A program made the translations under genes and the position numbers. 64,000 bases of DNA from Iningainema tapete BLCC-T55 (GTDB lineage: Bacteria > Cyanobacteriota > Cyanobacteriia > Cyanobacteriales > Nostocaceae). Where the stretch lies: NCBI RefSeq assembly GCF_014698965.1, contig NZ_JACXAE010000036.1, positions 114,444 through 178,443 on the forward strand, read 5' to 3'. Of this stretch, positions 1 to 64,000 are shown one piece after another. The notes beneath the pieces are model-generated. The model was not told where the DNA came from and did no database searches. It saw nothing but the letters and a program-made list of their open reading frames with translations. How positions within the stretch are numbered: position 1 is the stretch's first letter; the number at the start of each line of letters is the position of its first letter.

Positions 1-549
1 CAACGTATAATTCTTTATGATGTTGCCTGGGAACAATACGAACAACTATCTGACATGTTTGTTGATTCATTTCCCAGGATGACTTATTTAGAAGGAACAC
101 TAGAGATTATAATGACTACCTCCCCTGAACATGAACGTCTCAAAAAAATAATTGCACGATTACTAGAAGCTTACGCAGAGGAAAAAGATATTAATCTTAA
201 CGGTTATGGTAGCGCTACCTTCCGCAAACAAGCTGTTAAAAGAGGTGCAGAACCAGATGAATGTTACTGTCTAGGCGAACTCCGTGAAGTTCCAGATATT
301 GCAATAGAAATTGTTTTAACCAGTGGGGGTATTGATAAATTAGATGTTTATCGCGGTTTAGGTGTAAAAGAAGTTTGGTTTTGGGAAAACCAGCAATTTT
401 ATTTTTATTCTTTAACTGAAGAGGTCAAATATATTCAAAGCGATCGCAGTGTATTACTACCCGATTTAGACCCCGTTTTGTTAGCCAGTTTTGTTAGCGA
501 AATCAATCAAACACAAGCAGTTAAACAGTTTAGACAAGCGCTACAATAA
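1..549 (+). CDS. Uma2 family (DUF820) endonuclease-like protein, 5' end outside window
   Basis: The reading frame is open from base 1, and the residues before the first internal Met (ending YDVAWEQYEQLSDM) look like the usual Uma2 N-terminus, so the true start lies upstream of the window. The PD-(D/E)XK-type core is visible: a 'TYLEGTLEI' strand, 'SPEHERLKKII', 'EPDECYCLG', then 'VPDIAIEIVLTSGGIDKLDVY' split by the catalytic-type Asp/Glu/Lys positions, and 'GVKEVWFWE'. Family members are small putative nucleases that are highly multiplied in cyanobacteria; the cellular role is unknown. A second, divergent Uma2 gene lies at 39924-40499. The toxin-antitoxin pair that follows on the same strand starts 55 bp downstream. 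Confidence 0.85.
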   Translation, partial: QRIILYDVAWEQYEQLSDMFVDSFPRMTYLEGTLEIIMTTSPEHERLKKIIARLLEAYAEEKDINLNGYGSATFRKQAVKRGAEPDECYCLGELREVPDIAIEIVLTSGGIDKLDVYRGLGVKEVWFWENQQFYFYSLTEEVKYIQSDRSVLLPDLDPVLLASFVSEINQTQAVKQFRQALQ

Positions 550-603
550 TAGGTGTAGCTAATGGTTCACAATTATTTAACAATTTATAGGAGGAAATTA
601 GAT

Positions 604-855
604 ATGAAAATTAGAGGAATCAAACGCGGTCAAACTATCGAACTGTTAGAGCAACTTAATAATATACCAGATGGAACAGAAATTATCGTTGATATTCAGC
701 AGATTCAGCTAATGAGTGATGAAGAAAGACGGTTGAAGCTGAAAGAGTTTTTTGAGACAGATTGGGAAGGTAGAGAGGATTTTATCAAAACAATGGAAGA
801 ATTGGAGAAAGAGAAAGATGCTGAACGGGAAAGACTGTATAAACATTCCTCATAA
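604..855 (+). CDS. VapB-type antitoxin (probable)
   Basis: An 83-residue acidic protein beginning MKIRGIKRGQTIELLEQ. I chose the ATG at 604 because GAGG lies at a good distance before it; an in-frame start at 562 has no such site. The N-terminal part looks like a short beta-strand DNA-binding arm ('IKRGQTIELLEQLNNIPDGTEI') and the C-terminal part is a charged helix rich in Glu and Lys, the usual toxin-wrapping arm. It lies 15 bp before a PIN-domain toxin, which is the main evidence for its role. The exact antitoxin family is not recognised with certainty. Confidence 0.7.
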   Translation: MKIRGIKRGQTIELLEQLNNIPDGTEIIVDIQQIQLMSDEERRLKLKEFFETDWEGREDFIKTMEELEKEKDAERERLYKHSS

Positions 856-870
856 CCAGAGGAGCGACTT

Positions 871-1260
871 GTGTATCTGTTAGATACTAATATTTGTATT
901 GCCTTGAACAACCGAAACCCTCAAGCACTCGCAGAATTTTATCTAAAATCAAGCGAGTGCTATATCTCAACAATTGTACTAGCAGAACTTTATAAGGGGG
1001 CATATTGTTCTCAAAAAATTGAACAGAATATCAAAAGGATAAACGAATTTACTAGCAGAATAATTGTTTTTGACTTCGATAAAAATGCTGCTATAGAGTT
1101 TGGTAAAATTCAAGCCGAACTAAGACGAATGGGCAAACCAACAGGTGAAATTGATGCATTTATTGCTGCTGTTGCTCGTTCTCGTCAAGATATTCTTGTC
1201 ACCAACAATATCCGAGACTTTGAAAATATCCCCAATTTACAATTAGAAAATTGGCTATAA
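871..1260 (+). CDS. VapC-type PIN-domain toxin (ribonuclease)
   Basis: A 129-residue PIN protein with a GTG start preceded by AGGAG. The N-terminal 'MYLLDTNICIALNNRN' carries the first metal-binding Asp (residue 5); 'STIVLAELYKGA' supplies the conserved Glu; 'GEIDAFIAAVA' supplies the next acidic residue; 'LVTNNIRDFENIPNL' is the usual C-terminal motif. VapC toxins are Mg-dependent RNases that cut tRNA or rRNA and are held inactive by the VapB partner, here the gene just upstream. All acidic residues expected for activity seem present, so this pair may be functional, unlike most other toxin modules in the window. Confidence 0.88.
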   Translation: MYLLDTNICIALNNRNPQALAEFYLKSSECYISTIVLAELYKGAYCSQKIEQNIKRINEFTSRIIVFDFDKNAAIEFGKIQAELRRMGKPTGEIDAFIAAVARSRQDILVTNNIRDFENIPNLQLENWL

Positions 1261-1347
1261 CTTTGAAAAAACTGCGTGATTACCTTTAGAAAATTACTCC
1301 CTTTGCGTTGTAAGATTACCTAATTTGTAGTATTGCTTACCGTGGAG

Positions 1348-1370
1348 AAACCCAACTCTATGCTGGGTTT
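1348..1370 (+). terminator. Hairpin with T-rich tail after the vapBC-like pair
   Basis: Arms AAACCCA and TGGGTTT enclose a 9-base loop, followed by TGTTCC. It sits about 90 bp after the toxin stop codon and could end its transcript. The stem is short, and a nearby CAACCCAGCC suggests it may instead be part of a dispersed repeat. Confidence 0.4.
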
Positions 1371-1488
1371 TGTTCCTCAACCCAGCCTACTGTAAGTACA
1401 TTTGAGGAATTACAGCGTTTTAGTTAAAATTAAATATGGTGGTGAAAAGTGTTGTATTTATAGTAAAATATACAAAAGTTAAAAGCTT

Positions 1489-1857
1489 ATGACAGCAAGT
1501 AATGTTAGACAGCAAATATTGGAGCATCTTGAGATATTACCCTCAGAGCAGGTGAAAACCCTCCTTTTAACCTGGCTGACTTCTACATCCGAAGACTTAG
1601 AAGATTTTGAGCGGTTATTGATAAATCCATCTGTCCAAACGACAGAAGAATCATTTGAGTTCGGTGAGGTAGACACAGCGCTAAATTTTCAACCTCTTAC
1701 TGAAGTTGAAATGGTGGAGCAGAGCAAATCTGCACTTGAAGCCTACCGTTGCAAAGGTTCTGGAGTGCCGCAGGGTAATGTTATACCATTTCTTTATGAA
1801 GATGCGCCCCCAAAGCCTGCTAAGCTACGGCTTTGTTTGTGTAGTCCCAGGCTTTAG
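1489..1857 (+). pseudogene. Antitoxin-like gene with 3' end replaced by a repeat
   Basis: The first ~90 residues (MTASNVRQQILEHLEIL... to SALEAYRCKGSGVP) look like a cyanobacterial antitoxin-type protein: a helix-rich N-terminus, an acidic middle and a closing 'MVEQSKSALEAYR..G.GVP' segment that normally leads to a short C-terminal helix. After GVPQ the sequence turns into low-quality reading (NVIPFLYEDAPPKPAK...), because the DNA there is a palindromic repeat (about 1802-1864). No toxin gene follows; the next gene is a helicase. I read it as an orphan antitoxin remnant. The family assignment is by resemblance only. Confidence 0.5.
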
Positions 1858-1864
1858 CCTGTGG
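1802..1864. repeat. Palindromic repeat fused to the antitoxin-like gene
   Basis: Arms AAAGCCT (1812-1818) and AGGCTTT (1849-1855) form a hairpin, with a CCCAGGCTTTAGCCTGTGG edge. A related CCCAGGCTTA string occurs near 34540, so this is probably a dispersed element. It supplies the last codons of the upstream reading frame and ends at the start codon of the helicase. Confidence 0.4.
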
Positions 1865-4800
1865 ATGAATAAAGAAGACAGAAAACAATATGATATGCCT
1901 AAAATATTACGCGAACATCCCTGGAAAATTAGCTATTCTAGTAACACGCACAACACCATTGCCGACTTCTACATTCCAGCATTAGAATGTGCCGTTCAAT
2001 ATGACCGTAAAGCAGGCTTTTTTAGCAGTGCTATTCTTAGTAAAGTAGCCCGTGGTTTGGGTGCAATGCTGCATTCAGGAGGGCGGATGCGACTAATTAT
2101 GGGCTGTCAATTTAGCCCACAAGATTTACAAGCGATTCAACAGGGATATGAGCTACGTGATGCACTGTTAAGTCGTCTTGATGCTGAATTAAAACCACCA
2201 GAGAACTTTGCCCAACTCAAACACTTTGAAATTCTGAGTTGGTTAATTCAAAATAACTATTTAGATATTAAAATTGCTATTCCTATTAAAGAAAATGGTA
2301 TTCCAGAAAGTAGCGACAAACAACTAGACCCACAACATATTTTTCATGAAAAAGTAGGAATTTTCACTGATAGCAATAACGACAGATTAGCCTTTAATGG
2401 TTCCAATAATGAATCTATAGGTGGTTGGGAACTAAATGTAGAATCTTTTCACGTTTACTGTTCTTGGGAAGGCGGACGAGAACTTGATAGAGTTGAAGAA
2501 GAAATTTCTAGATTTGAGCAACTTTGGTACGATATAGCACCTAACGTGCGGGTTTTTGAAGTTCCCGAAGCAGTACAAAAAAAATTGTTACGTTACGCAC
2601 CCATTAACAAACCTGCCTGGAACCCTCAAATAGAATTTGATACTCAACCAATTGATAATGTTGACGGTTCACAGTTAACTGTTCACAGTCAACAGTCATT
2701 ACTCAACAGTCATCACTCAACAGTCATCACTCAACAGTCATCACTCAACAGTCATCACTCAACAGTCATCACTCAACAGTCAGCAGTCATCAGTGAACAA
2801 GAACGCTTTGCCTTTTTGCAACTCGCCAATATTAGTGAACATCCCGGTTGCTTGGACTTTTGTTTAAAATCAATTGCCATCAAACCCTGGCCCCATCAAA
2901 TTAAAATTCTCCGTCGCGTTGCTGAAACATTCCCGCAAAGTTTTCTTATTGCTGACGAAGTTGGTTTAGGAAAGACTATTGAAACAGGTTTAATTCTGCG
3001 TTATTTACTTTTAGCTAAAAAAGTCAAGCGCGTACTCATTCTCGCACCAGCAAGCGTCCAACCTCAATGGCTTGAAGAACTGCGGGAAAAATTCAACCTG
3101 TTTTTTTGGAGTTACACGCAAAATTCTTTCACTGTTCACTGTTCGCTGTTAAGTGAAAAATACCGTCAACAATCAACAATCAACAATCAACAATCAACAA
3201 ATCCTTGGAATACCTGTGATTTAATCCTCGCATCTTCCCATTTGGTACGGAGAACCGAGAGAATGCACCAATTGCTGGAAGCAGAGCCTTGGGATTTAGT
3301 GATATTGGACGAAGCACATCACGCACGCCGTAAAAGTCCACAAGATAGGAAGGAAACACCCAACCGCTTGTTAGAGTTAATGGGACAGTTGAAGGAAAAA
3401 ACTAAATCCCTGATTCTCTTGTCTGCAACTCCCATGCAAATCGATGCGATCGAAGTTTTTGATTTATTGCACCTGTTGGGATTACAAGGACATTGGAGTT
3501 ATGGCGACAATTTCTGCAATTATTTCGCCTCGCTGCAAGGAAACGTAAAACGCGAGACACTTGACTTTTGGCAAATTATGTGCAGCGATTACTTTGGACG
3601 TGGCGGACAACCTTGCTCTAGATTACAGCAGTATTTGCAAAAAGACCGTATTCTCGCCTACAAGTTACAAGACATTTGGCAGCGAGGAAAGAAAATCAGC
3701 AACCACAAGCAGTTACTAGCCGATCGCGCATTTATCGATACCTCCCGCCAGTACTTAACAGCGAACACTCCTCTAAAAGACTTGATGTTTCGCCACACCC
3801 GCGACACCCTCAAACAGTACTTTCGCATTGGACTGCTGGAACGAGATATTCCCAATCGGGTAGTGCAGGATAATGCTATTACTTTGGAACCGCACAGGGA
3901 AGTACCACTTTATCAAGCAGTCAGCGACTACGTGCGTCATTTTTACCGACTAGCGCAAAAAGACCAACGTTCCTGCTTAGGGTTTTTGATGACGCTGTAT
4001 CGCAAGCGCTTAACAAGTTCATTTTACGCGATCAAATCATCTTTGCAACGCCGTTTGGATTTCTTATTAACCCAACAGGAAAGCGTTTTAAGTAACGATG
4101 ATTTAGCAGATTTGGATGATGCAGATGATGCTGTCATCACTGGGCTGGAATCCTTTTTTGAACCCGTAGATCCGCAAGAGATCCAATATCTTGAAGATTT
4201 GTTGCGACAGTTTGACAATACAGGGGAAGATACCAAACTTTCTCAGTTTATTAAGATTTTGCGCCAAGAATTGATTGAACGCGAAAGTGCGATCGCCTTC
4301 ACCCAGTACACCGATACAATGGACTATCTGCGCTCAACATTACAACTATTGTACGGTAGCCAAGTTGCTTGTTACTCAGGTCGTGGTGGTGAACTTTACC
4401 AGAATGGAGAGTGGTGCATAGTTCCCAAAGAAGAAATTAAGCGGCGATTTCGTCAAGATGAAATTAAAATTCTCCTGTGTACCGAATCTGCATCAGAAGG
4501 TTTAAACTTGCAAAATTGTGGCGTGTTAATTAATTACGATATGCCTTGGAACCCCATGCGAGTCGAACAGCGCATCGGCAGAATCGACAGGATTGGACAA
4601 AGGTATTCTACCGTGCGGATTCACAATTTTTATTACGACGGCACCGTTGAAGCAAAAGTTTATCGAAAATTACGCTTACGCATTAATGCCTTTGCCACAG
4701 TTGTTGGTAATCTACAGCCAATTTTAGCCTCTGTCCCCACCTTCATCGAACAGGCAGCGATGAGTGCCGACCCAGAAGAGGAAGACGTTTTAATGTCTGA

Positions 4801-5161
4801 ATTTGACTCGGTAATTGATGCGCCACCATTGCGTCTAGCGATAGAAGAAATAATTTCAATGGATTTGGACGCAGATTTAGCAGAAATTCAAAAACTGATT
4901 CATCCTACACCCTTCACACCAGAAGATATCGAGCGATTATTTACTACCTCAGCTATTTTAAAAACTTGTGGTGTGAAGTTTGATAAAAGAAGCGATAGCT
5001 TCACTGCAGTCCAGAGCGCAGATCGCGTTTGGGAGCTTGCACACAAAGGTCAGAAATGCAGCATTACTTTTTACCCAGACGTGTTTGACGAAATGCCGTC
5101 GCTGCGACTAATGACTTTCGGTGACCCCTTGTTTGAGGAATTGTTGCATATTGCGGGATAA
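1865..5161 (+). CDS. PLD-domain + SNF2-family DEAD/DEAH helicase
   Basis: About 1098 residues from the ATG at 1865; an ATG at 1895 (MPKILREHPW) is an equally good start. The N-terminal ~300 residues contain a phospholipase-D-type fold ('HEKVGIFTDS', 'FNGSNNES'). The helicase core follows: motif I 'DEVGLGKT', Ia 'VLILAPASVQPQW', II 'DEAHHARR', III 'LLSATPMQ', V 'SEGLNLQNCGVLINY', VI 'RVEQRIGRIDRIGQR'. This is a SNF2-like translocase architecture of unknown target; PLD-SNF2 proteins occur both in repair and in defence loci. Two tandem-repeat insertions (2671-2793 and 3167-3200) are translated in frame as Ser/His/Gln/Asn-rich linkers, one between the PLD and helicase parts and one between motifs Ia and II. 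No DISARM partner genes are nearby. Confidence 0.85.
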   Translation: MNKEDRKQYDMPKILREHPWKISYSSNTHNTIADFYIPALECAVQYDRKAGFFSSAILSKVARGLGAMLHSGGRMRLIMGCQFSPQDLQAIQQGYELRDALLSRLDAELKPPENFAQLKHFEILSWLIQNNYLDIKIAIPIKENGIPESSDKQLDPQHIFHEKVGIFTDSNNDRLAFNGSNNESIGGWELNVESFHVYCSWEGGRELDRVEEEISRFEQLWYDIAPNVRVFEVPEAVQKKLLRYAPINKPAWNPQIEFDTQPIDNVDGSQLTVHSQQSLLNSHHSTVITQQSSLNSHHSTVITQQSAVISEQERFAFLQLANISEHPGCLDFCLKSIAIKPWPHQIKILRRVAETFPQSFLIADEVGLGKTIETGLILRYLLLAKKVKRVLILAPASVQPQWLEELREKFNLFFWSYTQNSFTVHCSLLSEKYRQQSTINNQQSTNPWNTCDLILASSHLVRRTERMHQLLEAEPWDLVILDEAHHARRKSPQDRKETPNRLLELMGQLKEKTKSLILLSATPMQIDAIEVFDLLHLLGLQGHWSYGDNFCNYFASLQGNVKRETLDFWQIMCSDYFGRGGQPCSRLQQYLQKDRILAYKLQDIWQRGKKISNHKQLLADRAFIDTSRQYLTANTPLKDLMFRHTRDTLKQYFRIGLLERDIPNRVVQDNAITLEPHREVPLYQAVSDYVRHFYRLAQKDQRSCLGFLMTLYRKRLTSSFYAIKSSLQRRLDFLLTQQESVLSNDDLADLDDADDAVITGLESFFEPVDPQEIQYLEDLLRQFDNTGEDTKLSQFIKILRQELIERESAIAFTQYTDTMDYLRSTLQLLYGSQVACYSGRGGELYQNGEWCIVPKEEIKRRFRQDEIKILLCTESASEGLNLQNCGVLINYDMPWNPMRVEQRIGRIDRIGQRYSTVRIHNFYYDGTVEAKVYRKLRLRINAFATVVGNLQPILASVPTFIEQAAMSADPEEEDVLMSEFDSVIDAPPLRLAIEEIISMDLDADLAEIQKLIHPTPFTPEDIERLFTTSAILKTCGVKFDKRSDSFTAVQSADRVWELAHKGQKCSITFYPDVFDEMPSLRLMTFGDPLFEELLHIAG
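2671..2793 (+). repeat. 14-bp tandem repeat inside the helicase gene
   Basis: Five full copies of ACTCAACAGTCATC start at 2701, 2715, 2729, 2743 and 2757, with degenerate copies on both sides. Each unit is two heptamers. As 14 is not a multiple of three, the protein repeats only every 42 bp, giving a 14-residue period (HHSTVITQQSSLNS). The array stays open through all three frames of the unit. Confidence 0.9.
3167..3200 (+). repeat. Heptamer repeat CAACAAT inside the helicase gene
   Basis: Four perfect CAACAAT units (3167-3194) and a partial fifth lie in the coding sequence, translated as QQSTINNQQSTN just before the conserved 'NPWNTCDLILASSHL'. The composition is similar to the repeat at 2671-2793. 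Confidence 0.85.
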
Positions 5162-5169
5162 AAAAACAT

Positions 5170-5238
5170 TTCTTGTGGGATGAGCATCTTGCCCGTCCCT
5201 TACAATTAAGGGTAGGCAGTATGCCTGCTCCACAAGAA
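5170..5238. terminator. Long hairpin repeat between convergent genes
   Basis: Outer arms TTCTTGTGG (5170-5178) and CCACAAGAA (5230-5238) enclose further pairing (GCCCGTCCCTTA / TAAGGGTAGGC). It lies between the helicase (+) and the YdcF-type gene (-), so it may end both transcripts. The sequence style also fits a dispersed cyanobacterial repeat. Confidence 0.5.
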
Positions 5239-5266
5239 TTATCCTCAGAGTAAGCAACGCCAAATT

Positions 5267-6052
5267 CTATTTTGGTGATGTAGCCGAATGTTCGATTTTA
5301 GCGATGGGTGGCTTTTTTAGTCTGGCTATATCTTGGGAGAAAAATTTTCCTCCTACACCATAGCTAAATAAGCCCATATACTCGTAAAATACCAACATCG
5401 CTTTCTTTGTCTGAGTTAAATTATTTGGTACTGGGCTTGTATGAGGAATAGCTTCAAAACCTAAACTACGAAAAGTGAGAAGCGATCGCATCATATGAGG
5501 AGGATCTGTTACCAACAGAATTTGTTTAACTCCTCTTGGTTGTAGTACTGAGGCGGTAAACAAGGCGTTTTCTTCGGTAGTTCGCGAACAGTGTTCTTCT
5601 TCTAATGCTTGATGAGGAATGCCTTGAGCTTTAAGTTGCTCAACTATTTCTGAACCATCTCCTGAACCACTAGCAAAAATTAGGGGTGCGCGGTGAGATT
5701 GCCAAAGTTCTGCCGCAACTTTAACTCTGGAATTGCGAAATTCTCCTCCGCGCCCCAACACGACAATTGCATCTACAGTTTTACCTGAATCCTTGGGGAT
5801 AAATGCTACCAATCCTTGTTTTGCTACAGCCACCGTTAATGGAAAAGCTGCACTAAAGTAAATCACCAATAACACAATTCCCAAACTACTCCACCAACGC
5901 CTCCACCGTAGACGTGGAAACATCCAAGGTATGAAGACTAATGCCAACAGTGGTAATATAATTAACGGCGGTGTTGTCAGCCATTGAGAAAGTGTTGACT
6001 TCAAAACCAGCCACTGACTTACAGGGCGATCGCACAAAGCTGGATCTAGCAT
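5267..6052 (-). CDS. YdcF family protein (DUF218), membrane-anchored
   Basis: A 261-residue protein with two N-terminal membrane segments (about residues 28-46 and 56-77) followed by a DUF218 domain: 'AIVVLGRGGEFRNSRV', 'IFASGSGDGSEIVEQL', 'SRTTEENALFTA', 'ILLVTDPPHMMRSLLTF'. The family includes SanA/ElyC proteins linked to envelope and peptidoglycan precursor metabolism in E. coli; the true activity here is unknown. ATG start at 6052 in an HIP1-containing region. It converges with the upstream helicase and is divergent from the secreted SH3 gene. Confidence 0.85.
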   Translation of the reverse strand: MLDPALCDRPVSQWLVLKSTLSQWLTTPPLIILPLLALVFIPWMFPRLRWRRWWSSLGIVLLVIYFSAAFPLTVAVAKQGLVAFIPKDSGKTVDAIVVLGRGGEFRNSRVKVAAELWQSHRAPLIFASGSGDGSEIVEQLKAQGIPHQALEEEHCSRTTEENALFTASVLQPRGVKQILLVTDPPHMMRSLLTFRSLGFEAIPHTSPVPNNLTQTKKAMLVFYEYMGLFSYGVGGKFFSQDIARLKKPPIAKIEHSATSPK

Positions 6053-6226
6053 TCAAGTTATCTCGTTTGACTGTTTTCTCTGCCATGTTAACCAAACAGA
6101 AGTGCAGATGCAGTCTCATATAATAACTAAACCGTGTGATTTTCCTTCTATATTATTAATCAACATTCTAAAAGTTGTACAATCCCCGTGTCAGACTTTG
6201 ATTACTGACTACGAGGAGTGACAAAA

Positions 6227-6853
6227 ATGAATATTATACAGGGTAAAAAATTTACTCGCGTCTTGACTGTGGTGGCGATCGCGATTATTGCCATTACCAC
6301 TTTCGCTTTTAGTCTACCAGCCTACGCGCAAAACTCGCTCTGCCGAGCAACCAAAGTAGACACTCCCATCTTTCAAGTTGCCTCGACAACTTCTAACGCT
6401 ATTCGGATTATCCCCAAAGATGCGCGGGTTACACTAGCTTACATCCCAGCACCCGGAAGCCAATTTGCTGAACTTCAATCTCCAAGTGGCTTTATTCAAA
6501 CCGCTGTACTTAAACAGTGCGGTACACCTGGTGATGGCGGTGGTGGGAATCCTTGGGATAAACCGACAATTGGTACAGATTGTCGGCAAGTAGTACGTCC
6601 CCAGAATGGAGTTAATATTCGTCGCTTACCGATTACAAACGCAGAGATTGTTACCAAAGTTTTTCCTGGCGACAGAGTTTTCATCACTTTAACGACGGGT
6701 GATGCGGTTAAAACGTACAGAGGGGAAAATTATATATGGGTAGAAGTTGATTTACGTCAAACTTTAGGCAACCAATTTACTGGTACTGGTTGGATGTTTA
6801 ATACTGATTTGGTAAATTCTCCAAATACGAGCAATTTGGCTTATTGTAACTAA
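6227..6853 (+). CDS. Secreted SH3-domain protein
   Basis: A 208-residue protein. The ATG at 6227 is preferred over an in-frame GTG at 6218, because the GTG lies inside the AGGAG ribosome-binding site. A clear signal peptide (MNIIQGKKFTRV, hydrophobic stretch, 'SLPAYAQ') predicts export. Two SH3b-like segments follow: 'CRATKVDTPIFQVASTTSN..IRIIPKDARV' and 'CRQVVRPQNGVNIRRLPITN..IVTKVFPGDRVFI', joined by a Gly-rich linker (GTPGDGGGGNPW). Bacterial SH3 domains usually bind cell-wall peptides. It is a single gene with no operon partners. Confidence 0.75.
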   Translation: MNIIQGKKFTRVLTVVAIAIIAITTFAFSLPAYAQNSLCRATKVDTPIFQVASTTSNAIRIIPKDARVTLAYIPAPGSQFAELQSPSGFIQTAVLKQCGTPGDGGGGNPWDKPTIGTDCRQVVRPQNGVNIRRLPITNAEIVTKVFPGDRVFITLTTGDAVKTYRGENYIWVEVDLRQTLGNQFTGTGWMFNTDLVNSPNTSNLAYCN

Positions 6854-6864
6854 GATCCCCCCAA

Positions 6865-6885
6865 CCCCCCCTTAATAAGGGGGGG
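6865..6885. terminator. Perfect GC hairpin between convergent genes
   Basis: Seven C, TTAATAA and seven G form a perfect palindrome, 11 bp after the SH3 gene stop and 23 bp from the GH65 stop. It may end both transcripts. Similar C-run/G-run palindromes occur at 19169-19214. Confidence 0.5.
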
Positions 6886-6908
6886 CAAGAAGGGGGAGCG
6901 TCAATGAT

Positions 6909-9185
6909 TCAGCTAATTTGTGACACTACTTGCTCGACTATCGCTTCAACGGATGATTGTTCAATTATCTCGTTGTTTTGGACTGCATTGGGACCTAAGT
7001 CGAAATCATACCATTGATTACGCCATTGCATTCTGAACTTGAGACGCTGCCAACTTTGAGGTAAATTAGGACAAGCAACTGGACCAAATTGAGTCATGCG
7101 GATGCCTGCAAATCCAAACACCACAGCTTGCCAAACTCCACCAGCACTGGCTGCGTGAATTCCTTCAGCCGCATTACGCCGTACATCTTCTAAATCTACC
7201 AAAGCCGATCGCATAAAGTGCGTGTAAGCTTCTGTTGGAAGATTCATATCGCAAGCCATAATGGCATTAATTGCTGGACCTAAAGAAGAACCGTAAGTAT
7301 GGTCGGTGCGGGGGTTATAATAATCCCAGTTAGCTTGGAGAGTTTTTTGGTTGTAGCGATCGCGCAATAAGTACATCAGCATCAACACATCTGGCTGCTT
7401 GAGAATTTGTCTTGCACTAGTTTCCTCAATTCCCAGTAAACCTTGCATTGATTTGGTACGAGGTTCATAATCAGCTAAGTTGACATCTATTAATTTGAAG
7501 AAGCCCTCGAACTGTTCAATTAAGCCAGTTTCTTGGTCTTGATTCAAATATAAGCGATCGCTAATCAAAGCCCAACGTTTTAACCTTTCAGTTTCCAAGT
7601 TGAGCATTTCAATCAACTGGGAAGCTTTTTGGGGATAAGCTTGCTTGAGCCAATCTAAAAGAGCCAAAGCTGACTGCAAGTGCCATTGCACCATCATATT
7701 AGTGAAGGCATTGTTGTCTACGCGATCATGATTTTCATCTGGTCCAATAACATCACGAATATCATAACAGCTACGCTCAAGGTTCCACTCCACTCGGCTT
7801 TCCCAAAAAACAGCTGTATCTAGGATAATTTCCGCCCCATAATCGCGCATCCAGTCATCATCACCAGTGCAACGCCAGTACTGCCAAACAGCATAAGCGA
7901 CATCGGTGTTGATATGTACTTCAATATCACCGCACCAAATCCGAACTAACTCACCGTCTTTTGCACCAGGTACCCAACGAGGTGTTACCTCATCTCCTGT
8001 AGTGGCGCTTTCCCAAGCATACATAGCTCCAGAATATCCCGCTTCCTGTGCTTTGCGTCTCGCTCCTGGCAAAGTGTGGTAGCGATAAGTAAGTAAATTA
8101 CGCGCTACATCTGGCTGAGTCAGAATTAAGAATGGAAGTATAAAAATTTCTGTGTCCCAAAATATATGTCCCCGATAAGCAAAACCAGAGAGGGTTTTGG
8201 GAGGTATACTTACTCGGTCATCATGACGCGGTGCTACAGCAAGTAATTGAAAGAGATTGTAGCGAACACTTAGCTGAGCTTGAGGGTCGCCTTCAATAAT
8301 AATATCACTGTCTTGCCAGACTTTTTCCCATGTGGCGATATGAGCTGCTAACAAAGTTGTATAGCAAGGTGCAGCAACTAAACGAATTAGTGCCAGTTCA
8401 CATGGACTTTGTGTGTCCCGTGAAGTGAATACGGTGACAATCTTTTCAAAAGTTACTGTTTTTCCTGGTGTGGCATGGAAGTTTGACTGGAGTTTTGGAC
8501 TGTCAACTTGGTGTACTTTTACTGGTGCAACATTTTCACCCGTTACTTCCAGTTTCACCGCCATCCCCAGTTGGATAGCTGAGTGGAGTGTTTGGTTTTG
8601 CAACCAGATAAAGTTGTCTACACCCCCGTAGTTGAGAGTTTTCCAGTGTTTTACACCTTGGGTATCTTGTTCGGCATTCAAACCGACTTCAACAGCAACA
8701 TCGCCTTCAAAGTCTATTGAAGTGATTTGACAACGTATTGCCAAAATGTGTTTATCTGCTAAACTGGTAAAACGCTCAAAGTGAAACTCCAATGTGTGAC
8801 CTGTTGGAGAACGCCAGCGTACATCCCGGCTAACTATGCCCAAACGTAGGTCTAGCCGTCGTTCATACTTGAGAATCTCACCGCTATCTAGGCGGAAACG
8901 TTCTCCATCTACCTTAATTACGAAGGGTAACCAGTTAGGACAATTTACCAATTCAGTATTGGCGATCGCTACATCGTCGTAAACACCATTAATTAGTGTT
9001 GCATCTGTATCGTTAAGGTATCCTTCCTCGAAAGCTCCCCGTGTTCCTAGATAACCATTTCCAAGGGTGAAAACGGTTTCTTTGTAGTGCAGTTGATTTG
9101 GATTGAACTCTAGTTCACAGACGTTCCATCCATCAGAGTAATTCAGTCGCTGGTTTGGTTGAGTATCAGTGGACAAGTCTAGCAT
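6909..9185 (-). CDS. Glycoside hydrolase family 65 protein (disaccharide phosphorylase type)
   Basis: 758 residues, the normal size for GH65 maltose/kojibiose/trehalose phosphorylases. The N-terminal domain opens with 'ETVFTLGNGYLGTRGAFEE', then comes the (alpha/alpha)6 barrel with 'GYSGAMYAWESATTGDEVT', 'EVHINTDVAYAVWQYW' and 'DVIGPDENHDRVDNNAFTN'. Glu484 in GPDE matches the family's general acid. The C-terminal part carries 'EGIHAASAGGVWQAVV'. These enzymes cleave alpha-linked glucose disaccharides with phosphate to give beta-glucose 1-phosphate. The substrate cannot be told from sequence; no beta-phosphoglucomutase gene is next to it. ATG start at 9185, with no strong ribosome-binding site. 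Confidence 0.88.
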   Translation of the reverse strand: MLDLSTDTQPNQRLNYSDGWNVCELEFNPNQLHYKETVFTLGNGYLGTRGAFEEGYLNDTDATLINGVYDDVAIANTELVNCPNWLPFVIKVDGERFRLDSGEILKYERRLDLRLGIVSRDVRWRSPTGHTLEFHFERFTSLADKHILAIRCQITSIDFEGDVAVEVGLNAEQDTQGVKHWKTLNYGGVDNFIWLQNQTLHSAIQLGMAVKLEVTGENVAPVKVHQVDSPKLQSNFHATPGKTVTFEKIVTVFTSRDTQSPCELALIRLVAAPCYTTLLAAHIATWEKVWQDSDIIIEGDPQAQLSVRYNLFQLLAVAPRHDDRVSIPPKTLSGFAYRGHIFWDTEIFILPFLILTQPDVARNLLTYRYHTLPGARRKAQEAGYSGAMYAWESATTGDEVTPRWVPGAKDGELVRIWCGDIEVHINTDVAYAVWQYWRCTGDDDWMRDYGAEIILDTAVFWESRVEWNLERSCYDIRDVIGPDENHDRVDNNAFTNMMVQWHLQSALALLDWLKQAYPQKASQLIEMLNLETERLKRWALISDRLYLNQDQETGLIEQFEGFFKLIDVNLADYEPRTKSMQGLLGIEETSARQILKQPDVLMLMYLLRDRYNQKTLQANWDYYNPRTDHTYGSSLGPAINAIMACDMNLPTEAYTHFMRSALVDLEDVRRNAAEGIHAASAGGVWQAVVFGFAGIRMTQFGPVACPNLPQSWQRLKFRMQWRNQWYDFDLGPNAVQNNEIIEQSSVEAIVEQVVSQIS

Positions 9186-9553
9186 GACTTAATAAAACCT
9201 ATATTGTGGGTCTTGCTGTATACCTATGAAACAAATTAGGAGCAAGCAGGAGTATTTCACCTCCTTACACCGCTATCTAGACTTGGATGCAGCCTAAACA
9301 GTGAAGAATGACGTTTAATTGATATTTGGCGTTCCCTTAGACATCCTGCTATAGAGATATTTTATTATCTTTTTATCGTTAATTAACTATGGACGCAAAA
9401 ATCTACAAACACTTACATTTATAATAAGTATGTATAAGCATATACAATAAAATTAATAGTTTGTTACAAAATAAATATAGATAAAAATAGCATAGCATAA
9501 CTTCATTAAGTAAAATATTATCTTAAGTGTTTCTTTAGAAAATTTCAGTATTC
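9186..9553. other. Non-coding AT-rich region upstream of the GH65 gene
   Basis: No credible gene is seen. The region is AT-rich and probably holds the GH65 promoter on the minus strand; no operator was recognised. Confidence 0.4.
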
Positions 9554-9664
9554 CTCGTTCCCAGCCTCTGGCTGGGAATGCATTGAGCGAGGCTCCGCCT
9601 CAAATTTGGAGCGCAAGGAGGCAGAGCCTCTCGTAGGCATTCCCATGCTGAGCATGGGAACGAG
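9554..9664. repeat. 111-bp cloverleaf-like palindromic repeat
   Basis: The outer stem is CTCGTTCCCA (9554-9563) with TGGGAACGAG (9655-9664). Inside are separate hairpins: TCCCAGCC/GGCTGGGA, GAGGCTCCGCCTC, GAGGCAGAGCCTC and TTCCCATGC/GCATGGGAA. It carries no coding sequence and looks like a small non-autonomous mobile repeat, lying 28 bp past the hemN stop. Confidence 0.75.
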
Positions 9665-9692
9665 AAACTGGCTCCTGTCTCATGTCTCCTGC

Positions 9693-11075
9693 TCAAATCG
9701 CACGAGAGAATTTTTGCGCTCGCGTTTGGATATGAGTATCAAAGATGACAGCAATATTGCGAACTAGTAATCTACCAATTTCTGTAATACTGATATGGTT
9801 GGTTGATAATTGAACTAGTCCATCTTGCTCTATTCGTTTCAATTCCTCTAGTTCTTTGGAGAAGTATTGATCAAAACTGATGTGATACTTCTGTTCTATG
9901 TCTTGCTTGCGTAGTTTGGCATGAGACATAATGCTCATAATCACATCTCGTCTGAGCATATCTTCCCAACTAAGTTTAATACCTTTACTTGTAGGTAAAA
10001 CACCTGCGTCAATTGCCCGGTAATAATCTTTCAGTTGTTTGTGGTTTTGAGCATAGGCATCTTCTAGCATACTTATAGATGAGATTCCAAAACCAAAGAG
10101 TTCCGTTTGCGCTTGGGTAGTATAACCTTGGAAGTTGCGCTTTAAAGTACAATTGTTTTGGGCGATCGCTAGTTCATCATTAGGTTTGGCAAAGTGATCC
10201 ATGCCAATGAATCGATACTGACTACTTGTTAGCTCCTCAATAGTCATTTGTAGTATTTCTAACTTTTCGGGTGGTGTAGGTAGTGCAACAGCTGGGATAT
10301 TTTTCTGCACAGGCTTCACCCACGGTACATAGGCAAAGTTAAAGACAGCGATTCTGTCAGGATCTAATTCAATGGTTTTTTTTACCGTTTCGCGAAATGT
10401 GTCGATTGTCTGAAATGGTAAACCATAAATTAGGTCTACATTCACACTATCAAATCCGGCTTCTTTGATCCAGCTCATCACATCAAACAGCATTTCTTTT
10501 GGTTGGATGCGATTCACAGCTGCTTGCACTTGGGTATTGAAATCTTGAATCCCAAAGCTAATCCGATTAAATCCGATTTCTCTGAGAAAGAAAATGTAGT
10601 TTTTATCTATATAGCGAGGATTAATCTCAATGGAGATTTCTGCTTTTGGATTAATAGTGAAGTGGCGATTTATGTTCTTCCATAACAATTCTACTTGTTC
10701 TAAGTTTAAATAATTTGGGGTTCCGCCACCCCAGTGAATTTGATCCACTTTTCGCTCTCTATCAATTAGAGATGCTGTGTTATTAATATCGCGGATTAAG
10801 TACTCTAAATAAGGTTTAGCGATCTCCTTATTATTCGATATAATCACGTTACAGCCGCAAAAATAGCAAGCACTCTGACAAAATGGTATATGGAAATACA
10901 AAGATAGCGGAGATTTTCTTTGGTTAGAAGTGGCGATCGCACTAATAAAATCAGAGTTGGTGAATTCTGGACTTAATTCTGTTGCGGGGGGGTAGCTAGT
11001 GTATCTTGGTGTAGGAGTATCGTACTTTTTGATTGTATTGAAGTCAAATTTGACATGAGGCGATTGAAAAACCAT
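9693..11075 (-). CDS. hemN: Oxygen-independent coproporphyrinogen III oxidase HemN
   Basis: 460 residues, near the 457 of E. coli HemN. The N-terminal 'KYDTPTPRYTSYPPA' is the HemN-specific arm that separates true HemN from HemW. The radical SAM cluster motif is C66-x3-C70-x2-C73 (CQSACYFC) with the extra HemN Cys at 75. 'IHWGGGTPNYL' binds SAM, 'RISFGIQDF' and 'VNVDLIYGLPFQT' follow, and the C-terminal HemN domain includes 'FQGYTTQAQTELFGFGISSIS'. The enzyme makes protoporphyrinogen IX from coproporphyrinogen III when oxygen is low, for heme and chlorophyll synthesis. It is transcribed alone, downstream of the pst operon on the same strand. Confidence 0.95.
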   Translation of the reverse strand: MVFQSPHVKFDFNTIKKYDTPTPRYTSYPPATELSPEFTNSDFISAIATSNQRKSPLSLYFHIPFCQSACYFCGCNVIISNNKEIAKPYLEYLIRDINNTASLIDRERKVDQIHWGGGTPNYLNLEQVELLWKNINRHFTINPKAEISIEINPRYIDKNYIFFLREIGFNRISFGIQDFNTQVQAAVNRIQPKEMLFDVMSWIKEAGFDSVNVDLIYGLPFQTIDTFRETVKKTIELDPDRIAVFNFAYVPWVKPVQKNIPAVALPTPPEKLEILQMTIEELTSSQYRFIGMDHFAKPNDELAIAQNNCTLKRNFQGYTTQAQTELFGFGISSISMLEDAYAQNHKQLKDYYRAIDAGVLPTSKGIKLSWEDMLRRDVIMSIMSHAKLRKQDIEQKYHISFDQYFSKELEELKRIEQDGLVQLSTNHISITEIGRLLVRNIAVIFDTHIQTRAQKFSRAI

Positions 11076-11163
11076 CGATACAGATCCAAGGCATGTTGAT
11101 TTCTACCCAAATTATTGACTATTAATTATTATATAGCTATTAAATTAATCCTAATTTTTAAGT

Positions 11164-11191
11164 GTAGGGGTGAACCGCTGTTCACCCCTAC
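11164..11191. repeat. Perfect 12-bp stem hairpin
   Basis: GTAGGGGTGAAC (11164-11175) and GTTCACCCCTAC (11180-11191) pair perfectly around CGCT. It lies between pstB and hemN. It has no T-run on the minus strand, so a dispersed repeat is more likely than a terminator. Confidence 0.6.
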
Positions 11192-11347
11192 TTGTCTATT
11201 TCTATCAAATCATATATGATGAGTGTGTATTTTTATTTTCAAAAATAAAATTTTACACTTTTAAACCCACTCCTCATTCAGATTTTCCCACACCAAATTT
11301 GCTCATGTTTAGCTCTTTTTTAGTAAGCGCTATAGCCACTCCAAACT

Positions 11348-11370
11348 AACTGAGAATATTTTTCTCAGTT
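11348..11370 (-). terminator. Probable terminator of the pst operon
   Basis: AACTGAGAA (11348-11356) and TTCTCAGTT (11362-11370) form a 9-bp stem with a 5-base loop. It lies about 50 bp after the pstB stop on the minus strand. T-runs flank it on the plus strand side as well, so it could work in both directions. Confidence 0.55.
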
Positions 11371-11422
11371 TTTACACACTTGCTTAACTTAAAACAAAAA
11401 TAACAGACGTGATTTGTATCTG

Positions 11423-12202
11423 TTAACCGAAACGCCCAGAAACGTAGTCGCGGGTGCGAGAATCAAGAGCATTGCCAAAAATTTGAGTTGTTTCGCCAAA
11501 TTCAACCATTTGACCGATGCGGCTTTCATCAGTACTGAAAAAAGCCGTGAAATCAGAAACACGAGCGGCTTGCTGCATGTTGTGGGTGACAATGGCGATT
11601 GTCAATTCATCGCGCAAACTATGAATCAGTTCTTCAACTTTCATCGTAGCGATGGGGTCAAGCGCTGAACAAGGCTCGTCCATGAGTAAAACTTTTGGTC
11701 TTACTGCCAAAGCACGGGCAATACACAGTCGCTGTTGTTGCCCACCAGAGAAACCTAAAGCCGATCTGTTCAGGTTATTTTTCACCTCATCCCAAATAGC
11801 AGCGCCTCTGAGAGCAGATTCGACAATTTCATCTAATTCTGCTTTGGGACGCCATCCGGCTATTTTAATACCGTAGGCGATATTATCATAAACACTCATG
11901 GGAAAAAGGTTTGGCTTTTGAAACACCATCCCAATTTGACGGCGTAGACGATTGAGGTTAACACGGGGGCTATAAATATTCTGACCAAAAAATTCTACAC
12001 TGCCTTCAACTTTGACTTCTGTTTCTAATTCGCTAATGCGATTGAGAGATTTAATGAAGGTAGATTTACCACAACCCGATGGACCAATAATTGCGGTTAC
12101 TTGCTTCTGGTAAATGTCCATTGACACCCCTTCGAGCGCTTTAGAGGTGCCGTAGTAAAAGTTGAGACTTTTGACTTGGATAGCTGGGGATAACTTACTC
12201 AT
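11423..12202 (-). CDS. pstB: Phosphate ABC transporter ATP-binding protein PstB
   Basis: 259 residues, the usual PstB size. Walker A is 'GPSGCGKST' (residues 40-48), the Q-loop is in '[13 protein letters not shown]', the signature is '[18 protein letters not shown]', Walker B is '[13 protein letters not shown]' and the switch His is in 'IAIVTHNM'. '[12 protein letters not shown]' is typical of PstB. It powers high-affinity phosphate import through PstC/PstA. It is last in the pstSCAB order on the minus strand, 55 bp after pstA, and probably shares the Pho-box-controlled promoter before pstS. Confidence 0.96.
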
Positions 12203-12257
12203 AATATGTGAAAGTTACGACAACAATAATTAACTACAAGTGATTGTGATTTAGTTA

Positions 12258-13133
12258 TCATTTTCGCTTGCTGGTGACCAAGCGAGAGAGAACACTAATT
12301 AACATTACCATCGAGACTAACACTAGAGAAGCAGTCCAAACTAATTGAGTTTTTTCTGGAGCAGGATCGTTGTATAAATTAAAAATCAGTACGGATAAGG
12401 AAGCTGTAGGAGTTATTAGGCTTCTTGACCAATCTAAACTGAACAAAGCAGTAAAAATTAGGGGTGCTGTCTCGCCAGCAGCACGAGCCACAGCTAGTAG
12501 AACTCCAGTAGTAATTGCAGGTAATGCTGCACCAATAATAACACCGAAAGTCGTTTGAAAGCGAGTACCTCCTAAAGCAGCAGATCCTAAACGTAAAGAT
12601 CTGGGAACAAGTTTCAATGCTTCTTCCGTCGTTAATACCACTATAGGCAACATGAGCATAGCTAAGGCAAAACCACCTGCGAGCGCACTAAATTGTTTGG
12701 TAAGCACAACTATGACACCATACGCAAAAATACCTACAATGATTGACGGAATCCCTGTCAGAATAGTAGTGATGAAGCGAACAGCACGACCAATAGAAGT
12801 TCCTTGACCAATTTCTGACAAAAATATACCTGTCATTATTCCGATTGGTATACTAATTGCTCCAGCAATTGCAATCATTGTTAGCGTGCCAACGATCGCA
12901 TTACCAAACCCATTATCTATAACTGACGTGACAAACATTGATGGTCTAAGGCTACCAATTCCCCGTGAGATTATCTCCCATAAAAGAGAAATTAAGGGAA
13001 TTAGGGCAAGAGTTGTGAAAATAAATGCAATTGCATTCATTGCATAGGTAAAGAATTGTCTTTTCGGAGGTAGAGAACTACATAATTCGTCTGCCAGAGA
13101 TTGATCTATTGGAGTTGCTTGATTATCATTCAT
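12258..13133 (-). CDS. pstA: Phosphate ABC transporter permease PstA
   Basis: About 291 residues from the ATG at 13133 (MNDNQATPIDQS); a TTG at 13160 gives a less likely 9-residue extension. Six membrane segments are visible, starting near 'FFTYAMNAIAFIFTTLALIPL'. The permease loop carries 'VPRSLRLGSAALGGTRFQTT', the EAA-type contact with PstB, and 'AVARAAGETAPLIFTA' is a PstA hallmark. It forms the inner-membrane channel with PstC. It lies 64 bp after pstC and 55 bp before pstB on the same strand. Confidence 0.94.
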   Translation of the reverse strand: MNDNQATPIDQSLADELCSSLPPKRQFFTYAMNAIAFIFTTLALIPLISLLWEIISRGIGSLRPSMFVTSVIDNGFGNAIVGTLTMIAIAGAISIPIGIMTGIFLSEIGQGTSIGRAVRFITTILTGIPSIIVGIFAYGVIVVLTKQFSALAGGFALAMLMLPIVVLTTEEALKLVPRSLRLGSAALGGTRFQTTFGVIIGAALPAITTGVLLAVARAAGETAPLIFTALFSLDWSRSLITPTASLSVLIFNLYNDPAPEKTQLVWTASLVLVSMVMLISVLSRLVTSKRK

Positions 13134-13197
13134 CTCAAAGTAAGCCTTTTGGGAGTGCAAATTTATTTCTCAAGTATGATGTAATACTAGACTCGTG

Positions 13198-14181
13198 TTA
13201 TCTATTCTTTCTCGCCACAAATTGCACAATAAACACTGCGGCAATATTTACCAACAGAGTCAAAGCAAACAAAATTAAACCTAAATACGTTAAAGCGCCA
13301 AGGTGTAATTGATCTTGAGCTTCAGCAAATTCATTGGCTAATACAGAGGGAATTGAATAAGCAGGTTCCAGCAAAGAAGGGTTGATTTGAGCAGAGTTAC
13401 CAATCACCATAGTTACAGCCATTGTCTCACCTAAAGCTCTTCCTAATGCCAGCATTGCCGCAGCAACAACTCCGGAGAATGCTGTAGGGAGTATGACTCG
13501 AAAAATAGTTTCCCATCGAGTAGAACCTAAAGCCATAGAGCCAGTACGTAACTCTTTCGGAACTACTAGCAACACATCACGACTAATTGCTGCCATTGTG
13601 GGTAAGATCATAATCGCCAGAATTGTACCTGCAGTTAATAAATTAAATCCAGCAGGACTTGGTGTATTGAACAAGGGTATCCAACCGAAAGCAGTAGATA
13701 GCAAATTTTGTACAGGCGTAAAGAACGGAATAAAGATATAAATACCCCATAACCCGATGATTACGCTAGGAATGGCGGCAATTAGCTCGACAATAAACGC
13801 TATGGTTCTACGAGTTGAGGGTGGCAGAAAGTCTTCACTTGTAACTAAAGCTACCGCAAGACCAATGGGTACGGCTAATAGAATCGCGATCGCACTACTT
13901 ACCAAAGTGCCATATATGTATGGTAATGCCCCAAAAACTAAATTTCCTGTATCCCATTCTTGGCTAAATAAGAACCCCAGTCCAAATTTCTGCAACGCCG
14001 GGGTAGCTTCGCGCAGGATAATCCAACTTATCCAAAACAGCACAGTAACTGTGAAAGCGGCAAATATATAAGTTAGCCAGGTGAATGCTTTGTCTAGCTT
14101 CAAGTTCAGATCGCGGCTAACTGTAATGTCAAGATTTTCATCAACCAAATTTGGTTGGTTTGTATATGTTGGTTCAGGCAT
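13198..14181 (-). CDS. pstC: Phosphate ABC transporter permease PstC
   Basis: About 327 residues from the ATG at 14181 (MPEPTYTNQPN); a GTG at 14190 would add three residues, and neither has a clear ribosome-binding site. It has six predicted membrane segments. The permease loop 'VPKELRTGSMALGSTRWETI' and 'LGRALGETMAVTMVIGNS' are typical of PstC. It pairs with PstA to carry phosphate through the inner membrane. It is the second gene of the pst operon, about 95 bp after pstS. Confidence 0.94.
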   Translation of the reverse strand: MPEPTYTNQPNLVDENLDITVSRDLNLKLDKAFTWLTYIFAAFTVTVLFWISWIILREATPALQKFGLGFLFSQEWDTGNLVFGALPYIYGTLVSSAIAILLAVPIGLAVALVTSEDFLPPSTRRTIAFIVELIAAIPSVIIGLWGIYIFIPFFTPVQNLLSTAFGWIPLFNTPSPAGFNLLTAGTILAIMILPTMAAISRDVLLVVPKELRTGSMALGSTRWETIFRVILPTAFSGVVAAAMLALGRALGETMAVTMVIGNSAQINPSLLEPAYSIPSVLANEFAEAQDQLHLGALTYLGLILFALTLLVNIAAVFIVQFVARKNR

Positions 14182-14275
14182 ATTTGTCACAAATCAAGCA
14201 ATTCAACTATTTACATGACTATAGGGTGGGCTTTTCAACCCACCCTGAGAATAGCTTAAAGCGCTCTAATTCAGA

Positions 14276-15316
14276 TTATTTAAGAGCGGTATTTACATCT
14301 TGTATCACTTTACTAGCAACAGGTGCAGGAATACGAGTGTAGTTGAGGTCATCATTAAACTGTTGACCATCTGTTAGCACCCAATTAATCCAGTTTCTAA
14401 CAGCAGTTCTTTTGTTGGCGTCAGGATAATTTCTGTAAATCATCATCCAGGTTAAACCAACGATGGGATAACCTTGGTCTGGATCGCCAACAAAAACGCG
14501 GTAGTTAGCTGGGAATTGCACAGTAGACAAGGCTTGGTTAGCAGTTTGTAGAGATGGAGCTACATACTGTTTTTGCTTGTTTTCTATCTGAGCTGAGTTT
14601 AGTTTGTTTGCTACAGCGAAACTATACTCAACGTAACCAATGGAGCCAGAGGTACGAGCTACTCCACCTGCTACACCTGGGTTTCCTTTCGCCCTTGTAA
14701 CGTTAGAAAGACCAACCCATTTTGGCGCTGTGTTTGCACCAACTCTACCTTTAAAATAAGGACTGATGGTACTCAGGTGGTTGGTGAAAATAAAAGTTGT
14801 ACCGCTACTATCAGCACGAACTACAGGTCTAATCGGTACATTTGGTAAATTTACACCAGGATTAACTTTTTTAATTCTATCGTCGTTCCAGTTAGAAATT
14901 TGACCAGAGAAAATTGCTGGCAATACCTCGCGGGATAGTCTAAGATTGTTAACTCCGGGAACATTATAAACAACGGAAACAGCACCACCCGCAGTAGGTA
15001 CTAGAATTACTCCTCTGCTAACTTTAGCTATTTCATCATCTTTCATTGCGGCATCACTACCACCAAAGTCAACTGTTCCAGCAATTACTTGACGAATACC
15101 AGCACCACTACCTACACCTTGATAGTTAATTGAAAGACCTGGATACTTTTTCCTAACTTCTCTAGCATATCTTTCGTACAGTGGAGCAGGAAAAGTTGCT
15201 CCCGCTCCATTCAGTTGTGCTTGTTGCGCGATCGCCGTCAAAAATGGTCCTAATGTTACCGCAGCTGTCACGACTGTTGTTACAGCTACTCGATTTAAAA
15301 ATTTAGTTGAAACCAT
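14276..15316 (-). CDS. pstS: Phosphate-binding protein PstS
   Basis: About 346 residues from the ATG at 15316 (MVSTKFLNRVAV), which has GAGGAG just before it; a TTG at 15337 is less likely. There is an N-terminal signal sequence ending near 'LTAIAQQ'. The phosphate-binding motifs are present: 'LNGAGATFPAPLYERY', 'YQGVGSGAGIRQVIAG', 'DFGGSDAAM' and 'VRADSSGTTFIFTNHL'. The protein captures phosphate in the periplasm and passes it to PstCA. It is the first gene of the pstSCAB operon, behind an upstream region rich in TTAA repeats spaced 11 bp apart. Confidence 0.96.
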   Translation of the reverse strand: MVSTKFLNRVAVTTVVTAAVTLGPFLTAIAQQAQLNGAGATFPAPLYERYAREVRKKYPGLSINYQGVGSGAGIRQVIAGTVDFGGSDAAMKDDEIAKVSRGVILVPTAGGAVSVVYNVPGVNNLRLSREVLPAIFSGQISNWNDDRIKKVNPGVNLPNVPIRPVVRADSSGTTFIFTNHLSTISPYFKGRVGANTAPKWVGLSNVTRAKGNPGVAGGVARTSGSIGYVEYSFAVANKLNSAQIENKQKQYVAPSLQTANQALSTVQFPANYRVFVGDPDQGYPIVGLTWMMIYRNYPDANKRTAVRNWINWVLTDGQQFNDDLNYTRIPAPVASKVIQDVNTALK

Positions 15317-15382
15317 GTCTCCTCGTAAATTCAGCAACTAGTTTTTGTTAATTAACATTCCAGAAGTAAACTACAATAGTAA

Positions 15383-15458
15383 TGGTTAATATTTGTTTAA
15401 GCATGTGTTAATTTGAAATTAAAACTTTATTAAAAATTTATTTAACATTGTTGTTAAT
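15383..15458 (-). promoter_or_regulatory. Pho-box array before pstS (probable SphR/PhoB site)
   Basis: TTAA cores occur at 15386, 15397, 15408, 15419 and 15430, exactly 11 bp apart, then at 15442 and 15454. On the pstS strand they read as ATTAACCA, CTTAAACA and ATTAACAC separated by 3 bp, which matches the 8-bp direct repeat plus 3-bp spacer of cyanobacterial Pho boxes. This points to activation of pstSCAB by phosphate starvation. The region is AT-rich, so the outer copies may be chance. Confidence 0.75.
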
Positions 15459-15614
15459 TTATTGATTCAACTAAATGTTAAATAGAACACAAAAAGGTGA
15501 TTCAATATTATCTATTTAATGTCAAGTTGCTTAAGGTCAAATATAAAATAATTCAGAAGCTCGATTTCTTACTTTTAGTTGAAAATGATATTATGAGTCG
15601 GGAGCCGCTAATAG

Positions 15615-16304
15615 TTATTTCTCTGACTCAACTACAACGTTTGGCTTTTGTTCAACTTCTTCTGTTGTTGGTATAGAAGGTTGATGCCAGTCTTGAAGGT
15701 AAATAAGTTCCAGTTTGTTACCAACTTGAGAAAAAAAGTCAATCTGCCGTGAGCGCAAAATCACAAAAATGCGGAGAAATATGAAAGCAATAATGGCTAC
15801 AGTCATTGCAGTTATAGCGCTAATTAAAGCTTGACCAATACCAGCTGTAAGTGAAGAGATGTCAGCACGGCTCACATTGCCATCTTTGAGGTTGGAGAAA
15901 GTTGTCATCAAACCGGACGCAGTACCTAATATACCAAGTAATGGCGCGATCGCCATCACACTTTCGAGTAGGCGATCTCCTCTACGCATTTCCACAAACT
16001 CCTGATCGCTAGCAGCGGCGATCGCTAAGTGAAATATTTCTGCAGTCGGATTTTTTGCTCTGAGCGGCGCTACCATCACACGTCCCACGGCTACATCTTG
16101 CCATAGTTCAGCAACCTCTAGAGCTTTTTGTTGACTATCCTTTGCTGCTGTGAGTACTTCTTGTGCTACCTGTTTTTGTTGAGTTTTGAGCTTAAACCAA
16201 AACCAAGTACGTTCTACAGCACATGCAAGAGTTGCCACAAATAAACCCAACAGAGGCCACATGACAAGACCACCTGCAATAAAAGTATCAAATATTACAT
16301 TCAT
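15615..16304 (-). CDS. MotA/TolQ/ExbB proton channel family protein
   Basis: 229 residues with three membrane segments: about 8-28 ('GLVMWPLLGLFVATLACA'), 118-140 ('VMAIAPLLGILGTASGLMTT') and 158-184 ('GQALISAITAMTVAIIAFI'). The last two form the TolQ/ExbB core. Such proteins use the proton gradient to power TonB-type outer-membrane transport or envelope upkeep. The usual partner (ExbD/TolR) is not next to it, so it may work with a distant one. It lies upstream of pstS on the same strand, about 300 bp away, and is divergent from ubiD. Confidence 0.85.
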   Translation of the reverse strand: MNVIFDTFIAGGLVMWPLLGLFVATLACAVERTWFWFKLKTQQKQVAQEVLTAAKDSQQKALEVAELWQDVAVGRVMVAPLRAKNPTAEIFHLAIAAASDQEFVEMRRGDRLLESVMAIAPLLGILGTASGLMTTFSNLKDGNVSRADISSLTAGIGQALISAITAMTVAIIAFIFLRIFVILRSRQIDFFSQVGNKLELIYLQDWHQPSIPTTEEVEQKPNVVVESEK

Positions 16305-16437
16305 ACTTAATTTGCTCAGCGCTTACTTATAAAAAATAATGCATATTTTTGCTAGGATAACCGAATCGATTCTAGTTGAATGTTAAGAAAGTTAACAACT
16401 ATAGTTAAATATAAGTAAAAAGTCACGCTACAAAACA

Positions 16438-17946
16438 ATGGCAAGAGATTTACGGGGATTCATTAAACTTTTAGAAGAAAGGGGACAGTTAAAGCGGATT
16501 TCAGCTTTGGTTGATCCTGAATTAGAGATAGCGGAAATTGCCAATCGGATGTTACAACAAGGTGGTCCAGGACTGCTATTTGAAAATGTCAAAGGAGCAT
16601 CTTTTCCAGTAGCAGTGAATTTGTTGGGAACAGTGGAAAGGATTTGCTGGGCAATGAATATGCAGCATCCACTAGAATTGGAAACACTGGGGAAAAAGTT
16701 GGCGATGTTGCAACAACCAAAACCACCCAAGAAGATTGGACAAGCGGTGGAGTTTGGTAAAGTGTTATTTGATGTGTTGAAGGCGAAACCAGGACGGGAC
16801 TTTTTCCCAGCTTGTCAGCAAGTGATCATCCAAGGTGACGATTTAGATTTAAATAAGTTACCTTTGATACGTCCATATGTCGGTGATGCAGGCAAGATTA
16901 TCACGCTGGGATTGGTAATTACAAAGGATTGTCAGACGGGGACGCCGAATGTAGGAGTGTATCGCTTGCAACTGCAATCTAAAAATACGATGACTGTACA
17001 CTGGTTGTCGGTACGGGGTGGGGCTAGGCATTTACGCAAAGCAGCAGAACGAGGGCAGAAGTTAGAGGTGGCGATCGCCTTGGGTGTAGATCCCCTAATT
17101 ATTATGGCAGCAGCCACGCCAATTCCGGTAGATTTATCAGAATGGCTGTTTGCTGGACTTTACGGTGGTTCTGGTGTAAACTTAGCCAAGTGTAAAACTG
17201 TAGATTTAGAAGTACCAGCCGATTCAGAGTTTGTGCTGGAAGGGACAATTACACCAGGGGAAGTATTGCCAGATGGACCTTTTGGGGATCATATGGGATA
17301 TTACGGTGGGGTGGAAGATTCTCCTTTAATTCGCTTCCATTGTCTGACGCACCGGAAAGAGCCAGTATATTTGACTACCTTTAGCGGACGGCCACCAAAA
17401 GAAGAAGCAATGATGGCGATCGCTTTAAATCGCATATATACCCCAATTCTACGCCAACAAGTTTCTGAAATTGTGGATTTCTTTTTGCCAATGGAAGCTT
17501 TGAGTTACAAAGCGGCGATTATATCTATAGATAAAGCATATCCAGGACAAGCGCGGCGGGCAGCTTTAGCTTTTTGGAGTGCGCTACCGCAGTTTACTTA
17601 TACTAAGTTTGTGATTGTGGTAGATAAAGACATCAATATTAGAGATCCGCGTCAAGTGGTGTGGGCGATTAGTTCTAAAGTTGATCCAACACGAGATGTG
17701 TTTATTTTGCCGAATACTCCATTTGATAGTTTGGATTTTGCGTCAGAGAAGATTGGTTTGGGGGGAAGGATGGGTATTGATGCGACAACGAAGATTCCCC
17801 CGGAAACCGAACATGAGTGGGGTGCAGCTTTGGAGTCAGATCCTCAGGTGGCGGCGATGGTTGACAGGCGTTGGAGTGAGTATGGTTTGGCTGATTTGCA
17901 GTTGGGGGAAGTGGATGTGAATTTGTTTGGGTATGATGTGAGGTAG
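16438..17946 (+). CDS. ubiD: UbiD family decarboxylase
   Basis: 502 residues, close to E. coli UbiD (497). Starts MARDLRGFIKLLEERGQLKRI. Family motifs: 'GGPGLLFENVKG', 'NVGVYRLQLQSKNTMTVHW', 'GDHMGYYGG', 'TTFSGRPPKEEA' and 'SKVDPTRDVFILPNTPFDSLD'. UbiD enzymes use prenylated FMN (made by UbiX, not in this window) for reversible non-oxidative decarboxylation; in cyanobacteria the likely step is 4-hydroxy-3-prenylbenzoate decarboxylation in plastoquinone synthesis. Single gene with its own promoter region (16305-16437). Confidence 0.93.
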   Translation: MARDLRGFIKLLEERGQLKRISALVDPELEIAEIANRMLQQGGPGLLFENVKGASFPVAVNLLGTVERICWAMNMQHPLELETLGKKLAMLQQPKPPKKIGQAVEFGKVLFDVLKAKPGRDFFPACQQVIIQGDDLDLNKLPLIRPYVGDAGKIITLGLVITKDCQTGTPNVGVYRLQLQSKNTMTVHWLSVRGGARHLRKAAERGQKLEVAIALGVDPLIIMAAATPIPVDLSEWLFAGLYGGSGVNLAKCKTVDLEVPADSEFVLEGTITPGEVLPDGPFGDHMGYYGGVEDSPLIRFHCLTHRKEPVYLTTFSGRPPKEEAMMAIALNRIYTPILRQQVSEIVDFFLPMEALSYKAAIISIDKAYPGQARRAALAFWSALPQFTYTKFVIVVDKDINIRDPRQVVWAISSKVDPTRDVFILPNTPFDSLDFASEKIGLGGRMGIDATTKIPPETEHEWGAALESDPQVAAMVDRRWSEYGLADLQLGEVDVNLFGYDVR

Positions 17947-17964
17947 GCATTGAACCGCCAATAA

Positions 17965-18045
17965 AAAGAGCAGGGGGGCAGGGGAGTAGGGAAGCAGAGG
18001 AGAAAAACTAATTGTTAGCTCCCCCACTCCCTCACTCCCCCACTA
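17965..18045. repeat. Purine/pyrimidine low-complexity repeat after ubiD
   Basis: A run of GAGCAGGGGGGCAGGGGAGTAG-like units is followed by a CCCCCACTCCCTCACTCCCC complement, forming an imperfect inverted pair. It resembles the GAGCAGGG array at 57572-57607. Confidence 0.5.
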
Positions 18046-18066
18046 ATTTTCATTCGAGGTACTTTT

Positions 18067-18852
18067 ATGCCTTCACCATTTCCCGGAATGAACCCCTATT
18101 TAGAAAATCCTGCATTATGGAAAGAAGTACATAATTTGTTAATAGTGGCGATTTTTGATGCGCTAAATCCCAAACTCCGTCCTAAATATCGAGTTGCTAT
18201 TGAACAAAGAGTATATCAAACGGCAGGGGATAATTCTTTGTTAGTGGGTATTCCGGATGTGGCGGTGCAACGTTCCCAAACTGCATTGAATCCTAAAACG
18301 GCAAATATCGCTATTGCTACACCTCCAGTTCAAGCTATGACAGTAACAATTCCTATGCCAGAGACGATTAGGGAGAGTTATTTGTCCGTGCGAGAGGTGA
18401 CGACGCGGGAGGTGGTGACGGTAATTGAGGTTCTTTCTCCTAAGAATAAACGTGCAGGTGAAGGGCGCAGGGCATATGAGAAAAAACGTCGGCGAGTACT
18501 GGGAAGTTTCACGAATTTAGTTGAGATTGACTTGCTACGGGACGGTAAACAAATGCGGATTTTAAGTAATGATACTAAGAGTGATTATCGGATTTTGGTG
18601 AGTCGAGGAGAATACCGTCCTAAAGCTGATTTATATGCGTTTAATTTACAAGATGTAATTCCTGAGTTTCCGTTACCTTTGCGCGAGGAAGATGTGGAAC
18701 CAATAGTTAATTTACAAACACTATTAACTGAACTATATGACCGAGCAAGTTATGATTTAGTCATAGATTACAGCATTGAACCAGTACCACCACTACCACA
18801 AGTAGATGCAGTTTGGGCTGATAAAATTTTGCAAGAAAAAGGCCTAAGATAA
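18067..18852 (+). CDS. DUF4058 family protein
   Basis: 261 residues beginning MPSPFPGMNPYLENPALWKEVH, the signature of DUF4058, a family almost limited to cyanobacteria and planctomycetes. Further conserved pieces: 'YLSVREVTTREVVTVIEVLSP', 'YEKKRRRVLGSFTNLVEIDLLR', 'DYRILVSRG'. The 'VVTVIEVLSPKNK' strand resembles a PD-(D/E)XK core, as in the Uma2 family, but activity is unproven. The 3' end overlaps a TPR remnant on the opposite strand by about 85 bp. Confidence 0.85.
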   Translation: MPSPFPGMNPYLENPALWKEVHNLLIVAIFDALNPKLRPKYRVAIEQRVYQTAGDNSLLVGIPDVAVQRSQTALNPKTANIAIATPPVQAMTVTIPMPETIRESYLSVREVTTREVVTVIEVLSPKNKRAGEGRRAYEKKRRRVLGSFTNLVEIDLLRDGKQMRILSNDTKSDYRILVSRGEYRPKADLYAFNLQDVIPEFPLPLREEDVEPIVNLQTLLTELYDRASYDLVIDYSIEPVPPLPQVDAVWADKILQEKGLR

Positions 18853-19112
18853 GGAAGAACTATTTTAATGGGTTGCTCAAAATCACCGATTGACTGCTGA
18901 TATTGTTGAAGTTGAACACGGGCAAATCCTCTACCAAAGTAAGAAAATGCGAAATTGGGTTCGAGGCGGATAGCTTGTTCAAAATCACTAATTGCTGGCT
19001 GATATTTTTCTAAATAAATGTAAGCTAATCCCCGGAAGAAGTAAGCTTCATAATTATTTTTGTCTATTTTTAAGACAGAGTTACAACTTTGAATGCACAA
19101 CCGAGTAATCAT
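18768..19112 (-). pseudogene. TPR protein fragment
   Basis: Residues ~10-85 of this frame hold two good TPR units ('YEAYFFRGLAYIYLEKYQPAISDFEQAIRLEPN' split over two lines of helices and 'AFSYFGRGFARVQLQQYQQSIGDFEQ'). The frame then leaves the TPR pattern and runs through the 3' end of the DUF4058 gene. No complete start or downstream domain is present. I read it as a leftover of a longer TPR gene, not as a working gene. Confidence 0.55.
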
Positions 19113-19123
19113 TCATTTGGTAA

Positions 19124-19247
19124 ATGATATCCCAATACTGCTCGGTTAGCAGTGCGCTCACCCGCGAAGATCCCCCCTCTCCCCCCTATCCCCAGAGGGG
19201 GGAGAGGGGGGATCAAATCTTAACCGAGAAGTATTGAATGATATCCC
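19124..19247. repeat. Nested inverted-repeat element (MITE-like)
   Basis: Outer arms around CAATACTGCTCGGTTA (left) and TAACCGAGAAGTATTG (right) are inverted copies with one mismatch. They enclose a perfect inner palindrome at 19169-19214 made of GATCCCCCCTCTCCCCCCT and its complement. No coding sequence. Confidence 0.7.
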
Positions 19248-19493
19248 GATTAAATTGATTATCTACAAGTTTGGTGCTTCCCGGAATAGTGATTGTAATG
19301 TTGTCTACTTCTGTTCCTGCGTATCTTAATCCTTTAAATAACAATTAGAAATCAATACCTAAGCAAGTTTTGCCAATTGACTTAAGGCATACCTTACAAA
19401 CCCGGCAGTCGTCTGGGCGTGGGATTTCGCCTCATGGGCGCGGCCTCATCTTTGCGCGAAATTTCATACCTTTAATCAGCAACGCCTTCTATC
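19248..19493. other. Non-coding region with a dispersed repeat
   Basis: No credible gene is seen. The stretch 19463-19487 (ATTTCATACC..TTAATCAGCA..CGC) also occurs, slightly changed, at 22633-22656, so at least part of it is a dispersed repeat. Confidence 0.4.
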
Positions 19494-19605
19494 GGCGTTG
19501 CATAATTGCGGGATGATTTTATTTTCTCTATAAATCGAAAAACTCAATTCTTGGCGTTCTTGGCGTCTTGGCGGTTCGTTTTTCATCCCCATGTTCTGCA
19601 ACGCC
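19494..19605. repeat. Inverted-repeat element truncating the isomerase gene
   Basis: GGCGTTGCATAATTGCGG at the left edge and an inverted copy ending TTCTGCAACGCC at 19605 form imperfect terminal repeats of about 23 bp. The element supplies the last codons of the minus-strand isomerase-like frame. Confidence 0.65.
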
Positions 19606-19960
19606 CAAGAAATGTTGCATAGGCTTTTGTGCGTTCGCTTCTGGTTGAAAAACTCCCACCATGCACTGAGTAGGCTGTAATGTCCATGCTTGCCAACCAG
19701 TCTGTCAGTCGCTGGAAATAGTTCCAGTCTTGCGGTTGCGCTAAATTGAAGGGATAGTGGCGTAAGCCCCAAACGAAAGCATGGTGTGCGCGATAGACCA
19801 TTCCTTTTTGCTTAAAATCCTGAATAGCCTGCACTGCATCTGTATCAGGTCGGGGACCAATCGCCAGTTCAACATGTCGAATGCCTGCCGACCAAAACAC
19901 CGTCAATGCTTCACGAATTGACACTCCACCGTAAGCAGACAAACTAAGATACATCTCCAT
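19583..19960 (-). pseudogene. Sugar-phosphate isomerase/epimerase-like protein, 3'-truncated
   Basis: From the ATG at 19960 (AGGAG 8 bp before) the frame reads MEMYLSLSAYGG, then 'SIREALTVFWSAGIRHVELA', 'KGMVYRAHHAFVWGLRHY' and 'ITAYSVHGGSF', which fits the first third of a xylose-isomerase-like TIM barrel. A normal member has about 260-300 residues; here only ~115 remain before the frame enters a palindromic repeat and stops. It follows the 228-residue gene by 10 bp and is probably the same operon. The truncated barrel should not fold as an enzyme. Confidence 0.6.
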
Positions 19961-19970
19961 TAGTATTCTC

Positions 19971-20657
19971 CTACATTGATGTATATTCAAAGCTTGCAGT
20001 TCTTGGCGTGAGGGCAAGTAGAGTTTTGGCATACCCTACTAACACACTTATTTCAGCTGTCAACTGGTCTATTTCTGCTTCTGGATGCTTTATCTTTTTC
20101 AACAAGCCACCTACATCGCCTGCAATGTAAAAATCGATTTGTTCTTTCAGAGAATCTTCTCTGTGCTCATTCAGGTTGTAGGTGCGTTTGTAAGGCACTT
20201 CAATCCGACACTCAGTATCGCCTAACCTTAGCGACAGAGAATAGCTGTACAGGATATGAGTACGTTCGTCATCATAGGCGTCAGGGTCTTCCTGGGTCTG
20301 GTAGTTGCTTAAACCTATCGGTAAATCGAGTGTTGCTAATAACCAGGTCGTAGGATCGTCTGCGATCGTAACGTCTGGTTTGTTAGAGTACCAAGAGCGA
20401 GACATCTGCTTGAAATCCTGCACAAATGCCCTGAATTCTGGTGTTGGTAGCAAACACCTCGCATCGGTAGCCAGGGCATCAGTGATACTTTTCAGTTCTA
20501 CCGCCTGTGCTTCAACCAGTGCCTGTTCTCTTGAGCGAAGTTCTTGCATTCTTGCCTGTACAATTTGTTGTAGCGCTGCAATCTCAGGGTCGAATCGACT
20601 CGCATGATTTTGCACCAATGCTTGGTAACCCGAAAGCAGGGAATCAGAATTTGTCAT
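19971..20657 (-). CDS. Hypothetical protein with N-terminal coiled coil
   Basis: 228 residues, ATG at 20657 with GGAG before it. Residues ~20-65 ('PEIAALQQIVQARMQELRSR') form a charged coiled coil. The rest is mixed alpha/beta, with 'DDPTTWLLATLDLPIGLSNY', 'LSLRLGDTECRIEVPYKR' and 'LKEQIDFYIAGDVGGLLKKI'. I do not recognise the family. It precedes the truncated isomerase-like gene by 10 bp, so the two were probably co-transcribed. Confidence 0.6.
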   Translation of the reverse strand: MTNSDSLLSGYQALVQNHASRFDPEIAALQQIVQARMQELRSREQALVEAQAVELKSITDALATDARCLLPTPEFRAFVQDFKQMSRSWYSNKPDVTIADDPTTWLLATLDLPIGLSNYQTQEDPDAYDDERTHILYSYSLSLRLGDTECRIEVPYKRTYNLNEHREDSLKEQIDFYIAGDVGGLLKKIKHPEAEIDQLTAEISVLVGYAKTLLALTPRTASFEYTSM

Positions 20658-20936
20658 AGCATTTCTCCGTTAAGAAGTGCAAATTGTTAATAAATGTTGC
20701 AGTTTGCAGAAATTGCCAACCACCTTATAGTTATTTTGTACTATATCATTATTCAGTTTATTGGACAATCTACTTCTGTACACTAGATTTAGTGCAGTGT
20801 TGATGGAGAACGAGATCGTTATGACAAATTCATTAGATAATCGCTACCCTGCATATTAACTTATACATAAAAATAAATGATAAAATAAGTCTAATAGTCA
20901 TTAAATGCTATATACTACAACACCAATTGGAGAAAA

Positions 20937-21182
20937 ATGCCAGCAATTGTTAAACTACAACTCTCCTTATCAGCTTTAGCAGAAGTAATATCTTCCCTTA
21001 ATTTAGAAGAAAAACGTCAACTTCAAGAAATAATTGAGCAACAGATTTTTGAAGCCGAAGAAGATTTGTACTCAGAGGATGTAGAAACACAAGCAGAAAT
21101 TCAAGCAGTTCGTGCTGAGTATGCAGTTGGTGAGTATATGACTATGGATGAATATATTGCCAACCGATCTAATCAAGCATAA
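20937..21182 (+). CDS. RelB/ParD-type antitoxin (probable)
   Basis: 81 acidic residues, ATG with GGAG before it. Shows 'SLNLEEKRQLQEIIEQQIFEAEEDLY' and a C-terminal toxin-binding tail ending 'TMDEYIANRSNQA'. The stop codon overlaps the start of the RelE-type gene by one base (TAATG), so the two are translationally coupled. The role follows from this pairing. Confidence 0.8.
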   Translation: MPAIVKLQLSLSALAEVISSLNLEEKRQLQEIIEQQIFEAEEDLYSEDVETQAEIQAVRAEYAVGEYMTMDEYIANRSNQA

Positions 21183-21442
21183 TGACCTATACTGTTATTA
21201 TTTCAAAATCTGTACAAAAGCAGATTGATGACTTGCCAAATGATGTTAAGGAGCGCGTTGTTGAGAAAATTCAAAATCTTGCAGATGAACCACGTCCCAA
21301 TGGAGTTGTCAAGTTAAAAGCATCTGATAACGAGTATCGTATTCGAGTTGGTGATTATAGAATTCGCTACGAGATTGATGATGAAAGTCAACTCGTGCAA
21401 CTTTTACAGTGCAAGCATCGGAAAGATGTTTATAGAAAGTAA
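21182..21442 (+). CDS. RelE/ParE-type toxin
   Basis: 86 residues, normal for the family: 'MTYTVIISKSVQKQIDDLP', 'VVEKIQNLADEPRPNGVVKL' and 'EYRIRVGDYRIRYEI', ending 'CKHRKDVYRK'. The basic C-terminal residues (R, K, H, R, K, Y) match the mRNA-cutting face of RelE toxins. It appears intact, next to its antitoxin, and the pair is one of only two apparently complete toxin-antitoxin modules in the window. Confidence 0.87.
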   Translation: MTYTVIISKSVQKQIDDLPNDVKERVVEKIQNLADEPRPNGVVKLKASDNEYRIRVGDYRIRYEIDDESQLVQLLQCKHRKDVYRK

Positions 21443-21557
21443 TTTGTAAATTCTTGTTATTTGCTATAGCAATTCAAACCGCATGTATACTACATTTACT
21501 TCAAGTTCATGAAGAGCAAGAATCACTGTCATTTATAAAGTTAGCCAAATATAAAAA

Positions 21558-22565
21558 ATGGAATTGTCATAAATTTTATCTGAATTAGAAAACAATACCG
21601 GAAAATTTCCTCGTTTAGCTTTAGAGAAAGCCATTGAAGAACGGGAAGCCATTACTCCTGTGTTACTGGCAACCTTAGAAAAATACAAAAATAACCTGGA
21701 GGAGTTACTAGAGAAATCTGAATACTTTTTACATAAGTAATAGGACAGAAATATTTACACATAAGGATTGCTAATCGCTAACTGCTAATTGCCTATTAGC
21801 CATTAGCTATTAGCAATTTACACCACCTTCATGAATGAATTTAATTTTGTCCGACTACTTATTTATGCCCTGTATTTGCTAGGACAATTTCGAGAACCAT
21901 TAGCTTATCCTCTGATTGTCGAGTTTGTTTCGGCTCCAGGAGAGATAGTACTTGATGTAACTGGAGATGTCGTCACTGAAGATTTAGGAAGAATCCTCGC
22001 TTCTGTTAGTGGCGCAAATATTGAACCAATCAAGCAACTAATAGAAAATCAACAAGCTAATGAATTTGTTAGATGCGCTGCCCTAAATTCATTAGTTGTA
22101 TTAGTAGCTCAAGGAATTATTTCTAGAGAGCCGATTATTGAATATTTTGATAAACTTTTCTCAACTATTCTTGAAAAGAAACCAGATTATATTTGGACTA
22201 ATTTAGTTATTAATAGTTCTTGGCTTTGTGCTAGAGAACTAAAGTCACACATTGAACGACTTTTTGAAGAGGATTTTATCGACACTTTTTTTATTAACCA
22301 AGAAGATGTGGAAGATTCTTTTCAACTAGGTTGGGAAGCGACCTTAACTGAACTGCGCCAGCATCCGCACTATTCTTTGATTGATGATACAATCTCAGAA
22401 ATAGAATCTTGGGCTTGTTTTCGACAAGAGAGTAAGAAGACGAACAACATCTCTATTCAGAAACAAGAGTTTAAGCGCTCATTTAGTAAATCTAAAGAGC
22501 CATCTAAGAACAAGAAAAAAATGCAGAAAGAATCTCGTCGAAAAAATCGAACAAAGAAAAAATAA
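21558..22565 (+). pseudogene. DUF1186 protein broken by a nonsense codon and a MITE
   Basis: From ATG 21558 the frame reads MELS, then TAA at 21570, then ILSELENNTGKFPRLALEKA; family members have a Glu there, so GAA became TAA. The same frame runs to EYFLH at 21734, is interrupted by a 126-bp inverted-repeat element (21735-21860) with several stops, and resumes at once as IYALYLLGQFREPLAYPLIV. Downstream sequence keeps the family core ('LDVTGDVVTEDLGRILASV', 'SSWLCARELKSHIERL') and a Lys-rich tail. The C-terminal 244 residues could be translated from an ATG inside the element (21831), but the full protein cannot be made. The function of DUF1186 is unknown. Confidence 0.85.
21735..21860. mobile_element. 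126-bp MITE inside the DUF1186 gene
   Basis: Terminal inverted repeats AAGTAATAGGACAGAAAT (left) and, read from the other end, AAGTAGTCGGACAAAAT. The centre holds GCTAAT/ATTAGC-type short repeats. Insertion splits the DUF1186 frame exactly between codons (FLH / IYALY). No transposase is encoded. A target-site duplication could not be fixed. Confidence 0.8.
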
Positions 22566-22573
22566 GATTTAGC

Positions 22574-22656
22574 CTCACGCAAAGACGCAAAGGCGCAGAG
22601 AACTTCTTAGCGTCTTAGCGTCTTAGCGTGAGATTTCATACCGTTAATCGGCAGCG
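22574..22656. repeat. Dispersed repeat with CTCACGC/GCGTGAG arms
   Basis: CTCACGC (22574-22580) and GCGTGAG (22626-22632) enclose AAAGACGC/GCGTCTTA-type short repeats. The tail GATTTCATACCGTTAATCGG is shared, with small changes, with 19463-19487. It lies between convergent genes. Confidence 0.55.
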
Positions 22657-22671
22657 CTTATATAATTCAAA

Positions 22672-25600
22672 TTACAACCCATTACCAATTAAAATAAATG
22701 GTGCCCAATAGTAAGGGTGAGCAAAGTTAGCGCTTGTCGTGGTTTGTTTGTCTGCTTGAGCAGATATTGGTTCTGTATTAATACCCCCACGCTTAATATT
22801 ATTTAAAGTTACCTGTTTGCCATAAAGTAAAGTTAATTGAGCTAAACGTAGAGCCTCTGATTTTGTGGGTTGGGCATCTTGGGCAAGGTTTTGGTAGAAA
22901 TGTTGCATCAATTCACTGGTGCTGGAGTCACTTACTTGCCATAATGAAGCCATGACGGCTTTTGCTCCACTATTAAGGAAATAGTATGCAACACTGGCAA
23001 TTTCTACACCGTCTTGAAGTGGTGCAGCAAGGGCTGTTTGGCAAGCTGACAATACGACTAGGTGAATGTTGCTTAACCCTGTTAAGGTTTTAATTTCCGG
23101 AATTGCCAGTTTGTCGCCAGTGCCTAATAGTAGATATGATGCATCTTTAGTACCGGGAACAAATTGACCGTGGGTAGCAAGATGCAGTACTTTGTATCCG
23201 GTAAGATTATCTCGTAGGGTACGATAATCAAAGGTATTGTTGAGGTACTCTTTTCCGGGATATATTCCTTGGTTGCTGGTGTTACTTCTGACAATTGCGT
23301 TTAATTCTTTGGGTACGTTTGTCAATGCCGGGAAACCACCCACCGCATTACTTACTCCCATCGCCAATACTGGGTTATTTTCGGTTCCTTTTGGGAGTTG
23401 ATCGCGCACATCTGTCAAATCTGCTGACAAGACGTTGTAGAGAGTATAGTTTTCGATCAGGTATTGTTTTCCATCAAATAATGCACTCATGGGGATATAG
23501 CGTGTCACGCGATCAAGTGCAAAAACTAGATTTTTAACTTGATTTTTCTGAAGTTCCGCCTCTAGGGGTTTCATCAGCCAGTTGTAGAGTTTTTGGCTGA
23601 CTGGTTGGAATTTAGCAATATCGGCAGAACCACAAGCGCGTTTTTCACACTCTTCCATTAAATCACGAAACTCTTTGACTGCTTTTCCTAATTCTGCGCG
23701 TTTGACTGGAACTTCAAATTTCTTGGCGGCATTTCCAGAGTACAACAATAACCAGAGTTTCTCATCTAGCACTAATGGGTAAATCATTACCGTACCAGGC
23801 TGTTTGACAATTTCCCTCACTGTTGCTAGTTTATTGGGGTCGAAGGTTGCTTTGTCATTGGCGATGCGGGAGTTGATTTCTTTGTCGATTTTCTCTAATT
23901 CAAGATTAAACTCCTTCACTACTTTAGAGAGTTGATCGTTAAGTTGAGTTTTTTGTTTACAGTTAGTCTTTTCACACTCGCTGATTTGTTTTGCTAATGC
24001 AACTATCGATTGATTGGGCGCGGCAATTTTGGCTTCAGACTCTGTGAGGGGAAGTTTTGGCTGATCTGTTGCCGCAGTGCTGGAACTTGCATATTCTTTA
24101 ATTTCCTGTGTTTTTAAAAGTTCCAGAACCTCTGTGGCTTCTTGTTCTCGTCCTTGGGAAAGTAGTAAGTTGGCAAAGGCGCGATAAATATCCGCTCTTT
24201 TAACTTTATTGAAATCAACTGTTGTCTCGAGAAAAGATTTTTGTAACTCAGGGGGTAAACCTTGAATACCGCGTCTGACTTCCTCAGTTTTATTGATATA
24301 CTGTTTATAGTAAGTAATAGCTGTATTCGGTTGATTTAAACTTTGATAAACGTTGGCTAACCCGGCATAAATACCAGCATCTGCAGCGGAAATTTGAGTG
24401 TTGGTTGTCACAGAAAGTGCTTGTTGATAGGCGGCGATCGCTTGTTGTTTCCGTCCAAACTTTTTATGCAAATCTCCTGTTAGATTAAGTGCGCTCTTTT
24501 CCCAGAGGACATTTTGAGTTTTTTGCGCAAATGTTAAAAAAGTTTGCGCTTCTTGCATTGCTTGAGCATCATTACCCAATTCACCATAACCGACACTGAG
24601 CATTCTATGGGCAAAAGCTTGCAGACGCGGAACTTTAATTTCTTGGAAAATGACTAACGCTTGCTGGGCTAATTGAACAGTTTTTTGTGGTTCTCCTTGA
24701 GCAAAATATGTATATGCTTGAGCCAATAAAGCGTTACCTTCACTTTGTCGATTCTTCAATTGCTGTGCTGTCGAAAGTGCTTGTTGGTAATTCGTTCTGC
24801 TTTTTGTATAGTCTCCTAAACTAGCATAAATATCACCTAAATTAAAAAAGGGTGATATCAATAATGGTGGGCTTTTTAAATCTTGAGCAATTTTCAAACT
24901 TTGCTGCGCCACTGCCAAAGCTTTTTGATAATCGTTGATAGAGGTGTAATAATAGCCCTGGTTATTTAATGCTATTGATTCTAAGCGCGGATTTTTTAGT
25001 TCTCGTGCTATCTTTAAACCTTGCTGAATTAAATCTTGTGCTTTAGGATAGTCACCAACAACTCTGTAAGCACTACCCAAATTAATCAGTAACTCTGCTT
25101 CTTGATCACGTCTGTTAATTTTCCGTGCTGATGTTAAGTGTGGTTCCGCAAATGCAATGACTTTTTGATATTCTCCCAACGCCTCATACATTGCACTCAA
25201 CCCAATCGTAGCTGTTACCTCATTTTGGTAATTTTTAATTTTTCTAGATAGTTCCAAAGCTTTTTGCGCCGTTTCTATTCCTTGCTCGTATTTTCCCTGG
25301 TCTATGTATACTTGGGTAAGATAGAACAAAGATAGTATTTCATTAGGAGAATTAGGAGTTTTCTGTGCCAGGGTTAAAGCTTGCTTAGCTGTTGACTCTG
25401 CTTTAACGGTATCTCCTACTGAAAGATAGCTTTGACTGAGAGTCATTAAAGCACTAATTTCATCGTCGCCTAAATTTGCTTTTTGCACTACAGCTAAAAG
25501 TTGTTGTGCAACTGAGAGTGCTTTTTGATAATTTCCCTGTTTATCGTAAATATCTCTGAGAACATCCAAAGCATTTTTTTTTAGTTGCGGATTTTCTAAG

Positions 25601-27471
25601 CGCTTGGCAATTGTTAAAATTTGTTCGGCAGACTCTAGGGCTAAGGTATATTTCCCCTGTTTCTTGTAAACTACGCTCAAGTTCTCCAATGCCTCTGCTT
25701 CTAGTGCAGGTTCTTTAATTTGTCGCGCAATAGTTAAAGCTTTTTGAGAGTATTCAATCGCTTTAGTCAAATCTTTGAAAGTATTTTGGTATAAGAAAGC
25801 CAACCTCAGCAGCCCTTGTACTTCTAATTTTGGTTGACGAGAACTTTGCGCTTTTTGTAGTGCCTGTTGTGCAAAATTGAGTGCAAGATCGTATTTCCCC
25901 AGATGGTTGTAATTATGACTTAATCCTTCTAAAATACGAAACTCCCAGGCAACAGCATTTTTCTGTTGCTGTGGAGAGAGTTTGTTAATTTCTAAGAGTC
26001 GTAATGCGGCTAAAGCTTGTTGATATGTCTGCTCTACTTTTTGATGTTCTCCTCTGGTATCATAGGTGCTACCTAAATAAGCTAAACCAATTGCCTCACT
26101 TAATTTATCTTTTTGCGCTCGCGCAATTTCTACCTCTCGCAACACAAGTTCAATAACTTTGTCCAAATCCCCTTGCTGAGAGTATAAAGTCTCGAGATTA
26201 GTCAAAATAAATGTTTCAATATCAACGTCTTTAATTTCTCTGGCAATGCCAAGTGACTGTTGCAAAACTTCAATCGCTTTTTGCGGCTGATTTAACTTAA
26301 TGTAACCAGAACCCAGATAATTTAAAGCATCAGCTTCGGATTTCCTGTTTTTCAGAACTCTTGCCAGGGTTAAAGCTTCTTGCGACAATTCAATCACACG
26401 AGAAAACTCTGTTTTCGCTTGAGCGTTTAGTCCTCTTACCACATAACTATATCCCTGTAAACCGTAAATATTTGCCAACCATATCAGCGACTCGAGTTGT
26501 TGAGGGCGAAGCTGATTTTCTTTGGCAAAGACTAAAGCTTGCTGTCCAAATTCTAAAGCACGTTCTTTTTTATCTTGTGCTGAGTAAATGTACGATATTA
26601 GCTGGAGAATTTGATGTTCTCGCGGGCGAATACCGGATTCTCTTGTGATGGGCAATGCTTGTTGTAATACTTGCACCGCCAAGTCACCTTTATTTTGTTT
26701 GGAGTAAATTATCCCTATTTGTACCAGCGTTCCACCTTCACCTGCACGGTTTTTTACCTCACGGTGCAATGACAAAGCCTTCTGCGCCGATTCTAAAGCG
26801 CGGGAGTAGTCTTTCAAACCGGAGTAAGCTGCTGCTATCCTACTTAAAGTAAAAGCTGCTTGGAATTTATCCCCTACTTGTTCTTGAATTGCCAATGCTT
26901 GCCGTAGAAGTTCTAAACCTTTGGTGTATTGCTTGAAGCCACGATTGTAAACGTACCCTATCCTACTTAAGGTTTTGGCTTCACCTGTTCTATCTTTTAC
27001 CTCCCGGCGAATAGCCAATGCTTGTTGCAAAGTTGCCAATGCTTTGTCATATTCCTCTTTATTAGCGTAAGTCAAGCCTAGATTATCTAGAGTTTCGCCC
27101 TCTAAGGCTTTGTCTTTTACTTCGCGGTGAATCACCAAGGCTTGCTGCAACACTTGTAGTGCTTTGTCGTATTCTTGTAGTCCAATGTAAACCTCACCAA
27201 TGTTGTTGAGGGTTTTTCCCATTCCGGCTTTGTCGTTTTGTTGTCGCTTGATTTCCAATACCTGATTATAGGTTTGCAGTGCTTGGGGGTAAAGTCCTGT
27301 ACGGTATTGCTGCACGCCAAGTTGAAAAAGCTTGTCAGCTTCTGTGTTGGGGTTGGTAACTGTCTGTGCATCAGCGTGGGGGAAGCCCGCCCTGAAAGAA
27401 TAGTTCAGTAGGGGAATAGTCACTGATAGTATGAGGGTAGCAAGAGTTAAGCTTTTGAGGCGGTTGAACAT
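22672..27471 (-). CDS. Exported TPR-CHAT protein
   Basis: 1599 residues. An N-terminal signal sequence (basic start, hydrophobic core, 'PHADAQ') predicts export. About 25 TPR units of ~40 residues follow, of the kinesin-light-chain type ('KTLNNIGEVYIGLQEYDKAL'). The C-terminal ~350 residues form a CHAT caspase-like protease: catalytic His1434 in 'LHLATHGQF' and Cys1477 in 'VVLSACQTAL', 43 residues apart, then 'GAKAVMASLWQVSD'. Such proteins are taken to sense something through the TPR array and to cut a target; neither is known here. It is a single gene. A remnant of another CHAT C-terminus is seen near 29147-29180. Confidence 0.9.
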   Translation of the reverse strand: MFNRLKSLTLATLILSVTIPLLNYSFRAGFPHADAQTVTNPNTEADKLFQLGVQQYRTGLYPQALQTYNQVLEIKRQQNDKAGMGKTLNNIGEVYIGLQEYDKALQVLQQALVIHREVKDKALEGETLDNLGLTYANKEEYDKALATLQQALAIRREVKDRTGEAKTLSRIGYVYNRGFKQYTKGLELLRQALAIQEQVGDKFQAAFTLSRIAAAYSGLKDYSRALESAQKALSLHREVKNRAGEGGTLVQIGIIYSKQNKGDLAVQVLQQALPITRESGIRPREHQILQLISYIYSAQDKKERALEFGQQALVFAKENQLRPQQLESLIWLANIYGLQGYSYVVRGLNAQAKTEFSRVIELSQEALTLARVLKNRKSEADALNYLGSGYIKLNQPQKAIEVLQQSLGIAREIKDVDIETFILTNLETLYSQQGDLDKVIELVLREVEIARAQKDKLSEAIGLAYLGSTYDTRGEHQKVEQTYQQALAALRLLEINKLSPQQQKNAVAWEFRILEGLSHNYNHLGKYDLALNFAQQALQKAQSSRQPKLEVQGLLRLAFLYQNTFKDLTKAIEYSQKALTIARQIKEPALEAEALENLSVVYKKQGKYTLALESAEQILTIAKRLENPQLKKNALDVLRDIYDKQGNYQKALSVAQQLLAVVQKANLGDDEISALMTLSQSYLSVGDTVKAESTAKQALTLAQKTPNSPNEILSLFYLTQVYIDQGKYEQGIETAQKALELSRKIKNYQNEVTATIGLSAMYEALGEYQKVIAFAEPHLTSARKINRRDQEAELLINLGSAYRVVGDYPKAQDLIQQGLKIARELKNPRLESIALNNQGYYYTSINDYQKALAVAQQSLKIAQDLKSPPLLISPFFNLGDIYASLGDYTKSRTNYQQALSTAQQLKNRQSEGNALLAQAYTYFAQGEPQKTVQLAQQALVIFQEIKVPRLQAFAHRMLSVGYGELGNDAQAMQEAQTFLTFAQKTQNVLWEKSALNLTGDLHKKFGRKQQAIAAYQQALSVTTNTQISAADAGIYAGLANVYQSLNQPNTAITYYKQYINKTEEVRRGIQGLPPELQKSFLETTVDFNKVKRADIYRAFANLLLSQGREQEATEVLELLKTQEIKEYASSSTAATDQPKLPLTESEAKIAAPNQSIVALAKQISECEKTNCKQKTQLNDQLSKVVKEFNLELEKIDKEINSRIANDKATFDPNKLATVREIVKQPGTVMIYPLVLDEKLWLLLYSGNAAKKFEVPVKRAELGKAVKEFRDLMEECEKRACGSADIAKFQPVSQKLYNWLMKPLEAELQKNQVKNLVFALDRVTRYIPMSALFDGKQYLIENYTLYNVLSADLTDVRDQLPKGTENNPVLAMGVSNAVGGFPALTNVPKELNAIVRSNTSNQGIYPGKEYLNNTFDYRTLRDNLTGYKVLHLATHGQFVPGTKDASYLLLGTGDKLAIPEIKTLTGLSNIHLVVLSACQTALAAPLQDGVEIASVAYYFLNSGAKAVMASLWQVSDSSTSELMQHFYQNLAQDAQPTKSEALRLAQLTLLYGKQVTLNNIKRGGINTEPISAQADKQTTTSANFAHPYYWAPFILIGNGL

Positions 27472-27753
27472 AGGTATATTCCTTAGCCGGATTTTAAAGA
27501 TTGTGCTTACACCTCTATATAGTTCTGACTATCCCAGAGATTATGCCAAAATTTAGTCCGAATTCAGTATTCTTGCTAGATTACCAAACTACATTTGCTC
27601 AATTTTACTAGGCGATCGCCACATCGAATGACCAGATTTGTCTACAATCAGTTTGTCAAGGAATTTCTCTTGGAATTACTCAAGCCCTTTGGAGAAGTGA
27701 AAGTGTGTTAGCTTAGAAAAAAATTTTGCGCTCGCTCAACCGCAGGAGAGAGT

Positions 27754-28023
27754 ATGAGTCTTGAACAATTGCTTTTGGAAAAATGGAGATCGCTCCCCCA
27801 AGACTTGCAACAGGAAGCCATTGATTTTGTGGAGTTCTTGAAATTAAAGACAACTTCTACCACTCAGCGTGAAGCCGAACCGAAGTTAAAGCCTCCTTTG
27901 GGCGAACGGTTGGGGAAGAGCGGTGAAGAAATTGTTGCCTCTGGTGTGTCGTTGCTGGATTGGGAAGGAGTGGAACGTGAAAAAGCTGAGCGTAGAGGTG
28001 GATATCGGGAAGACGCTGAATGA
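27754..28023 (+). CDS. VapB-like antitoxin (DUF2281 type)
   Basis: 89 residues: 'MSLEQLLLEKWRSLPQDLQQEAIDF' in two overlapping helices, typical of DUF2281, with 'VEFLKLKT' and a Gly/Glu-rich toxin-binding C-terminus. The stop overlaps the following PIN gene by four bases (ATGA). As the toxin partner is frameshifted, this antitoxin may now be an orphan. Confidence 0.78.
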   Translation: MSLEQLLLEKWRSLPQDLQQEAIDFVEFLKLKTTSTTQREAEPKLKPPLGERLGKSGEEIVASGVSLLDWEGVEREKAERRGGYREDAE

Positions 28024-28452
28024 CTCGCACATTTATCGATTCAGGCGTACTGATTGCTGCAGCACGGGGCGAGGGAGCCATTGCTGAAAGGGCGATGGCA
28101 ATTCTTCAAGATCCAAACCGAGAGTTTGCGTCCAGCATCTTTCTGAAACTAGAGGTGCTACCGAAAGCAATTTACAACAATCGAACCAACGAAGTTAGGT
28201 TCTATGAGGAATATTTTGATGCCGTCTCGTACTGGGCAACGTCCATTGATCGCATTATCCAAAACGCATATCGAGAGGTTAGTGAATCAGGATTGGGAGC
28301 AATGGATGCGCAACGCGATCGCTGCAGCCGTTTCAATCAGTGCAGTGGAATTTATTACGAACGAGAAGCCCGAAAAGTCAATTCACCGCACTAAAAGCAT
28401 ACAAGTTATCTCTATTTGGTCAGATCACTATGACAATGAGCATCACGATTGA
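28020..28452 (+). pseudogene. PIN-domain toxin gene with frameshift
   Basis: The first ~98 residues (MTRTFIDSGVLIAAARGEGA ... SGLGAMDA) are a normal VapC-type PIN start with the first Asp at residue 7. At about 28312-28320 the frame is lost; the neighbouring frame continues the family sequence as 'IAAAVSISAVEFITNEKPEK' to a stop at 28450-28452. The break lies in or beside a GCGATCGC octamer. Without the shift the residues around 'AMDALHIAAAV' would give the usual acidic motif. The toxin is probably inactive. Confidence 0.75.
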
Positions 28453-28616
28453 GGAAGCTAGTACCAGTATGCCAATAAATATAGAAATTGATATCGATGG
28501 AGAAGTGATGTATCAAACTGTTGTAACTTATGGATGACAACAGTTTTTGTTTTAGCGATGAAAGTAAACAGGTAAGTGGCTTCCTTTGCCAAGTCGCCGT
28601 CAGTATTTCACAATAG
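28430..28616 (+). pseudogene. Small unknown gene, possibly frameshifted
   Basis: An ATG at 28430 gives 35 residues (MTMSITIEEASTSMP..., ending TVVTYG). Overlapping its stop, another ATG at 28530 gives MDDNSFCFSDESKQVSGFLC up to 28616. The two together look like one acidic ~60-residue protein with a frameshift near 28530. I do not recognise it; it could also be two chance frames. Confidence 0.3.
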
Positions 28617-28641
28617 ATGAATTAGCAACAAATCAATAACC

Positions 28642-29073
28642 ATGAGTAGCAAAAACTTTTATCTAGATAATAACCAAAGTTTTGCTGTATAAACGACGCT
28701 TTCAGGCAATACCTACCTTAAAATGATGAGGGAAGCAAAACAAAAAGGATGGGAGGTAAACCTCATCTATATAGGTATTGATAATGTAGAAGTTAATATT
28801 GACCGTGTAGCTCAAAGAGTAGTAGAAGGTGGACATAACGTTCCAATCGAAGATATCAGGCGTAGGTACGAACGGAGTCTGCAAAACCTACCAACAGCAT
28901 TGCAATTAGCAGATAACATCTCCATCTATGACAATTCAAGCTCAGTCGGTCATCAAAATCTACTTACAATTGAAAATGGAAGAATCAACCAACAAGTGCC
29001 AGAACTTCCGCAATGGTTAACAAAAGCATTACCTTCGGAAATTATAGCAACGCATCAAAGTCAAGATACTTAA
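28642..29073 (+). pseudogene. Zeta-toxin-like kinase, deleted N-terminus and internal stop
   Basis: The frame from ATG 28642 reads MSSKNFYLDNNQSFAV, TAA (28690-28692), then TTLSGNTYLKMMREAKQKGW and 'VNLIYIGIDNVEVNIDRVAQR', 'HNVPIEDIRRRYERSLQNLP', 'ISIYDNSS'. This is the C-terminal half of the zeta/AAA-type P-loop kinase family; relatives have FA-F-ETTLSG, so TAA replaces the Glu codon. The Walker A part (about 60 residues) is missing between MSSK and QSFA. The remaining 116-residue frame from 28723 lacks the nucleotide site and should be inactive. Confidence 0.75.
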
Positions 29074-29146
29074 CTACAAGCAGTTTAAGTCTACCTCAAA
29101 AGAAATCACGAAGCGATCGCATAACTCTGTGTGCCATTTTTACATT

Positions 29147-29252
29147 CCATTGCCAATCAAAATAAACGATGCTCAATGCCCTACCAGCTTCTGAGTCAAT
29201 CGTACTAACCAACACCATTAATCGCTCGTGGGATCATGACGCTCAACTGGGT
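29147..29252 (-). pseudogene. Scar with CHAT C-terminus and marR remnants
   Basis: On the minus strand, 29180-29147 reads as 'ASFILIGNG', matching the end of the TPR-CHAT protein (APFILIGNG). Next to it, 29188-29248 matches ~60 bp of the marR genes at 29272 and 35412 with several mismatches. This fragment is joined directly to GGGTAGATAATCAAAAGTAG, which elsewhere follows the hydrolase gene (36966). It is a deleted third copy of the cassette. Confidence 0.6.
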
Positions 29253-29271
29253 AGATAATCAAAAGTAGTAG

Positions 29272-29778
29272 TTAAAGTTGTTTGCAATCCTCTAGCCCAG
29301 TCAGTAGCTTGAGTAGCAGCAAATAAAGTTGCTCCTGTTCCTGCTCATTTAAACCAGAAAGCAACTGGCGCTCATGCTCCACATGTTGCGGAATCAGTTC
29401 ATCAATGAGGTCATATCCCTTCTGAGTCAATCGCACTAACCAACACCGTCGATCGCTCGTGGCATCATACCGCTCAACTAAACCCCGTGCTTCCAAGCGA
29501 TCAACGCGATTGGTGATGGAAGCTGGTGTCACCAGAACAAATTGAGCTAATTGAGAAAGAGTCATCCCCTCCGGTGGCGAAGAACGGCGCAGGGTTGCGA
29601 GGACTCCAAACGTTGCCGTGTTTAAGTCATACCGGGCAAAGAGCTTTTCAGTTGCCTTGGAGAGTTCTAAGGCGGAACGAAGCACTGCCAGCACTCGCAC
29701 CATCGGGCGTAGATCTATTTCTGGTCGCGTCACTTTCCAGTCGAGCGCTACTTGTCTAATCGTATCTGCTTTGTTCAT
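29272..29778 (-). CDS. MarR family transcriptional regulator, copy A
   Basis: 168 residues with a standard MarR winged helix: 'ATFGVLATLRRSSPPEGMTL', 'LAQFVLVTPASITNRVDRLE', 'GLVERYDATSDRRCWLVRLT'. The last residues (EDCKQL) differ from copy B because the 3' end runs into a rearranged junction. It is divergent from the VOC gene, with a palindromic operator between them (29921-29949), so it very likely represses the VOC-hydrolase genes and itself, with a small aromatic ligand as releaser. Start ATG at 29778. It is about 97% identical to the copy at 35412-35909 by eye. Confidence 0.9.
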   Translation of the reverse strand: MNKADTIRQVALDWKVTRPEIDLRPMVRVLAVLRSALELSKATEKLFARYDLNTATFGVLATLRRSSPPEGMTLSQLAQFVLVTPASITNRVDRLEARGLVERYDATSDRRCWLVRLTQKGYDLIDELIPQHVEHERQLLSGLNEQEQEQLYLLLLKLLTGLEDCKQL

Positions 29779-29920
29779 CTTTAACGAGTGAGTTAACTAC
29801 GACTGAGTGACCAAGAACTGTTCAACCGCCCAAAAACAACACTCTAGCAACTTAAGAGCGTGAGTAGAGCGACGAGTTCAACCATTGATATTTTAGCTCT
29901 AAATATTAACTTATTTGTAA

Positions 29921-29965
29921 TTTAGACATTAAATAGTTTAACGTCTAAAGATTTAAAGCTATAAT
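29921..29965 (+). promoter_or_regulatory. MarR operator overlapping the VOC promoter, copy A
   Basis: TTTAGACATTAAA-tag-TTTAACGTCTAAA (29921-29949) is a 29-bp palindrome with one mismatch between arms. TTTAAC (29937-29942) and TATAAT (29960-29965) are spaced 17 bp, a good sigma-70 promoter for the VOC gene; its -35 lies inside the right operator arm. Confidence 0.7.
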
Positions 29966-30006
29966 TTGAGCAACAACAGTAGTTATTCTTGAAGAGGTTA
30001 TATTCC

Positions 30007-30447
30007 ATGACCCAGAAGCAAACCGTCAATGGGATTGTTGAATCCGTGTTATATGTCGAGGATTTGGCACACTCAGTCGAGTTCTATCAAGACTTATTCG
30101 GATTTGAAAAAGAGATTTTGGATGAGATGATCTGTGTACTCCGGATACCCAATCAACAAGCCCTCATCCTGTTCCCCAAAAGCATCGCTCAGGAGCCTGG
30201 TCGGGCAACGTCTCCCGTCGGTACGGTATTCGGAGTGATTCCTCCTCATGGTGGGAGTGGTCGCTTGCACGTAGCATTCTCAATTGAGGCGTCTAACCTT
30301 GAGTTTTGGGAACAACGACTGGCTTCAAAAGGTATCCCAATCAACAGCAAAGTTCATTGGAAACGGGGTGGTTGGAGCCTGTATTTCCGCGACCCGGATG
30401 AACACCTCCTTGAATTGATCACTCCGGGTCTGTGGACATTCTATTGA
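30007..30447 (+). CDS. VOC family protein (glyoxalase/dioxygenase fold), copy A
   Basis: About 146 residues from ATG 30007, preceded by GAAGAGG; an in-frame TTG at 29989 is less likely. The fold is clear: 'VESVLYVEDLAHSVEFYQDL' (first beta-alpha unit), 'GRLHVAFSIEASNLEFWEQR' (second unit with a metal-type His), and 'WSLYFRDPDEHLLELITPG' with the closing Glu. His/His/Glu positions suggest a metal site. VOC proteins include glyoxalases, ring-cleaving dioxygenases and drug-binding proteins; the substrate here is unknown. It is co-oriented with the HOD-like hydrolase 79 bp later and controlled from the operator before it. Confidence 0.85.
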   Translation: MTQKQTVNGIVESVLYVEDLAHSVEFYQDLFGFEKEILDEMICVLRIPNQQALILFPKSIAQEPGRATSPVGTVFGVIPPHGGSGRLHVAFSIEASNLEFWEQRLASKGIPINSKVHWKRGGWSLYFRDPDEHLLELITPGLWTFY

Positions 30448-30526
30448 TGCTGACATGGGAAACCCAACTAAGGAACGCGAGTGTTAAGTTTACCGAGTGG
30501 ATTAACCTACAGTATTGGATGTATGT

Positions 30527-31360
30527 ATGGATAGGCTAACTGGAAAATCAAAACTTGCCTTCGACGACATAGGAACAGGCGAACCTGCCTTACTCTTGTT
30601 TCCAGGATGGTGCGCGGACCGGGGGATCTTGGCTGCACTTGCGTTCGTCGAAAGCAAAAAGCGAAGAGTTATCAATGTCGATTTACTGGGACATAACGAA
30701 TCACAGCTTCCAGAAGGAGACTTTGGCAGTGAAGATATGATCCGTGAAACTATTAAGCTTGTAAATTCACTTGACATAAATGAATTCGTCACAGTCTCAG
30801 TAGCACACGCTGGATGGATAGCGATTGAACTAAGACGTAGGTTGGTTCATCGCGTTCCAAAGATGGTCTTTCTGGAGTGGATCATTATTGAGCCGCCTGT
30901 GATCTTCTTTGAAACCTTAGATCAGATACAAAAACCCGATCAATGGCAAAGTGCGCGTGACGCACTATTCATCGGTTGGTCGTTAGGTGATCCTAACCTC
31001 GCCAAACCCTTCGATGAGTTTATGACAAATTACGATTTCGACATGTGGTCGCGTGCGGGTCGAGAAATAGGCAGATCGTACAGAGAATTTGGCAGTGCTT
31101 TGCGCTTTCTTGAGACGCTTGCTCCAGCTCCAACAGTGCTCAATATTTACTCGCCAACGCAAATGAAGAATCTTTATTCCCAACCGGATGACACCAAGTA
31201 TCTTGAAGCACAACAAGTTTTTGCAAACAAACACCACTGGTATCATATTTATAGATCGAGTGCCAAGAGCCATCTGCCTTCGGTCGAAGTTACGCAGGAA
31301 GTCGCGGACGCAATTGAAAGTTTCCTTTCCGATTCTACAGGGGAAGGTAAGAAGGGGTAG
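30527..31360 (+). CDS. Alpha/beta-hydrolase related to HOD/QDO cofactor-free dioxygenases
   Basis: 277 residues from ATG 30527. Several pieces match my recollection of Arthrobacter HOD: 'LLLFPGWCADRG' (PGWC), 'MWSRAGREIGRSY', 'NIYSPTQ' (compare IFSQPTE), and 'HHWYHIYRSS..SHLPSVEV' (compare HPWFSYAK..THFPAIDV), which supplies the catalytic His. At the nucleophile elbow HOD has SHSHGGW, whereas this protein has SVAHAGW (Ala93), so Ser is lost. In HOD that Ser is not essential for catalysis, which fits a dioxygenase-like or binding role rather than an esterase. The shortened copy at 36628 lacks this core. The MarR neighbour suggests induction by an aromatic compound, possibly a quinolone. Confidence 0.7.
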   Translation: MDRLTGKSKLAFDDIGTGEPALLLFPGWCADRGILAALAFVESKKRRVINVDLLGHNESQLPEGDFGSEDMIRETIKLVNSLDINEFVTVSVAHAGWIAIELRRRLVHRVPKMVFLEWIIIEPPVIFFETLDQIQKPDQWQSARDALFIGWSLGDPNLAKPFDEFMTNYDFDMWSRAGREIGRSYREFGSALRFLETLAPAPTVLNIYSPTQMKNLYSQPDDTKYLEAQQVFANKHHWYHIYRSSAKSHLPSVEVTQEVADAIESFLSDSTGEGKKG

Positions 31361-31383
31361 ATAATCTAGCAGAGGTTCAAGTG

Positions 31384-31770
31384 TTACACCGACAAAATCC
31401 TCTGATAAATTTCATAGTTCTCTTGATCGTAGCAGCAAAAAATCACTCTTTGGGGGCGACCATTCTTTTGTAGTTGTTCGGAGCATGTTTTCACTGCAAC
31501 CTCTGCTGCATTCGCCTTGGGATATCTATAAATGCCAGTACTAATGCAAGGGAATGCCAAAGTATCAAACTCTTGATCTGCGGCGATTTGCATACACTTG
31601 CGGTAACACTGTTGCAGGAGTTTAGGTTCTCCGTACTCATCAACAAGCTCTGCTCCCGCTGCCCTGTGTATCGCTCCATCTACTCCACTACCTCCAAGCA
31701 GACTAGTATTCGCAGCATTCACGATTGCATCAACTTCTAGCTTTGTGATATCGCCCAGTATAATTTCCAT
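31384..31770 (-). CDS. Macro-domain protein with internal deletion
   Basis: From ATG 31770 (MEIILGDITKLEVDAIVNAA) the MacroD-type ADP-ribose site is clear: 'NAANTSLLGGSGVDGAIHRA'. Then AGAELVDE is joined directly to 'YGEPKLLQQCYRKCMQIAAD'. Normal MacroD proteins have ~35 residues there (with TGEAKIT and YVIHTVGP), so this 128-residue version seems to have lost one strand and helix in frame. The C-terminal 'TLAFPCISTGIYRYPKANAA' phosphate loop is present. The family removes acetyl-ADP-ribose or mono-ADP-ribose; this protein may be unstable or inactive. It lies 21 bp from the amidotransferase gene on the same strand. Confidence 0.75.
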   Translation of the reverse strand: MEIILGDITKLEVDAIVNAANTSLLGGSGVDGAIHRAAGAELVDEYGEPKLLQQCYRKCMQIAADQEFDTLAFPCISTGIYRYPKANAAEVAVKTCSEQLQKNGRPQRVIFCCYDQENYEIYQRILSV

Positions 31771-31791
31771 AAAATAAAGGAAAAACAATCA

Positions 31792-32520
31792 TTAAGCGCA
31801 AATTGAAGCTGATTTAGCACGGGCTGCCTCAACTAAAGCTTGGAAAATACGTTGCTGTATAATGTCATCAGCGGCAAGTTCGGGATGCCATTGGAGTGCG
31901 AAAGCCCAAGGATGATATTTGTGTTCGAGCGCTTCAATTACCCCATCTTTTGCCTGTGCAGCAATGCGCCAAAGGGGGGGTACAGTACGCACAGCTTGAT
32001 GATGTAATGAAACAACTGTGACATCAGTTGCGCCTAAAATGGAGGCAAGACGACTGTGCGGCTCAATTTGAACTTGATGTTGAACAGATTCGCTAGGTTC
32101 TCCTGTATGCTTAACTCCGGAGCCAAATTCATCAGGAATGTGAGTTACCAAACTGCCACCAGTGGCTACATTCATTACCGCAATACCACGACAGATGCCT
32201 AAAATAGGGGTATCTGTACTCAGGGCAAGTTTTGCCAGTTTTAGCTCAAAAGCATCACGCTGAGGGTTTACACCAGAAATAGTCGGATGCATCTTTGCAT
32301 TATAAGTTACTGGATCTAGATCCCCACCACCAGTGAAGATTAAACCATCCACAATTTGCAAAATTGCCTCACATTCTTCTGGTTCATCAGGAGGTAGTAG
32401 AATAGGTAGACCACCATGACGCCTAATTATCTCTACATATGTACCTGTGATATGATAGTGACCTTCTTCATTTTGGGTAAATGTAGTAATGCCGATTGTG
32501 GGTCGAGTAAATTTATTCAT
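31792..32520 (-). CDS. Gamma-glutamyl-gamma-aminobutyrate hydrolase family (peptidase C26)
   Basis: 242 residues from ATG 32520, with AGGAAAG before it; an upstream alternative start at 32559 is less likely. Class-I glutamine amidotransferase fold: 'LIFTGGGDLDP', nucleophile Cys110 in 'ILGICRGIAVMNVATGG', and the His/Glu pair in 'FALQWHPELAAD'. PuuD-type members hydrolyse gamma-Glu-GABA in putrescine breakdown; other members cut gamma-glutamyl bonds in different pathways, so the substrate is open. It is followed on the same strand by the macro-domain gene, probably one transcript. Confidence 0.88.
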   Translation of the reverse strand: MNKFTRPTIGITTFTQNEEGHYHITGTYVEIIRRHGGLPILLPPDEPEECEAILQIVDGLIFTGGGDLDPVTYNAKMHPTISGVNPQRDAFELKLAKLALSTDTPILGICRGIAVMNVATGGSLVTHIPDEFGSGVKHTGEPSESVQHQVQIEPHSRLASILGATDVTVVSLHHQAVRTVPPLWRIAAQAKDGVIEALEHKYHPWAFALQWHPELAADDIIQQRIFQALVEAARAKSASICA

Positions 32521-32784
32521 CTTTCCTAGTATAGACAGTGAAATTGCATATGAGTACAAAAAATCCCATTTCAGTATGCTTTGGGATTGGTATCCGAATG
32601 ATTGACAATCGGCTTAATTTACGTTTCTTTTAGTTTGATGAATAAATATGACAACAAAATGTCAGAAGCTGAAATCTTCTTTTGAAACACATGGAGAAAC
32701 CCTGATCCAGCAATGCTTTTAGAAAATTCCGCATTCACGTGTTTCTTTCATATGTTGCTAGTGGCGATCGCTGCTAGTCGGAGG

Positions 32785-34434
32785 TCAATATTGGTGAGAT
32801 AATTCTGGATTCTTGGATCGCTCAAGGAGATTGTTTTGTTTGATAGGAATTTCAATTAAAAATTCTGTACCTTGATTAGGTGCAGAGATACACTTAATTT
32901 TCCCTCTATGCTTATCTACTATAATTTGGTAACTAATAGATAATCCTAAGCCAGTACCTTTGCCAACTGGTTTAGTAGTAAAGAAAGGGTCAAATATTTT
33001 ATCTTTTACTTCTTCTGTTATTCCTAAACCACTATCTTTTATACTAATAATCACATATTTTTCACTTTTAACTTCAGTATGAATAGTAATAGAATTAATA
33101 TAGTTTTTATTTCCTGATTTTAGATATTCTATCTCTTGTTGCCGTAAAGCATCAATAGCATTACTAAAGATATTCATAAATACTTGGTTTAATCTGCCTG
33201 CATAACATTCGACCAAAGGCAAATGACCATAATCTTTGAAAATTGTAATTTCTTGCTGGTCATTCTTCCCTTTAAGATGATGTTGCAAAATTAATAAAGT
33301 ACTATTAATTCCTTCATGGATATCAACAGGTTTCATTTCTGCTTCGTCAAGACGTGAAAAGTTCCGTAAAGTTAGCACAATTTCACGGATACGCTCAGCA
33401 CCAACTTCCATTGAAGCTAAAATTTTTTGTATATCCTCTACAACAAAGTTAAGATCTATTTCATCAATAAAATTAGCTATTTTTGGATGATAAAAACCTT
33501 CTTGCTGATATAAATTTATTAAATTTAATAATTGGTAAATATATTCTTTAGTATGTATTAAATTGCCATAAATAAAATTAACTGGATTGTTAATTTCATG
33601 AGCAACACCAGCAACTAGCTGTCCTAATGAAGACATCTTTTCACTTTGAATAAGTTGGACTTGAGTTTGTTGTAAATCATGTAGTGTTTGTTGCAATTGG
33701 ATATTCTTTTGATTTAATTTTTCTGTTCTTGTAGCAACTTGTATTTCTAAATTAGAATTAGCTTCTTCTAAAGCAGCTTGAGACATTTTTTTAGCTGTTA
33801 GATATTGTTGTAATAAGACTAATACTAAAAACCATGCGGGAATCAGGATGAATAAACTCATGATAGATGCTAAAAATGCCCAAAGCATACTTTGTCTGTA
33901 TTCAGTAACTTTATGTTCCAAAGCTAGTGAAATATTATGATTCCTTTTGGCAACACCATCAGCATAAATGCGTTTTTGAATTTCATAATCGGGGCTGGAT
34001 AATAAAATTTGTGCTGCATCCTTTTGATTATTATTAACTAAATTAAAAGATTGGTATTCCATAGAAACCAGCTTTTGATTAGCTGTATCAATTTTTTTTG
34101 TATCCTTGTTTTTATATGCTGTGGGAGCTAATTTAATAGATTCTTTAATGGCAGCATCAAGTTGAGGTTCAAATTCACGATAGCGTTGCTCCCAAATAAA
34201 ATTTCCTGTCGCAGCATTCATGCGAGCTGACATGGTTAAAACTTCATCAAAATAAGTAATTTTATCACTCAGTATCTGTAGATGAAATTCATTTTTAGTA
34301 ATACTATTAAAATTACAGTATGCTTGCCAGTTCAGCCAGATTTGAGGTATAAACAACAGTAGTGTTAATGCCACTGTTACAGCTACTACTTGAGATGGAA
34401 ACAATTTTAGTCTATAAGGTAGGCGCATTTTCAT
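32785..34434 (-). CDS. Membrane sensor histidine kinase
   Basis: 549 residues. TM1 is about 14-34 and TM2 about 190-213, bounding a helical periplasmic domain of ~155 residues. A coiled coil (about 215-275) leads to HisKA 'QLVAGVAHEINNPVNFIYGN' and HATPase with N box 'NIFSNAIDAL', G1 'IKDSGLGI' and 'GKGTGLGLSISYQI'. There is no receiver domain and no response regulator next to it, so it signals to a distant partner. The 'HEINNPVNFI' H-box class is very common in cyanobacterial kinases. Start ATG at 34434. Confidence 0.92.
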   Translation of the reverse strand: MKMRLPYRLKLFPSQVVAVTVALTLLLFIPQIWLNWQAYCNFNSITKNEFHLQILSDKITYFDEVLTMSARMNAATGNFIWEQRYREFEPQLDAAIKESIKLAPTAYKNKDTKKIDTANQKLVSMEYQSFNLVNNNQKDAAQILLSSPDYEIQKRIYADGVAKRNHNISLALEHKVTEYRQSMLWAFLASIMSLFILIPAWFLVLVLLQQYLTAKKMSQAALEEANSNLEIQVATRTEKLNQKNIQLQQTLHDLQQTQVQLIQSEKMSSLGQLVAGVAHEINNPVNFIYGNLIHTKEYIYQLLNLINLYQQEGFYHPKIANFIDEIDLNFVVEDIQKILASMEVGAERIREIVLTLRNFSRLDEAEMKPVDIHEGINSTLLILQHHLKGKNDQQEITIFKDYGHLPLVECYAGRLNQVFMNIFSNAIDALRQQEIEYLKSGNKNYINSITIHTEVKSEKYVIISIKDSGLGITEEVKDKIFDPFFTTKPVGKGTGLGLSISYQIIVDKHRGKIKCISAPNQGTEFLIEIPIKQNNLLERSKNPELSHQY

Positions 34435-34565
34435 AGTGCGATTTTAGATACTTTGGAATTGAACATAAATTAAATTTTCAATTGTAATCTAATACTGGAT
34501 TTATTTATAACCTGCGGAGGCAGGTTTAGTTCCAATAGCCCCAGGCTTATAGTCAGTGGGCGGTA
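34435..34565. other. Region upstream of the histidine kinase, with a repeat remnant
   Basis: No gene is seen. The part near 34510-34560 (AACCTGCGGAGGCAGGTTT hairpin and CCCAGGCTTA) resembles the palindromic repeat at 1802-1864. Confidence 0.35.
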
Positions 34566-34703
34566 TTACTCATTTTCTGAAATGCTTTGTAAATTAGACT
34601 CATCTTGTTTAGATGCTAACTGGCTACAAATTTTTTGAATACCTTTTTGCAAGTATAAGGTATTATCTATAGAAATTTTATTTTTTGTAAGTTGAAATTG
34701 CAT
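34566..34703 (-). CDS. Possible 45-residue protein
   Basis: ATG at 34703 opens MQFQLTKNKISIDNTLYLQK and runs 45 codons to a stop at 34566. It is polar and helix-prone, and lies ~130 bp before the histidine kinase on the same strand. There is no clear ribosome-binding site and no family recognised; it may be a remnant or a chance frame. Confidence 0.25.
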   Translation of the reverse strand: MQFQLTKNKISIDNTLYLQKGIQKICSQLASKQDESNLQSISENE

Positions 34704-34961
34704 AAATTTATTACAAGATATTTGAACTTATTCTCAGTTAATTCCTAATTGCCTGGATTATAGACATTTACTATAGTAAACCGTTATATCCATGCATTAA
34801 TACTTATTATTACATCAAAACAATTTAAACGATTTACGTAAAATTTCTGATTTTTTCTTAAAAAAATTACATAACTGCTCACAGCAAGAAATAAGGATTG
34901 TTGAGAAGAGTATGAATAGCAAGCCCACGTAAGTAATTTGGATAAGACATAGTATTATTGT
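34704..34961. other. AT-rich non-coding stretch
   Basis: No gene, repeat or site that I can support is seen here. Confidence 0.3.
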
Positions 34962-35336
34962 AGAAGATACACTAAAGGCTGCTTTTCCTGATTTTGAGCG
35001 CTTAGGGTTTCCTCCAGTAGCAGCAGGAACTTTGGCAATGACTTGGAAGGACAAAAATTTCTCGCGTCCCCTTTATATGCATCAACTATCTGAGGGTACT
35101 TTGCGGTTTTTATGGTTAGTAACACTTCTGCAAAGTCCAGATTTAACTAAGGTAACTTTAATAGATGAACCAGAAGTAAGTTTGCACCTAGAATTATTGC
35201 AACTACTTGCTGATATCATGCGAGAAGCTTCCATAATTATCAGCTAATTGTGGCAACTCATTCAGATAGATTAATCAGATTTTTACAACCAAAGGAAGTG
35301 CTAGTTTGTGATGCTGAAGATGGACTAACCACTAAA
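34962..35336 (+). pseudogene. 3' fragment of the AAA ATPase gene
   Basis: This stretch matches 37696-38070 of the complete ATPase at about 90% by eye: 'LGFPPVAAGTLAMTWKDKNF', 'YMHQLSEGTLRFLWLVTLL' and the Walker B 'LIDEPEVSLH'. It lacks the N-terminal Walker A half, and has a frameshift near 35235 ('REASIIIS' instead of REASKNTQL). It lies just before marR copy B, as expected if a unit of marR-VOC-hydrolase-ATPase was once tandemly repeated. Confidence 0.85.
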
Positions 35337-35411
35337 CACAGATAAATTTGTACTTGAGCAGACTAGGAAACGCTATAGAAGTTTTTATTCCCCCTTACCT
35401 GAAAACCAGTT

Positions 35412-35909
35412 TTAGTCCTCTTCTAGCCCTGTCAGTAGCTTAAGTAGCAGCAAATAAAGTTGCTCCTGTTCCTGCTCATTTAGACCAGAAAGCAACTGGC
35501 GCTCATTCTCCACATGTTGCGGAATCAGTTCATCGATGAGGTCATATCCCTTCTGAGTCAGACGTACTAACCAACATCGTCGATCGCTCATGGCATCATA
35601 CCGCTCAACTAAACCCCGTGCTTCCAAACGATCAACGCGATTGGTGATGGAAGCTGGTGTAACCAGAACAAATTGAGCTAATTGAGAAAGAGTCATCCCC
35701 TGCGGCGGCGAAGAACGGCGTAGGGTTGCGAGGACTCCAAACGTTGCCGTGTTTAAGTCATACCGGGCAAAGAGCTTTTCAGTTGCCTTGGAGAGTTCTA
35801 AGGCGGAACGAAGCACTGCCAGCACTCGCACCATCGGGCGTGGATCGATTTCTGGTCGCGTCACTTTCCAGTCGAGCGCTACTTGTCTAATCGTATCTGC
35901 TTTGTTCAT
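35412..35909 (-). CDS. MarR family transcriptional regulator, copy B
   Basis: 165 residues, nearly identical to copy A (29272-29778); differences include DPRP for DLRP, PPQG for PPEG and a native C-terminus LTGLEED. The winged-helix core is complete, so the protein should still work and may bind both operators. It is divergent from VOC copy B, with a slightly decayed operator between them. ATG at 35909. Confidence 0.9.
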   Translation of the reverse strand: MNKADTIRQVALDWKVTRPEIDPRPMVRVLAVLRSALELSKATEKLFARYDLNTATFGVLATLRRSSPPQGMTLSQLAQFVLVTPASITNRVDRLEARGLVERYDAMSDRRCWLVRLTQKGYDLIDELIPQHVENERQLLSGLNEQEQEQLYLLLLKLLTGLEED

Positions 35910-36051
35910 CTTTAACGAGTGAGTTACCTACGACTGAGTGACCAAGAACTGTTCAACCGCCTAAAAACAACACTCTAGCAACTTAAGAGCGTGAGTAGAG
36001 CGACGAGTTCAACCATTGATATTTTAGCGCTAAATATTAACTTATTTGTAA

Positions 36052-36096
36052 TTTAGACACTAAATAGTTTAACGCCTAAAGATTTAAAGCTATAAT
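36052..36096 (+). promoter_or_regulatory. MarR operator and VOC promoter, copy B
   Basis: TTTAGACACTAAA-tag-TTTAACGCCTAAA (36052-36080) is the copy-B version of the palindrome at 29921, with one extra mismatch in each arm. TTTAAC (36068-36073), a 17-bp spacer and TATAAT (36091-36096) are kept. Confidence 0.65.
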
Positions 36097-36137
36097 TTGA
36101 GAAACAACAGTAGCTATTCTTGAAGAGGCTATATTCC

Positions 36138-36578
36138 ATGACCCAGAAGCAAACCGTCAATAGGATTGTTGAATCCGTGTTATATGTCGAGGACTTGGCA
36201 CACTCAGTCGAGTTCTATCAAGACTTATTCGGATTTGAGAAAGAGATTATGGATGAGATGATCTGTGTACTCCGGATACCCAATCAACAAGCCCTCATCC
36301 TGTTCCCCAAAAGCATCGCGCAGGAACCTGGTCGGGCAACGTCTCCCGTCGGTACGGTATTCGGGGTGATTCCTCCTCATGGTGGGAGTGGTCGCTTGCA
36401 CGTAGCATTCTCAATTGCGGCGTCTGACCTTGAGTTGTGGGAACAACGACTGGCTTCAAAAGGTATCCCAATCAACAGCAAGGTTCATTGGAAACGGGGT
36501 GGTTGGAGCCTGTATTTCCGAGATCCGGATGAACACCTCCTTGAATTGATCACTCCGGGTCTGTGGACATTCTATTGA
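36138..36578 (+). CDS. VOC family protein, copy B
   Basis: About 146 residues from ATG 36138, nearly identical to copy A (few changes: IVESVL kept, EIMDEM for EILDEM, AASDLELW for EASNLEFW). All three VOC motifs and the closing 'LLELITPGLWTFY' are intact, so the gene should be functional even though the hydrolase behind it is broken. The promoter and operator are also kept. Confidence 0.85.
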   Translation: MTQKQTVNRIVESVLYVEDLAHSVEFYQDLFGFEKEIMDEMICVLRIPNQQALILFPKSIAQEPGRATSPVGTVFGVIPPHGGSGRLHVAFSIAASDLELWEQRLASKGIPINSKVHWKRGGWSLYFRDPDEHLLELITPGLWTFY

Positions 36579-36627
36579 TGGTGACACGCGAAACCCAAAG
36601 AAGGAAAGCGGGTGTTGGGTTTACCAA

Positions 36628-36972
36628 GTGGATCAACCTACAGTATTCATCAATGTCGATTTACTGGGACATAACGAATCACAGCGTCCAGAAGGAGAAT
36701 TTGGCAGTGCTTTGCGCTTTCTTGAGACGCTTGCTCCAGCTCCAACAGTGCTCAATATTTACTCGCCAACGCAAATAAAGAATCTTTATTCCCAACCTGA
36801 TGACACCAAGTATTTTGAAGCACAACAAGTTTTTGCAAACAAACACCACTGGTATCACATTTATAGATCGAGTGCCAAGAGCCATTTGCCTTCTGTCGAA
36901 GTCACCCAGGAAGTAGCGGACGCAATTGAAAGCTTTCTTTCCGGTTCTTCTGAGGAAGGTAAGAATGGGTAG
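36628..36972 (+). pseudogene. HOD-like hydrolase, copy B, with two deletions
   Basis: Compared with copy A, the sequence jumps from the spacer (CTACAGTATT) to TCAATGTCGATTTACTGGG, losing the start and ~45 residues, then from LPEG directly to FGSALRFLETLAPAP, losing ~120 residues including the nucleophile elbow. The second gap lies between two copies of TTTGGCAGTG present in copy A (near 30722 and 31087). The remaining 114 residues keep the C-terminal His region but cannot form the hydrolase fold. Confidence 0.85.
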
Positions 36973-37015
36973 ATAATCAAAAGTAGTAGTTACAGCTGTT
37001 TGCAAGCAGTACATT

Positions 37016-38164
37016 ATGAGTCTGTTTCAACGTATTGGTATTGAAGGATATCGCCGCTTATATAATGTGGAAATAGAAATGCGACGATTAACTGTGATGA
37101 TTGGTGCTAATAGTGTAGGCAAAACTTCCCTTTTGGAAATTTTTTTACTACTAGCAGCATCAGCGAAAGGGCAGTTAGAGTCAAAGATTTCAGAACTGAG
37201 TGGTCTGAGTGAAATCATGACACGCGATACAGCAAATAGTATAGCGTTTTCATTATCAATGAGCGTTCCTGACGGGGAAGCGTTGAATTACTACCTCAAA
37301 CTTGTTCCCAAAGGACAGTTTTACGAAATTGCTTTGGAAACCCTGACGCAGCAGCGCGACATCAACGCTTCTCAATCTTTCAAGTATATTGACTCTCGTG
37401 GTTTTGATGTAAAATATTCAACTCCACAGCAATACGGACTAATCCGTCCTAACTGGGAACACAATCCCTATGAAACTTCCCTGTCTCAAGTACCAAAGAT
37501 GTACCGGGAACCAGAGAATTTTCGCAAACAATTGGGTTCATGTACATTTTACGGAGCATTGAATGTTGCACCTAAAAGTCCAGTTCGCTTACCTCAATCA
37601 ATGCGTCCAGCAACATTACCTGGTGCTAATGGAGAAGATTTGGTGTCCTGCCTATATTATCTCAGAGAAACCGATCCAGAGCGATTTGAAATTATAGAAG
37701 ATACTTTGAGGGCTGCTTTTCCAGATTTTGAACGGTTAGGGTTTCCTCCAGTAGCAGCAGGAACTTTGGCAATGACTTGGAAGGACAAAAATTTCTCGCA
37801 TCCTCTTTATATGCATCAACTATCTGAGGGTACTTTGCGGTTTTTGTGGTTAGTAACACTTTTGCATAGTCCAGATTTAACTACGGTGACTTTAATAGAT
37901 GAACCAGAAGTAAGTTTGCACCCTGAATTATTGCAACTACTTGCCGATGTAATGCGAGAAGCTTCTAAAAATACTCAGTTAATTGTGGCTACTCATTCAG
38001 ATAGATTAATCCGATTTTTACAACCACAAGAAGTGCTAGTTTGTGATGCTGAAGATGGACTAACCACTATGACTTGGGCTGACTCTTTGGATTTAGAAAA
38101 ATGGCTAGAAGATTATAGCTTAGATCAGCTTTGGGCAATGAACTTAATTGGTGGTCGTTCATGA
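37016..38164 (+). CDS. AAA family ATPase (RecF/OLD-like, AAA_21 type)
   Basis: 382 residues. Walker A is 'GANSVGKTS' (from residue 30), the ABC-type signature is 'LSEGTLRFLWL', Walker B is 'VTLIDEPEVSLHPELLQLLA' and the switch is 'LIVATHSDRLIRFL'. This is the SMC/RecF-like ATPase class used in OLD, PARIS and similar defence proteins, without a fused nuclease. The stop overlaps the start of the DUF4276 gene (ATGA), so the two are coupled. A partial copy lies at 34962-35336 and a shorter echo near 38809-38835. Start ATG at 37016. Confidence 0.9.
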   Translation: MSLFQRIGIEGYRRLYNVEIEMRRLTVMIGANSVGKTSLLEIFLLLAASAKGQLESKISELSGLSEIMTRDTANSIAFSLSMSVPDGEALNYYLKLVPKGQFYEIALETLTQQRDINASQSFKYIDSRGFDVKYSTPQQYGLIRPNWEHNPYETSLSQVPKMYREPENFRKQLGSCTFYGALNVAPKSPVRLPQSMRPATLPGANGEDLVSCLYYLRETDPERFEIIEDTLRAAFPDFERLGFPPVAAGTLAMTWKDKNFSHPLYMHQLSEGTLRFLWLVTLLHSPDLTTVTLIDEPEVSLHPELLQLLADVMREASKNTQLIVATHSDRLIRFLQPQEVLVCDAEDGLTTMTWADSLDLEKWLEDYSLDQLWAMNLIGGRS

Positions 38165-38769
38165 AAATTGCTGTTCTGGTTGAGGGCGCTACGGAAAAAG
38201 CTTTTAAGCCAATTTTAGAAGATTTTCTCAAGCAGCGCTTGCAACAACAGATGCCTAAACTTAAGTTTATACCTTATGATGGTCGCATTCCCAAAGCAGA
38301 AAAACTCAAGCGTATTGTTGAAAATTTGCTCAGTGGGAGAGATGCTTATGATGCTGTAATCGCACTAACAGATGTCTATACGGGAACAAATGATTTTGCA
38401 GATGCTGCCGATGCCAAAGCTAAAATGACAGATTGGGTAGGGAACAATTTTAAGTTTTATCCCCATGCAGCGCAGCATGATTTTGAAGCTTGGCTGTTAC
38501 CTTATTGGTCAACAATTCAAAGATTAGCTAAGCATAATAAGTCAGCACCTGGAGGTTTACCTGAGCAAGTCAATCACAATAATCCACCATCATATCGTAT
38601 TCGAGAAATCTTTGAAATAGGTAAATGTAAACGCAGTTACAGTAAAGTTCGTGATGCAGCAACTATCTTGAGAGGAAATAATTTGATGGATGCAGTAAAC
38701 TTGTGTCCTGAATTAAAGGCATTTTTGAATACAATTCTGTCTCTTTGTGAGGTAGATTTGCTCCTATAG
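38161..38769 (+). CDS. DUF4276 family protein (TOPRIM-like)
   Basis: 202 residues from ATG 38161, which overlaps the ATPase stop by four bases; an in-frame upstream start at 38131 is unlikely. 'MKIAVLVEGATEKAFKPIL' carries the Glu of a TOPRIM-type motif, and 'YDAVIALTDVYTGTNDFADA' carries the acidic Asp pair; 'HAAQHDFEAWLLPYW' is a family motif. DUF4276 is a TOPRIM-related family usually next to an AAA_21 ATPase, as here. The layout is like PARIS (AriA ATPase + AriB TOPRIM), but AriB is DUF4435, so this is a related, not identical, pair. The last residues (LSLCEVDLLL) may be altered by rearrangement. Confidence 0.85.
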   Translation: MKIAVLVEGATEKAFKPILEDFLKQRLQQQMPKLKFIPYDGRIPKAEKLKRIVENLLSGRDAYDAVIALTDVYTGTNDFADAADAKAKMTDWVGNNFKFYPHAAQHDFEAWLLPYWSTIQRLAKHNKSAPGGLPEQVNHNNPPSYRIREIFEIGKCKRSYSKVRDAATILRGNNLMDAVNLCPELKAFLNTILSLCEVDLLL

Positions 38770-38877
38770 CTAGGCATTTTATGTGCTAATGTTCATTACT
38801 GTAATTTTTATGAGGGTACTTTGCGATTTTTGTTGGCATGGGTGAGTTTTTGTGGCAGGAGGCTTTAAACTCAAGGG
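38770..38877 (+). other. Junction with a short ATPase-gene echo
   Basis: TGAGGGTACTTTGCGATTTT at about 38811 repeats the 'SEGTLRF' codons of the ATPase gene. The rest is non-coding. It marks another recombination junction. Confidence 0.4.
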
Positions 38878-38982
38878 GCGATCGCAGACCTTAGTCAAGC
38901 TATACGGTTAGATCCCAACTATAGTAGAGCATACTCCGAAAGAGCTATGATTGGAATAGCGATCGCACATAATAATTCGTAA
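38878..38982 (+). pseudogene. TPR fragment
   Basis: The frame AIADLSQAIRLDPNYSRAYS is a single TPR unit typical of Nostocales TPR proteins. There is no start or further TPR unit, and it ends inside the left copy of the 165-bp direct repeat. Confidence 0.5.
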
Positions 38983-39115
38983 ATTGGGGAGAACACTTGC
39001 GGCTATAAACGAAGTTAAGCAGTGGCACATCTTCTCCCTATGTTTTTAAACCACTATTAAATACAAATGTTGGTTTGTCAGCGTGAAAGGCTACATTAAA
39101 GGAAAAACAATAATT
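38950..39115 (+). repeat. 165-bp direct repeat, left copy
   Basis: Matches 40874-41036 at about 85-90% by eye, from ATTGGAATAGCGATCGCACA to GTGAAAGGCTACATTAAAGG. It contains the promoter region and the first ~10 codons of the small antitoxin gene (MKGYIKGKTI), but the antitoxin is then cut off by the methyltransferase start. Confidence 0.85.
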
Positions 39116-39120
39116 GCAAT

Positions 39121-39855
39121 ATGAAAGAGTGGTACAAAGAAGACCTTGCGTATATCCATGATGTCGGTTTTAGTGATTACGCTCTCAAATCTGCTCCTGG
39201 GATACTGTCCATCCTGAATCTCAACGAAATACGAGATGGTTTAGTAGTAGACTTGGGTTGTGGAAGCGGATTATCGGCGCAAGAACTAACGAGAGCTTCA
39301 TATCGTGTTCTCGGAATCGATATCTCTGAGCCATTAATTGAAATTGCCCGCACAAGAGTACCAGAGGCTGAGTTTCGAGTCGGTTCGTTTTTCAAAGCCG
39401 ACATTCCGCCGTGTCGTGCCGTCATATCTATTGGTGAATGTTTGAACTACCTGTTCGATCCAGACTACGATCGCCAAACCCTGGTTCAGCTTTTCTACCG
39501 CATATACAACATGTTAACTTTTGGAGGTGTGTTCATCTTCGACATTGCAGAACCGGGACAGATTACACCGGGCAGCACAACTAAGAGTTTTATGGAAGGA
39601 GAGAATTGGTTAGTACTTGTTGAAAAGGAGGAAAATCAAGAGCAGGGGATATTGACTCGCCGAATTATCACTTTTCGCAAAATAGGAGAACATTACAGAC
39701 GGGATGATGAAGTACACCAGCAGCAGTTGTACAAAGCAACGGATATTGCACAAGAACTTCATCAAGTTGGTTTCCAAGTTCAGATCGTGCGTAGTTATGG
39801 TTCGTACAATCTACCGAAAGCTCATGCAGCATTCATTGCGCGTAAACCAGTATGA
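39121..39855 (+). CDS. Class I SAM-dependent methyltransferase
   Basis: 244 residues. Motif I is 'VVDLGCGSGLSAQELT', the acidic loop 'VLGIDISEPLIEIA', then 'RAVISIGECLNYLF' and 'TFGGVFIFDIAEP'. Small-molecule methyltransferase type (Methyltransf_25-like); the substrate is unknown. It starts six bases after the left copy of the 165-bp repeat, so it may use the antitoxin promoter carried by that repeat. Its nearest in-frame context holds no strong ribosome-binding site. Confidence 0.88.
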   Translation: MKEWYKEDLAYIHDVGFSDYALKSAPGILSILNLNEIRDGLVVDLGCGSGLSAQELTRASYRVLGIDISEPLIEIARTRVPEAEFRVGSFFKADIPPCRAVISIGECLNYLFDPDYDRQTLVQLFYRIYNMLTFGGVFIFDIAEPGQITPGSTTKSFMEGENWLVLVEKEENQEQGILTRRIITFRKIGEHYRRDDEVHQQQLYKATDIAQELHQVGFQVQIVRSYGSYNLPKAHAAFIARKPV

Positions 39856-39923
39856 GGTTGTCATTTAGTGAGGGCTGGATGCCTTCATTCAATATAGTCG
39901 AGGATGAGTGGGAGGAATGTTCT

Positions 39924-40499
39924 TTACCAAACAGAGGTTAAGTTTAAAACAAATCCCGGTAGTACATCTTCTCCTGATAAAGTATTTGGATGATCTAATA
40001 CTTCGACATCTTGACCTTGCCTGTATATCTCGACTTTGCGGTTTTTGCGGTCAATTAGCCACCCCAAACGGGCTTGATTTTCCATGTATTCTCTCATCTT
40101 TGCCCGTAAGGTTTCCATGCTATCAGAGGGAGAACGCAGTTCCACAACGAAGTCTGGGCAGATAGGAGCAAAACCTTCTTTTTCTTTCTCTGTGAGTGCT
40201 TGCCATCGTTCTAATTTAACCCAAGAAGCATCAGGGGAGCGATCGGCTCCATTTGGTAAGTGAAATCCCGTAGAAGAGTTAAACGCCACGCCCAGCTTAG
40301 TTTGACGGTTCCACAACCACAGTTGTCCTTCGATATCTAAGTTACGGTAGCCCGTATCGCTTCCAGTAGGGGGCATGACGATTAATTCTCCTGTAGCAGT
40401 TCTCTCTAGCCTTAAGTCACGGTTAACAGTGGCAAGTTCGATGAACTGCTCGTGACTGACTTTGAATGTTGTGGGAATTGTGATGGTAGGGTTAAGCAT
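39924..40499 (-). CDS. Uma2 family (DUF820) endonuclease-like protein
   Basis: 191 residues with the normal full family length: 'FIELATVNRDLRLERTATGE', 'GELIVMPPTGSDTGYRN', 'RSPDASWVKLERWQAL', 'CPDFVVELRSPSD' (catalytic-type Asp and Glu), 'LRAKMREYMENQARLGWLID' and 'VLPGFVLNLTSVW'. Cyanobacteria carry dozens of such genes; no function is proven. ATG at 40499. It lies between the direct repeats with the methyltransferase, on the opposite strand. Confidence 0.9.
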   Translation of the reverse strand: MLNPTITIPTTFKVSHEQFIELATVNRDLRLERTATGELIVMPPTGSDTGYRNLDIEGQLWLWNRQTKLGVAFNSSTGFHLPNGADRSPDASWVKLERWQALTEKEKEGFAPICPDFVVELRSPSDSMETLRAKMREYMENQARLGWLIDRKNRKVEIYRQGQDVEVLDHPNTLSGEDVLPGFVLNLTSVW

Positions 40500-40577
40500 A
40501 CGGTCTACTTGTGTAGAGCTGGTTCTCAGATCTAGTATGACTTAATAGTTTGACAACAAGTTGGTCTGTTCTCGTAC

Positions 40578-40652
40578 ATGGACTTACAATTTGAGTGGGA
40601 TGACCACAAAGCAAGCCACAATCTTAAAAAGCAAAGAGCGCAAAGACTATGA
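40578..40652 (+). pseudogene. BrnT toxin fragment
   Basis: MDLQFEWDDHKASHNLKK is the BrnT N-terminus; the frame then reads QRAQRL and stops, so ~70 residues of the RNase are missing. It overlaps the start of the BrnA-like frame by four bases. Confidence 0.6.
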
Positions 40653-40883
40653 AGAATACACAGGCTTCTGACTCCTACAACAACGGAGAAGATGACTTGC
40701 TTCCAGAATACAATTTTGATTATCGTAAAGCCCGTCCTAACTATTTTGCTACTCAAAAAGATAAACCTTCTGTAATAGTTACTTTAGATCCAGATGTCGA
40801 AGATTGTATTCACCACGTCAGAAGCAGTAAACAATGCGCTTCGTACCATACTATCGGCAATTCCGAATAATGCATTGGAATAG
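40649..40883 (+). pseudogene. BrnA-like antitoxin with frameshift
   Basis: Starts MKNTQASDSYNNGEDDLLPE and keeps the 'YNFDYRKARPN' and 'VTLDPDVED' motifs. One extra T near 40804 shifts the frame; the next frame restores the family ending 'VFTTSEAVNNALRTILSAIP' and stops at 40881-40883. With its BrnT partner deleted, the whole pair is dead. Confidence 0.65.
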
Positions 40884-41036
40884 CGATCGCACATGATAGT
40901 TCATAAATTAGGAAGAACACTTGCGGCTATAAACGTTGAGCAGTAGCACATATTCTCCCTATGTTTTCAAACAGCTATTAAATAAAAAGGAAGGATTGTC
41001 AGCGTGAAAGGCTACATTAAAGGAAAAACAATCATT
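40874..41036 (+). repeat. 165-bp direct repeat, right copy
   Basis: Right-hand copy of 38950-39115. Here the antitoxin gene that begins in the repeat continues intact (41004-41198). The left end overlaps the last codons of the BrnA-like pseudogene. Confidence 0.85.
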
Positions 41037-41198
41037 TTAGAAGATAAATTACCGGATGATTTAAATGAGGGAGAACAAGTAGAAGTGATTGTCATCCCAT
41101 TGAAAAAGAAGTACAATTTCCCTACGTTTCAATTGGGTGTCAAAGACGAATACTTAACAAGAGAAAAAATTTATGAGCGCGAGCAGGATATTTTTTGA
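41004..41198 (+). CDS. Orphan antitoxin, AbrB/VapB-like
   Basis: 64 residues from GTG 41004: 'MKGYIKGKTIILEDKLPDDL', 'EGEQVEVIVIPLKKK', 'FPTFQLGVKDEYLTREKIYE'. The beta-rich N-terminus is a DNA-binding arm and the rest a toxin-binding arm. This type is normally followed at once by a PIN toxin; none is present, so it is an orphan. Its first codons and upstream region are copied at 38950-39115. Confidence 0.72.
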   Translation: MKGYIKGKTIILEDKLPDDLNEGEQVEVIVIPLKKKYNFPTFQLGVKDEYLTREKIYEREQDIF

Positions 41199-41334
41199 CA
41201 AATTTTATGGTTGCATTCAGTCAGAGCAATAGCTATCTCCCGTTTTCTTTTTGTTTCTTGATTATCAGGGATATTCAATAAAATATACAGCTATATATTT
41301 GAATCTAAAAAATATAATTTAGAGTTCATTACTA

Positions 41335-41550
41335 TTAACGCTCGTGCGCTTCTTCTCGTGTCATAGGAGTAAATTCTCTAACTTCTATCGGCTGATTAAT
41401 TAACCGTGATATTATCTTTGTTTCTGTAATTTTTTTCTTTTTAAGAACAGTGACTTGAACCATATTTCCATTACTAAATTCTTGCTTGTATTGTTCCGGT
41501 ATTTTTATTCTGCCTTCTTCGATGCTGGTGGTAAAGGTAATTGTTGACAT
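41335..41550 (-). CDS. Orphan antitoxin-like protein
   Basis: 71 residues from ATG 41550 (MSTITFTTSIEEGRIKIPEQ); an ATG at 41556 is also possible. The 'TFTTSIEEGRIKIPEQYK' strand pair and the 'MTREEAHER' tail are usual in AbrB-fold antitoxins. No toxin gene lies on either side. The role is inferred from form only. Confidence 0.55.
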   Translation of the reverse strand: MSTITFTTSIEEGRIKIPEQYKQEFSNGNMVQVTVLKKKKITETKIISRLINQPIEVREFTPMTREEAHER

Positions 41551-41723
41551 CATCAACCTTCTCTTTCATGCATGTGTAAGCGTAACGTAATGGCTTCAAT
41601 TATAACAACCGTTTTTCGATAATTGACGGATAGTGCCAGGTATCGAAAATCGCCAAATGCTTATGAATTCGTAGAAAGTGCTTTTGTAAAAATATTGTTA
41701 CAACCAACTGGAACGCTTATATG

Positions 41724-44222
41724 TTACAGTTGGCAACGAGTCGCACGGTCAGAGATCAAAACTACTAACATCCATCCATCCCCAAAGGTAGGTATAGGTA
41801 GGTGTCCCTCCACCGCTCCCATCGAAAAATTCAGTTCGCTATAGCGCCGCCACCCGGACTCGCCTCGCACTTCTTTTGCCTCTAGAGAATCTCGTTCTTC
41901 ATTATACCACCCCACGATGGTCGCAAAACGTTGGTATTCTTGCTCAGAAATATTCTTCAAATCGCGAATTCCCAATTCTTGGGTAAGAATCTTTTTTTGC
42001 ACGCTGAAACCAAAACGCCCTTGACTATTTTCTACCCAATACTGGTCAATTCTTCTCAAGTCTGAGCAAGAGAACTTATTGATAGATTCTTTATCAAAGT
42101 ATTCCTCGTTTTCTCGCCTCGCAATGTATAACATTAGAGATGCTGTTTTTTCATGAGCTTGCTTCAACTGTTTATTTTTTAGTAAGTTTGCTAACTCGTT
42201 ATAAAAGTGTTCTTTTAAAGAATCTTCTACTTCGTGCTTGAGCGACGAGTTCTCGTTATTGTTATTAGAAAGTAAATCGATAAACTCTCTATGAAGAGCC
42301 TCTACAACTTCTTTTGATAAAATTTTTTTATCTATGGGTATATTTTCATTAAAGGGAGGGCTAATGATGGAAGTTTTCTTTTTCAAGTCTTTTAAAGAAT
42401 TAAAAGCTTTTTTGTATGAATTGATTGCCTCAGTATTTTCCTGCTTCTCCTTTTGGAAATTACTTTGAGTTTTATAGGTTAAAATCTGAATCTGTAGGCT
42501 TTCATCAGAATTCTCATTTTTTAATTTTACGTTTTTCAAGGAATTCTCAACTTCTTGTTTCCAATTTGGCTCTTTAAGTTTTAAATAAGCATAAGCCATT
42601 CCTGTATGTAGAATGTCTTGTTTTAAATTGTCATCTTGAATGTTAACAGATTGACCTGCTTGTGAAAGTAATTCTTTAGCTTCGTCATAAAAACCTTTAT
42701 CTTTAAGTTTTCCTGCTAATTCAGCGAGTTTCCCAACGTTTTGAAGATATTGCTGAGTTGTGATAAGTTGCTTGCCGGAACGATATGCTAGAACTCCTAA
42801 AGTTCCTGCTATTGACAAAGTCACAGCTAAAACAATCCCACCGATACGCATTCGTTGTTGTGCTTTCTTATTTGCCTCACTTAGTACCAAATTCCTTTTC
42901 TCTACTGCTTCTCTATCCTTCCTCTCACGTTCCAATTGAGCTTCTTTTTCTAATATCGCGATCGCTTCTTCTTTCTCCTTAGCTTGACTAGCTGCCAAAA
43001 ACTCCCTATCCTGATAATTTAAGCTTTTATCACACGCCCATGAGAGCGCATCCTGTAACGCCTTTCCTCGCAACAATCGGGATTCGTCCTTACTACCAGA
43101 AGCAACCCAAAACCGCAAATTCTCAGAATATGGACGTAAATTCCTCAACTGAGTTTCAATCCAATTCTGGTCAAATATTTCCCTATAAATATGATTGTAA
43201 ACTCTTAACTTATTTTGCTGTCTTACAACTAACCCTGAAAGTTGTAATTCGCTTTGTTCTAGAGTGTCATCTGCTGGAACTTCAGCTTTCTCCTCCCGAC
43301 GGATATGTTGATATAATTCTAGTAAATACCCTGCCCGTTGCTCGTCTCTGAGAATTCTGTCACGAATCGTTCTTAAATGCTCTGGTTCATCAAGAGATTC
43401 CCAATTTTCTATAATGCGCGATCGCACAACCTGCTCAACAGAACGGAGATTTTCTTGCTCAGATTCCTCAACCATAAACTGACACAATTTCTGAGTCAGA
43501 AAAGGTTGTCCCCCAGTCCATTCTAAAATGTCCTGCATCACAGCATGAGGGTGAGAATATTTCCCACGCAACCCCTTTTCTAATGGCTCGACTTCTTCTA
43601 ATTGAAACCCCTTGAGACTGATAGCTTTCCCAATATTAAAAGGAGTCCGTTTTTTATCTGCAATCAAATTGCTTGGTGATGCCACTCCCAACAAACAAAA
43701 TGTGAGGCGATTGTATTCAGGATTATCAACACGCAGATTGTAACAAGAACGGATAAATGCAAAGAAGTCATCAGTGGGAAAGTTGAGACTGAGAACACTA
43801 TCAATTTCATCTATAAAAATAACAATATTTTCTTGAATTTCTGCAAGCAGTATCTTTTCTATAAAATTCCCAAATCGCCACAAAGATGAATTAAGAAGGT
43901 TCTTCTCCCACCAAGATGGAAAATCGATATCCAAGTCAAAGCTATCAATGAGCTTAACAATTAAATCCGCGTACCAATTTTCCTGTGTCGCACTTTGGAT
44001 ACTGACAGAAGATAAATCAATAGATGCACACACCACGCCTGCATCTGTTAGTCGGCTCATTGTTCTCACACGCAAACTAGACTTTCCACTTTGTCTAGAG
44101 TTCAGCACATAACAAAACTTAAGATCTGTAAGTAATTCATACAACTCATCGTCGGCTGAGCGCTTCACGTAAGTGCTGGCATTTTCGGGTAAGCTTCCAG
44201 AAAAGATATATTCATCAAACAT
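41724..44222 (-). CDS. AAA-like / TM / GUN4-domain protein
   Basis: 832 residues. The AAA_35-type NTPase is N-terminal: 'FCYVLNSRQSGKSSLRVRTM' (Walker A), 'IVIFIDEIDSVLSLNF' (Walker B), 'WTGGQPFLTQKLCQFM'. A coiled coil (about 420-460) and one membrane helix (about 468-488, 'GIVLAVTLSIAGTLGVLAY') follow, then a helical region of TPR-like units. The C-terminal ~110 residues form a GUN4 domain: 'DLRRIDQYWVENSQGRFGFS', 'FATIVGWYNE', 'GWRRYSELNFSMGAVEGHLP'. GUN4 binds porphyrins, so this protein may link an NTPase switch at the membrane to tetrapyrrole or chlorophyll state. It starts 3 bp after the upstream AAA gene, so it is in the same operon. Confidence 0.85.
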   Translation of the reverse strand: MFDEYIFSGSLPENASTYVKRSADDELYELLTDLKFCYVLNSRQSGKSSLRVRTMSRLTDAGVVCASIDLSSVSIQSATQENWYADLIVKLIDSFDLDIDFPSWWEKNLLNSSLWRFGNFIEKILLAEIQENIVIFIDEIDSVLSLNFPTDDFFAFIRSCYNLRVDNPEYNRLTFCLLGVASPSNLIADKKRTPFNIGKAISLKGFQLEEVEPLEKGLRGKYSHPHAVMQDILEWTGGQPFLTQKLCQFMVEESEQENLRSVEQVVRSRIIENWESLDEPEHLRTIRDRILRDEQRAGYLLELYQHIRREEKAEVPADDTLEQSELQLSGLVVRQQNKLRVYNHIYREIFDQNWIETQLRNLRPYSENLRFWVASGSKDESRLLRGKALQDALSWACDKSLNYQDREFLAASQAKEKEEAIAILEKEAQLERERKDREAVEKRNLVLSEANKKAQQRMRIGGIVLAVTLSIAGTLGVLAYRSGKQLITTQQYLQNVGKLAELAGKLKDKGFYDEAKELLSQAGQSVNIQDDNLKQDILHTGMAYAYLKLKEPNWKQEVENSLKNVKLKNENSDESLQIQILTYKTQSNFQKEKQENTEAINSYKKAFNSLKDLKKKTSIISPPFNENIPIDKKILSKEVVEALHREFIDLLSNNNNENSSLKHEVEDSLKEHFYNELANLLKNKQLKQAHEKTASLMLYIARRENEEYFDKESINKFSCSDLRRIDQYWVENSQGRFGFSVQKKILTQELGIRDLKNISEQEYQRFATIVGWYNEERDSLEAKEVRGESGWRRYSELNFSMGAVEGHLPIPTFGDGWMLVVLISDRATRCQL

Positions 44223-44225
44223 AAC

Positions 44226-45257
44226 TTACTCCAAACGTGCCGAGAAGTACTGACGGTATAAATCGCAGCTAGGAATGCAATCATTACGATTAATTTTAAC
44301 TAACCCTAGACTGTGCAATTTGAATGTAATTTTAGGATTAAACTGCACGGGTTCATTCGTCATTACCACTTGCTTATATGCCGCCTCTAGCTCCGAATCA
44401 TCTTGCAAGCATTCTAATTGTTCTCGTAAGTGGTAGCTAAAGATTCCCTCTTCTGTTGGTGCAAGGGTTAGTAGTTCCTCTAAGGATATTTCTTGACTTT
44501 TGAGATTAGCTAGAGCTTCCTGCACTAAATAAGGATGCCCTCCAACCATCTCCATTAGCTGGCTTACCCCATCTTCTCCTAACTGTTTGTCTATTCCATA
44601 AAGCCGAGCCATTTCTTTTACCTGTTGCTGTTCAAAGTAGGGTAATTCAATAGCTAACCCAACATTAAATGGTGAGCGATTGGTATCCAATGTGGGATAA
44701 ACTTCTGTAGAATTAACCACCACTAACCGCAATTTCTGCCAAATTTTACCCATTCTGTCTCCTTGTTTGGCAGTTTCATACCAACTCCGCAAGAGCAAGC
44801 AGAATTCGGAGAAAATATTTTCGTATTTAAATAACCGCTCGAAATTATCTAGAGCCAAGACTAAGGGACTATCAATATTTGATAATAAATATTTTTGAAA
44901 ATAACGGGTACAGCTTGTATTAACTCCCATACTATCTTGCCAGTAGTCGGATAATTTGGGTTCAAATTCTAAAATATCTGAAACATCAACGCACAACCAT
45001 TGTAAAAAAGTTTTTAAATCTGCTAATACAGAATTATCGGCAAGTTTCAAATCTAATTTAGCTATTCTATAACCCTGCTGTCTAGAATAATCCAGCAACT
45101 TCTCTAACAGTAACGTTTTTCCCATTTTCTGCGGTGCTTTAATCCGAATTAACGCACCAGAACGTAAAATTGCCTTGTAGCATTTCTCCTCAATGGGAGG
45201 TCGCTCAACATATATTGTAGTTGGTTCCACTGTAGAATTGTCAGATGGTAGGGGCAT
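44226..45257 (-). CDS. AAA-like domain NTPase (AAA_35 type)
   Basis: 343 residues. 'IYVERPPIEEKCYKAILRSG' is the usual AAA_35 entry, Walker A is 'IKAPQKMGKTLLLEKLL', Walker B is 'PLVLALDNFERLF', and 'MVGGHPYLVQEAL' is a sensor region. It overlaps the CHAT gene by 109 bp in another frame. In several cyanobacterial proteins a CHAT domain and this AAA domain are one polypeptide, so the pair may be a split form. NTPase of a conflict-type switch; target unknown. Confidence 0.85.
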   Translation of the reverse strand: MPLPSDNSTVEPTTIYVERPPIEEKCYKAILRSGALIRIKAPQKMGKTLLLEKLLDYSRQQGYRIAKLDLKLADNSVLADLKTFLQWLCVDVSDILEFEPKLSDYWQDSMGVNTSCTRYFQKYLLSNIDSPLVLALDNFERLFKYENIFSEFCLLLRSWYETAKQGDRMGKIWQKLRLVVVNSTEVYPTLDTNRSPFNVGLAIELPYFEQQQVKEMARLYGIDKQLGEDGVSQLMEMVGGHPYLVQEALANLKSQEISLEELLTLAPTEEGIFSYHLREQLECLQDDSELEAAYKQVVMTNEPVQFNPKITFKLHSLGLVKINRNDCIPSCDLYRQYFSARLE

Positions 45258-45853
45258 AGAAGCTGACCAACTTTTCGTGTCAAAACTGGTATCGACCCGC
45301 TTGCTAGATCTTCCATTTGAATGGCAACCAAACCTTCCTCATAAGCTCTTGTCACCACATCATCAAGGTTATTTAAATTGTCGTATCCTAACCCATCATA
45401 AAACCCTACAGCAAAGGCAATGGCTGCTTTATCGCCAATGGGTTGGTTCATGCCAATAGCATAATTAATGTGTTGGCTAATCTCACGAGCGGGTTTTTCT
45501 GAATAACAGGCATTGAGGACTACACAGTTGACATATTCTGCGTGTAACTTAAACAATGCCGCCAGTCCCTGTGGTGGTACGGGTTTATGGTTGCCCCCAT
45601 CATCTTCTAAAACTAAACAACCGTCTGGTGTACCGTGACCGCAAAAATGGACAATGAAGGGACATTCTTGTGCGATCGCCCTACGAATATCCTGTGGACG
45701 TACAGCGGTTCTGATTCTCATCTCGAATTGTTCTCGCCGGATTGCCCTTCGGATCGCGTCCTCAATTTCCCGAATTTCCTTATCCAAACGCAGCCCGTCT
45801 GGAATCGCTGTCAAAATTAAGATTTTGCGCTGTTGATCTGTGTTACCATTCAT
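45149..45853 (-). CDS. CHAT-domain caspase-like protease
   Basis: 234 residues. The catalytic pair is His73 in 'IVHFCGHGTPDGCLVLEDD' and Cys116 in 'CVVLNACYSEKPA', with the usual 'KILILTAIPDGLRLDKEIRE' start and 'KAAIAFAVGFYDGLGY' and 'SIPVLTRK' sequence. After VGQLLC the last ~35 residues (PYHLTILQWN...) do not look native and lie in another frame of the AAA gene. A single-base shift near 45250 would join the two as CHAT-AAA. In conflict systems CHAT cleaves host or partner proteins on signal. ATG at 45853. Confidence 0.85.
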   Translation of the reverse strand: MNGNTDQQRKILILTAIPDGLRLDKEIREIEDAIRRAIRREQFEMRIRTAVRPQDIRRAIAQECPFIVHFCGHGTPDGCLVLEDDGGNHKPVPPQGLAALFKLHAEYVNCVVLNACYSEKPAREISQHINYAIGMNQPIGDKAAIAFAVGFYDGLGYDNLNNLDDVVTRAYEEGLVAIQMEDLASGSIPVLTRKVGQLLCPYHLTILQWNQLQYMLSDLPLRRNATRQFYVLVR

Positions 45854-45952
45854 TCTTAATCTGGATTTGTGGAAATGGAGGTTGACTCAATCAAGCTACA
45901 ACTCCTCTATGTTCTCATAGATGCCAGTTAAATCAACTTATGCAGCTAAACC

Positions 45953-47911
45953 TCACGCAATCAACAACCGAGCTTTATCAGCTTGTTCTTGCACGGTTTC
46001 CTTGAGCCACTCACTAATAGCTTTTCCCAGCTTAATAGCGATTGTGGGATCTTTGGTTAAAGTCTCTTGAATTTTTTGCTGCAACTGTGGTTTCTGCTGA
46101 TACGCTAGTTCGTCAATTTTCTCATTTGGCACAAATTTGCGTATCCAGCCAGGTATATCTATATCCTTCACCAACGATTCACCTACAAAGTAAGCTACGA
46201 TCCCCAGAATAGGTGCAATTATTCCCGCAAAAATTAGGATATGAAATAATCCTGCTAAAACAACGCCTACAATTAAAGCCACAAGGTGTCCCACAAATAT
46301 AGAAAGTCCGGTAAAATCACTCAAGGATATTTCTGTGGGAACCTTACCCGTGCGATCGCTCAACTCAATAGTTTTACTCCCAATTGTACCCAGTGGTAAA
46401 CCATACTTACTACAGATAGAATCTGTTTTTTCCCTCACCTCATTCTGAACTTTTGACAACCACTCAACCAAACACCCAGTCATTTTCTCATTAGCATCAC
46501 TTCCCGTTAACCAAGCTTTGGCGAGTTGCTCGATTTCCGACTCCAGATTGGAAAGCGTGATAATCTTCCGATTTCGCCAAGATTGCACACTAGGCTTAAT
46601 TACCTCATCTACCAAACCATTTGCCAGTGCCTCTGCTAATTTCTCCAAAAACTCAGGTATGTGATTCCCAACAATACCTGTCAATTCTCTGTCTAGGAAT
46701 TGACTAATTTCTTCCATAAACCAGCCCGTGCGAATATACACCCGTCCCCAACGTGCCAATCCTCTAGCAATAGAAAGTTCAGGTTCTCCATCTCTTTTGC
46801 AAGGTAAATTCGGAAATACCTCTTGGCATATTTCCGGCACAAAACCCATTTTAGAAGCACTACCTGTAAGGAGGATAGCACTAGGTTGAATACCTTGCTG
46901 CTCTAACTTTTGTTTTGTCACCTGCAATTGATCGTCAAAAGCATCACGCCAACTTTTGTTACCTAGTTCTGGCAGAGACTGGTTAATGATGGCATTCATA
47001 ATTTTGCCATTAACTAGGGGCAAAAACTTAAATTTTCTTTGAATATCTTCACTTCCAACATTTACAAGATTATCCTCGTAAGTATCTTGATAGTTAAAAT
47101 ACTCTTCTTTAGCTTTACGACAGCGGAGTTCACAGCGATTTTTGTATAACGGGCTTTGCGCAAAAATCTTCTCTAGCTGCTCAATTTCTTCTAATTGCAA
47201 AATTTCTTCATCTTTAAGCAATTCTCCCAGTCGTAAAATCTCTTCATGTCCCTCTCGATATTGTCGATAACATTCAAGAGTTTTCTTGAGAATTGCTTTA
47301 TCAATTAAGGATGCACCCAAGTCATAGCCAAAATCTATTGGGGTATCAGACATACCTTTGACGAGGGTGTAATCTGTGGTGGACGAACCAATATCAATTA
47401 CCAGTACAGAATTTTGTAATTCTTCTATGGTGAATATGCCACTTTCTTTAGCGTGCATCAAAGCAGCGCGAGATTCTTTGACTACGCGAAGATTTGGCAA
47501 GCAATCTTCAGAAAGAATTTGTTTGTAAGTCTCAATTTCTTCTTGCCACCATCCTGATGGACAACCGATGAAAAAGTAATTGTTATCTTCTAACTGGATT
47601 TGGTTTGTCTCTATTAAATGTTTGTAGATGGTATTAACAAAATCTTTGAGATTTTTTTTGTATACTGTATCATCAAATTTTCTTGTTTTAAAGGCTATTT
47701 CAAAGATAGCAGCATCGGGCATCTGATACGCCATTTCCCCGATGATAGTTCCTCTTTGCGGATGATGGGCGATGGCGGTAGTTTGGCTTTTTCTGTTATT
47801 GATTAGCAGGCTTTGAGGTGTATCTTGGTTGTTTGCTCGTACCCAGGTAAGAGCGGTTTCTCCGTGTCCTAAATCGAATCCGATGATTTTAATATCTTGG
47901 TAATTATACAT
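45953..47911 (-). CDS. Hsp70-like actin-fold ATPase with C-terminal membrane segments
   Basis: 652 residues. Hsp70/actin ATPase motifs: 'IIGFDLGHGETALTWV' (phosphate 1), 'VLVIDIGSSTTDYTLV' (phosphate 2), 'ILLTGSASKMGFVPEI' (adenosine). A long helical region follows instead of the Hsp70 substrate-binding domain, then two hydrophobic stretches (about 545-600, 'GHLVALIVGVVLAGLFHILI'), predicting a membrane anchor. It is thus not DnaK but a conflict-system Hsp70. The GrpE-like gene 12 bp upstream on the same strand would serve as nucleotide-exchange partner. The CHAT gene lies 100 bp downstream. Confidence 0.85.
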   Translation of the reverse strand: MYNYQDIKIIGFDLGHGETALTWVRANNQDTPQSLLINNRKSQTTAIAHHPQRGTIIGEMAYQMPDAAIFEIAFKTRKFDDTVYKKNLKDFVNTIYKHLIETNQIQLEDNNYFFIGCPSGWWQEEIETYKQILSEDCLPNLRVVKESRAALMHAKESGIFTIEELQNSVLVIDIGSSTTDYTLVKGMSDTPIDFGYDLGASLIDKAILKKTLECYRQYREGHEEILRLGELLKDEEILQLEEIEQLEKIFAQSPLYKNRCELRCRKAKEEYFNYQDTYEDNLVNVGSEDIQRKFKFLPLVNGKIMNAIINQSLPELGNKSWRDAFDDQLQVTKQKLEQQGIQPSAILLTGSASKMGFVPEICQEVFPNLPCKRDGEPELSIARGLARWGRVYIRTGWFMEEISQFLDRELTGIVGNHIPEFLEKLAEALANGLVDEVIKPSVQSWRNRKIITLSNLESEIEQLAKAWLTGSDANEKMTGCLVEWLSKVQNEVREKTDSICSKYGLPLGTIGSKTIELSDRTGKVPTEISLSDFTGLSIFVGHLVALIVGVVLAGLFHILIFAGIIAPILGIVAYFVGESLVKDIDIPGWIRKFVPNEKIDELAYQQKPQLQQKIQETLTKDPTIAIKLGKAISEWLKETVQEQADKARLLIA

Positions 47912-47923
47912 TTTTGTTGATTG

Positions 47924-48925
47924 TTAATTTTTATCAGATGATGCAGGCTCAATTACGCTACCTGGTAAAAGTACTTGATTATCTTTAACAAAGGCGTGCT
48001 TTAGGGTGATGTAATCTGTTATTTGTGGATCGAGGCTCGGTTCAAAGTAGAACATTGTCCAAGGTTCAATTCCTAAGTCTTCCTGACTAGGTTGATAAAC
48101 TCGTGCTTCAATTCCGTAGCGTCTCAAAATTGTCTCTGCCTGTTCGATGCGTCTACGTACAGCAGTTGGGAGTTGAGTTTGTTCGTCTAGGGCATCTGCC
48201 ATCAAGTCTTGTAGGTACTCTAACAAGTCGAGATTATTTTCTAAACCGGGTTTGAGTGTCTCTTCTCTTGCCCCATAGCCAGCAACTGTAATGTCGATTG
48301 ATTGAAAAGCTTGAAAGAGATAGTCAAGTAATTTATCAATATCTATACTTATTTTAACTTGGTTTTTAGGTAGTTCTGGCTCTTGGGCAACATCTGTTTT
48401 CACGGGTGATGGCTGGGTGATTTTTCCAATCACTCCTCCCGTGATTGCTCCTATTAACCCCCATGAATATCCCCCTGCCAACGTTCCTGCTATACCACCA
48501 GCAAGTAGGCTACTAATTATATCGCGGCTTTGCTGCACTTTTTGTAAGAAAGCCTGTGTGCGATCGCCAATCGTTGTTAAAGCTTGCAGATTTTTATCTG
48601 CTTGAATAATTTTTGTAACTGGTAATATATTATAGCTATCACTCCTCTCACCCTCGCCCACAGAAAGCAAGTTGGCAGTTGCAGTGAAATCTTGCAGTTT
48701 GATTAATAGCAAACTGCTAATGTACTGACTGAGTGACTTTAACATTGTTGTGGCAAGGCGTGCTTGTGGTGGAGTTAATCCGCCGATGTAATCACCATTG
48801 AAGTCGGCAAGCGCCTTGATCTCATCTTGGATAATCTTGACTGCTTGCTCAGTTGTCTGAGCAGCTTCTAGTTGAGATTTTAGCTTGTCTTTTATCTCTT
48901 GGTAATGAGATACAAGTGTTTTCAT
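47924..48925 (-). CDS. GrpE-like partner of the Hsp70 protein (probable)
   Basis: 333 residues from ATG 48925 (MKTLVSHYQEIKDKLKSQLE); an upstream alternative at 48949 is less likely. It has an N-terminal coiled coil, a Gly/Ala-rich segment that may insert in a membrane (about 150-175, 'LLAGGIAGTLAGGYSWGLIG'), and a C-terminal region with 'YLQDLMADALDEQTQL', 'ETILRRYGIEARVYQP' and a beta end 'HAFVKDNQVLLPGSVIEP', which resembles the GrpE beta-wing domain. The GrpE reading is inferred from this end and from the gene position just before the Hsp70 gene; sequence similarity is weak. Confidence 0.55.
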   Translation of the reverse strand: MKTLVSHYQEIKDKLKSQLEAAQTTEQAVKIIQDEIKALADFNGDYIGGLTPPQARLATTMLKSLSQYISSLLLIKLQDFTATANLLSVGEGERSDSYNILPVTKIIQADKNLQALTTIGDRTQAFLQKVQQSRDIISSLLAGGIAGTLAGGYSWGLIGAITGGVIGKITQPSPVKTDVAQEPELPKNQVKISIDIDKLLDYLFQAFQSIDITVAGYGAREETLKPGLENNLDLLEYLQDLMADALDEQTQLPTAVRRRIEQAETILRRYGIEARVYQPSQEDLGIEPWTMFYFEPSLDPQITDYITLKHAFVKDNQVLLPGSVIEPASSDKN

Positions 48926-49049
48926 AACGAAAAATTTAAGGCATCCCATTCCTATGGTATCGTTGCCCCATACCTGGTTAATACTTCTAATGAGTGAGGT
49001 TTACCGCTATTGTGAACGGAAACAACCGCACAAAGGGTTGTGGGCAGCA

Positions 49050-49652
49050 TCAACCTTCTTTTACCATCCAAACCAAAAAACCCAAAATTTGCTCGACTGG
49101 AGGTAAAGGATAATCATTCAAATCTATTGTTACAATTTGTGACTCTAGCTTGAGAAATCGCCATTGTGTGCCACTAGTGACGCAGCCGTAAACAACAAAA
49201 ATTGGTTGACCACAAGCTTCATTAAAGCGTTGCATAGCAACCATCTCAGCAATACACTGTCCCAGTCCCAACTTTAAATCCGCTTTTTTTGCTTCTACCA
49301 CAACTATAGTAGGAGCTTCTACAGTTAATTGTTCTCTTGATCGGCTAACTAAAAAATCGCAGACTCCATTGAGTCCTGCATCTATATCTATATCAAACTG
49401 TTCCCCAGAAAAAACGCTGATTTCTTTGTTGAGAATGCGTCGCATCTCTAAAAGTACAGGATTGATTATTACCTCGGAACGAGCTTTTTCTGTACCTACT
49501 GCTATTGCCCAAGGTAAATCTTCTAATATTGTTTCTAGCCTGGGACTAAGGGTTATTGGTGCAATTGTATCTGGAAAAAATTTTACCCCCTCTACGATAG
49601 TGAGTTTCAAATCCCGCTTCGCTTTGTCGATAGTAAATTGGCTGTAGGGCAT
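49050..49652 (-). CDS. PD-(D/E)XK nuclease-like hypothetical protein
   Basis: 200 residues from ATG 49652 (MPYSQFTIDKAKRDLKL); an in-frame ATG pair 45 bp upstream would start inside a hairpin and is less likely. 'GLNGVCDFLVSRSREQL' (Asp), 'PTIVVVEAKKADLKLGLGQC' (Glu-x-Lys) give a restriction-nuclease-like core. The family occurs in many cyanobacteria without a known role. It lies 124 bp upstream of the GrpE-like gene on the same strand and could belong to that cluster. Confidence 0.65.
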   Translation of the reverse strand: MPYSQFTIDKAKRDLKLTIVEGVKFFPDTIAPITLSPRLETILEDLPWAIAVGTEKARSEVIINPVLLEMRRILNKEISVFSGEQFDIDIDAGLNGVCDFLVSRSREQLTVEAPTIVVVEAKKADLKLGLGQCIAEMVAMQRFNEACGQPIFVVYGCVTSGTQWRFLKLESQIVTIDLNDYPLPPVEQILGFLVWMVKEG

Positions 49653-49662
49653 AACGCTTATA

Positions 49663-49688
49663 AAGCCGAAGTTGAGAATTTTCGGCTT
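49663..49688. repeat. Hairpin at the start of the nuclease-like gene
   Basis: AAGCCGAA and TTCGGCTT pair around a 10-base loop, 10 bp upstream of the preferred ATG at 49652. It may be a leftover terminator or a translation-control hairpin, and it argues against the longer start. Confidence 0.45.
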
Positions 49689-49784
49689 TGACATCATTGG
49701 ATTATTGACATAAGGCTATAATAGCAGCCGAGTAGGATTAGTTAATGTTGAGGATTAGCATTCACTGAAAGAACGGAGATAAGT

Positions 49785-49874
49785 ATGCCTGAACACACTG
49801 CACGCACTATTCTCGTAATTGGAGCAACAGGTACGATGGTGGAAACGCTGCATCAAGCTTGGCGGATAAATTAA
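49785..49874 (+). pseudogene. NAD(P)-binding Rossmann protein, N-terminal fragment
   Basis: ATG 49785 with GGAG before it reads MPEHTARTILVIGATGTM, the start of an NmrA/SDR-type Rossmann fold, then VETLHQAWRIN and stop. Only 29 residues remain. Confidence 0.6.
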
Positions 49875-49933
49875 GAGCAATTTAATGCTTTCTTAGCAGT
49901 ATAATAAGGTGCGTTTCTCAAGGAGAATTCGTA

Positions 49934-50734
49934 GTGAAGACAGTTTTTCTACACGCCAAAGACGATATAGAGGCGTTTCTCCGTCGCAATACCTATCTTC
50001 ATCTTTACTATCTTGGGGACTTGGATGACTTCTTTTGGCAATACACAACGTGGTATGCCCTGGAAGAAAACCAAAAAATTAAACAGCTAGTTTTGCTTTA
50101 CTGTGCAACATCTTTACCTGTACTTCTGGGCTTTAGTGAGGAACCCACAGATTTGATGAAATTGCTACAGTCAATCATCCATCTTCTGCCAAAACAGTTT
50201 TATGCTCATTTAAGTGGCGATGTGGCGACTGTCTTTGCCAATGACTACCAGATACAATCGCACGGTTTACACTACAAAATGGCTTTGACTGACACTTCGC
50301 CCTTGCAGACTATTGATACGTCCAATGTTGTACCGCTGTCAGTCTCAGATGTGAATGACCTAAATGAATTATACCGTGTTAGCTACCCAGGCAACTGGTT
50401 TGAGCCACGTATGTTGAATACTGGTTATTACTACGGCATCCGAGATGGTGCTACCATTATCAGTGTGGCAGGTGTTCATGTTTACTCTGCGCATTACAAA
50501 GTTGCAGCTTTGGGTAACATTACAACACATCCGCTGTTTCGCGGAAAGGGGCTGGCAAAGCTTGTCTGTGCAAAACTGTGCCAAGCTTTGTTGCAGACAG
50601 TCGATCACATTGGATTGAATGTGAAAGCAGATAACACAACTGCCATCAGCTGCTATAGAAAACTGGGCTTTGAAATTGTCGCTGCTTATGAAGAATATTC
50701 CCTATTGTTGAAGCGATCGGCATTATTATCTTAA
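49934..50734 (+). CDS. GNAT family N-acetyltransferase
   Basis: 266 residues from GTG 49934 with AGGAG 8 bp before. The N-terminal half is a GNAT-like pseudo-domain ('FLRRNTYLHLYYLGDLDDFF'); the C-terminal GNAT domain has the acetyl-CoA motif 'LGNITTHPLFRGKGLAKLVC' (R/Q-x-x-G-x-G/A) and 'IGLNVKADNTTAISCYRKLG'. The enzyme acetylates an amine on an unknown substrate. Single gene; not clearly linked to its neighbours. Confidence 0.87.
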   Translation: MKTVFLHAKDDIEAFLRRNTYLHLYYLGDLDDFFWQYTTWYALEENQKIKQLVLLYCATSLPVLLGFSEEPTDLMKLLQSIIHLLPKQFYAHLSGDVATVFANDYQIQSHGLHYKMALTDTSPLQTIDTSNVVPLSVSDVNDLNELYRVSYPGNWFEPRMLNTGYYYGIRDGATIISVAGVHVYSAHYKVAALGNITTHPLFRGKGLAKLVCAKLCQALLQTVDHIGLNVKADNTTAISCYRKLGFEIVAAYEEYSLLLKRSALLS

Positions 50735-50819
50735 AGGTTATAATAGCTTTTATAAGTGCATAAGCTGACGTGACTGATAACTACTACGGATTAGGATTGA
50801 GATCCTTTACCAAAATCAT

Positions 50820-50960
50820 ATGGTTTCCATTGAAACTGTGAAAAAAATCTTAATATTGTCAGCAAATCCTAAAGATACAAATAAGCTACGCCTAGATCAA
50901 GATGTTTTAAAAGTGTTAGGTAGTTGTAGTAAAGCTCACGCTTGCTTATACCGAATTTAA
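50820..50960 (+). pseudogene. CHAT-type effector, N-terminal fragment
   Basis: ATG 50820 reads MVSIETVKKILILSANPKDT then 'NKLRLDQDV', the well-known start of cyanobacterial CHAT effectors. The frame breaks after ~30 residues and ends at 50958. It runs into the decayed small-gene copy on the other strand. Confidence 0.6.
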
Positions 50961-51078
50961 TTGGGTACCGTCCCTGTATCCTCATCTATCCACTGTTTAC
51001 GAAGTAATGCACGGTAAACAATGGCGCTACAAGGCAATGGTTCAAATTCTATGGTATTATCAAAAGACGGTTTTGTCA
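50957..51078 (-). pseudogene. Truncated copy of the 131-residue gene
   Basis: ATG 51078 reads MTKPSFDNTIEFEPLPCSAI then 'VYRALLRKQWIDEDTG', matching the intact protein (51516-51911) over its first ~38 residues, then stops. Its ATG overlaps the stop of the preceding decayed gene, as in the intact pair. Confidence 0.75.
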
Positions 51079-51457
51079 TCTTTCATTAAACCACTGTAAC
51101 CAATGAGCTAAATTTGACGCTGAAACGTCATCATCTACAGCATATTCATCATTTCTCTGGTGATAAATGTAAGCTTTCTTATCTGGACTAAAGGGACAAA
51201 AAAGGCTGACTCTACAATCCATCTCCCGTTTACTCCAATCTAAACTAATCCCTCCTTCATGATCTGTTGAAGCAGAGCCTCTAGGAAAGTTATTTCCCAT
51301 CAATGAGTTTGCCTCTAAAACCAAGTTCATTACAGTCTTAAATGCGTAATCACGCTCGTTTGAGAATGGCATAATTATCCTCTTCTTCACACTCTAAAAG
51401 TTCTACAATACGTTTGAGCGTAACAGTTATTCCTTGAACATCTATCGAAGTAGTCAT
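51076..51457 (-). pseudogene. Frameshifted copy of the 126-residue gene
   Basis: ATG 51457 reads MTTSIDVQGITVTLKRIVEL then 'LECEEEDNYAILKRA' and a stop; the next frame continues as 'NERDYAFKTVMNLVLEANSL', 'ASTDHEGGISLDWSKREMD' and 'ASNLAHWLQWFNER'. This matches the intact gene at 51908-52288 throughout; a single-base shift near 51355 broke it. Confidence 0.78.
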
Positions 51458-51515
51458 TGTATTTGCCTGAGGATAAAATTTAATATTAACCTGCAAACTT
51501 TGCTGATATACGCAA

Positions 51516-51911
51516 CTAGGGTAGCCAAATAATACGAGACTGCTTTGCTAACAGTTCTGCAAATTTTTCAGCTAAAGCACGTTTATCTTCGCGATACGGT
51601 AAGCCTACAATATTTGCATGAGATGGAGAGTCGCGCACTACATCTAAACCTAATTCACGAATATCACCTACAACTAAACTAGCAACTCCATAACAATTTT
51701 TAAATCTTGCAGCACATTGCTCTGGAGAACAAACATTGGCAATATTTACAGAAAGTCCCTGTTCATTTTTTATTTTACGCAAAAAGAAGGCATCAGATAT
51801 TACCATTCCAGTTTCTTCATCTATCCATTGTTGACGAAGTAATGCCCTGTAAACAATCGCATCTTCAGATAATTGTTCAAACCCTGCACTGTCAAAAGAT
51901 TTTGTTGTCAT
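51516..51911 (-). CDS. Unknown 131-residue protein, third gene of TPR operon
   Basis: Contains 'DAIVYRALLRQQWIDEETGM', 'ISDAFFLRK', 'VNIANVCSPEQCAARFKNCY', 'GVASLVVGDIRELGLDVV', 'SPSHANIVGLPY' and 'LAKQSRIIWLP'. The three Cys and the conserved SHANI.G.P motif suggest a small folded domain, perhaps an enzyme-like or binding one. I do not recognise a characterised family. The ATG overlaps the stop of the previous gene (ATGA), so translation is coupled. Confidence 0.75.
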   Translation of the reverse strand: MTTKSFDSAGFEQLSEDAIVYRALLRQQWIDEETGMVISDAFFLRKIKNEQGLSVNIANVCSPEQCAARFKNCYGVASLVVGDIRELGLDVVRDSPSHANIVGLPYREDKRALAEKFAELLAKQSRIIWLP

Positions 51912-52288
51912 TCTTTATTAAACCACTGCAGCCAATTAACTAAAGTTGAGACTGAAACAACATCCTCGACAGCATATTCATCACTGGTTGAGTGATAAAT
52001 GTCAACAGGTTTTTCGGAGCTAGAGGGACAGAACAAGCGGACAGTGCGCTCTGGTTTTAAACTTGTCCAAGCTAGCCTAATTCCTCCCTCGTGATCTGTC
52101 GAAGCAGTGGCTTTGGGAAAGGTATCTCCCATTTGAGAATATGCCTCTGAAACTAAACTTAGCGCAGTTTTGAAAGCATAGTCAGTAGGCTTAAGAATGC
52201 CGTAATCATCCTCATCTTCTGCTTCTAACAGTTCTAAAATTCTTTTAAGAGTAATTGTAATTCCCTGAGCTTCTAACGCAATAGTCAT
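51908..52288 (-). CDS. Unknown 126-residue protein, second gene of TPR operon
   Basis: MTIALEAQGITITLKRILEL opens a helical N-terminus; 'TDYAFKTALSLVSEAYSQMG', 'KATASTDHEGGIRLAWT', 'VRLFCPSSSEKPVDIYHSTS' and 'STLVNWLQWFNKE' follow. The pattern D-HEGGI-W-----R--CP----- -IYH is kept in the decayed copy at 51076, so these residues matter. The family is unknown. AGGAG lies 7 bp before the ATG, inside the end of the TPR gene, which ends 9 bp upstream. Confidence 0.75.
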   Translation of the reverse strand: MTIALEAQGITITLKRILELLEAEDEDDYGILKPTDYAFKTALSLVSEAYSQMGDTFPKATASTDHEGGIRLAWTSLKPERTVRLFCPSSSEKPVDIYHSTSDEYAVEDVVSVSTLVNWLQWFNKE

Positions 52289-52297
52289 TTGTTGCTC

Positions 52298-54151
52298 CTA
52301 CAAACTTTGTTGATATTGTTCTAACAATTGGGGAATATAATCGTAACCATCTACTCCAATAACAGAGATGATTTTAGAGCGATTTTGCTGTAGTAAATCT
52401 TGAAAAGCTTCTGCGCCAATTTGTTGCTGTAAAATTGTTAATAATTCTGCTGGTGTGTTCCATTCATAGGAAGAAATTTGGTTTAACAAATACATTCCCA
52501 AACAGCCAGTGTAAATGGCTTTTTCCATGTTGAGTAAATCGTAATAAGCTTCAGCTAAATTGGATAAATTAAGACCTTGGAGATACAAATCGCCAGAAGT
52601 TTGTGCTGTATTAAAGCCAGATTCTAAATGTTTAATTGCTACTTCCGGTTGTTCAATTACTAGGTAAGCAATGCCCAGAGAACTAAAACACAATGCTTTA
52701 CTTTGCACATCGCCTAATCGTTCTGATAATGTTAAACCTTGTTGCAAATAGTTAATAGCTGCTTCATAAACTTCTGGCTCTACTTGTTCTTCTTCTTGTT
52801 GAGCCTGCATGACTTCGCTGTAGCCTAAATTTACCAGAGCATTTGCTTCTCCTGTTCTGTCTCCAGTTTGGCGACTAAGTATTAATGCGCGTTGACTATA
52901 GTTGATGGCTTCGGTGTATACTCGATCTTGGACATAAGTGCGGCTGAGGTGGTTGAAGTTGGCAATTTCACATGCGCCATCGCCAGCACTCCGCGCTATC
53001 TCTAATGCTTCTCGATGAAAGTCAATAGAGCGCTGATATTGTCCCATTGCTCGCTGAGAATAGCCTAATAGTGTCAAAATTCTGGCTTTTTCTTGAGTCC
53101 CCTCAGCTTGCCGTAGTGGTTCATCTAAATATGACAACGCATCCCGCAAATAGCTACCGGAAAACGAGGCAAAAATCCCCCCATATAAAGGGAAATACGG
53201 ACGCTGAGCAAAGTTGCGGAGAATTTGTAACATGATTTGTGAAGATGCCTTACTGTAGAGCGTGTCTCCAAAACCATTTGCTAGTTGACTCCAAATGACT
53301 GCAAACGTTAAGAAAGTTGAAATCGACAAATTTGAACCCGCTTTAACGTTGTAAGGTTGTTGGTCAAACCAGTTCACTAAAGAACGTTGCAAGTACTGTA
53401 AAATCAGCGCCATTTCTACCCAGTCACCTATAGTAACACTGGTGTTTTGTTGGGCAAATTCAATTGCAGATTCTTCCCTGGCTAAGGTGCGCAACAGTGC
53501 TTGGGAAAAGGTACTGTTTACTTGTTTTGCCCAAGTTGCCCAAGGACCATTTTCTCCTGGTACACCACCAAATCCTAAAGATTCACGACGTTCGTACATC
53601 CAGCTTACCAGATGGTCTTGCAATTGTTGCCAAGTTGTTAAACTACGAGCAATAGCAGATGCTATTTGCTGGAGATCAGAATTTGCTTGAGCAAATGATT
53701 GTAAAGATTTTGATAATTGCTGTAACTGTTGTAAAGAAAGCGGTTGCTTGCGGTTAGCGTCGGTAACACTTAATAATGTAGCGATGCGTTCCGATGGTGA
53801 AGCTGTGGTAATTTCTTTGACTGCTGTAGCGATCGCCGAGTTAGCTTGATTTTGCTGCTCAGCGCGTTGCCATTGACTTTGAATCGTCTTCATTGCCCTC
53901 AAACTACGGGTTGCTTTTGCCTGTTTGAGTTCATCTTTTTCCGTGTCTACTTGTTGCTGGGTAGCATTTAAATGCTCACTCAAAACCAGTTCAAAAACTT
54001 CTCCCGTGTCAGTCGTTACACCTTTTAGCAACATTTGATACACTTGTTCAGCGGAACTAATTTTGCCTTTCAAAGTGCTTTGGACGATTTCGTTAATTAA
54101 GGCGAGGTACTTTTCGCGTAATGGCAGAGAGTCAGACACGGGAACAACCAT
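52298..54151 (-). CDS. TPR protein, first gene of three-gene operon
   Basis: 617 residues. The first ~330 form a helical, Gln-rich region with 'KYLALINEIVQSTLKGKISS' and 'VSWMYERRESLGFGGVPGEN', then at least five TPR units from ~350 ('ARILTLLGYSQRAMGQYQRS', 'ANALVNLGYSEVM', 'LCFSSLGIAYLVIEQPE'). The end 'IISVIGVDGYDYIPQLLEQY' is not TPR. There is no signal peptide and no catalytic motif that I recognise. It is coupled to the two small genes downstream and probably scaffolds or senses for them. ATG at 54151. Confidence 0.82.
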   Translation of the reverse strand: MVVPVSDSLPLREKYLALINEIVQSTLKGKISSAEQVYQMLLKGVTTDTGEVFELVLSEHLNATQQQVDTEKDELKQAKATRSLRAMKTIQSQWQRAEQQNQANSAIATAVKEITTASPSERIATLLSVTDANRKQPLSLQQLQQLSKSLQSFAQANSDLQQIASAIARSLTTWQQLQDHLVSWMYERRESLGFGGVPGENGPWATWAKQVNSTFSQALLRTLAREESAIEFAQQNTSVTIGDWVEMALILQYLQRSLVNWFDQQPYNVKAGSNLSISTFLTFAVIWSQLANGFGDTLYSKASSQIMLQILRNFAQRPYFPLYGGIFASFSGSYLRDALSYLDEPLRQAEGTQEKARILTLLGYSQRAMGQYQRSIDFHREALEIARSAGDGACEIANFNHLSRTYVQDRVYTEAINYSQRALILSRQTGDRTGEANALVNLGYSEVMQAQQEEEQVEPEVYEAAINYLQQGLTLSERLGDVQSKALCFSSLGIAYLVIEQPEVAIKHLESGFNTAQTSGDLYLQGLNLSNLAEAYYDLLNMEKAIYTGCLGMYLLNQISSYEWNTPAELLTILQQQIGAEAFQDLLQQNRSKIISVIGVDGYDYIPQLLEQYQQSL

Positions 54152-54245
54152 AATACATTACGTTTATTTTAATTGCAGTTGCTTTAAATCAACTTGTATC
54201 TGCGGGAGTTGGATACCTTTTTAATTACGAATTATGAATTACGAA

Positions 54246-55901
54246 TTATTTAGTGAGGGGCAGATTGACAATGAATGTCGCCCCCTTTCCAATTCCAGGG
54301 CTAGAAACACAGACTGTGCCACCATGCAATTCTACCAAGTGACGCACAATCGCTAATCCTAATCCTAGTCCACCATGTGGGCGCGTAGTTGAGCTATCAG
54401 CTTGACGGAAGCGATCGAAAACATGAGGCAAAAACTCAGGAGAAATACCCTCTCCCGTATCACTTACTGTTATTTGGGCAAGTGGGGTGTGGGGTGTTTC
54501 TTGCCGACACCCTTGTATTGACAATCGCACCTCTATCGTTCCACACGAAGGTGTAAACTTGACAGCGTTGGATAGCAAGTTCCACATAACTTGTTGTAAA
54601 CGGTTAGCATCACCCAAGATGAAGAATTTTGGTGCAAGGTGATCGCTTACAATAGATTCGCAATCACTCAATACCCCTAAATCAAAAATCGAAAATCGAA
54701 AATCGATTGATTTAGCTAGAGCAGCGGGACGCACCGTATCAATTGCTGCCTTTATAATTGGTACAAGTTCAATTTTAAGGAAATTGAGGCGAAGTTGACC
54801 TCTAATAATTTGCGATACATCCAAAACATCGTCTACCAATCTTCTCAGGGACTTGGTGTTGCGATCGATTGTTTCCAATGCACGCTCAGTAGTAGCCTCA
54901 TCAAACTTGCGAGTTGTAAGTAGCTGTGTCCAGCCTACCATTGAATTGAGAGGAGTGCGGAGTTCGTGAGAGAGTGTGGCTAAAAACTCATCCTTCAAAC
55001 GGTTTGCCGCTTCTGCTTCTTTTCGAGCCGCTTGTTCGGAGTTAAGTAGTTGTTCCCTTTCTTGCTCTGCAAGCTTGCGAGAGGTAATATCACTAATCAA
55101 GGCTATGTATCCGGACACTTGTTCCCCTTTGAATTGAGGAACGTAAGTGGCATTAAAATAGCGAATGCTACCATCTTTGTGGGGCATTTGGCTTTCGTAG
55201 CTTACTGGTTTTCCGGACAACACCTCTTCTACATACGGACGAATGGATTCATAAACAGCAATACCAAGAACTTCTCTAATATGCTTGCCATAAATTTCTG
55301 CTGCGGAAATTCCAAACCATTCTTCGTATGCTTTGTTATTAAAGCGATAGCGTTGTTGGGCATCGAGATGAGCAATTAGCACGGGTAAAGCATTTGTAAT
55401 CAGGCGTAGTTCATCTTCTCGTTGGCGCAGCGCTGAGAGAGTTAGTTTGTGTTCTGTGATGTCGCGTTGAGTTCCCCACACTCTTTGCAGGAAGCCATTT
55501 TCCACAATTCCCACCAGATTGTTTAAGAAGTACTTAGAATTACCGTGCTTATCTACCTCATGGGATTCAGCATCAACTAGTCGGTAGCCAGAACGAATAA
55601 AACTACGTAAGTATTCTATATTCTGCGGATCTTCTGGAGGGTTAAAGTGTCCTAACCTTGCCCCGATAATTTCTTCGGCACAAGCATAGCCATACATTTT
55701 TGCCATTGCATCATTACATTCCGCTAGGTAGGCATACTGGTAAAAATACTGAAGTTGCTCATTTTCTGAACAGTTGGGCGAAATAGGTACTTCCAGTTCA
55801 AAGCACCAAATACCTTCTGAACTCTGCTCAACAAAAGCGCGGTAGCGTTCTTCACTTTTACGTAGCGCATTTTCTGCTTGTTTGCGATCGCTCAAATCCA
55901 C
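54246..55901 (-). CDS. PAS-PAS hybrid-type histidine kinase, probably 5'-truncated
   Basis: 551 residues from GTG 55901. Two PAS domains (about 15-150 and 160-285), a coiled linker, HisKA '[20 protein letters not shown]', HATPase '[18 protein letters not shown]', '[20 protein letters not shown]' and '[19 protein letters not shown]'. The start '[19 protein letters not shown]' is a typical linker between PAS units in the middle of longer kinases, and a stop lies 36 bp upstream in frame. I therefore think a front part (further PAS or GAF domains) is lost. It has no receiver. Cytosolic. Confidence 0.85.
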
Positions 55902-56177
55902 GACAACCTCGTTCGATGCCTGCTTTTTGCATACTCATTTTTAATCACTATTATGCCTTGTCAAATTTCACTCCATACAGTTTTTTGCTGCACATCTGTC
56001 TGAAGTAGTAAAGTTGGAAAATATGAGAATAATTAACCACAGATGAACACAGATGAACACAGATGTTTGCTTTTATTTGTGTCAGTGGGATTAATTGTGT
56101 AGGTTTTGCGTTATTAATAATTATGTACACTTGAAAATATGTAAATTGGTATGGGAATTCAGGTATCAAAATATTGT
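55902..56177. other. Intergenic region with ACAGATGAAC repeats
   Basis: A short tandem repeat ACAGATGAAC (about 56037-56066) is present. No gene is seen apart from remnants of the kinase start; it lies between two divergent genes and must hold the helicase promoter. Confidence 0.4.
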
Positions 56178-56205
56178 ACAGACGCTCCGACGGAGCGTCT
56201 CTACA
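56174..56205 (+). repeat. CAGACGCTCCG palindrome just before the XPB start
   Basis: TGTACAGACGCTCCG and CGGAGCGTCTCTACA pair around one base (about 56176-56205). The ATG of the helicase lies 7 bases later. The bases ATGTAA in this edge form a start-stop pair. Related palindromes occur at 57640 and 62415. Confidence 0.65.
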
Positions 56206-56211
56206 TGTAAA

Positions 56212-57810
56212 ATGGCTCGTACCCCGGTATTAAATTTTGATCGTGGCACGTTAATTCTACATCCACCACCACGCGGCAGAGGATGGATGGATTATGCTAC
56301 ATGGGACGATCGCATAGAAAAGTTTCGTATTCCAGCAATCCATTATCGTGCTGTGGTGGAAGTATTACAAGCGGAGCAGACACATTTTATTGATGAAGCA
56401 AAGGCGTTTTATCCGGTAGAATTGATTCCCAGTCTGGTAATGGAACCTTACCCCCATCAAAGTGAAGCGTTGGCAGCTTGGAAACAAGGGGGAAGACAAG
56501 GGGTTGTTGTATTACCCACGGCTGCGGGGAAGACTTATTTGGCACAACTGGCAATGCAAGCAACGCCACGTACTACGCTGATAGTAGTGCCGACTCTGGA
56601 TTTAATGCACCAGTGGTATGCACACCTGGTGGCAGCTTTTCCTGATGCGGAGGTGGGTTTGCTGGGTGGTGGCTCACGGGATAAAACGAATATCCTTGTG
56701 GCAACTTATGATAGTGCAGCAATTCATGCGGAAAAGTTAGGGGATCGGTATGCTTTGTTAATTTTTGATGAATGTCACCATTTACCGACGGATTTTAATC
56801 GGGTAATTGCTGAGTATGCGATCGCACCCTATCGTTTGGGACTTTCGGCTACACCAGAGCGTACTGATGGTAAACACGCTGATTTAAATTTCTTAATTGG
56901 TAGAGAAGTATATCGCAAAACGGCGGAGGAATTGGCAGGAAAGGCTTTAGCAGAACATGAAATTGTGCAAATTAAGGTGAACCTCTCCCAACAGGAAAGG
57001 GAACGTTACAACCAGTTAATTCAACTTCGTAATGACTTTTTAAAGGAAGCCAAGATTTCTTTGGGAAGTATCCAAGGTTGGCAAAGATTTGTGCAAATGA
57101 GTGCGAGAAGTCAAGCAGGGCGCAGAGCAATGTTAGCGCACCGCGAAGCTAAAGAGATTGCTTTGGGTACTGATGGTAAATTGCGCATTCTTGCTGATTT
57201 ACTGGCGAAACATTACCCGGAAAGGGTTTTGATTTTTACTGCTGATAATGCCACAGTTTATCGTATCTCTAATGAGTTTTTGATTCCGGCGATTACTCAT
57301 CAAACTGCGGTGAAGGAACGTCATGAGATATTAACTAAGTTTCGTGAGGGTGAGTATAAGAGTTTGGTTGCTTCTCATGTGTTGAATGAGGGTGTGGATG
57401 TGCCGGCGGCGAGTGTGGCAATTATTTTATCTGGTACTGGTTCGGCTAGGGAGTATATTCAACGTTTGGGTAGGGTGTTGCGGAAGGGTAAAGATAAGGA
57501 TAAGCAGGCGATTTTGTATGAGGTTGTGGCGCTGGATACATCTGAGGAGGGTACTTCGGCGCGGAGAAGAGGAGCAGGGGAGCAGGGGAGCAGGGGAGCA
57601 GGGGAGCAAAAAAGAGGTAATTTGCAGGTTGTTTATGGTGGTAGAGACGCTCCGGCGGAGCGTCTCCACCCGAAGGCGGCACAGCAGCAAGAGATAAATT
57701 ATTCAATCCAAAATCCAAAATCTAAAATCCAAAATCCTAATGTTACCAACAGAGTTGCTGAGTCTCCGGCAGAATGGGGAGGAGATTATTCCGAAGAGGT
57801 TGAAGATTGA
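56212..57810 (+). CDS. XPB/RAD25-type DEAD/DEAH helicase
   Basis: 532 residues from ATG 56212 (MARTPVLNFDRGTLILHPPP). Walker A is 'VVVLPTAAGKTYLAQLA', motif II 'LLIFDECHHLP', III 'RLGLSATPERTDG', then 'VLIFTADNATVYRISN', 'LNEGVDVPAASVAIILSGTG' and VI 'EYIQRLGRVLRKGKDK'. It is the archaeal-type XPB, a DNA-opening 3'-5' helicase in repair. The C-terminus after SARRRG is not native: it is translated from three repeats (57572-57737), giving a Gly/Ala/Gln-rich tail that overlaps the Bax1 start by 71 bp. The pair XPB-Bax1 forms a helicase-nuclease complex in archaea. Confidence 0.88.
   Translation: MARTPVLNFDRGTLILHPPPRGRGWMDYATWDDRIEKFRIPAIHYRAVVEVLQAEQTHFIDEAKAFYPVELIPSLVMEPYPHQSEALAAWKQGGRQGVVVLPTAAGKTYLAQLAMQATPRTTLIVVPTLDLMHQWYAHLVAAFPDAEVGLLGGGSRDKTNILVATYDSAAIHAEKLGDRYALLIFDECHHLPTDFNRVIAEYAIAPYRLGLSATPERTDGKHADLNFLIGREVYRKTAEELAGKALAEHEIVQIKVNLSQQERERYNQLIQLRNDFLKEAKISLGSIQGWQRFVQMSARSQAGRRAMLAHREAKEIALGTDGKLRILADLLAKHYPERVLIFTADNATVYRISNEFLIPAITHQTAVKERHEILTKFREGEYKSLVASHVLNEGVDVPAASVAIILSGTGSAREYIQRLGRVLRKGKDKDKQAILYEVVALDTSEEGTSARRRGAGEQGSRGAGEQKRGNLQVVYGGRDAPAERLHPKAAQQQEINYSIQNPKSKIQNPNVTNRVAESPAEWGGDYSEEVED
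57572..57607 (+). repeat. GAGCAGGG tandem repeat in the helicase 3' end
   Basis: Four perfect GAGCAGGG units and a partial fifth, translated as RGAGEQGSRGAGEQ. The same unit type occurs after ubiD (17965). Confidence 0.85.
57640..57670 (+). repeat. GAGACGCTCCG palindrome inside the helicase gene
   Basis: GGTAGAGACGCTCCG and CGGAGCGTCTCCACC pair around one base. It is the same element type as at 56176, now within coding sequence, giving YGGRDAPAERLHP. Confidence 0.8.
57706..57737 (+). repeat. ATCCAAA heptamer repeat before the Bax1 start
   Basis: Four ATCCAAA-type units (one with T for C) end 3 bp before the Bax1 ATG and are translated in the helicase as IQNPKSKIQNPN. They occupy the place of a ribosome-binding site. 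Confidence 0.85.
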
Positions 57811-58954
57811 TGAGCCGAGTTTGGCGTTGGCTCTGGAGTTGATTTGTTGTTTTCAGGAGGCTGTGGGTGATACTCAGGGTGCGCTTGAGCGTCAGTTGTC
57901 GGAGTTGGAGGGGGATACTCCAGATTATCGAATGAAGCGGGGTTTGGCTTATATTTTGAAAAGCGGTTTTTGTACTTTTGAGGTGGTGAGTCCCCTAGAG
58001 CCGCAAATGTTACGGGAAAGGGTTTTTGCTTTGTCGGCGCAGTCTATTCCTAGTCGAGAATCTACTGAGGTGACTTTGAATAAGGTTGCGTTGGATTTGA
58101 GTCATGAGCTTGAGCGGGAAGTTTTACCTCAACAGGTTCGTGAGGGGTTATATGCTGATTTGTCGGAGAATAAGATTTTGATTGCTTTTGATGCTCCGAC
58201 GGCGGAGGATTTGTTGCATCGATATAATTTGTCTCAGGTGCAGGGGGTTTTTTATAAGGCGAGTCAGTTGGTTATTAATGCTCATCGTAATGTTCCGGGA
58301 CAATATAAGCTTTTGTTTCGCTATCTCAAGTTGTTTCAATTGATGGCTTATATTGAGGGGGATGCTGAACATGGGTTTACTATTACTATTGATGGTCCTA
58401 CTAGTTTGTTTCATCCTAGTACGCGGTATGGTTTGGCAATAGCTAAGCTGATTCCGGCTTTACTTCATGTTACTAGGTGGAGTTTGTCGGCTATTTTGCA
58501 AAGTCGGGATACTTATTCTAATACTTGGAAGACTGGGCGTTTTACTCTTAATTCTGATTGTGGTTTGGTGTCTCACTATCCACCGGGGAAGCCTTACGAT
58601 AGTATGCTGGAAGAGTCTTTTGCTAATAAGTGGGATGCGCTGAAGACTGATTGGGTGTTGGAGCGTGAGGTGGATTTAATTCCGATTCCTGGCAGTGTGA
58701 TGATTCCTGATTTTAGATTGGTTCATCCTGATGGGCGTTATTTTTTATTAGAAATTGTCGGTTATTGGCGTCCTGAATATTTGCAAAAGAAGTTTGCTCA
58801 GGTACGCAAAGCACAATCTGATAATTTGATTTTGGCTATTTCGGAACGATTGAATTTGGAAAAGGCGGGTGTAAAATTAGATGATGTCCCTGCAAGAATT
58901 GTTTGGTTTAAAGATAAGTTGTTGCCGAAAGCGGTACTAGCAGTAATGGAGTAA
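57740..58954 (+). CDS. Bax1-type nuclease (DUF790), XPB partner
   Basis: 404 residues. DUF790 signature: 'MLPTELLSLRQNGEEIIPKR', 'YRMKRGLAYIL', 'VPGQYKLLFRYLKLFQLMAY', 'IDGPTSLFHPSTRYGLAIAK', and the nuclease core 'VMIPDFRLVHPDGRYFLLEI' followed by VGYW, where Asp and Glu give the metal site. Archaeal Bax1 is a structure-specific endonuclease that works with XPB in DNA bubble cutting. Here the gene overlaps the helicase 3' end by 71 bp and has no ribosome-binding site of its own, so it probably depends on coupled translation. Confidence 0.9.
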   Translation: MLPTELLSLRQNGEEIIPKRLKIDEPSLALALELICCFQEAVGDTQGALERQLSELEGDTPDYRMKRGLAYILKSGFCTFEVVSPLEPQMLRERVFALSAQSIPSRESTEVTLNKVALDLSHELEREVLPQQVREGLYADLSENKILIAFDAPTAEDLLHRYNLSQVQGVFYKASQLVINAHRNVPGQYKLLFRYLKLFQLMAYIEGDAEHGFTITIDGPTSLFHPSTRYGLAIAKLIPALLHVTRWSLSAILQSRDTYSNTWKTGRFTLNSDCGLVSHYPPGKPYDSMLEESFANKWDALKTDWVLEREVDLIPIPGSVMIPDFRLVHPDGRYFLLEIVGYWRPEYLQKKFAQVRKAQSDNLILAISERLNLEKAGVKLDDVPARIVWFKDKLLPKAVLAVME

Positions 58955-59358
58955 TTATGTATGAGGTTTATTTAAACTATCGTGAAGCGTTACTGTTCAA
59001 TCATCAAATCAGGTAGGGTGCTGTACTCCTGGCTCACACACCCTATGTATCTGTTCAATAATCAAATAGTAGTCCTATATCATCTTGTCAATGTAGAAAA
59101 GTGCAACATTATTTTTTCAATTTGTGGTAATGAAGGCTTGAAAGTAAAATAAAGTTGATAAAAAGGTTATAAAAATATAATCTTTCGGTTAAAAGTTGTT
59201 TTTAACTACCTATTAAAAACCCGCTCAAATTCCAAGTAATTCCTGTTATTATGAGTGGGGGAATTTACGTATAGCTCTTAAAACATCACTGTTGAACAGC
59301 CTTCAGTTGAGGTTGTGAGAGTCAAATATTTTGTTATCTACCGTGAAAAGGAAAAAAA
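58955..59358. other. Non-coding region before the PPC/propeller gene
   Basis: Apart from a short frame MYEVYLNYREALLFNHQIR at 58957, which may be a remnant, nothing gene-like is seen. It contains a repeated GTTCAATAATCAAAT / GTTCAATCATCAAAT pair. It should hold the promoter of the next gene. Confidence 0.35.
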
Positions 59359-61365
59359 ATGGCTATTTTCAATCTTGGTACATTGACTAATACTATCAAC
59401 CGCCGTGAGACTGTCAGCCAATCAGATCCGATTGATGTTTTCCAATTCAGTACCAAAAGTTTAGGTAACATTAATGTGGCTTTAACAGACATTAGCGCCA
59501 ATGTTAACGTTGATTTGAGTCTTTACCGTGACAACAATAACAATGGGATCGTAGATGCGTCTGATACATTCATTTCCAACTCCATCAGAGCAGGTAACGC
59601 GGATGAGTCAATTAATGTCGCCAATCAACCCGCAGGTAATTATATTATTCAAGCTAGTCCTTTTTCACCTGTAGATAATGCTTCTTACAGTCTATTATTA
59701 TCTGCTGACAATCCCAGTAACCTTTTACCTGCTGAATTTCAACTCGGAGATTTAGAAGGCGATCGCACCTTCATCAATCAGGTAGGGAACAATAACACTG
59801 TTGATATCTACGCCTTCTCTATCGAATCACTTGAAAACGTCAACATTAATCTGGCTGGACTGACAAGTGATGCGGATATACGATTGATTAGAGACAGTAA
59901 CTTTAATCGCATTGTTGACTCAAATGAAGTAATACTGAGTTCTACGGTAAGTGGTACGTCATCAGAGTCAATTAGCTTGAATACTCCAAGTAGCTACTAC
60001 CTCCAAGTCTATCAGTTAAGTGGCGATACCAATTACACCCTTACCTTTGACTACTCACCGAGCTTTGATATTATACGCTTGTCCGTTGATTCTAACGGTA
60101 TCCAAGGAAATAGGAGTTCAGGGCCTTCAAGTATTTCTGCTGATGGACGCTATGTAGCATTTACTTCCAGCGCTAGTAATTTAGTAGCGAATGATACTAA
60201 TAATTCTAGTGATGTTTTTGTCCGCGATACCGTTAACAATACCACTACACTGGTTTCCGTTGATTCTAATGGTATCCAAGGAAATGGGAGTTCAGGGTCT
60301 TCAAGTATTTCTGCTGATGGACGCTATGTAGCATTTACTTCCAGAGCTAGTAACTTAGTACCAAATAATACTAATAGGATACTCAACAATTTAGGTGTTC
60401 TTGTCCGCGATACCGTTAACAATACCACTACACTGGTTTCCGTTGATTCTAATGGTATCCAAGGAAATGAGGATTCATTTATGCTAAGCATTTCTGCCGA
60501 TGGGCAATATGTAGCATTTCAGTCTAGTGCCAATAATTTAGTACCAAATGATACTAATGGAAATTCCGATATTTTTGTCCGCGATACCGTTAACAATACC
60601 ACTACACGGGTTTCTGTTGATTCTAATGGTATCCAAGGAAATGGTATTTCAAATTCTCCAAGTATTTCTGCTGATGGACGTTATGTAGCATTTTCTTCAT
60701 TCTCTACAAATTTAGTATTAAATGATACTAATGGTAGACTAAATGACGATATTTTTGTCCGCGATATCATCAACAATACCACTACACTGGTTTCCGTTGA
60801 TTCTAATGGTATCCAAGGAAATAGTTCTTCATTTTTTCCAAGTATTTCTGCTGATGGACGCTATATAGCATTTTCTTCATTTGCTAGCAATTTAGTACCA
60901 AATGATACTAATAACAATATTGGTGTTTTTGTCTCCAGTACCGATAACATTGATGTTTTTGTTCGCGATACCATCAACAATACCACTACGCTGATTTCCC
61001 TTGATTCTAATGGTATCCAAGGAAATAGCGCTTCATTTTCTCCAAGTATTTCTGCTGATGGACGCTATGTAGCATTTACTTCAAGAGCTAGCAATTTAGT
61101 ACCAAATGATACTAATATGAGGGAAGATGTTTTTGTCCGCGATACCGTTGACAATATCACTACACGGGTATCCGTTGATCCTAATGGTATTCAAGGAAAT
61201 AGGTATTCATTTTTTCCAAGTATTTCTGCTGATGGACGCTATATAACATTTACTTTATCTGCTTCTAGGTTTGATACTAGTGATAGCAATGTTTTTCTTG
61301 TACGCAACCCATTGATACCTACTGCTGATTTCGGAACTTTAGATCTATCAAACTTTAATTTCTAG
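59359..61365 (+). CDS. PPC-domain + PD40-type beta-propeller protein
   Basis: 668 residues. Two N-terminal PPC-like domains (about 1-115 and 120-235: 'VDLSLYRDNNNNGIVDASDT', 'ADIRLIRDSNFNRIVDSNEV') are followed by about seven repeats of ~55-65 residues: 'VSVDSNGIQGN', 'SISADGRYVAFTS', 'ASNLVPNDTN', 'DVFVRDTVNNTTT'. These form PD40/TolB-like propeller blades. There is no signal peptide; in cyanobacteria such PPC proteins often leave by type I secretion. The end 'ADFGTLDLSNFNF' resembles a terminal sorting tail. The blades are also highly alike at DNA level, which suggests recent expansion. The start has AAAAGGAA before it. Confidence 0.85.
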   Translation: MAIFNLGTLTNTINRRETVSQSDPIDVFQFSTKSLGNINVALTDISANVNVDLSLYRDNNNNGIVDASDTFISNSIRAGNADESINVANQPAGNYIIQASPFSPVDNASYSLLLSADNPSNLLPAEFQLGDLEGDRTFINQVGNNNTVDIYAFSIESLENVNINLAGLTSDADIRLIRDSNFNRIVDSNEVILSSTVSGTSSESISLNTPSSYYLQVYQLSGDTNYTLTFDYSPSFDIIRLSVDSNGIQGNRSSGPSSISADGRYVAFTSSASNLVANDTNNSSDVFVRDTVNNTTTLVSVDSNGIQGNGSSGSSSISADGRYVAFTSRASNLVPNNTNRILNNLGVLVRDTVNNTTTLVSVDSNGIQGNEDSFMLSISADGQYVAFQSSANNLVPNDTNGNSDIFVRDTVNNTTTRVSVDSNGIQGNGISNSPSISADGRYVAFSSFSTNLVLNDTNGRLNDDIFVRDIINNTTTLVSVDSNGIQGNSSSFFPSISADGRYIAFSSFASNLVPNDTNNNIGVFVSSTDNIDVFVRDTINNTTTLISLDSNGIQGNSASFSPSISADGRYVAFTSRASNLVPNDTNMREDVFVRDTVDNITTRVSVDPNGIQGNRYSFFPSISADGRYITFTLSASRFDTSDSNVFLVRNPLIPTADFGTLDLSNFNF

Positions 61366-61403
61366 CTAATTTACATCACGCTCAGCGCCACATCGACTCC
61401 CAA

Positions 61404-61502
61404 TACGGTGCCGATTTTACCTTTAACGCTGTATTTATCGACACAAATATCCTCGTGTACGCGAATGTATCTGAGTCTCCCTTTCACCGACTCTCGTACC
61501 CA
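61404..61502 (+). pseudogene. PIN-domain toxin remnant
   Basis: The frame reads GADFTFNAVFIDTNILVYAN then 'VSESPFH', the first strand of a VapC-type PIN domain with its Asp. There is no continuation; the sequence enters a hairpin at 61493. Confidence 0.5.
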
Positions 61503-61515
61503 TACTGGGTACGAG
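61493..61515. terminator. Hairpin between convergent genes
   Basis: CTCGTACCC and GGGTACGAG form a 9-bp stem with an ATACT loop, between the propeller gene (+) and the leader-peptide gene (-). It is likely to end one or both transcripts. Confidence 0.5.
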
Positions 61516-61535
61516 AAGATATGTTGTTTATTACC

Positions 61536-61799
61536 TTAATCTATTGCTATTCCTTGTGCAAAACCAAAACCAATTGCGATGGTTTTACCGCCAAAAATAG
61601 TTGATGTAGAAGAATTACCCGTAGGTACTGTAATTTTGGGTACTGTAAAGACAAAGGTGCGAGCATTTGTGTAAGTGCTAGCAAATTGTTCACCTTGTGC
61701 TTCTGCACCAACATCGATCGCAACTTCAGCACCTCCGCTAATTCTCGCGCTATCTTCATTCGATATGGATACCCACAAATCTTCTATATAATTTACCAT
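61536..61799 (-). CDS. Double-glycine leader peptide precursor (bacteriocin-like) 1
   Basis: 87 residues: leader MVNYIEDLWVSISNEDSARI then SGG, a Gly-Gly cleavage site at about residue 23, then a core rich in Ala, Thr, Val and Gly ('AEVAIDVGAEAQGEQ', 'TVPKITVPTGNSSTSTIFGG'). GAGGTG lies 8 bp before the ATG. The leader form fits CTB/Nif11-related cyanobacterial export peptides cut by a C39-peptidase ABC transporter; no transporter is in the window. No Cys is present, so lanthionine rings are excluded. The function may be bacteriocin or signalling. Confidence 0.65.
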   Translation of the reverse strand: MVNYIEDLWVSISNEDSARISGGAEVAIDVGAEAQGEQFASTYTNARTFVFTVPKITVPTGNSSTSTIFGGKTIAIGFGFAQGIAID

Positions 61800-61933
61800 T
61801 GCTTTTTCACCTCATCATCTAGGAGTGTCAGAAGATTTCTATTTTCTCTTTCAAGTCTGAATGGCACAACTGCCACTTAGAAGAACTTTTACAGAATCTA
61901 TTATCCTATAATTTTGCGCTTATTTGCTTGACA

Positions 61934-62203
61934 TCATCTAAATATTTGCAGCGCTTTGGTTAACTCATCACTCTGGATGTTTACCGGAAAAGTTAAACCT
62001 AACTCAGAGGTTGGTAGTTTTGTGATGATATCCGTGATTGGTTTTTGTACTGTCAATTCTTTCTGTACTGTAGGTTGTGTAGGGCTACTAAATTGTGCTG
62101 AGGCAGAAGCAGCTATAGTTACACCTCCTGTAATCATAGCTGTATCTTCTTGACCTAGTTTTTCAAACAGAACTTCTGTTTTATTTCTGTAGGTTAGTGT
62201 CAT
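61934..62203 (-). CDS. Double-glycine leader peptide precursor (bacteriocin-like) 2
   Basis: 89 residues from ATG 62203 with GAGGTG before it: leader MTLTYRNKTEVLFEKLGQED then 'TAMITGG', Gly-Gly at residues 26-27, then core 'VTIAASASAQFSSP', 'TQPTVQKELTVQKP' and 'ELGLTFPVNIQSDELTKALQ'. The leader end shares the pattern ED-(S/T)-A-x-I-(S/T)-GG with the first peptide, so the two are related precursors. It lies 135 bp upstream of the first on the same strand. Confidence 0.65.
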   Translation of the reverse strand: MTLTYRNKTEVLFEKLGQEDTAMITGGVTIAASASAQFSSPTQPTVQKELTVQKPITDIITKLPTSELGLTFPVNIQSDELTKALQIFR

Positions 62204-62414
62204 TGTACTACACCTCAATTTTGTAAATTTTTCTTTCTAGGTTTTCATACCACCAAGTAAAGTAGCAAACTAAAAAATCAAAGTCAACATGTTTTTTAAA
62301 TCAAAAAATAATTTACTAAATTATAAATATCCGGAAGATTTTACTCTTAATTATCAAGAAAATAAATATTTAAAAATTCTTAGTAAATTGGTGATAAATA
62401 AAGTTTATGAAAAG

Positions 62415-62440
62415 TAGAGACGTTACATGTAACGTCTCTA
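62415..62440. repeat. TAGAGACG palindrome
   Basis: TAGAGACGTTACATGTAACGTCTCTA is a perfect palindrome in 26 bases (given here in part: TAGAGACGTTACA and its complement). Its outer arms match those of the palindromes at 56176 and 57640. It lies 16 bp after the HHH gene stop. Confidence 0.75.
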
Positions 62441-62455
62441 AAGAATAGAAGATTC

Positions 62456-63166
62456 TCAAATAATATGAATATAAGTATTTAATGGCAACCCGGTTCGCTG
62501 TTTCACATCAATCAATGACTTGTACTCGCCTCTTTGCCTTTCGGTAACAATTTTTGTAGCGATCGCTTTATCCAACCCACATGAAATTAATTCTTCAGTT
62601 GAATAAGTGTTCAACCTTTTCCAAGAAAAATCAGCTTCTTTCTTGTAGTCGTAACTAAAAGTAATTAGTTGTGTTATCCGGGCTACTTGATTTTCTGGAA
62701 TCCCGGCGATTTCTGTTAACTCTTCTGGATGAGTGAAAATATAACCTTCATTCAGTAGTGATTCAATATTATTAGCATATACTATTGGTAATCCTAAACT
62801 ATTGACCAATTCATTTTTCGAGCATTGATTAATATCAATCTTGCTCCGGTGTTGTGCTACTAACTTAGCTAATTCTGGTTCTTCAGGGATTGGTAAATTT
62901 TTCGGATAAGTTTTGGCGAGAAATCTGTGTTTCAGGTAGAAAGCTACGCCAATCTGAGCTAAATATATCAGCCAAACTATAGCGGCTACACTACTAATAG
63001 AAGATAGAACAAAATTCAGAAATGTGATGCCTACACCTACTGCAATCCAAATCTTAGTTTTAGATTTGTAACCAGCATAGGCGATCGCTATACCCCCAAA
63101 TACAGGAGTGATTGATAACCATACCCAAGCAGGGGTTTGTTTAAACCAAGAAGCAGATTGTGACAC
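62456..63166 (-). CDS. Membrane protein with helix-hairpin-helix (ComEA-like) domains
   Basis: 236 residues from GTG 63166. Two or three membrane segments (about 14-30, 38-55 and 57-78) precede a cytoplasmic or periplasmic HHH region: 'KIDINQCSKNELVNSLGLPI' and 'TEIAGIPENQVARITQL', then a second 'NTYSTEELISCGLDKAIATK' and 'SLIDVKQRTGLPLNTYI'. HHH pairs bind DNA backbone in ComEA, or act as protein domains. Competence is possible but unproven. It lies 24 bp from the TM2-SHOCT gene on the same strand. Confidence 0.8.
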   Translation of the reverse strand: MSQSASWFKQTPAWVWLSITPVFGGIAIAYAGYKSKTKIWIAVGVGITFLNFVLSSISSVAAIVWLIYLAQIGVAFYLKHRFLAKTYPKNLPIPEEPELAKLVAQHRSKIDINQCSKNELVNSLGLPIVYANNIESLLNEGYIFTHPEELTEIAGIPENQVARITQLITFSYDYKKEADFSWKRLNTYSTEELISCGLDKAIATKIVTERQRGEYKSLIDVKQRTGLPLNTYIHII

Positions 63167-63190
63167 AGTAAATTAACCAATAGATTTAAA

Positions 63191-63532
63191 TTACAAAGAT
63201 TTGAGAAGATTCTGCCGTTTTTGCTCATATTCTTCTGCGGTGATGACACCTGTATCAAAAAGCTTTTTCAAATCACCTAAAGCTTTGGTTGCATCTTGGG
63301 CAGATACTGCTCCCCCAGCAGGAGCCATACCTTTGTTGTATTTAGCATTAAAATCTGCATCTGACATAAACGCTAATATAAAAAACTCAACAAATGCGAT
63401 AATTGACGGAATGAAAGTCCAGCAAAATAATAAGTACAATACACCTGCTAAATTATTCCCCAGATAAAATTTGTGAATTCCCAACCAACCCACGAAAAAG
63501 CAAATAAGAATAGCTGATGTTTTACTTTTCAT
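63191..63532 (-). CDS. TM2 + SHOCT domain protein
   Basis: 113 residues. N-terminal TM2 domain ('AILICFFVGWLGIHKFYLGN' with the DRFYLG-like turn, then 'GVLYLLFCWTFIPSIIAFVE') and C-terminal SHOCT motif ('LKKLFDTGVITAEEYEQKRQ', 'NLLKSL'). Such proteins sit in the membrane and form oligomers; the role is unknown. ATG at 63532. It is probably co-transcribed with the HHH gene. Confidence 0.87.
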   Translation of the reverse strand: MKSKTSAILICFFVGWLGIHKFYLGNNLAGVLYLLFCWTFIPSIIAFVEFFILAFMSDADFNAKYNKGMAPAGGAVSAQDATKALGDLKKLFDTGVITAEEYEQKRQNLLKSL

Positions 63533-63574
63533 TTTTTATACCAACAATAAATTAGCAGTACAAGCCTATATTAT

Positions 63575-63778
63575 TTAAGATGAGCGCGAAGAATGCTTAC
63601 CCAACTTGTTCATTATGAAATAAATTACAAGAATACTTGCTTGGGCTTCTAACAAAACTAGATAGCCTTTTAATATATAGTTGAGATTTGTGGCAGAGTT
63701 TAAGTAAAAAATCAATCCACCAACTACTATATATGGTAATAAGTAACTTGCTCTAAGTATTTTCCTTTTGTTGTGCAA
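63575..63778 (-). CDS. Small membrane protein
   Basis: 67 residues from a TTG at 63778 (MHNKRKILRASYLLPYIVVG), with two membrane helices and a basic C-terminus ('NKLGKHSSRSS'). The frame stays open upstream to about 63835, so the start is uncertain (a non-ATG start such as ATT is possible). No family is recognised. Same strand as the TM2-SHOCT gene. Confidence 0.5.
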   Translation of the reverse strand: MHNKRKILRASYLLPYIVVGGLIFYLNSATNLNYILKGYLVLLEAQASILVIYFIMNKLGKHSSRSS

Positions 63779-64000
63779 TTCAACCTCAGCTAATAAAGCT
63801 TTAGTGTTGAAGACAATATTATTCTCAAAGTTAATTTTCAGGCATCACTAAATATACTGAACAATATAATTGCAGTTGAAATTGGTATATCCGTGAAATT
63901 TATCAGATACCCGACTTCTTTAACCTATATTCCGCACCCAATAGTGTCACAATCGGTAATTACTGAAATAAAAAAGCAAACCAAGAATAAAATGAGACAA
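63779..64000. other. Right-edge non-coding region
   Basis: No gene that I can support. AT-rich; may contain the promoter of the small membrane protein. Confidence 0.3.

Follow-up and report, generated by a model that had tools for sequence, protein, structure and literature searches.

Do the five closely spaced genes for a GrpE-like protein (g1), an Hsp70-like protein (g2), a CHAT protein (g3), an AAA protein (g4) and an AAA-TM-GUN4 protein (g5) in Iningainema tapete BLCC-T55 make up one conflict system, as the original prediction proposed, or do they belong to more than one module? The window in the present study is the whole stretch of DNA analysed, 64,000 nt of the forward strand (NZ_JACXAE010000036.1, positions 114,444 to 178,443). 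The five ORFs are real and lie on the same strand (Table 1), and the spacings described earlier were confirmed, namely gaps of 12 bp (g1/g2) and about 100 bp (g2/g3), an overlap of 109 bp (g3/g4) and a gap of 3 bp (g4/g5), while promoters and terminators at the locus showed no excess over shuffles. The five are, however, not one system. On balance, we consider it probable that two separate two-gene modules adjoin here and that the CHAT/AAA/AAA-GUN4 part (type A, g3+g4; type B, g5) is one member of a family of paired ATPases in cyanobacteria, predicted to act as a switch that spans the membrane and controls a likely CHAT protease.

Table 1. Features of the locus, in window coordinates.
Feature	Position	Strand	Description
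Border gene	39924..40499	-	Homolog lies 66-521 bp behind g2 in four relatives; far end of the variable cargo interval
Type-B subunit (g5)	41724..44222	-	AAA_35 at residues 8-351 (Pfam 2.7e-28), membrane helix 458-481, linker, GUN4 670-811 (Pfam 3.5e-27)
Type-A ATPase part (g4)	44226..45257	-	Pfam AAA_35 2.5e-130; Walker A APQKMGKT; D-N-F-E at Walker B
Type-A CHAT peptidase part (g3)	45149..45853	-	Pfam CHAT 1.9e-7, PADLOC chat 4.8e-16; His73, Cys116; frame different from that of the ATPase part
Linker with frameshift	45245..45269	-	Homology to CHAT stops in frame 1 and that to AAA restarts in frame 3 (tblastn); break placed within this stretch
Hsp70-type ATPase (g2)	45953..47911	-	Actin-like fold at residues 6-399, helical C-terminal tail, hydrophobic hairpin 532-582; separate module
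Partner of g2 (g1)	47924..48925	-	Helical N-terminus, glycine-rich segment at about 141-175, conserved C-terminal domain with weak GrpE-like pattern

When the neighbourhoods of the homologs were compared for kept gene order, the five genes were not clustered in other genomes. We found g1 immediately upstream of g2 in 75 of 80 and in 17 of 18 loci (two overlapping sets), and the CHAT-AAA/AAA-GUN4 genes, sought in the 80-locus set through their AAA_35 domains, stood beside the pair in 0/80 and 0/18; likewise, neither g1 nor g2 occurred at 16 close type-A loci. The other neighbour clusters of the pair were largest at 27 of 80 loci (an ORF antisense inside g2), followed by 19 and 17, and no further family exceeded 27/80. 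Plasmid records carry type A (36 records, E<=1e-20) rather than g2 (one record, E<=1e-10), and one relative (L031) presents an empty site, in which g2 and the border-gene homolog are 521 bp apart and the trio is absent. The g1-g2 pair thus likely stands on its own, as a module found mostly on chromosomes. That the Hsp70/GrpE pair and the two AAA proteins jointly release CHAT as one conflict system appears to us very improbable, in spite of the shared strand, the short spacings and a single locus of the 80 (L148) in which an AAA_35 pair comes directly after g2, for this pair is of a different lineage (43% and 50% identical) and bears patatin, FHA and penicillin-binding domains. Together with partial type-B matches 3-4.5 kb upstream of g1 in L164 and L186, the L148 pair means that some tie of the AAA_35 pair to the Hsp70 pair may exist; neither a g2 remnant nor flanking direct repeats, as in L148, were found around the window trio. 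The five-gene Hsp70/CHAT/GUN4 system would be an attractive but wrong thing to clone.

With regard to the Hsp70-type pair itself, the ATPase domain of g2 is actin-like and of the Hsp70 type, a fold shared with the DnaK/GrpE chaperone pair, whereas the g2 model contains no strand beyond residue 373 and has a helical membrane tail in place of the beta-sandwich substrate-binding domain (residues 377-651 are helical or coil, with pLDDT mostly 70-90, but <50 at 515-538 and 563-578). Its partner g1 could not be recognised as a GrpE by Pfam or profile comparison, although some kinship with GrpE may exist. At a threshold of 0.1, 0 of 17 members of the g1 family matched Pfam GrpE, and hhalign returned P values of 0.089, 0.11 and 0.05 against the main GrpE sets, 0.013-0.015 against GrpE paralogs, 0.049 and 0.13 against two further GrpE clusters, and 0.0073 and 0.0037 (prob 8.9%, 90 columns) against paralogs and main GrpE together; as controls, unrelated families gave P of 0.053 or higher and GrpE paralogs matched main GrpE with a prob of 98.1. 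A structure model of g1 (pLDDT 49, <50 at the C-terminus) and two fold searches were added, in which Foldseek gave no E under 0.001. Two long Hsp70-like proteins (P0168, P0171), considered as g1-g2 fusions, were both recognized by eye as tandem Hsp70-like repeats.

The CHAT and first AAA proteins had been regarded as products of separate genes. In 15 of 16 close loci, CHAT and AAA_35 lie within one ORF, and in the window a frameshift splits this fused gene: tblastn of the fused L061 protein followed frame +1 until nt 585 and frame +3 from nt 609 of a 1628-nt stretch. The domain assignments themselves stood. CHAT of g3 scored 31.3 bits against a Pfam cut-off of 24 and has both His73 and Cys116, which we take to be the catalytic pair, and AAA_35 scored 434.6 bits in g4 and 99.2 bits in g5 (cut-off 27), with the expected NTPase motif, Walker A, found in both. 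The g4 protein is 63-80% identical to its type-A relatives. It does not have the Glu after the Walker B Asp, and D-N-F-E is found in 14 of 14 members of its clade, the window included; in 40 type-A proteins outside the clade, a simple pattern detected D-E-[VI]-D in 18, another motif in 7 and no match in 15. Since the first gene is split, the window copy may not work, and the split copy is either decaying, or provides, through an internal start, a free ATPase subunit to which CHAT docks non-covalently, or is an assembly error.

We regard it as a possible, though rather unlikely, outcome that the whole trio is a dead or dying piece of cargo, in which the frameshift uncoupled CHAT from the switch and the locus is drifting. 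Apart from the split frame, damage is apparent in other copies as well: G015:C19 has an internal TAG, the type B of L066 is in fragments, and on plasmid p057_A of Nostoc sp. C057 an IS630 transposase gene separates the AAA-like ORFs from the GUN4 ORF. In addition, the genome of the window itself has an intact paralog pair (G000:C63, locus L059). On the other hand, the open frames of both halves remain long and their motifs intact (CHAT, 234 aa; ATPase, 343 aa, starting from an ATG of its own), the break falls in a variable linker, and the 832-aa type-B frame is intact. Within this type-B protein, the membrane helix was predicted from hydropathy; GUN4 reached 95.7 bits (cut-off 29.2) and matched solved GUN4 chains (7e2r, 1.3e-8). 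A PADLOC PD-T4-6 match on g5 was discarded as defence evidence, as it covers the GUN4 region only.

The split gene and g5 are members of a large family of AAA_35 ATPases that come in pairs in cyanobacteria. Type A carries interchangeable N-terminal effectors (CHAT, TIR, trypsin, GGDEF), whereas type B has a predicted membrane helix and, at its C-terminus, modules that are likewise exchangeable (WD40, GUN4). At least 62 of the 150 type-A matches listed, in 33 genomes, have a type-B match downstream, and type-A matches reach 25 in a single genome. The effectors of 40 type-A proteins comprised CHAT (14), TIR_2 (4), Trypsin_2 (4), GGDEF (3), a kinase (1) and a cyclase (1), with LuxR/sigma-type HTH domains as further outputs among them, and in L072 an EAD1 domain, one of the EADs proposed as homotypic adaptors in PMC7159879, occurs on a CHAT protein as well as on a type-A ATPase. 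Type B has the membrane helix in 48 of 52 proteins, WD40 in 23 of 38 and GUN4 in 13 of the 14 close relatives scanned. Other C-terminal modules are PBP_like_2 (L061), M23 (L066) and transglycosylase/transpeptidase (L148), and because these normally act extracytoplasmically, the C-terminal end of type B is suggested to lie outside the cytoplasm. Moreover, the partners co-diverge: for adjacent pairs drawn from the matches listed (150 per list), the Mantel r was 0.855 over 52 pairs, 0.825 over the 38 pairs outside the clade of the window and 0.649 over the 14 inside it (0/5000 permutations each), and 0.872 over 43 same-genome comparisons, with the nearest neighbours of type A and type B agreeing in only 23 of 52 pairs.

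The surroundings of the trio point to mobility. The gene at 39924..40499, presumably of a Uma2-like family, closes an interval behind g2 that measures 66, 122, 521, 521, 3354, 3811, 4733 and 5287 bp in eight relatives and 5453 bp in the window. This argument covers seven of the 23 closest loci plus L031; the sequence pieces examined showed no border gene for 14 of the 23, and in 2 the gene is located upstream of g1. Among the contents of the interval are DarT/DarG (L146), ParD/ParE, AAA_21+DUF4276 (HEC-01 models) and a YhcG nuclease (L147). Adjacent AAA-like pairs were also detected on four plasmid records, and phage records gave no type-A match. The switch probably arrived as cargo beside the independent Hsp70-type pair, and our best reading of CHAT-AAA/AAA-GUN4 is a mobile two-protein membrane-spanning switch, possibly a broken copy. 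The AAA_35 pair might instead be devoted to ordinary membrane signal transduction (light, redox or tetrapyrrole status) and play no part in conflict, with CHAT processing a regulator and killing no cell, an explanation that we hold to be doubtful. It draws on the GGDEF, cyclase, kinase and HTH outputs, which suit ordinary signalling no less than conflict, on the number of copies per genome, judged high for suicide systems, and on GUN4 being known as a tetrapyrrole-binding regulator (PMC7159879). Nevertheless, the TIR, trypsin, CHAT and EAD1 partners overlap the effectors of published conflict systems, some relatives have DarTG, ParDE and HEC-01-like genes in the interval occupied by the window copy, and family copies reside on plasmids.

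Following the reading as a mobile switch, the likely mechanism is one in which the type-B protein would hold GUN4 across the membrane, on its far side, where this module would respond to a tetrapyrrole, free or carried by a protein. The AAA_35 domains of type B and type A would assemble into a matched hetero-complex, and an ATP-dependent change in this complex would free or cluster CHAT, which would then cut cell proteins; the switch itself likely arrived as cargo next to g1-g2, in the variable interval that holds toxin-antitoxin and defence genes in some relatives. Of the NTP-driven membrane switch proposed earlier, the CHAT/AAA/AAA/GUN4 half, with a tetrapyrrole-binding domain as its putative input, is consistent with the modular anatomy, the co-divergence and the surroundings. 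Tentatively, and with more doubt than belief, we further suggest that the genomes of filamentous cyanobacteria each contain many copies of a counterpart of NLR/STAND receptors that is split and spans the membrane, a co-diverging AAA_35 pair with an exchangeable effector inside the cell and an exchangeable sensor beyond the membrane. In one clade, a GUN4 tetrapyrrole sensor, placed outside the cytoplasm or in the thylakoid lumen, would be coupled to a CHAT death protease, and the release of pigment or damage to a photosystem would set off suicide or abortive infection. If the paired AAA_35 reading is true, a very numerous gene pair would become one testable class of signalling or immunity with a clear part list, and the GUN4 copies outside chlorophyll synthesis would gain a concrete role.

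In the open-access literature searched, we found no mention of PF14516, of AAA_35 together with GUN4, or of GUN4 with CHAT, AAA and conflict, and no earlier description of the paired AAA_35 family, although one may exist elsewhere. The original prediction knew of no description of tetrapyrrole sensing as part of such a set. The placement of GUN4 beside peptidases is not new, as GUN4-caspase fusions (PMC2853523) and GUN4 in conflict systems (PMC7159879) have been listed. The cyanobacterial caspase-family proteins likewise couple a peptidase to GUN4 or WD40, in a single polypeptide (PMC2853523), whereas here the two are separated by a pair of ATPases and a membrane. With the NTP-dependent conflict systems of multicellular prokaryotes (PMC7159879), the family shares interchangeable effectors (peptidases, TIR, nucleotide enzymes), the EAD1 adaptor and GUN4 as a cyanobacterial module, but its core is an AAA_35 pair, and the Pfam scan revealed no MoxR AAA or vWA protein among the five genes. 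The Hsp70+GrpE theme is tied, in the same source, to GAP1-N2 GTPases, predominantly of actinobacteria and firmicutes; that system has a linked GTPase gene, and none was found among the seven window proteins scanned with Pfam. The same order of parts is known from the STAND defence proteins (Avs, bacterial NACHT), described in PMC10907252 as an N-terminal effector, a central NTPase and a C-terminal variable sensor. What STAND receptors unite in one polypeptide, the window pair divides between the products of two adjacent genes, each with an ATPase of Pfam AAA_35 and not of an annotated STAND family, and it adds a predicted membrane helix between the ATPase and the C-terminal module.

The five genes predicted to form one system (41724..48925) are indeed present as five minus-strand ORFs on contig 36 of a 9.5 Mb genome, whose named relatives are filamentous cyanobacteria, e.g., Scytonema, and their close spacing was borne out as well (from g1 to g5: 12 bp, 99 bp, a 109-bp overlap and 3 bp). 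Pfam scanning assigned the third ORF to CHAT, the fourth and fifth to AAA_35 and the C-terminal end of the fifth to GUN4, and gave no family above the cut-off for g1 or g2. As for the membrane segments claimed for two proteins, g5 has one helix between AAA_35 and GUN4, and g2 is hydrophobic over a long stretch close to its C-terminus. PADLOC model PDLC04062 (the PD-T4-6 defence model) also matched g5, via the GUN4 region only; PADLOC calls of PD-T4-6 in cyanobacteria may be GUN4 artefacts.

Table. Coordinates of the features discussed, in the window or in fetched loci of relatives (L-numbers)
Feature	Sequence	Position	Strand	Length (aa)
g1, GrpE-like	window	47924..48925	-	333
g2, Hsp70-type ATPase	window	45953..47911	-	652
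g3, CHAT part	window	45149..45853	-	234
g4, type-A AAA_35 ATPase	window	44226..45257	-	343
g5, type-B AAA_35-TM-GUN4	window	41724..44222	-	832
Border gene	window	39924..40499	-	
Pair resembling AAA_21 + DUF4276	window	37016-38769		
Near-duplicate run, first	window	29272-31360		
Near-duplicate run, second	window	35412-36972		
Repeat of g2 3' end, first copy	L148	7609-7971		
Repeat of g2 3' end, second copy	L148	13253-13615		
AAA-like ORFs, transposase gene, GUN4 ORF	L244	5498-9237		
M23 + partial GUN4 ORF	L066	4780-6438		

The five-gene system itself is judged not to be real. In 18 relatives identified among 60 genomes, up to about 20 kb surrounding the g2 homolog was fetched, and CHAT, AAA_35 or GUN4-protein relatives lay near g2 at none of these 18 loci; conversely, no g1 or g2 relative occurred at the 16 close type-A loci fetched (the own-genome paralog included). 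What the neighbourhoods do keep is the g1-g2 pair: g1 lies immediately upstream of g2 at 17 of the 18 loci, the exception (L048) having a fragmented g2, and at most 600 bp upstream at 75 of 80 named loci, the best 80 of at least 454 confirmed g2 relatives from a scan of 84,980 species (flanks up to 6 kb), the two sets sharing organisms and thus not being independent. Elsewhere among the 80, g1 stands 780 bp from g2 (L207), the sequence stops within g2 (L224), or g1 was not found in the fetched locus (L172, L204, L210). ORF clustering over these loci, all cyanobacterial except one Phycisphaerales record, placed g2 in 79 and g1 in 77, the remaining clusters being smaller (27 loci for an ORF antisense within g2, then 19 and 17). 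An AAA_35 pair follows g2 at one of the 80 (L148), and a partial type-B match lies 3-4.5 kb upstream of g1 at two (L164, L186). By eye, two further proteins (P0168 and P0171; 1083 and 1099 aa) carry two tandem Hsp70-type ATPase domains, with a long tail after the second only. Divergent GrpE paralogs accompany the main GrpE in several genomes (contigs 107, 9 and 95 of the window's own genome, and relatives, L225-L242).

The AAA_35 genes keep a partnership of their own, between type A (with an N-terminal effector) and type B (with a membrane helix and a C-terminal module). The nearest relatives of g4 among the matches listed sit in longer open frames, because CHAT is fused N-terminally to AAA_35 in a single ORF at 15 of the 16 close loci; the sixteenth (L072) encodes separate CHAT and AAA_35 proteins, each with an EAD1 adaptor. 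The window has the same domain order across 1628 nt, but CHAT homology ends at nt 585 in frame 1 and AAA homology is taken up at nt 609 in frame 3, and from these frames we read the 109-bp overlap as a frameshift in a variable linker, natural or an assembly error. An intact paralog pair (532 and 818 aa) lies on contig 63 of this genome (L059). A type-B gene follows type A at 15 of the 16 close loci, truncated in L064 and fragmented in L066, and was not found in the fetched locus L074. One L066 ORF combines an M23 peptidase domain with a partial GUN4 match.

At least 62 such pairs exist in 33 genomes, this being the number of the 150 type-A matches listed that are followed by a listed type B in the same orientation at a distance of no more than 3.5 kb. 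Fifteen were already among the close loci or the window, 7 were skipped and 40 were fetched, with the type-B ORF recovered at 38 (in L089 and L114 it was not whole within the fetched piece). The effectors identified on the 40 type-A proteins are CHAT (14), TIR_2 (4), Trypsin_2 (4) and GGDEF (3), more rarely a kinase, a cyclase or EAD1 (1 each); among the 38 type-B proteins, 23 end in WD40 and 2 match a home-made GUN4 profile. GUN4 is present in 13 of 14 scanned type-B proteins of the window's clade (L060 is without it), and the truncated L064 protein gave no match to the home-made profile. A hydrophobic segment follows the ATPase domain in 48 of 52 type-B proteins.

The ATPase-domain distances of type A and the neighbouring type B are correlated (r = 0.855, 52 pairs; 0 of 5000 permutations as high), both outside the window's clade (0.825, 38 pairs) and within it (0.649, 14 pairs), after exclusion of broken or unpaired L064, L066 and L074 and of L089 and L114, where type B was not recovered. 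Species relatedness does not explain this, since comparisons of pairs from the same genome (n = 43) gave r = 0.872. Nearest neighbours agreed between subunits in 23 of 52 cases, so some re-pairing is possible. The type-A Walker B motif reads D-N-F-E in all 14 members of the CHAT/GUN4 clade, a motif that would weaken hydrolysis and leave type B as the active ATPase.

The neighbourhood of the trio (g3-g4-g5) looks like a cargo site, given variable interval contents and type-A copies on plasmids. In a relative (L031), the border-gene homolog comes 521 bp after g2, the trio is absent and synteny carries on beyond g1. Compared with 5453 bp in the window, this homolog stands downstream of g2 at 7 of the 23 closest named loci, at 66, 122, 521, 3354, 3811 and 5287 bp and, as a shortened ORF, at 4733 bp; it is upstream of g1 at 2 and was not found within the fetched piece at 14. 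Four long intervals were listed and ten of their ORFs scanned: L146 holds DarT and DarG; L147 holds ParD, ParE, a YhcG nuclease and AAA_21 + DUF4276; L145 holds a DUF6932 protein, an HTH protein and, by eye, AAA_21/DUF4276 genes; the single ORF scanned in L163 had no family. The L147 AAA_21 + DUF4276 copies match models of the candidate defence system HEC-01. This pair lies inside the interval in L145 and L147, and a pair resembling it by eye lies just beyond the interval in the window.

In L148 (Scytonema sp. RU_4_4), a different pair, patatin-AAA_35 / AAA_35-FHA-transglycosylase-transpeptidase, directly follows g2. A direct repeat of the g2 3' end (363 bp, 96.7%) flanks it on either side, and the arrangement looks either like an insertion that duplicated the target end or like an artefact of MAG assembly. 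Type-A relatives occur on 36 plasmid records, g2 on 1, and type A in none of the phage records searched; 31 of the 36 bear genus names that we take to be cyanobacterial, the other 5 not being broken down by genus. Neighbouring AAA-like gene pairs are annotated on the four plasmid records inspected. On one plasmid (L244; Nostoc sp. C057 p057_A), an IS630-family transposase gene separates AAA-like ORFs from a GUN4 ORF and seems to break up a type-B gene. The window also holds, by eye, two near-duplicate gene runs with matching strands and some 6 kb from one another, each with a protein starting MNKADTIRQVALDWKVTRPEID, then a 152-aa MKRLYSMTQKQTVN protein, and a third ORF of 281 aa in one copy and 114 aa (apparently a remnant) in the other. 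With so cargo-like a neighbourhood, the adjacency of g1-g2 and the trio says little for shared function and is weak evidence of it.

The single membrane helix, together with the solute-binding, M23, transglycosylase and transpeptidase modules of relatives, suggests that the type-B C-terminal module lies outside the cytoplasm. Most likely, type B would sense through this module, the paired AAA_35 domains would receive the signal across the membrane, and the effector of type A would then be released or clustered by it; in the GUN4 and CHAT version, tetrapyrrole status would gate proteolysis. A conflict role for the pair is the reading drawn from its range of effectors, the EAD1 adaptor and the cargo site; the GGDEF, cyclase and kinase outputs of the type-A family make a plain signalling unit a plausible alternative.

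In the open-access literature searched, we found no mention of PF14516, no AAA_35 together with GUN4 and no description of paired AAA_35 proteins, the last being absent also from the consulted passages of the cited works. Receptors of the tripartite effector-NTPase-sensor kind are already published (PMC10907252), as is the occurrence of GUN4 in conflict systems (PMC7159879) and in caspase-family proteins (PMC2853523). Thus, the tripartite receptor plan and GUN4 in conflict proteins are known, whereas the paired AAA_35 arrangement is apparently new.
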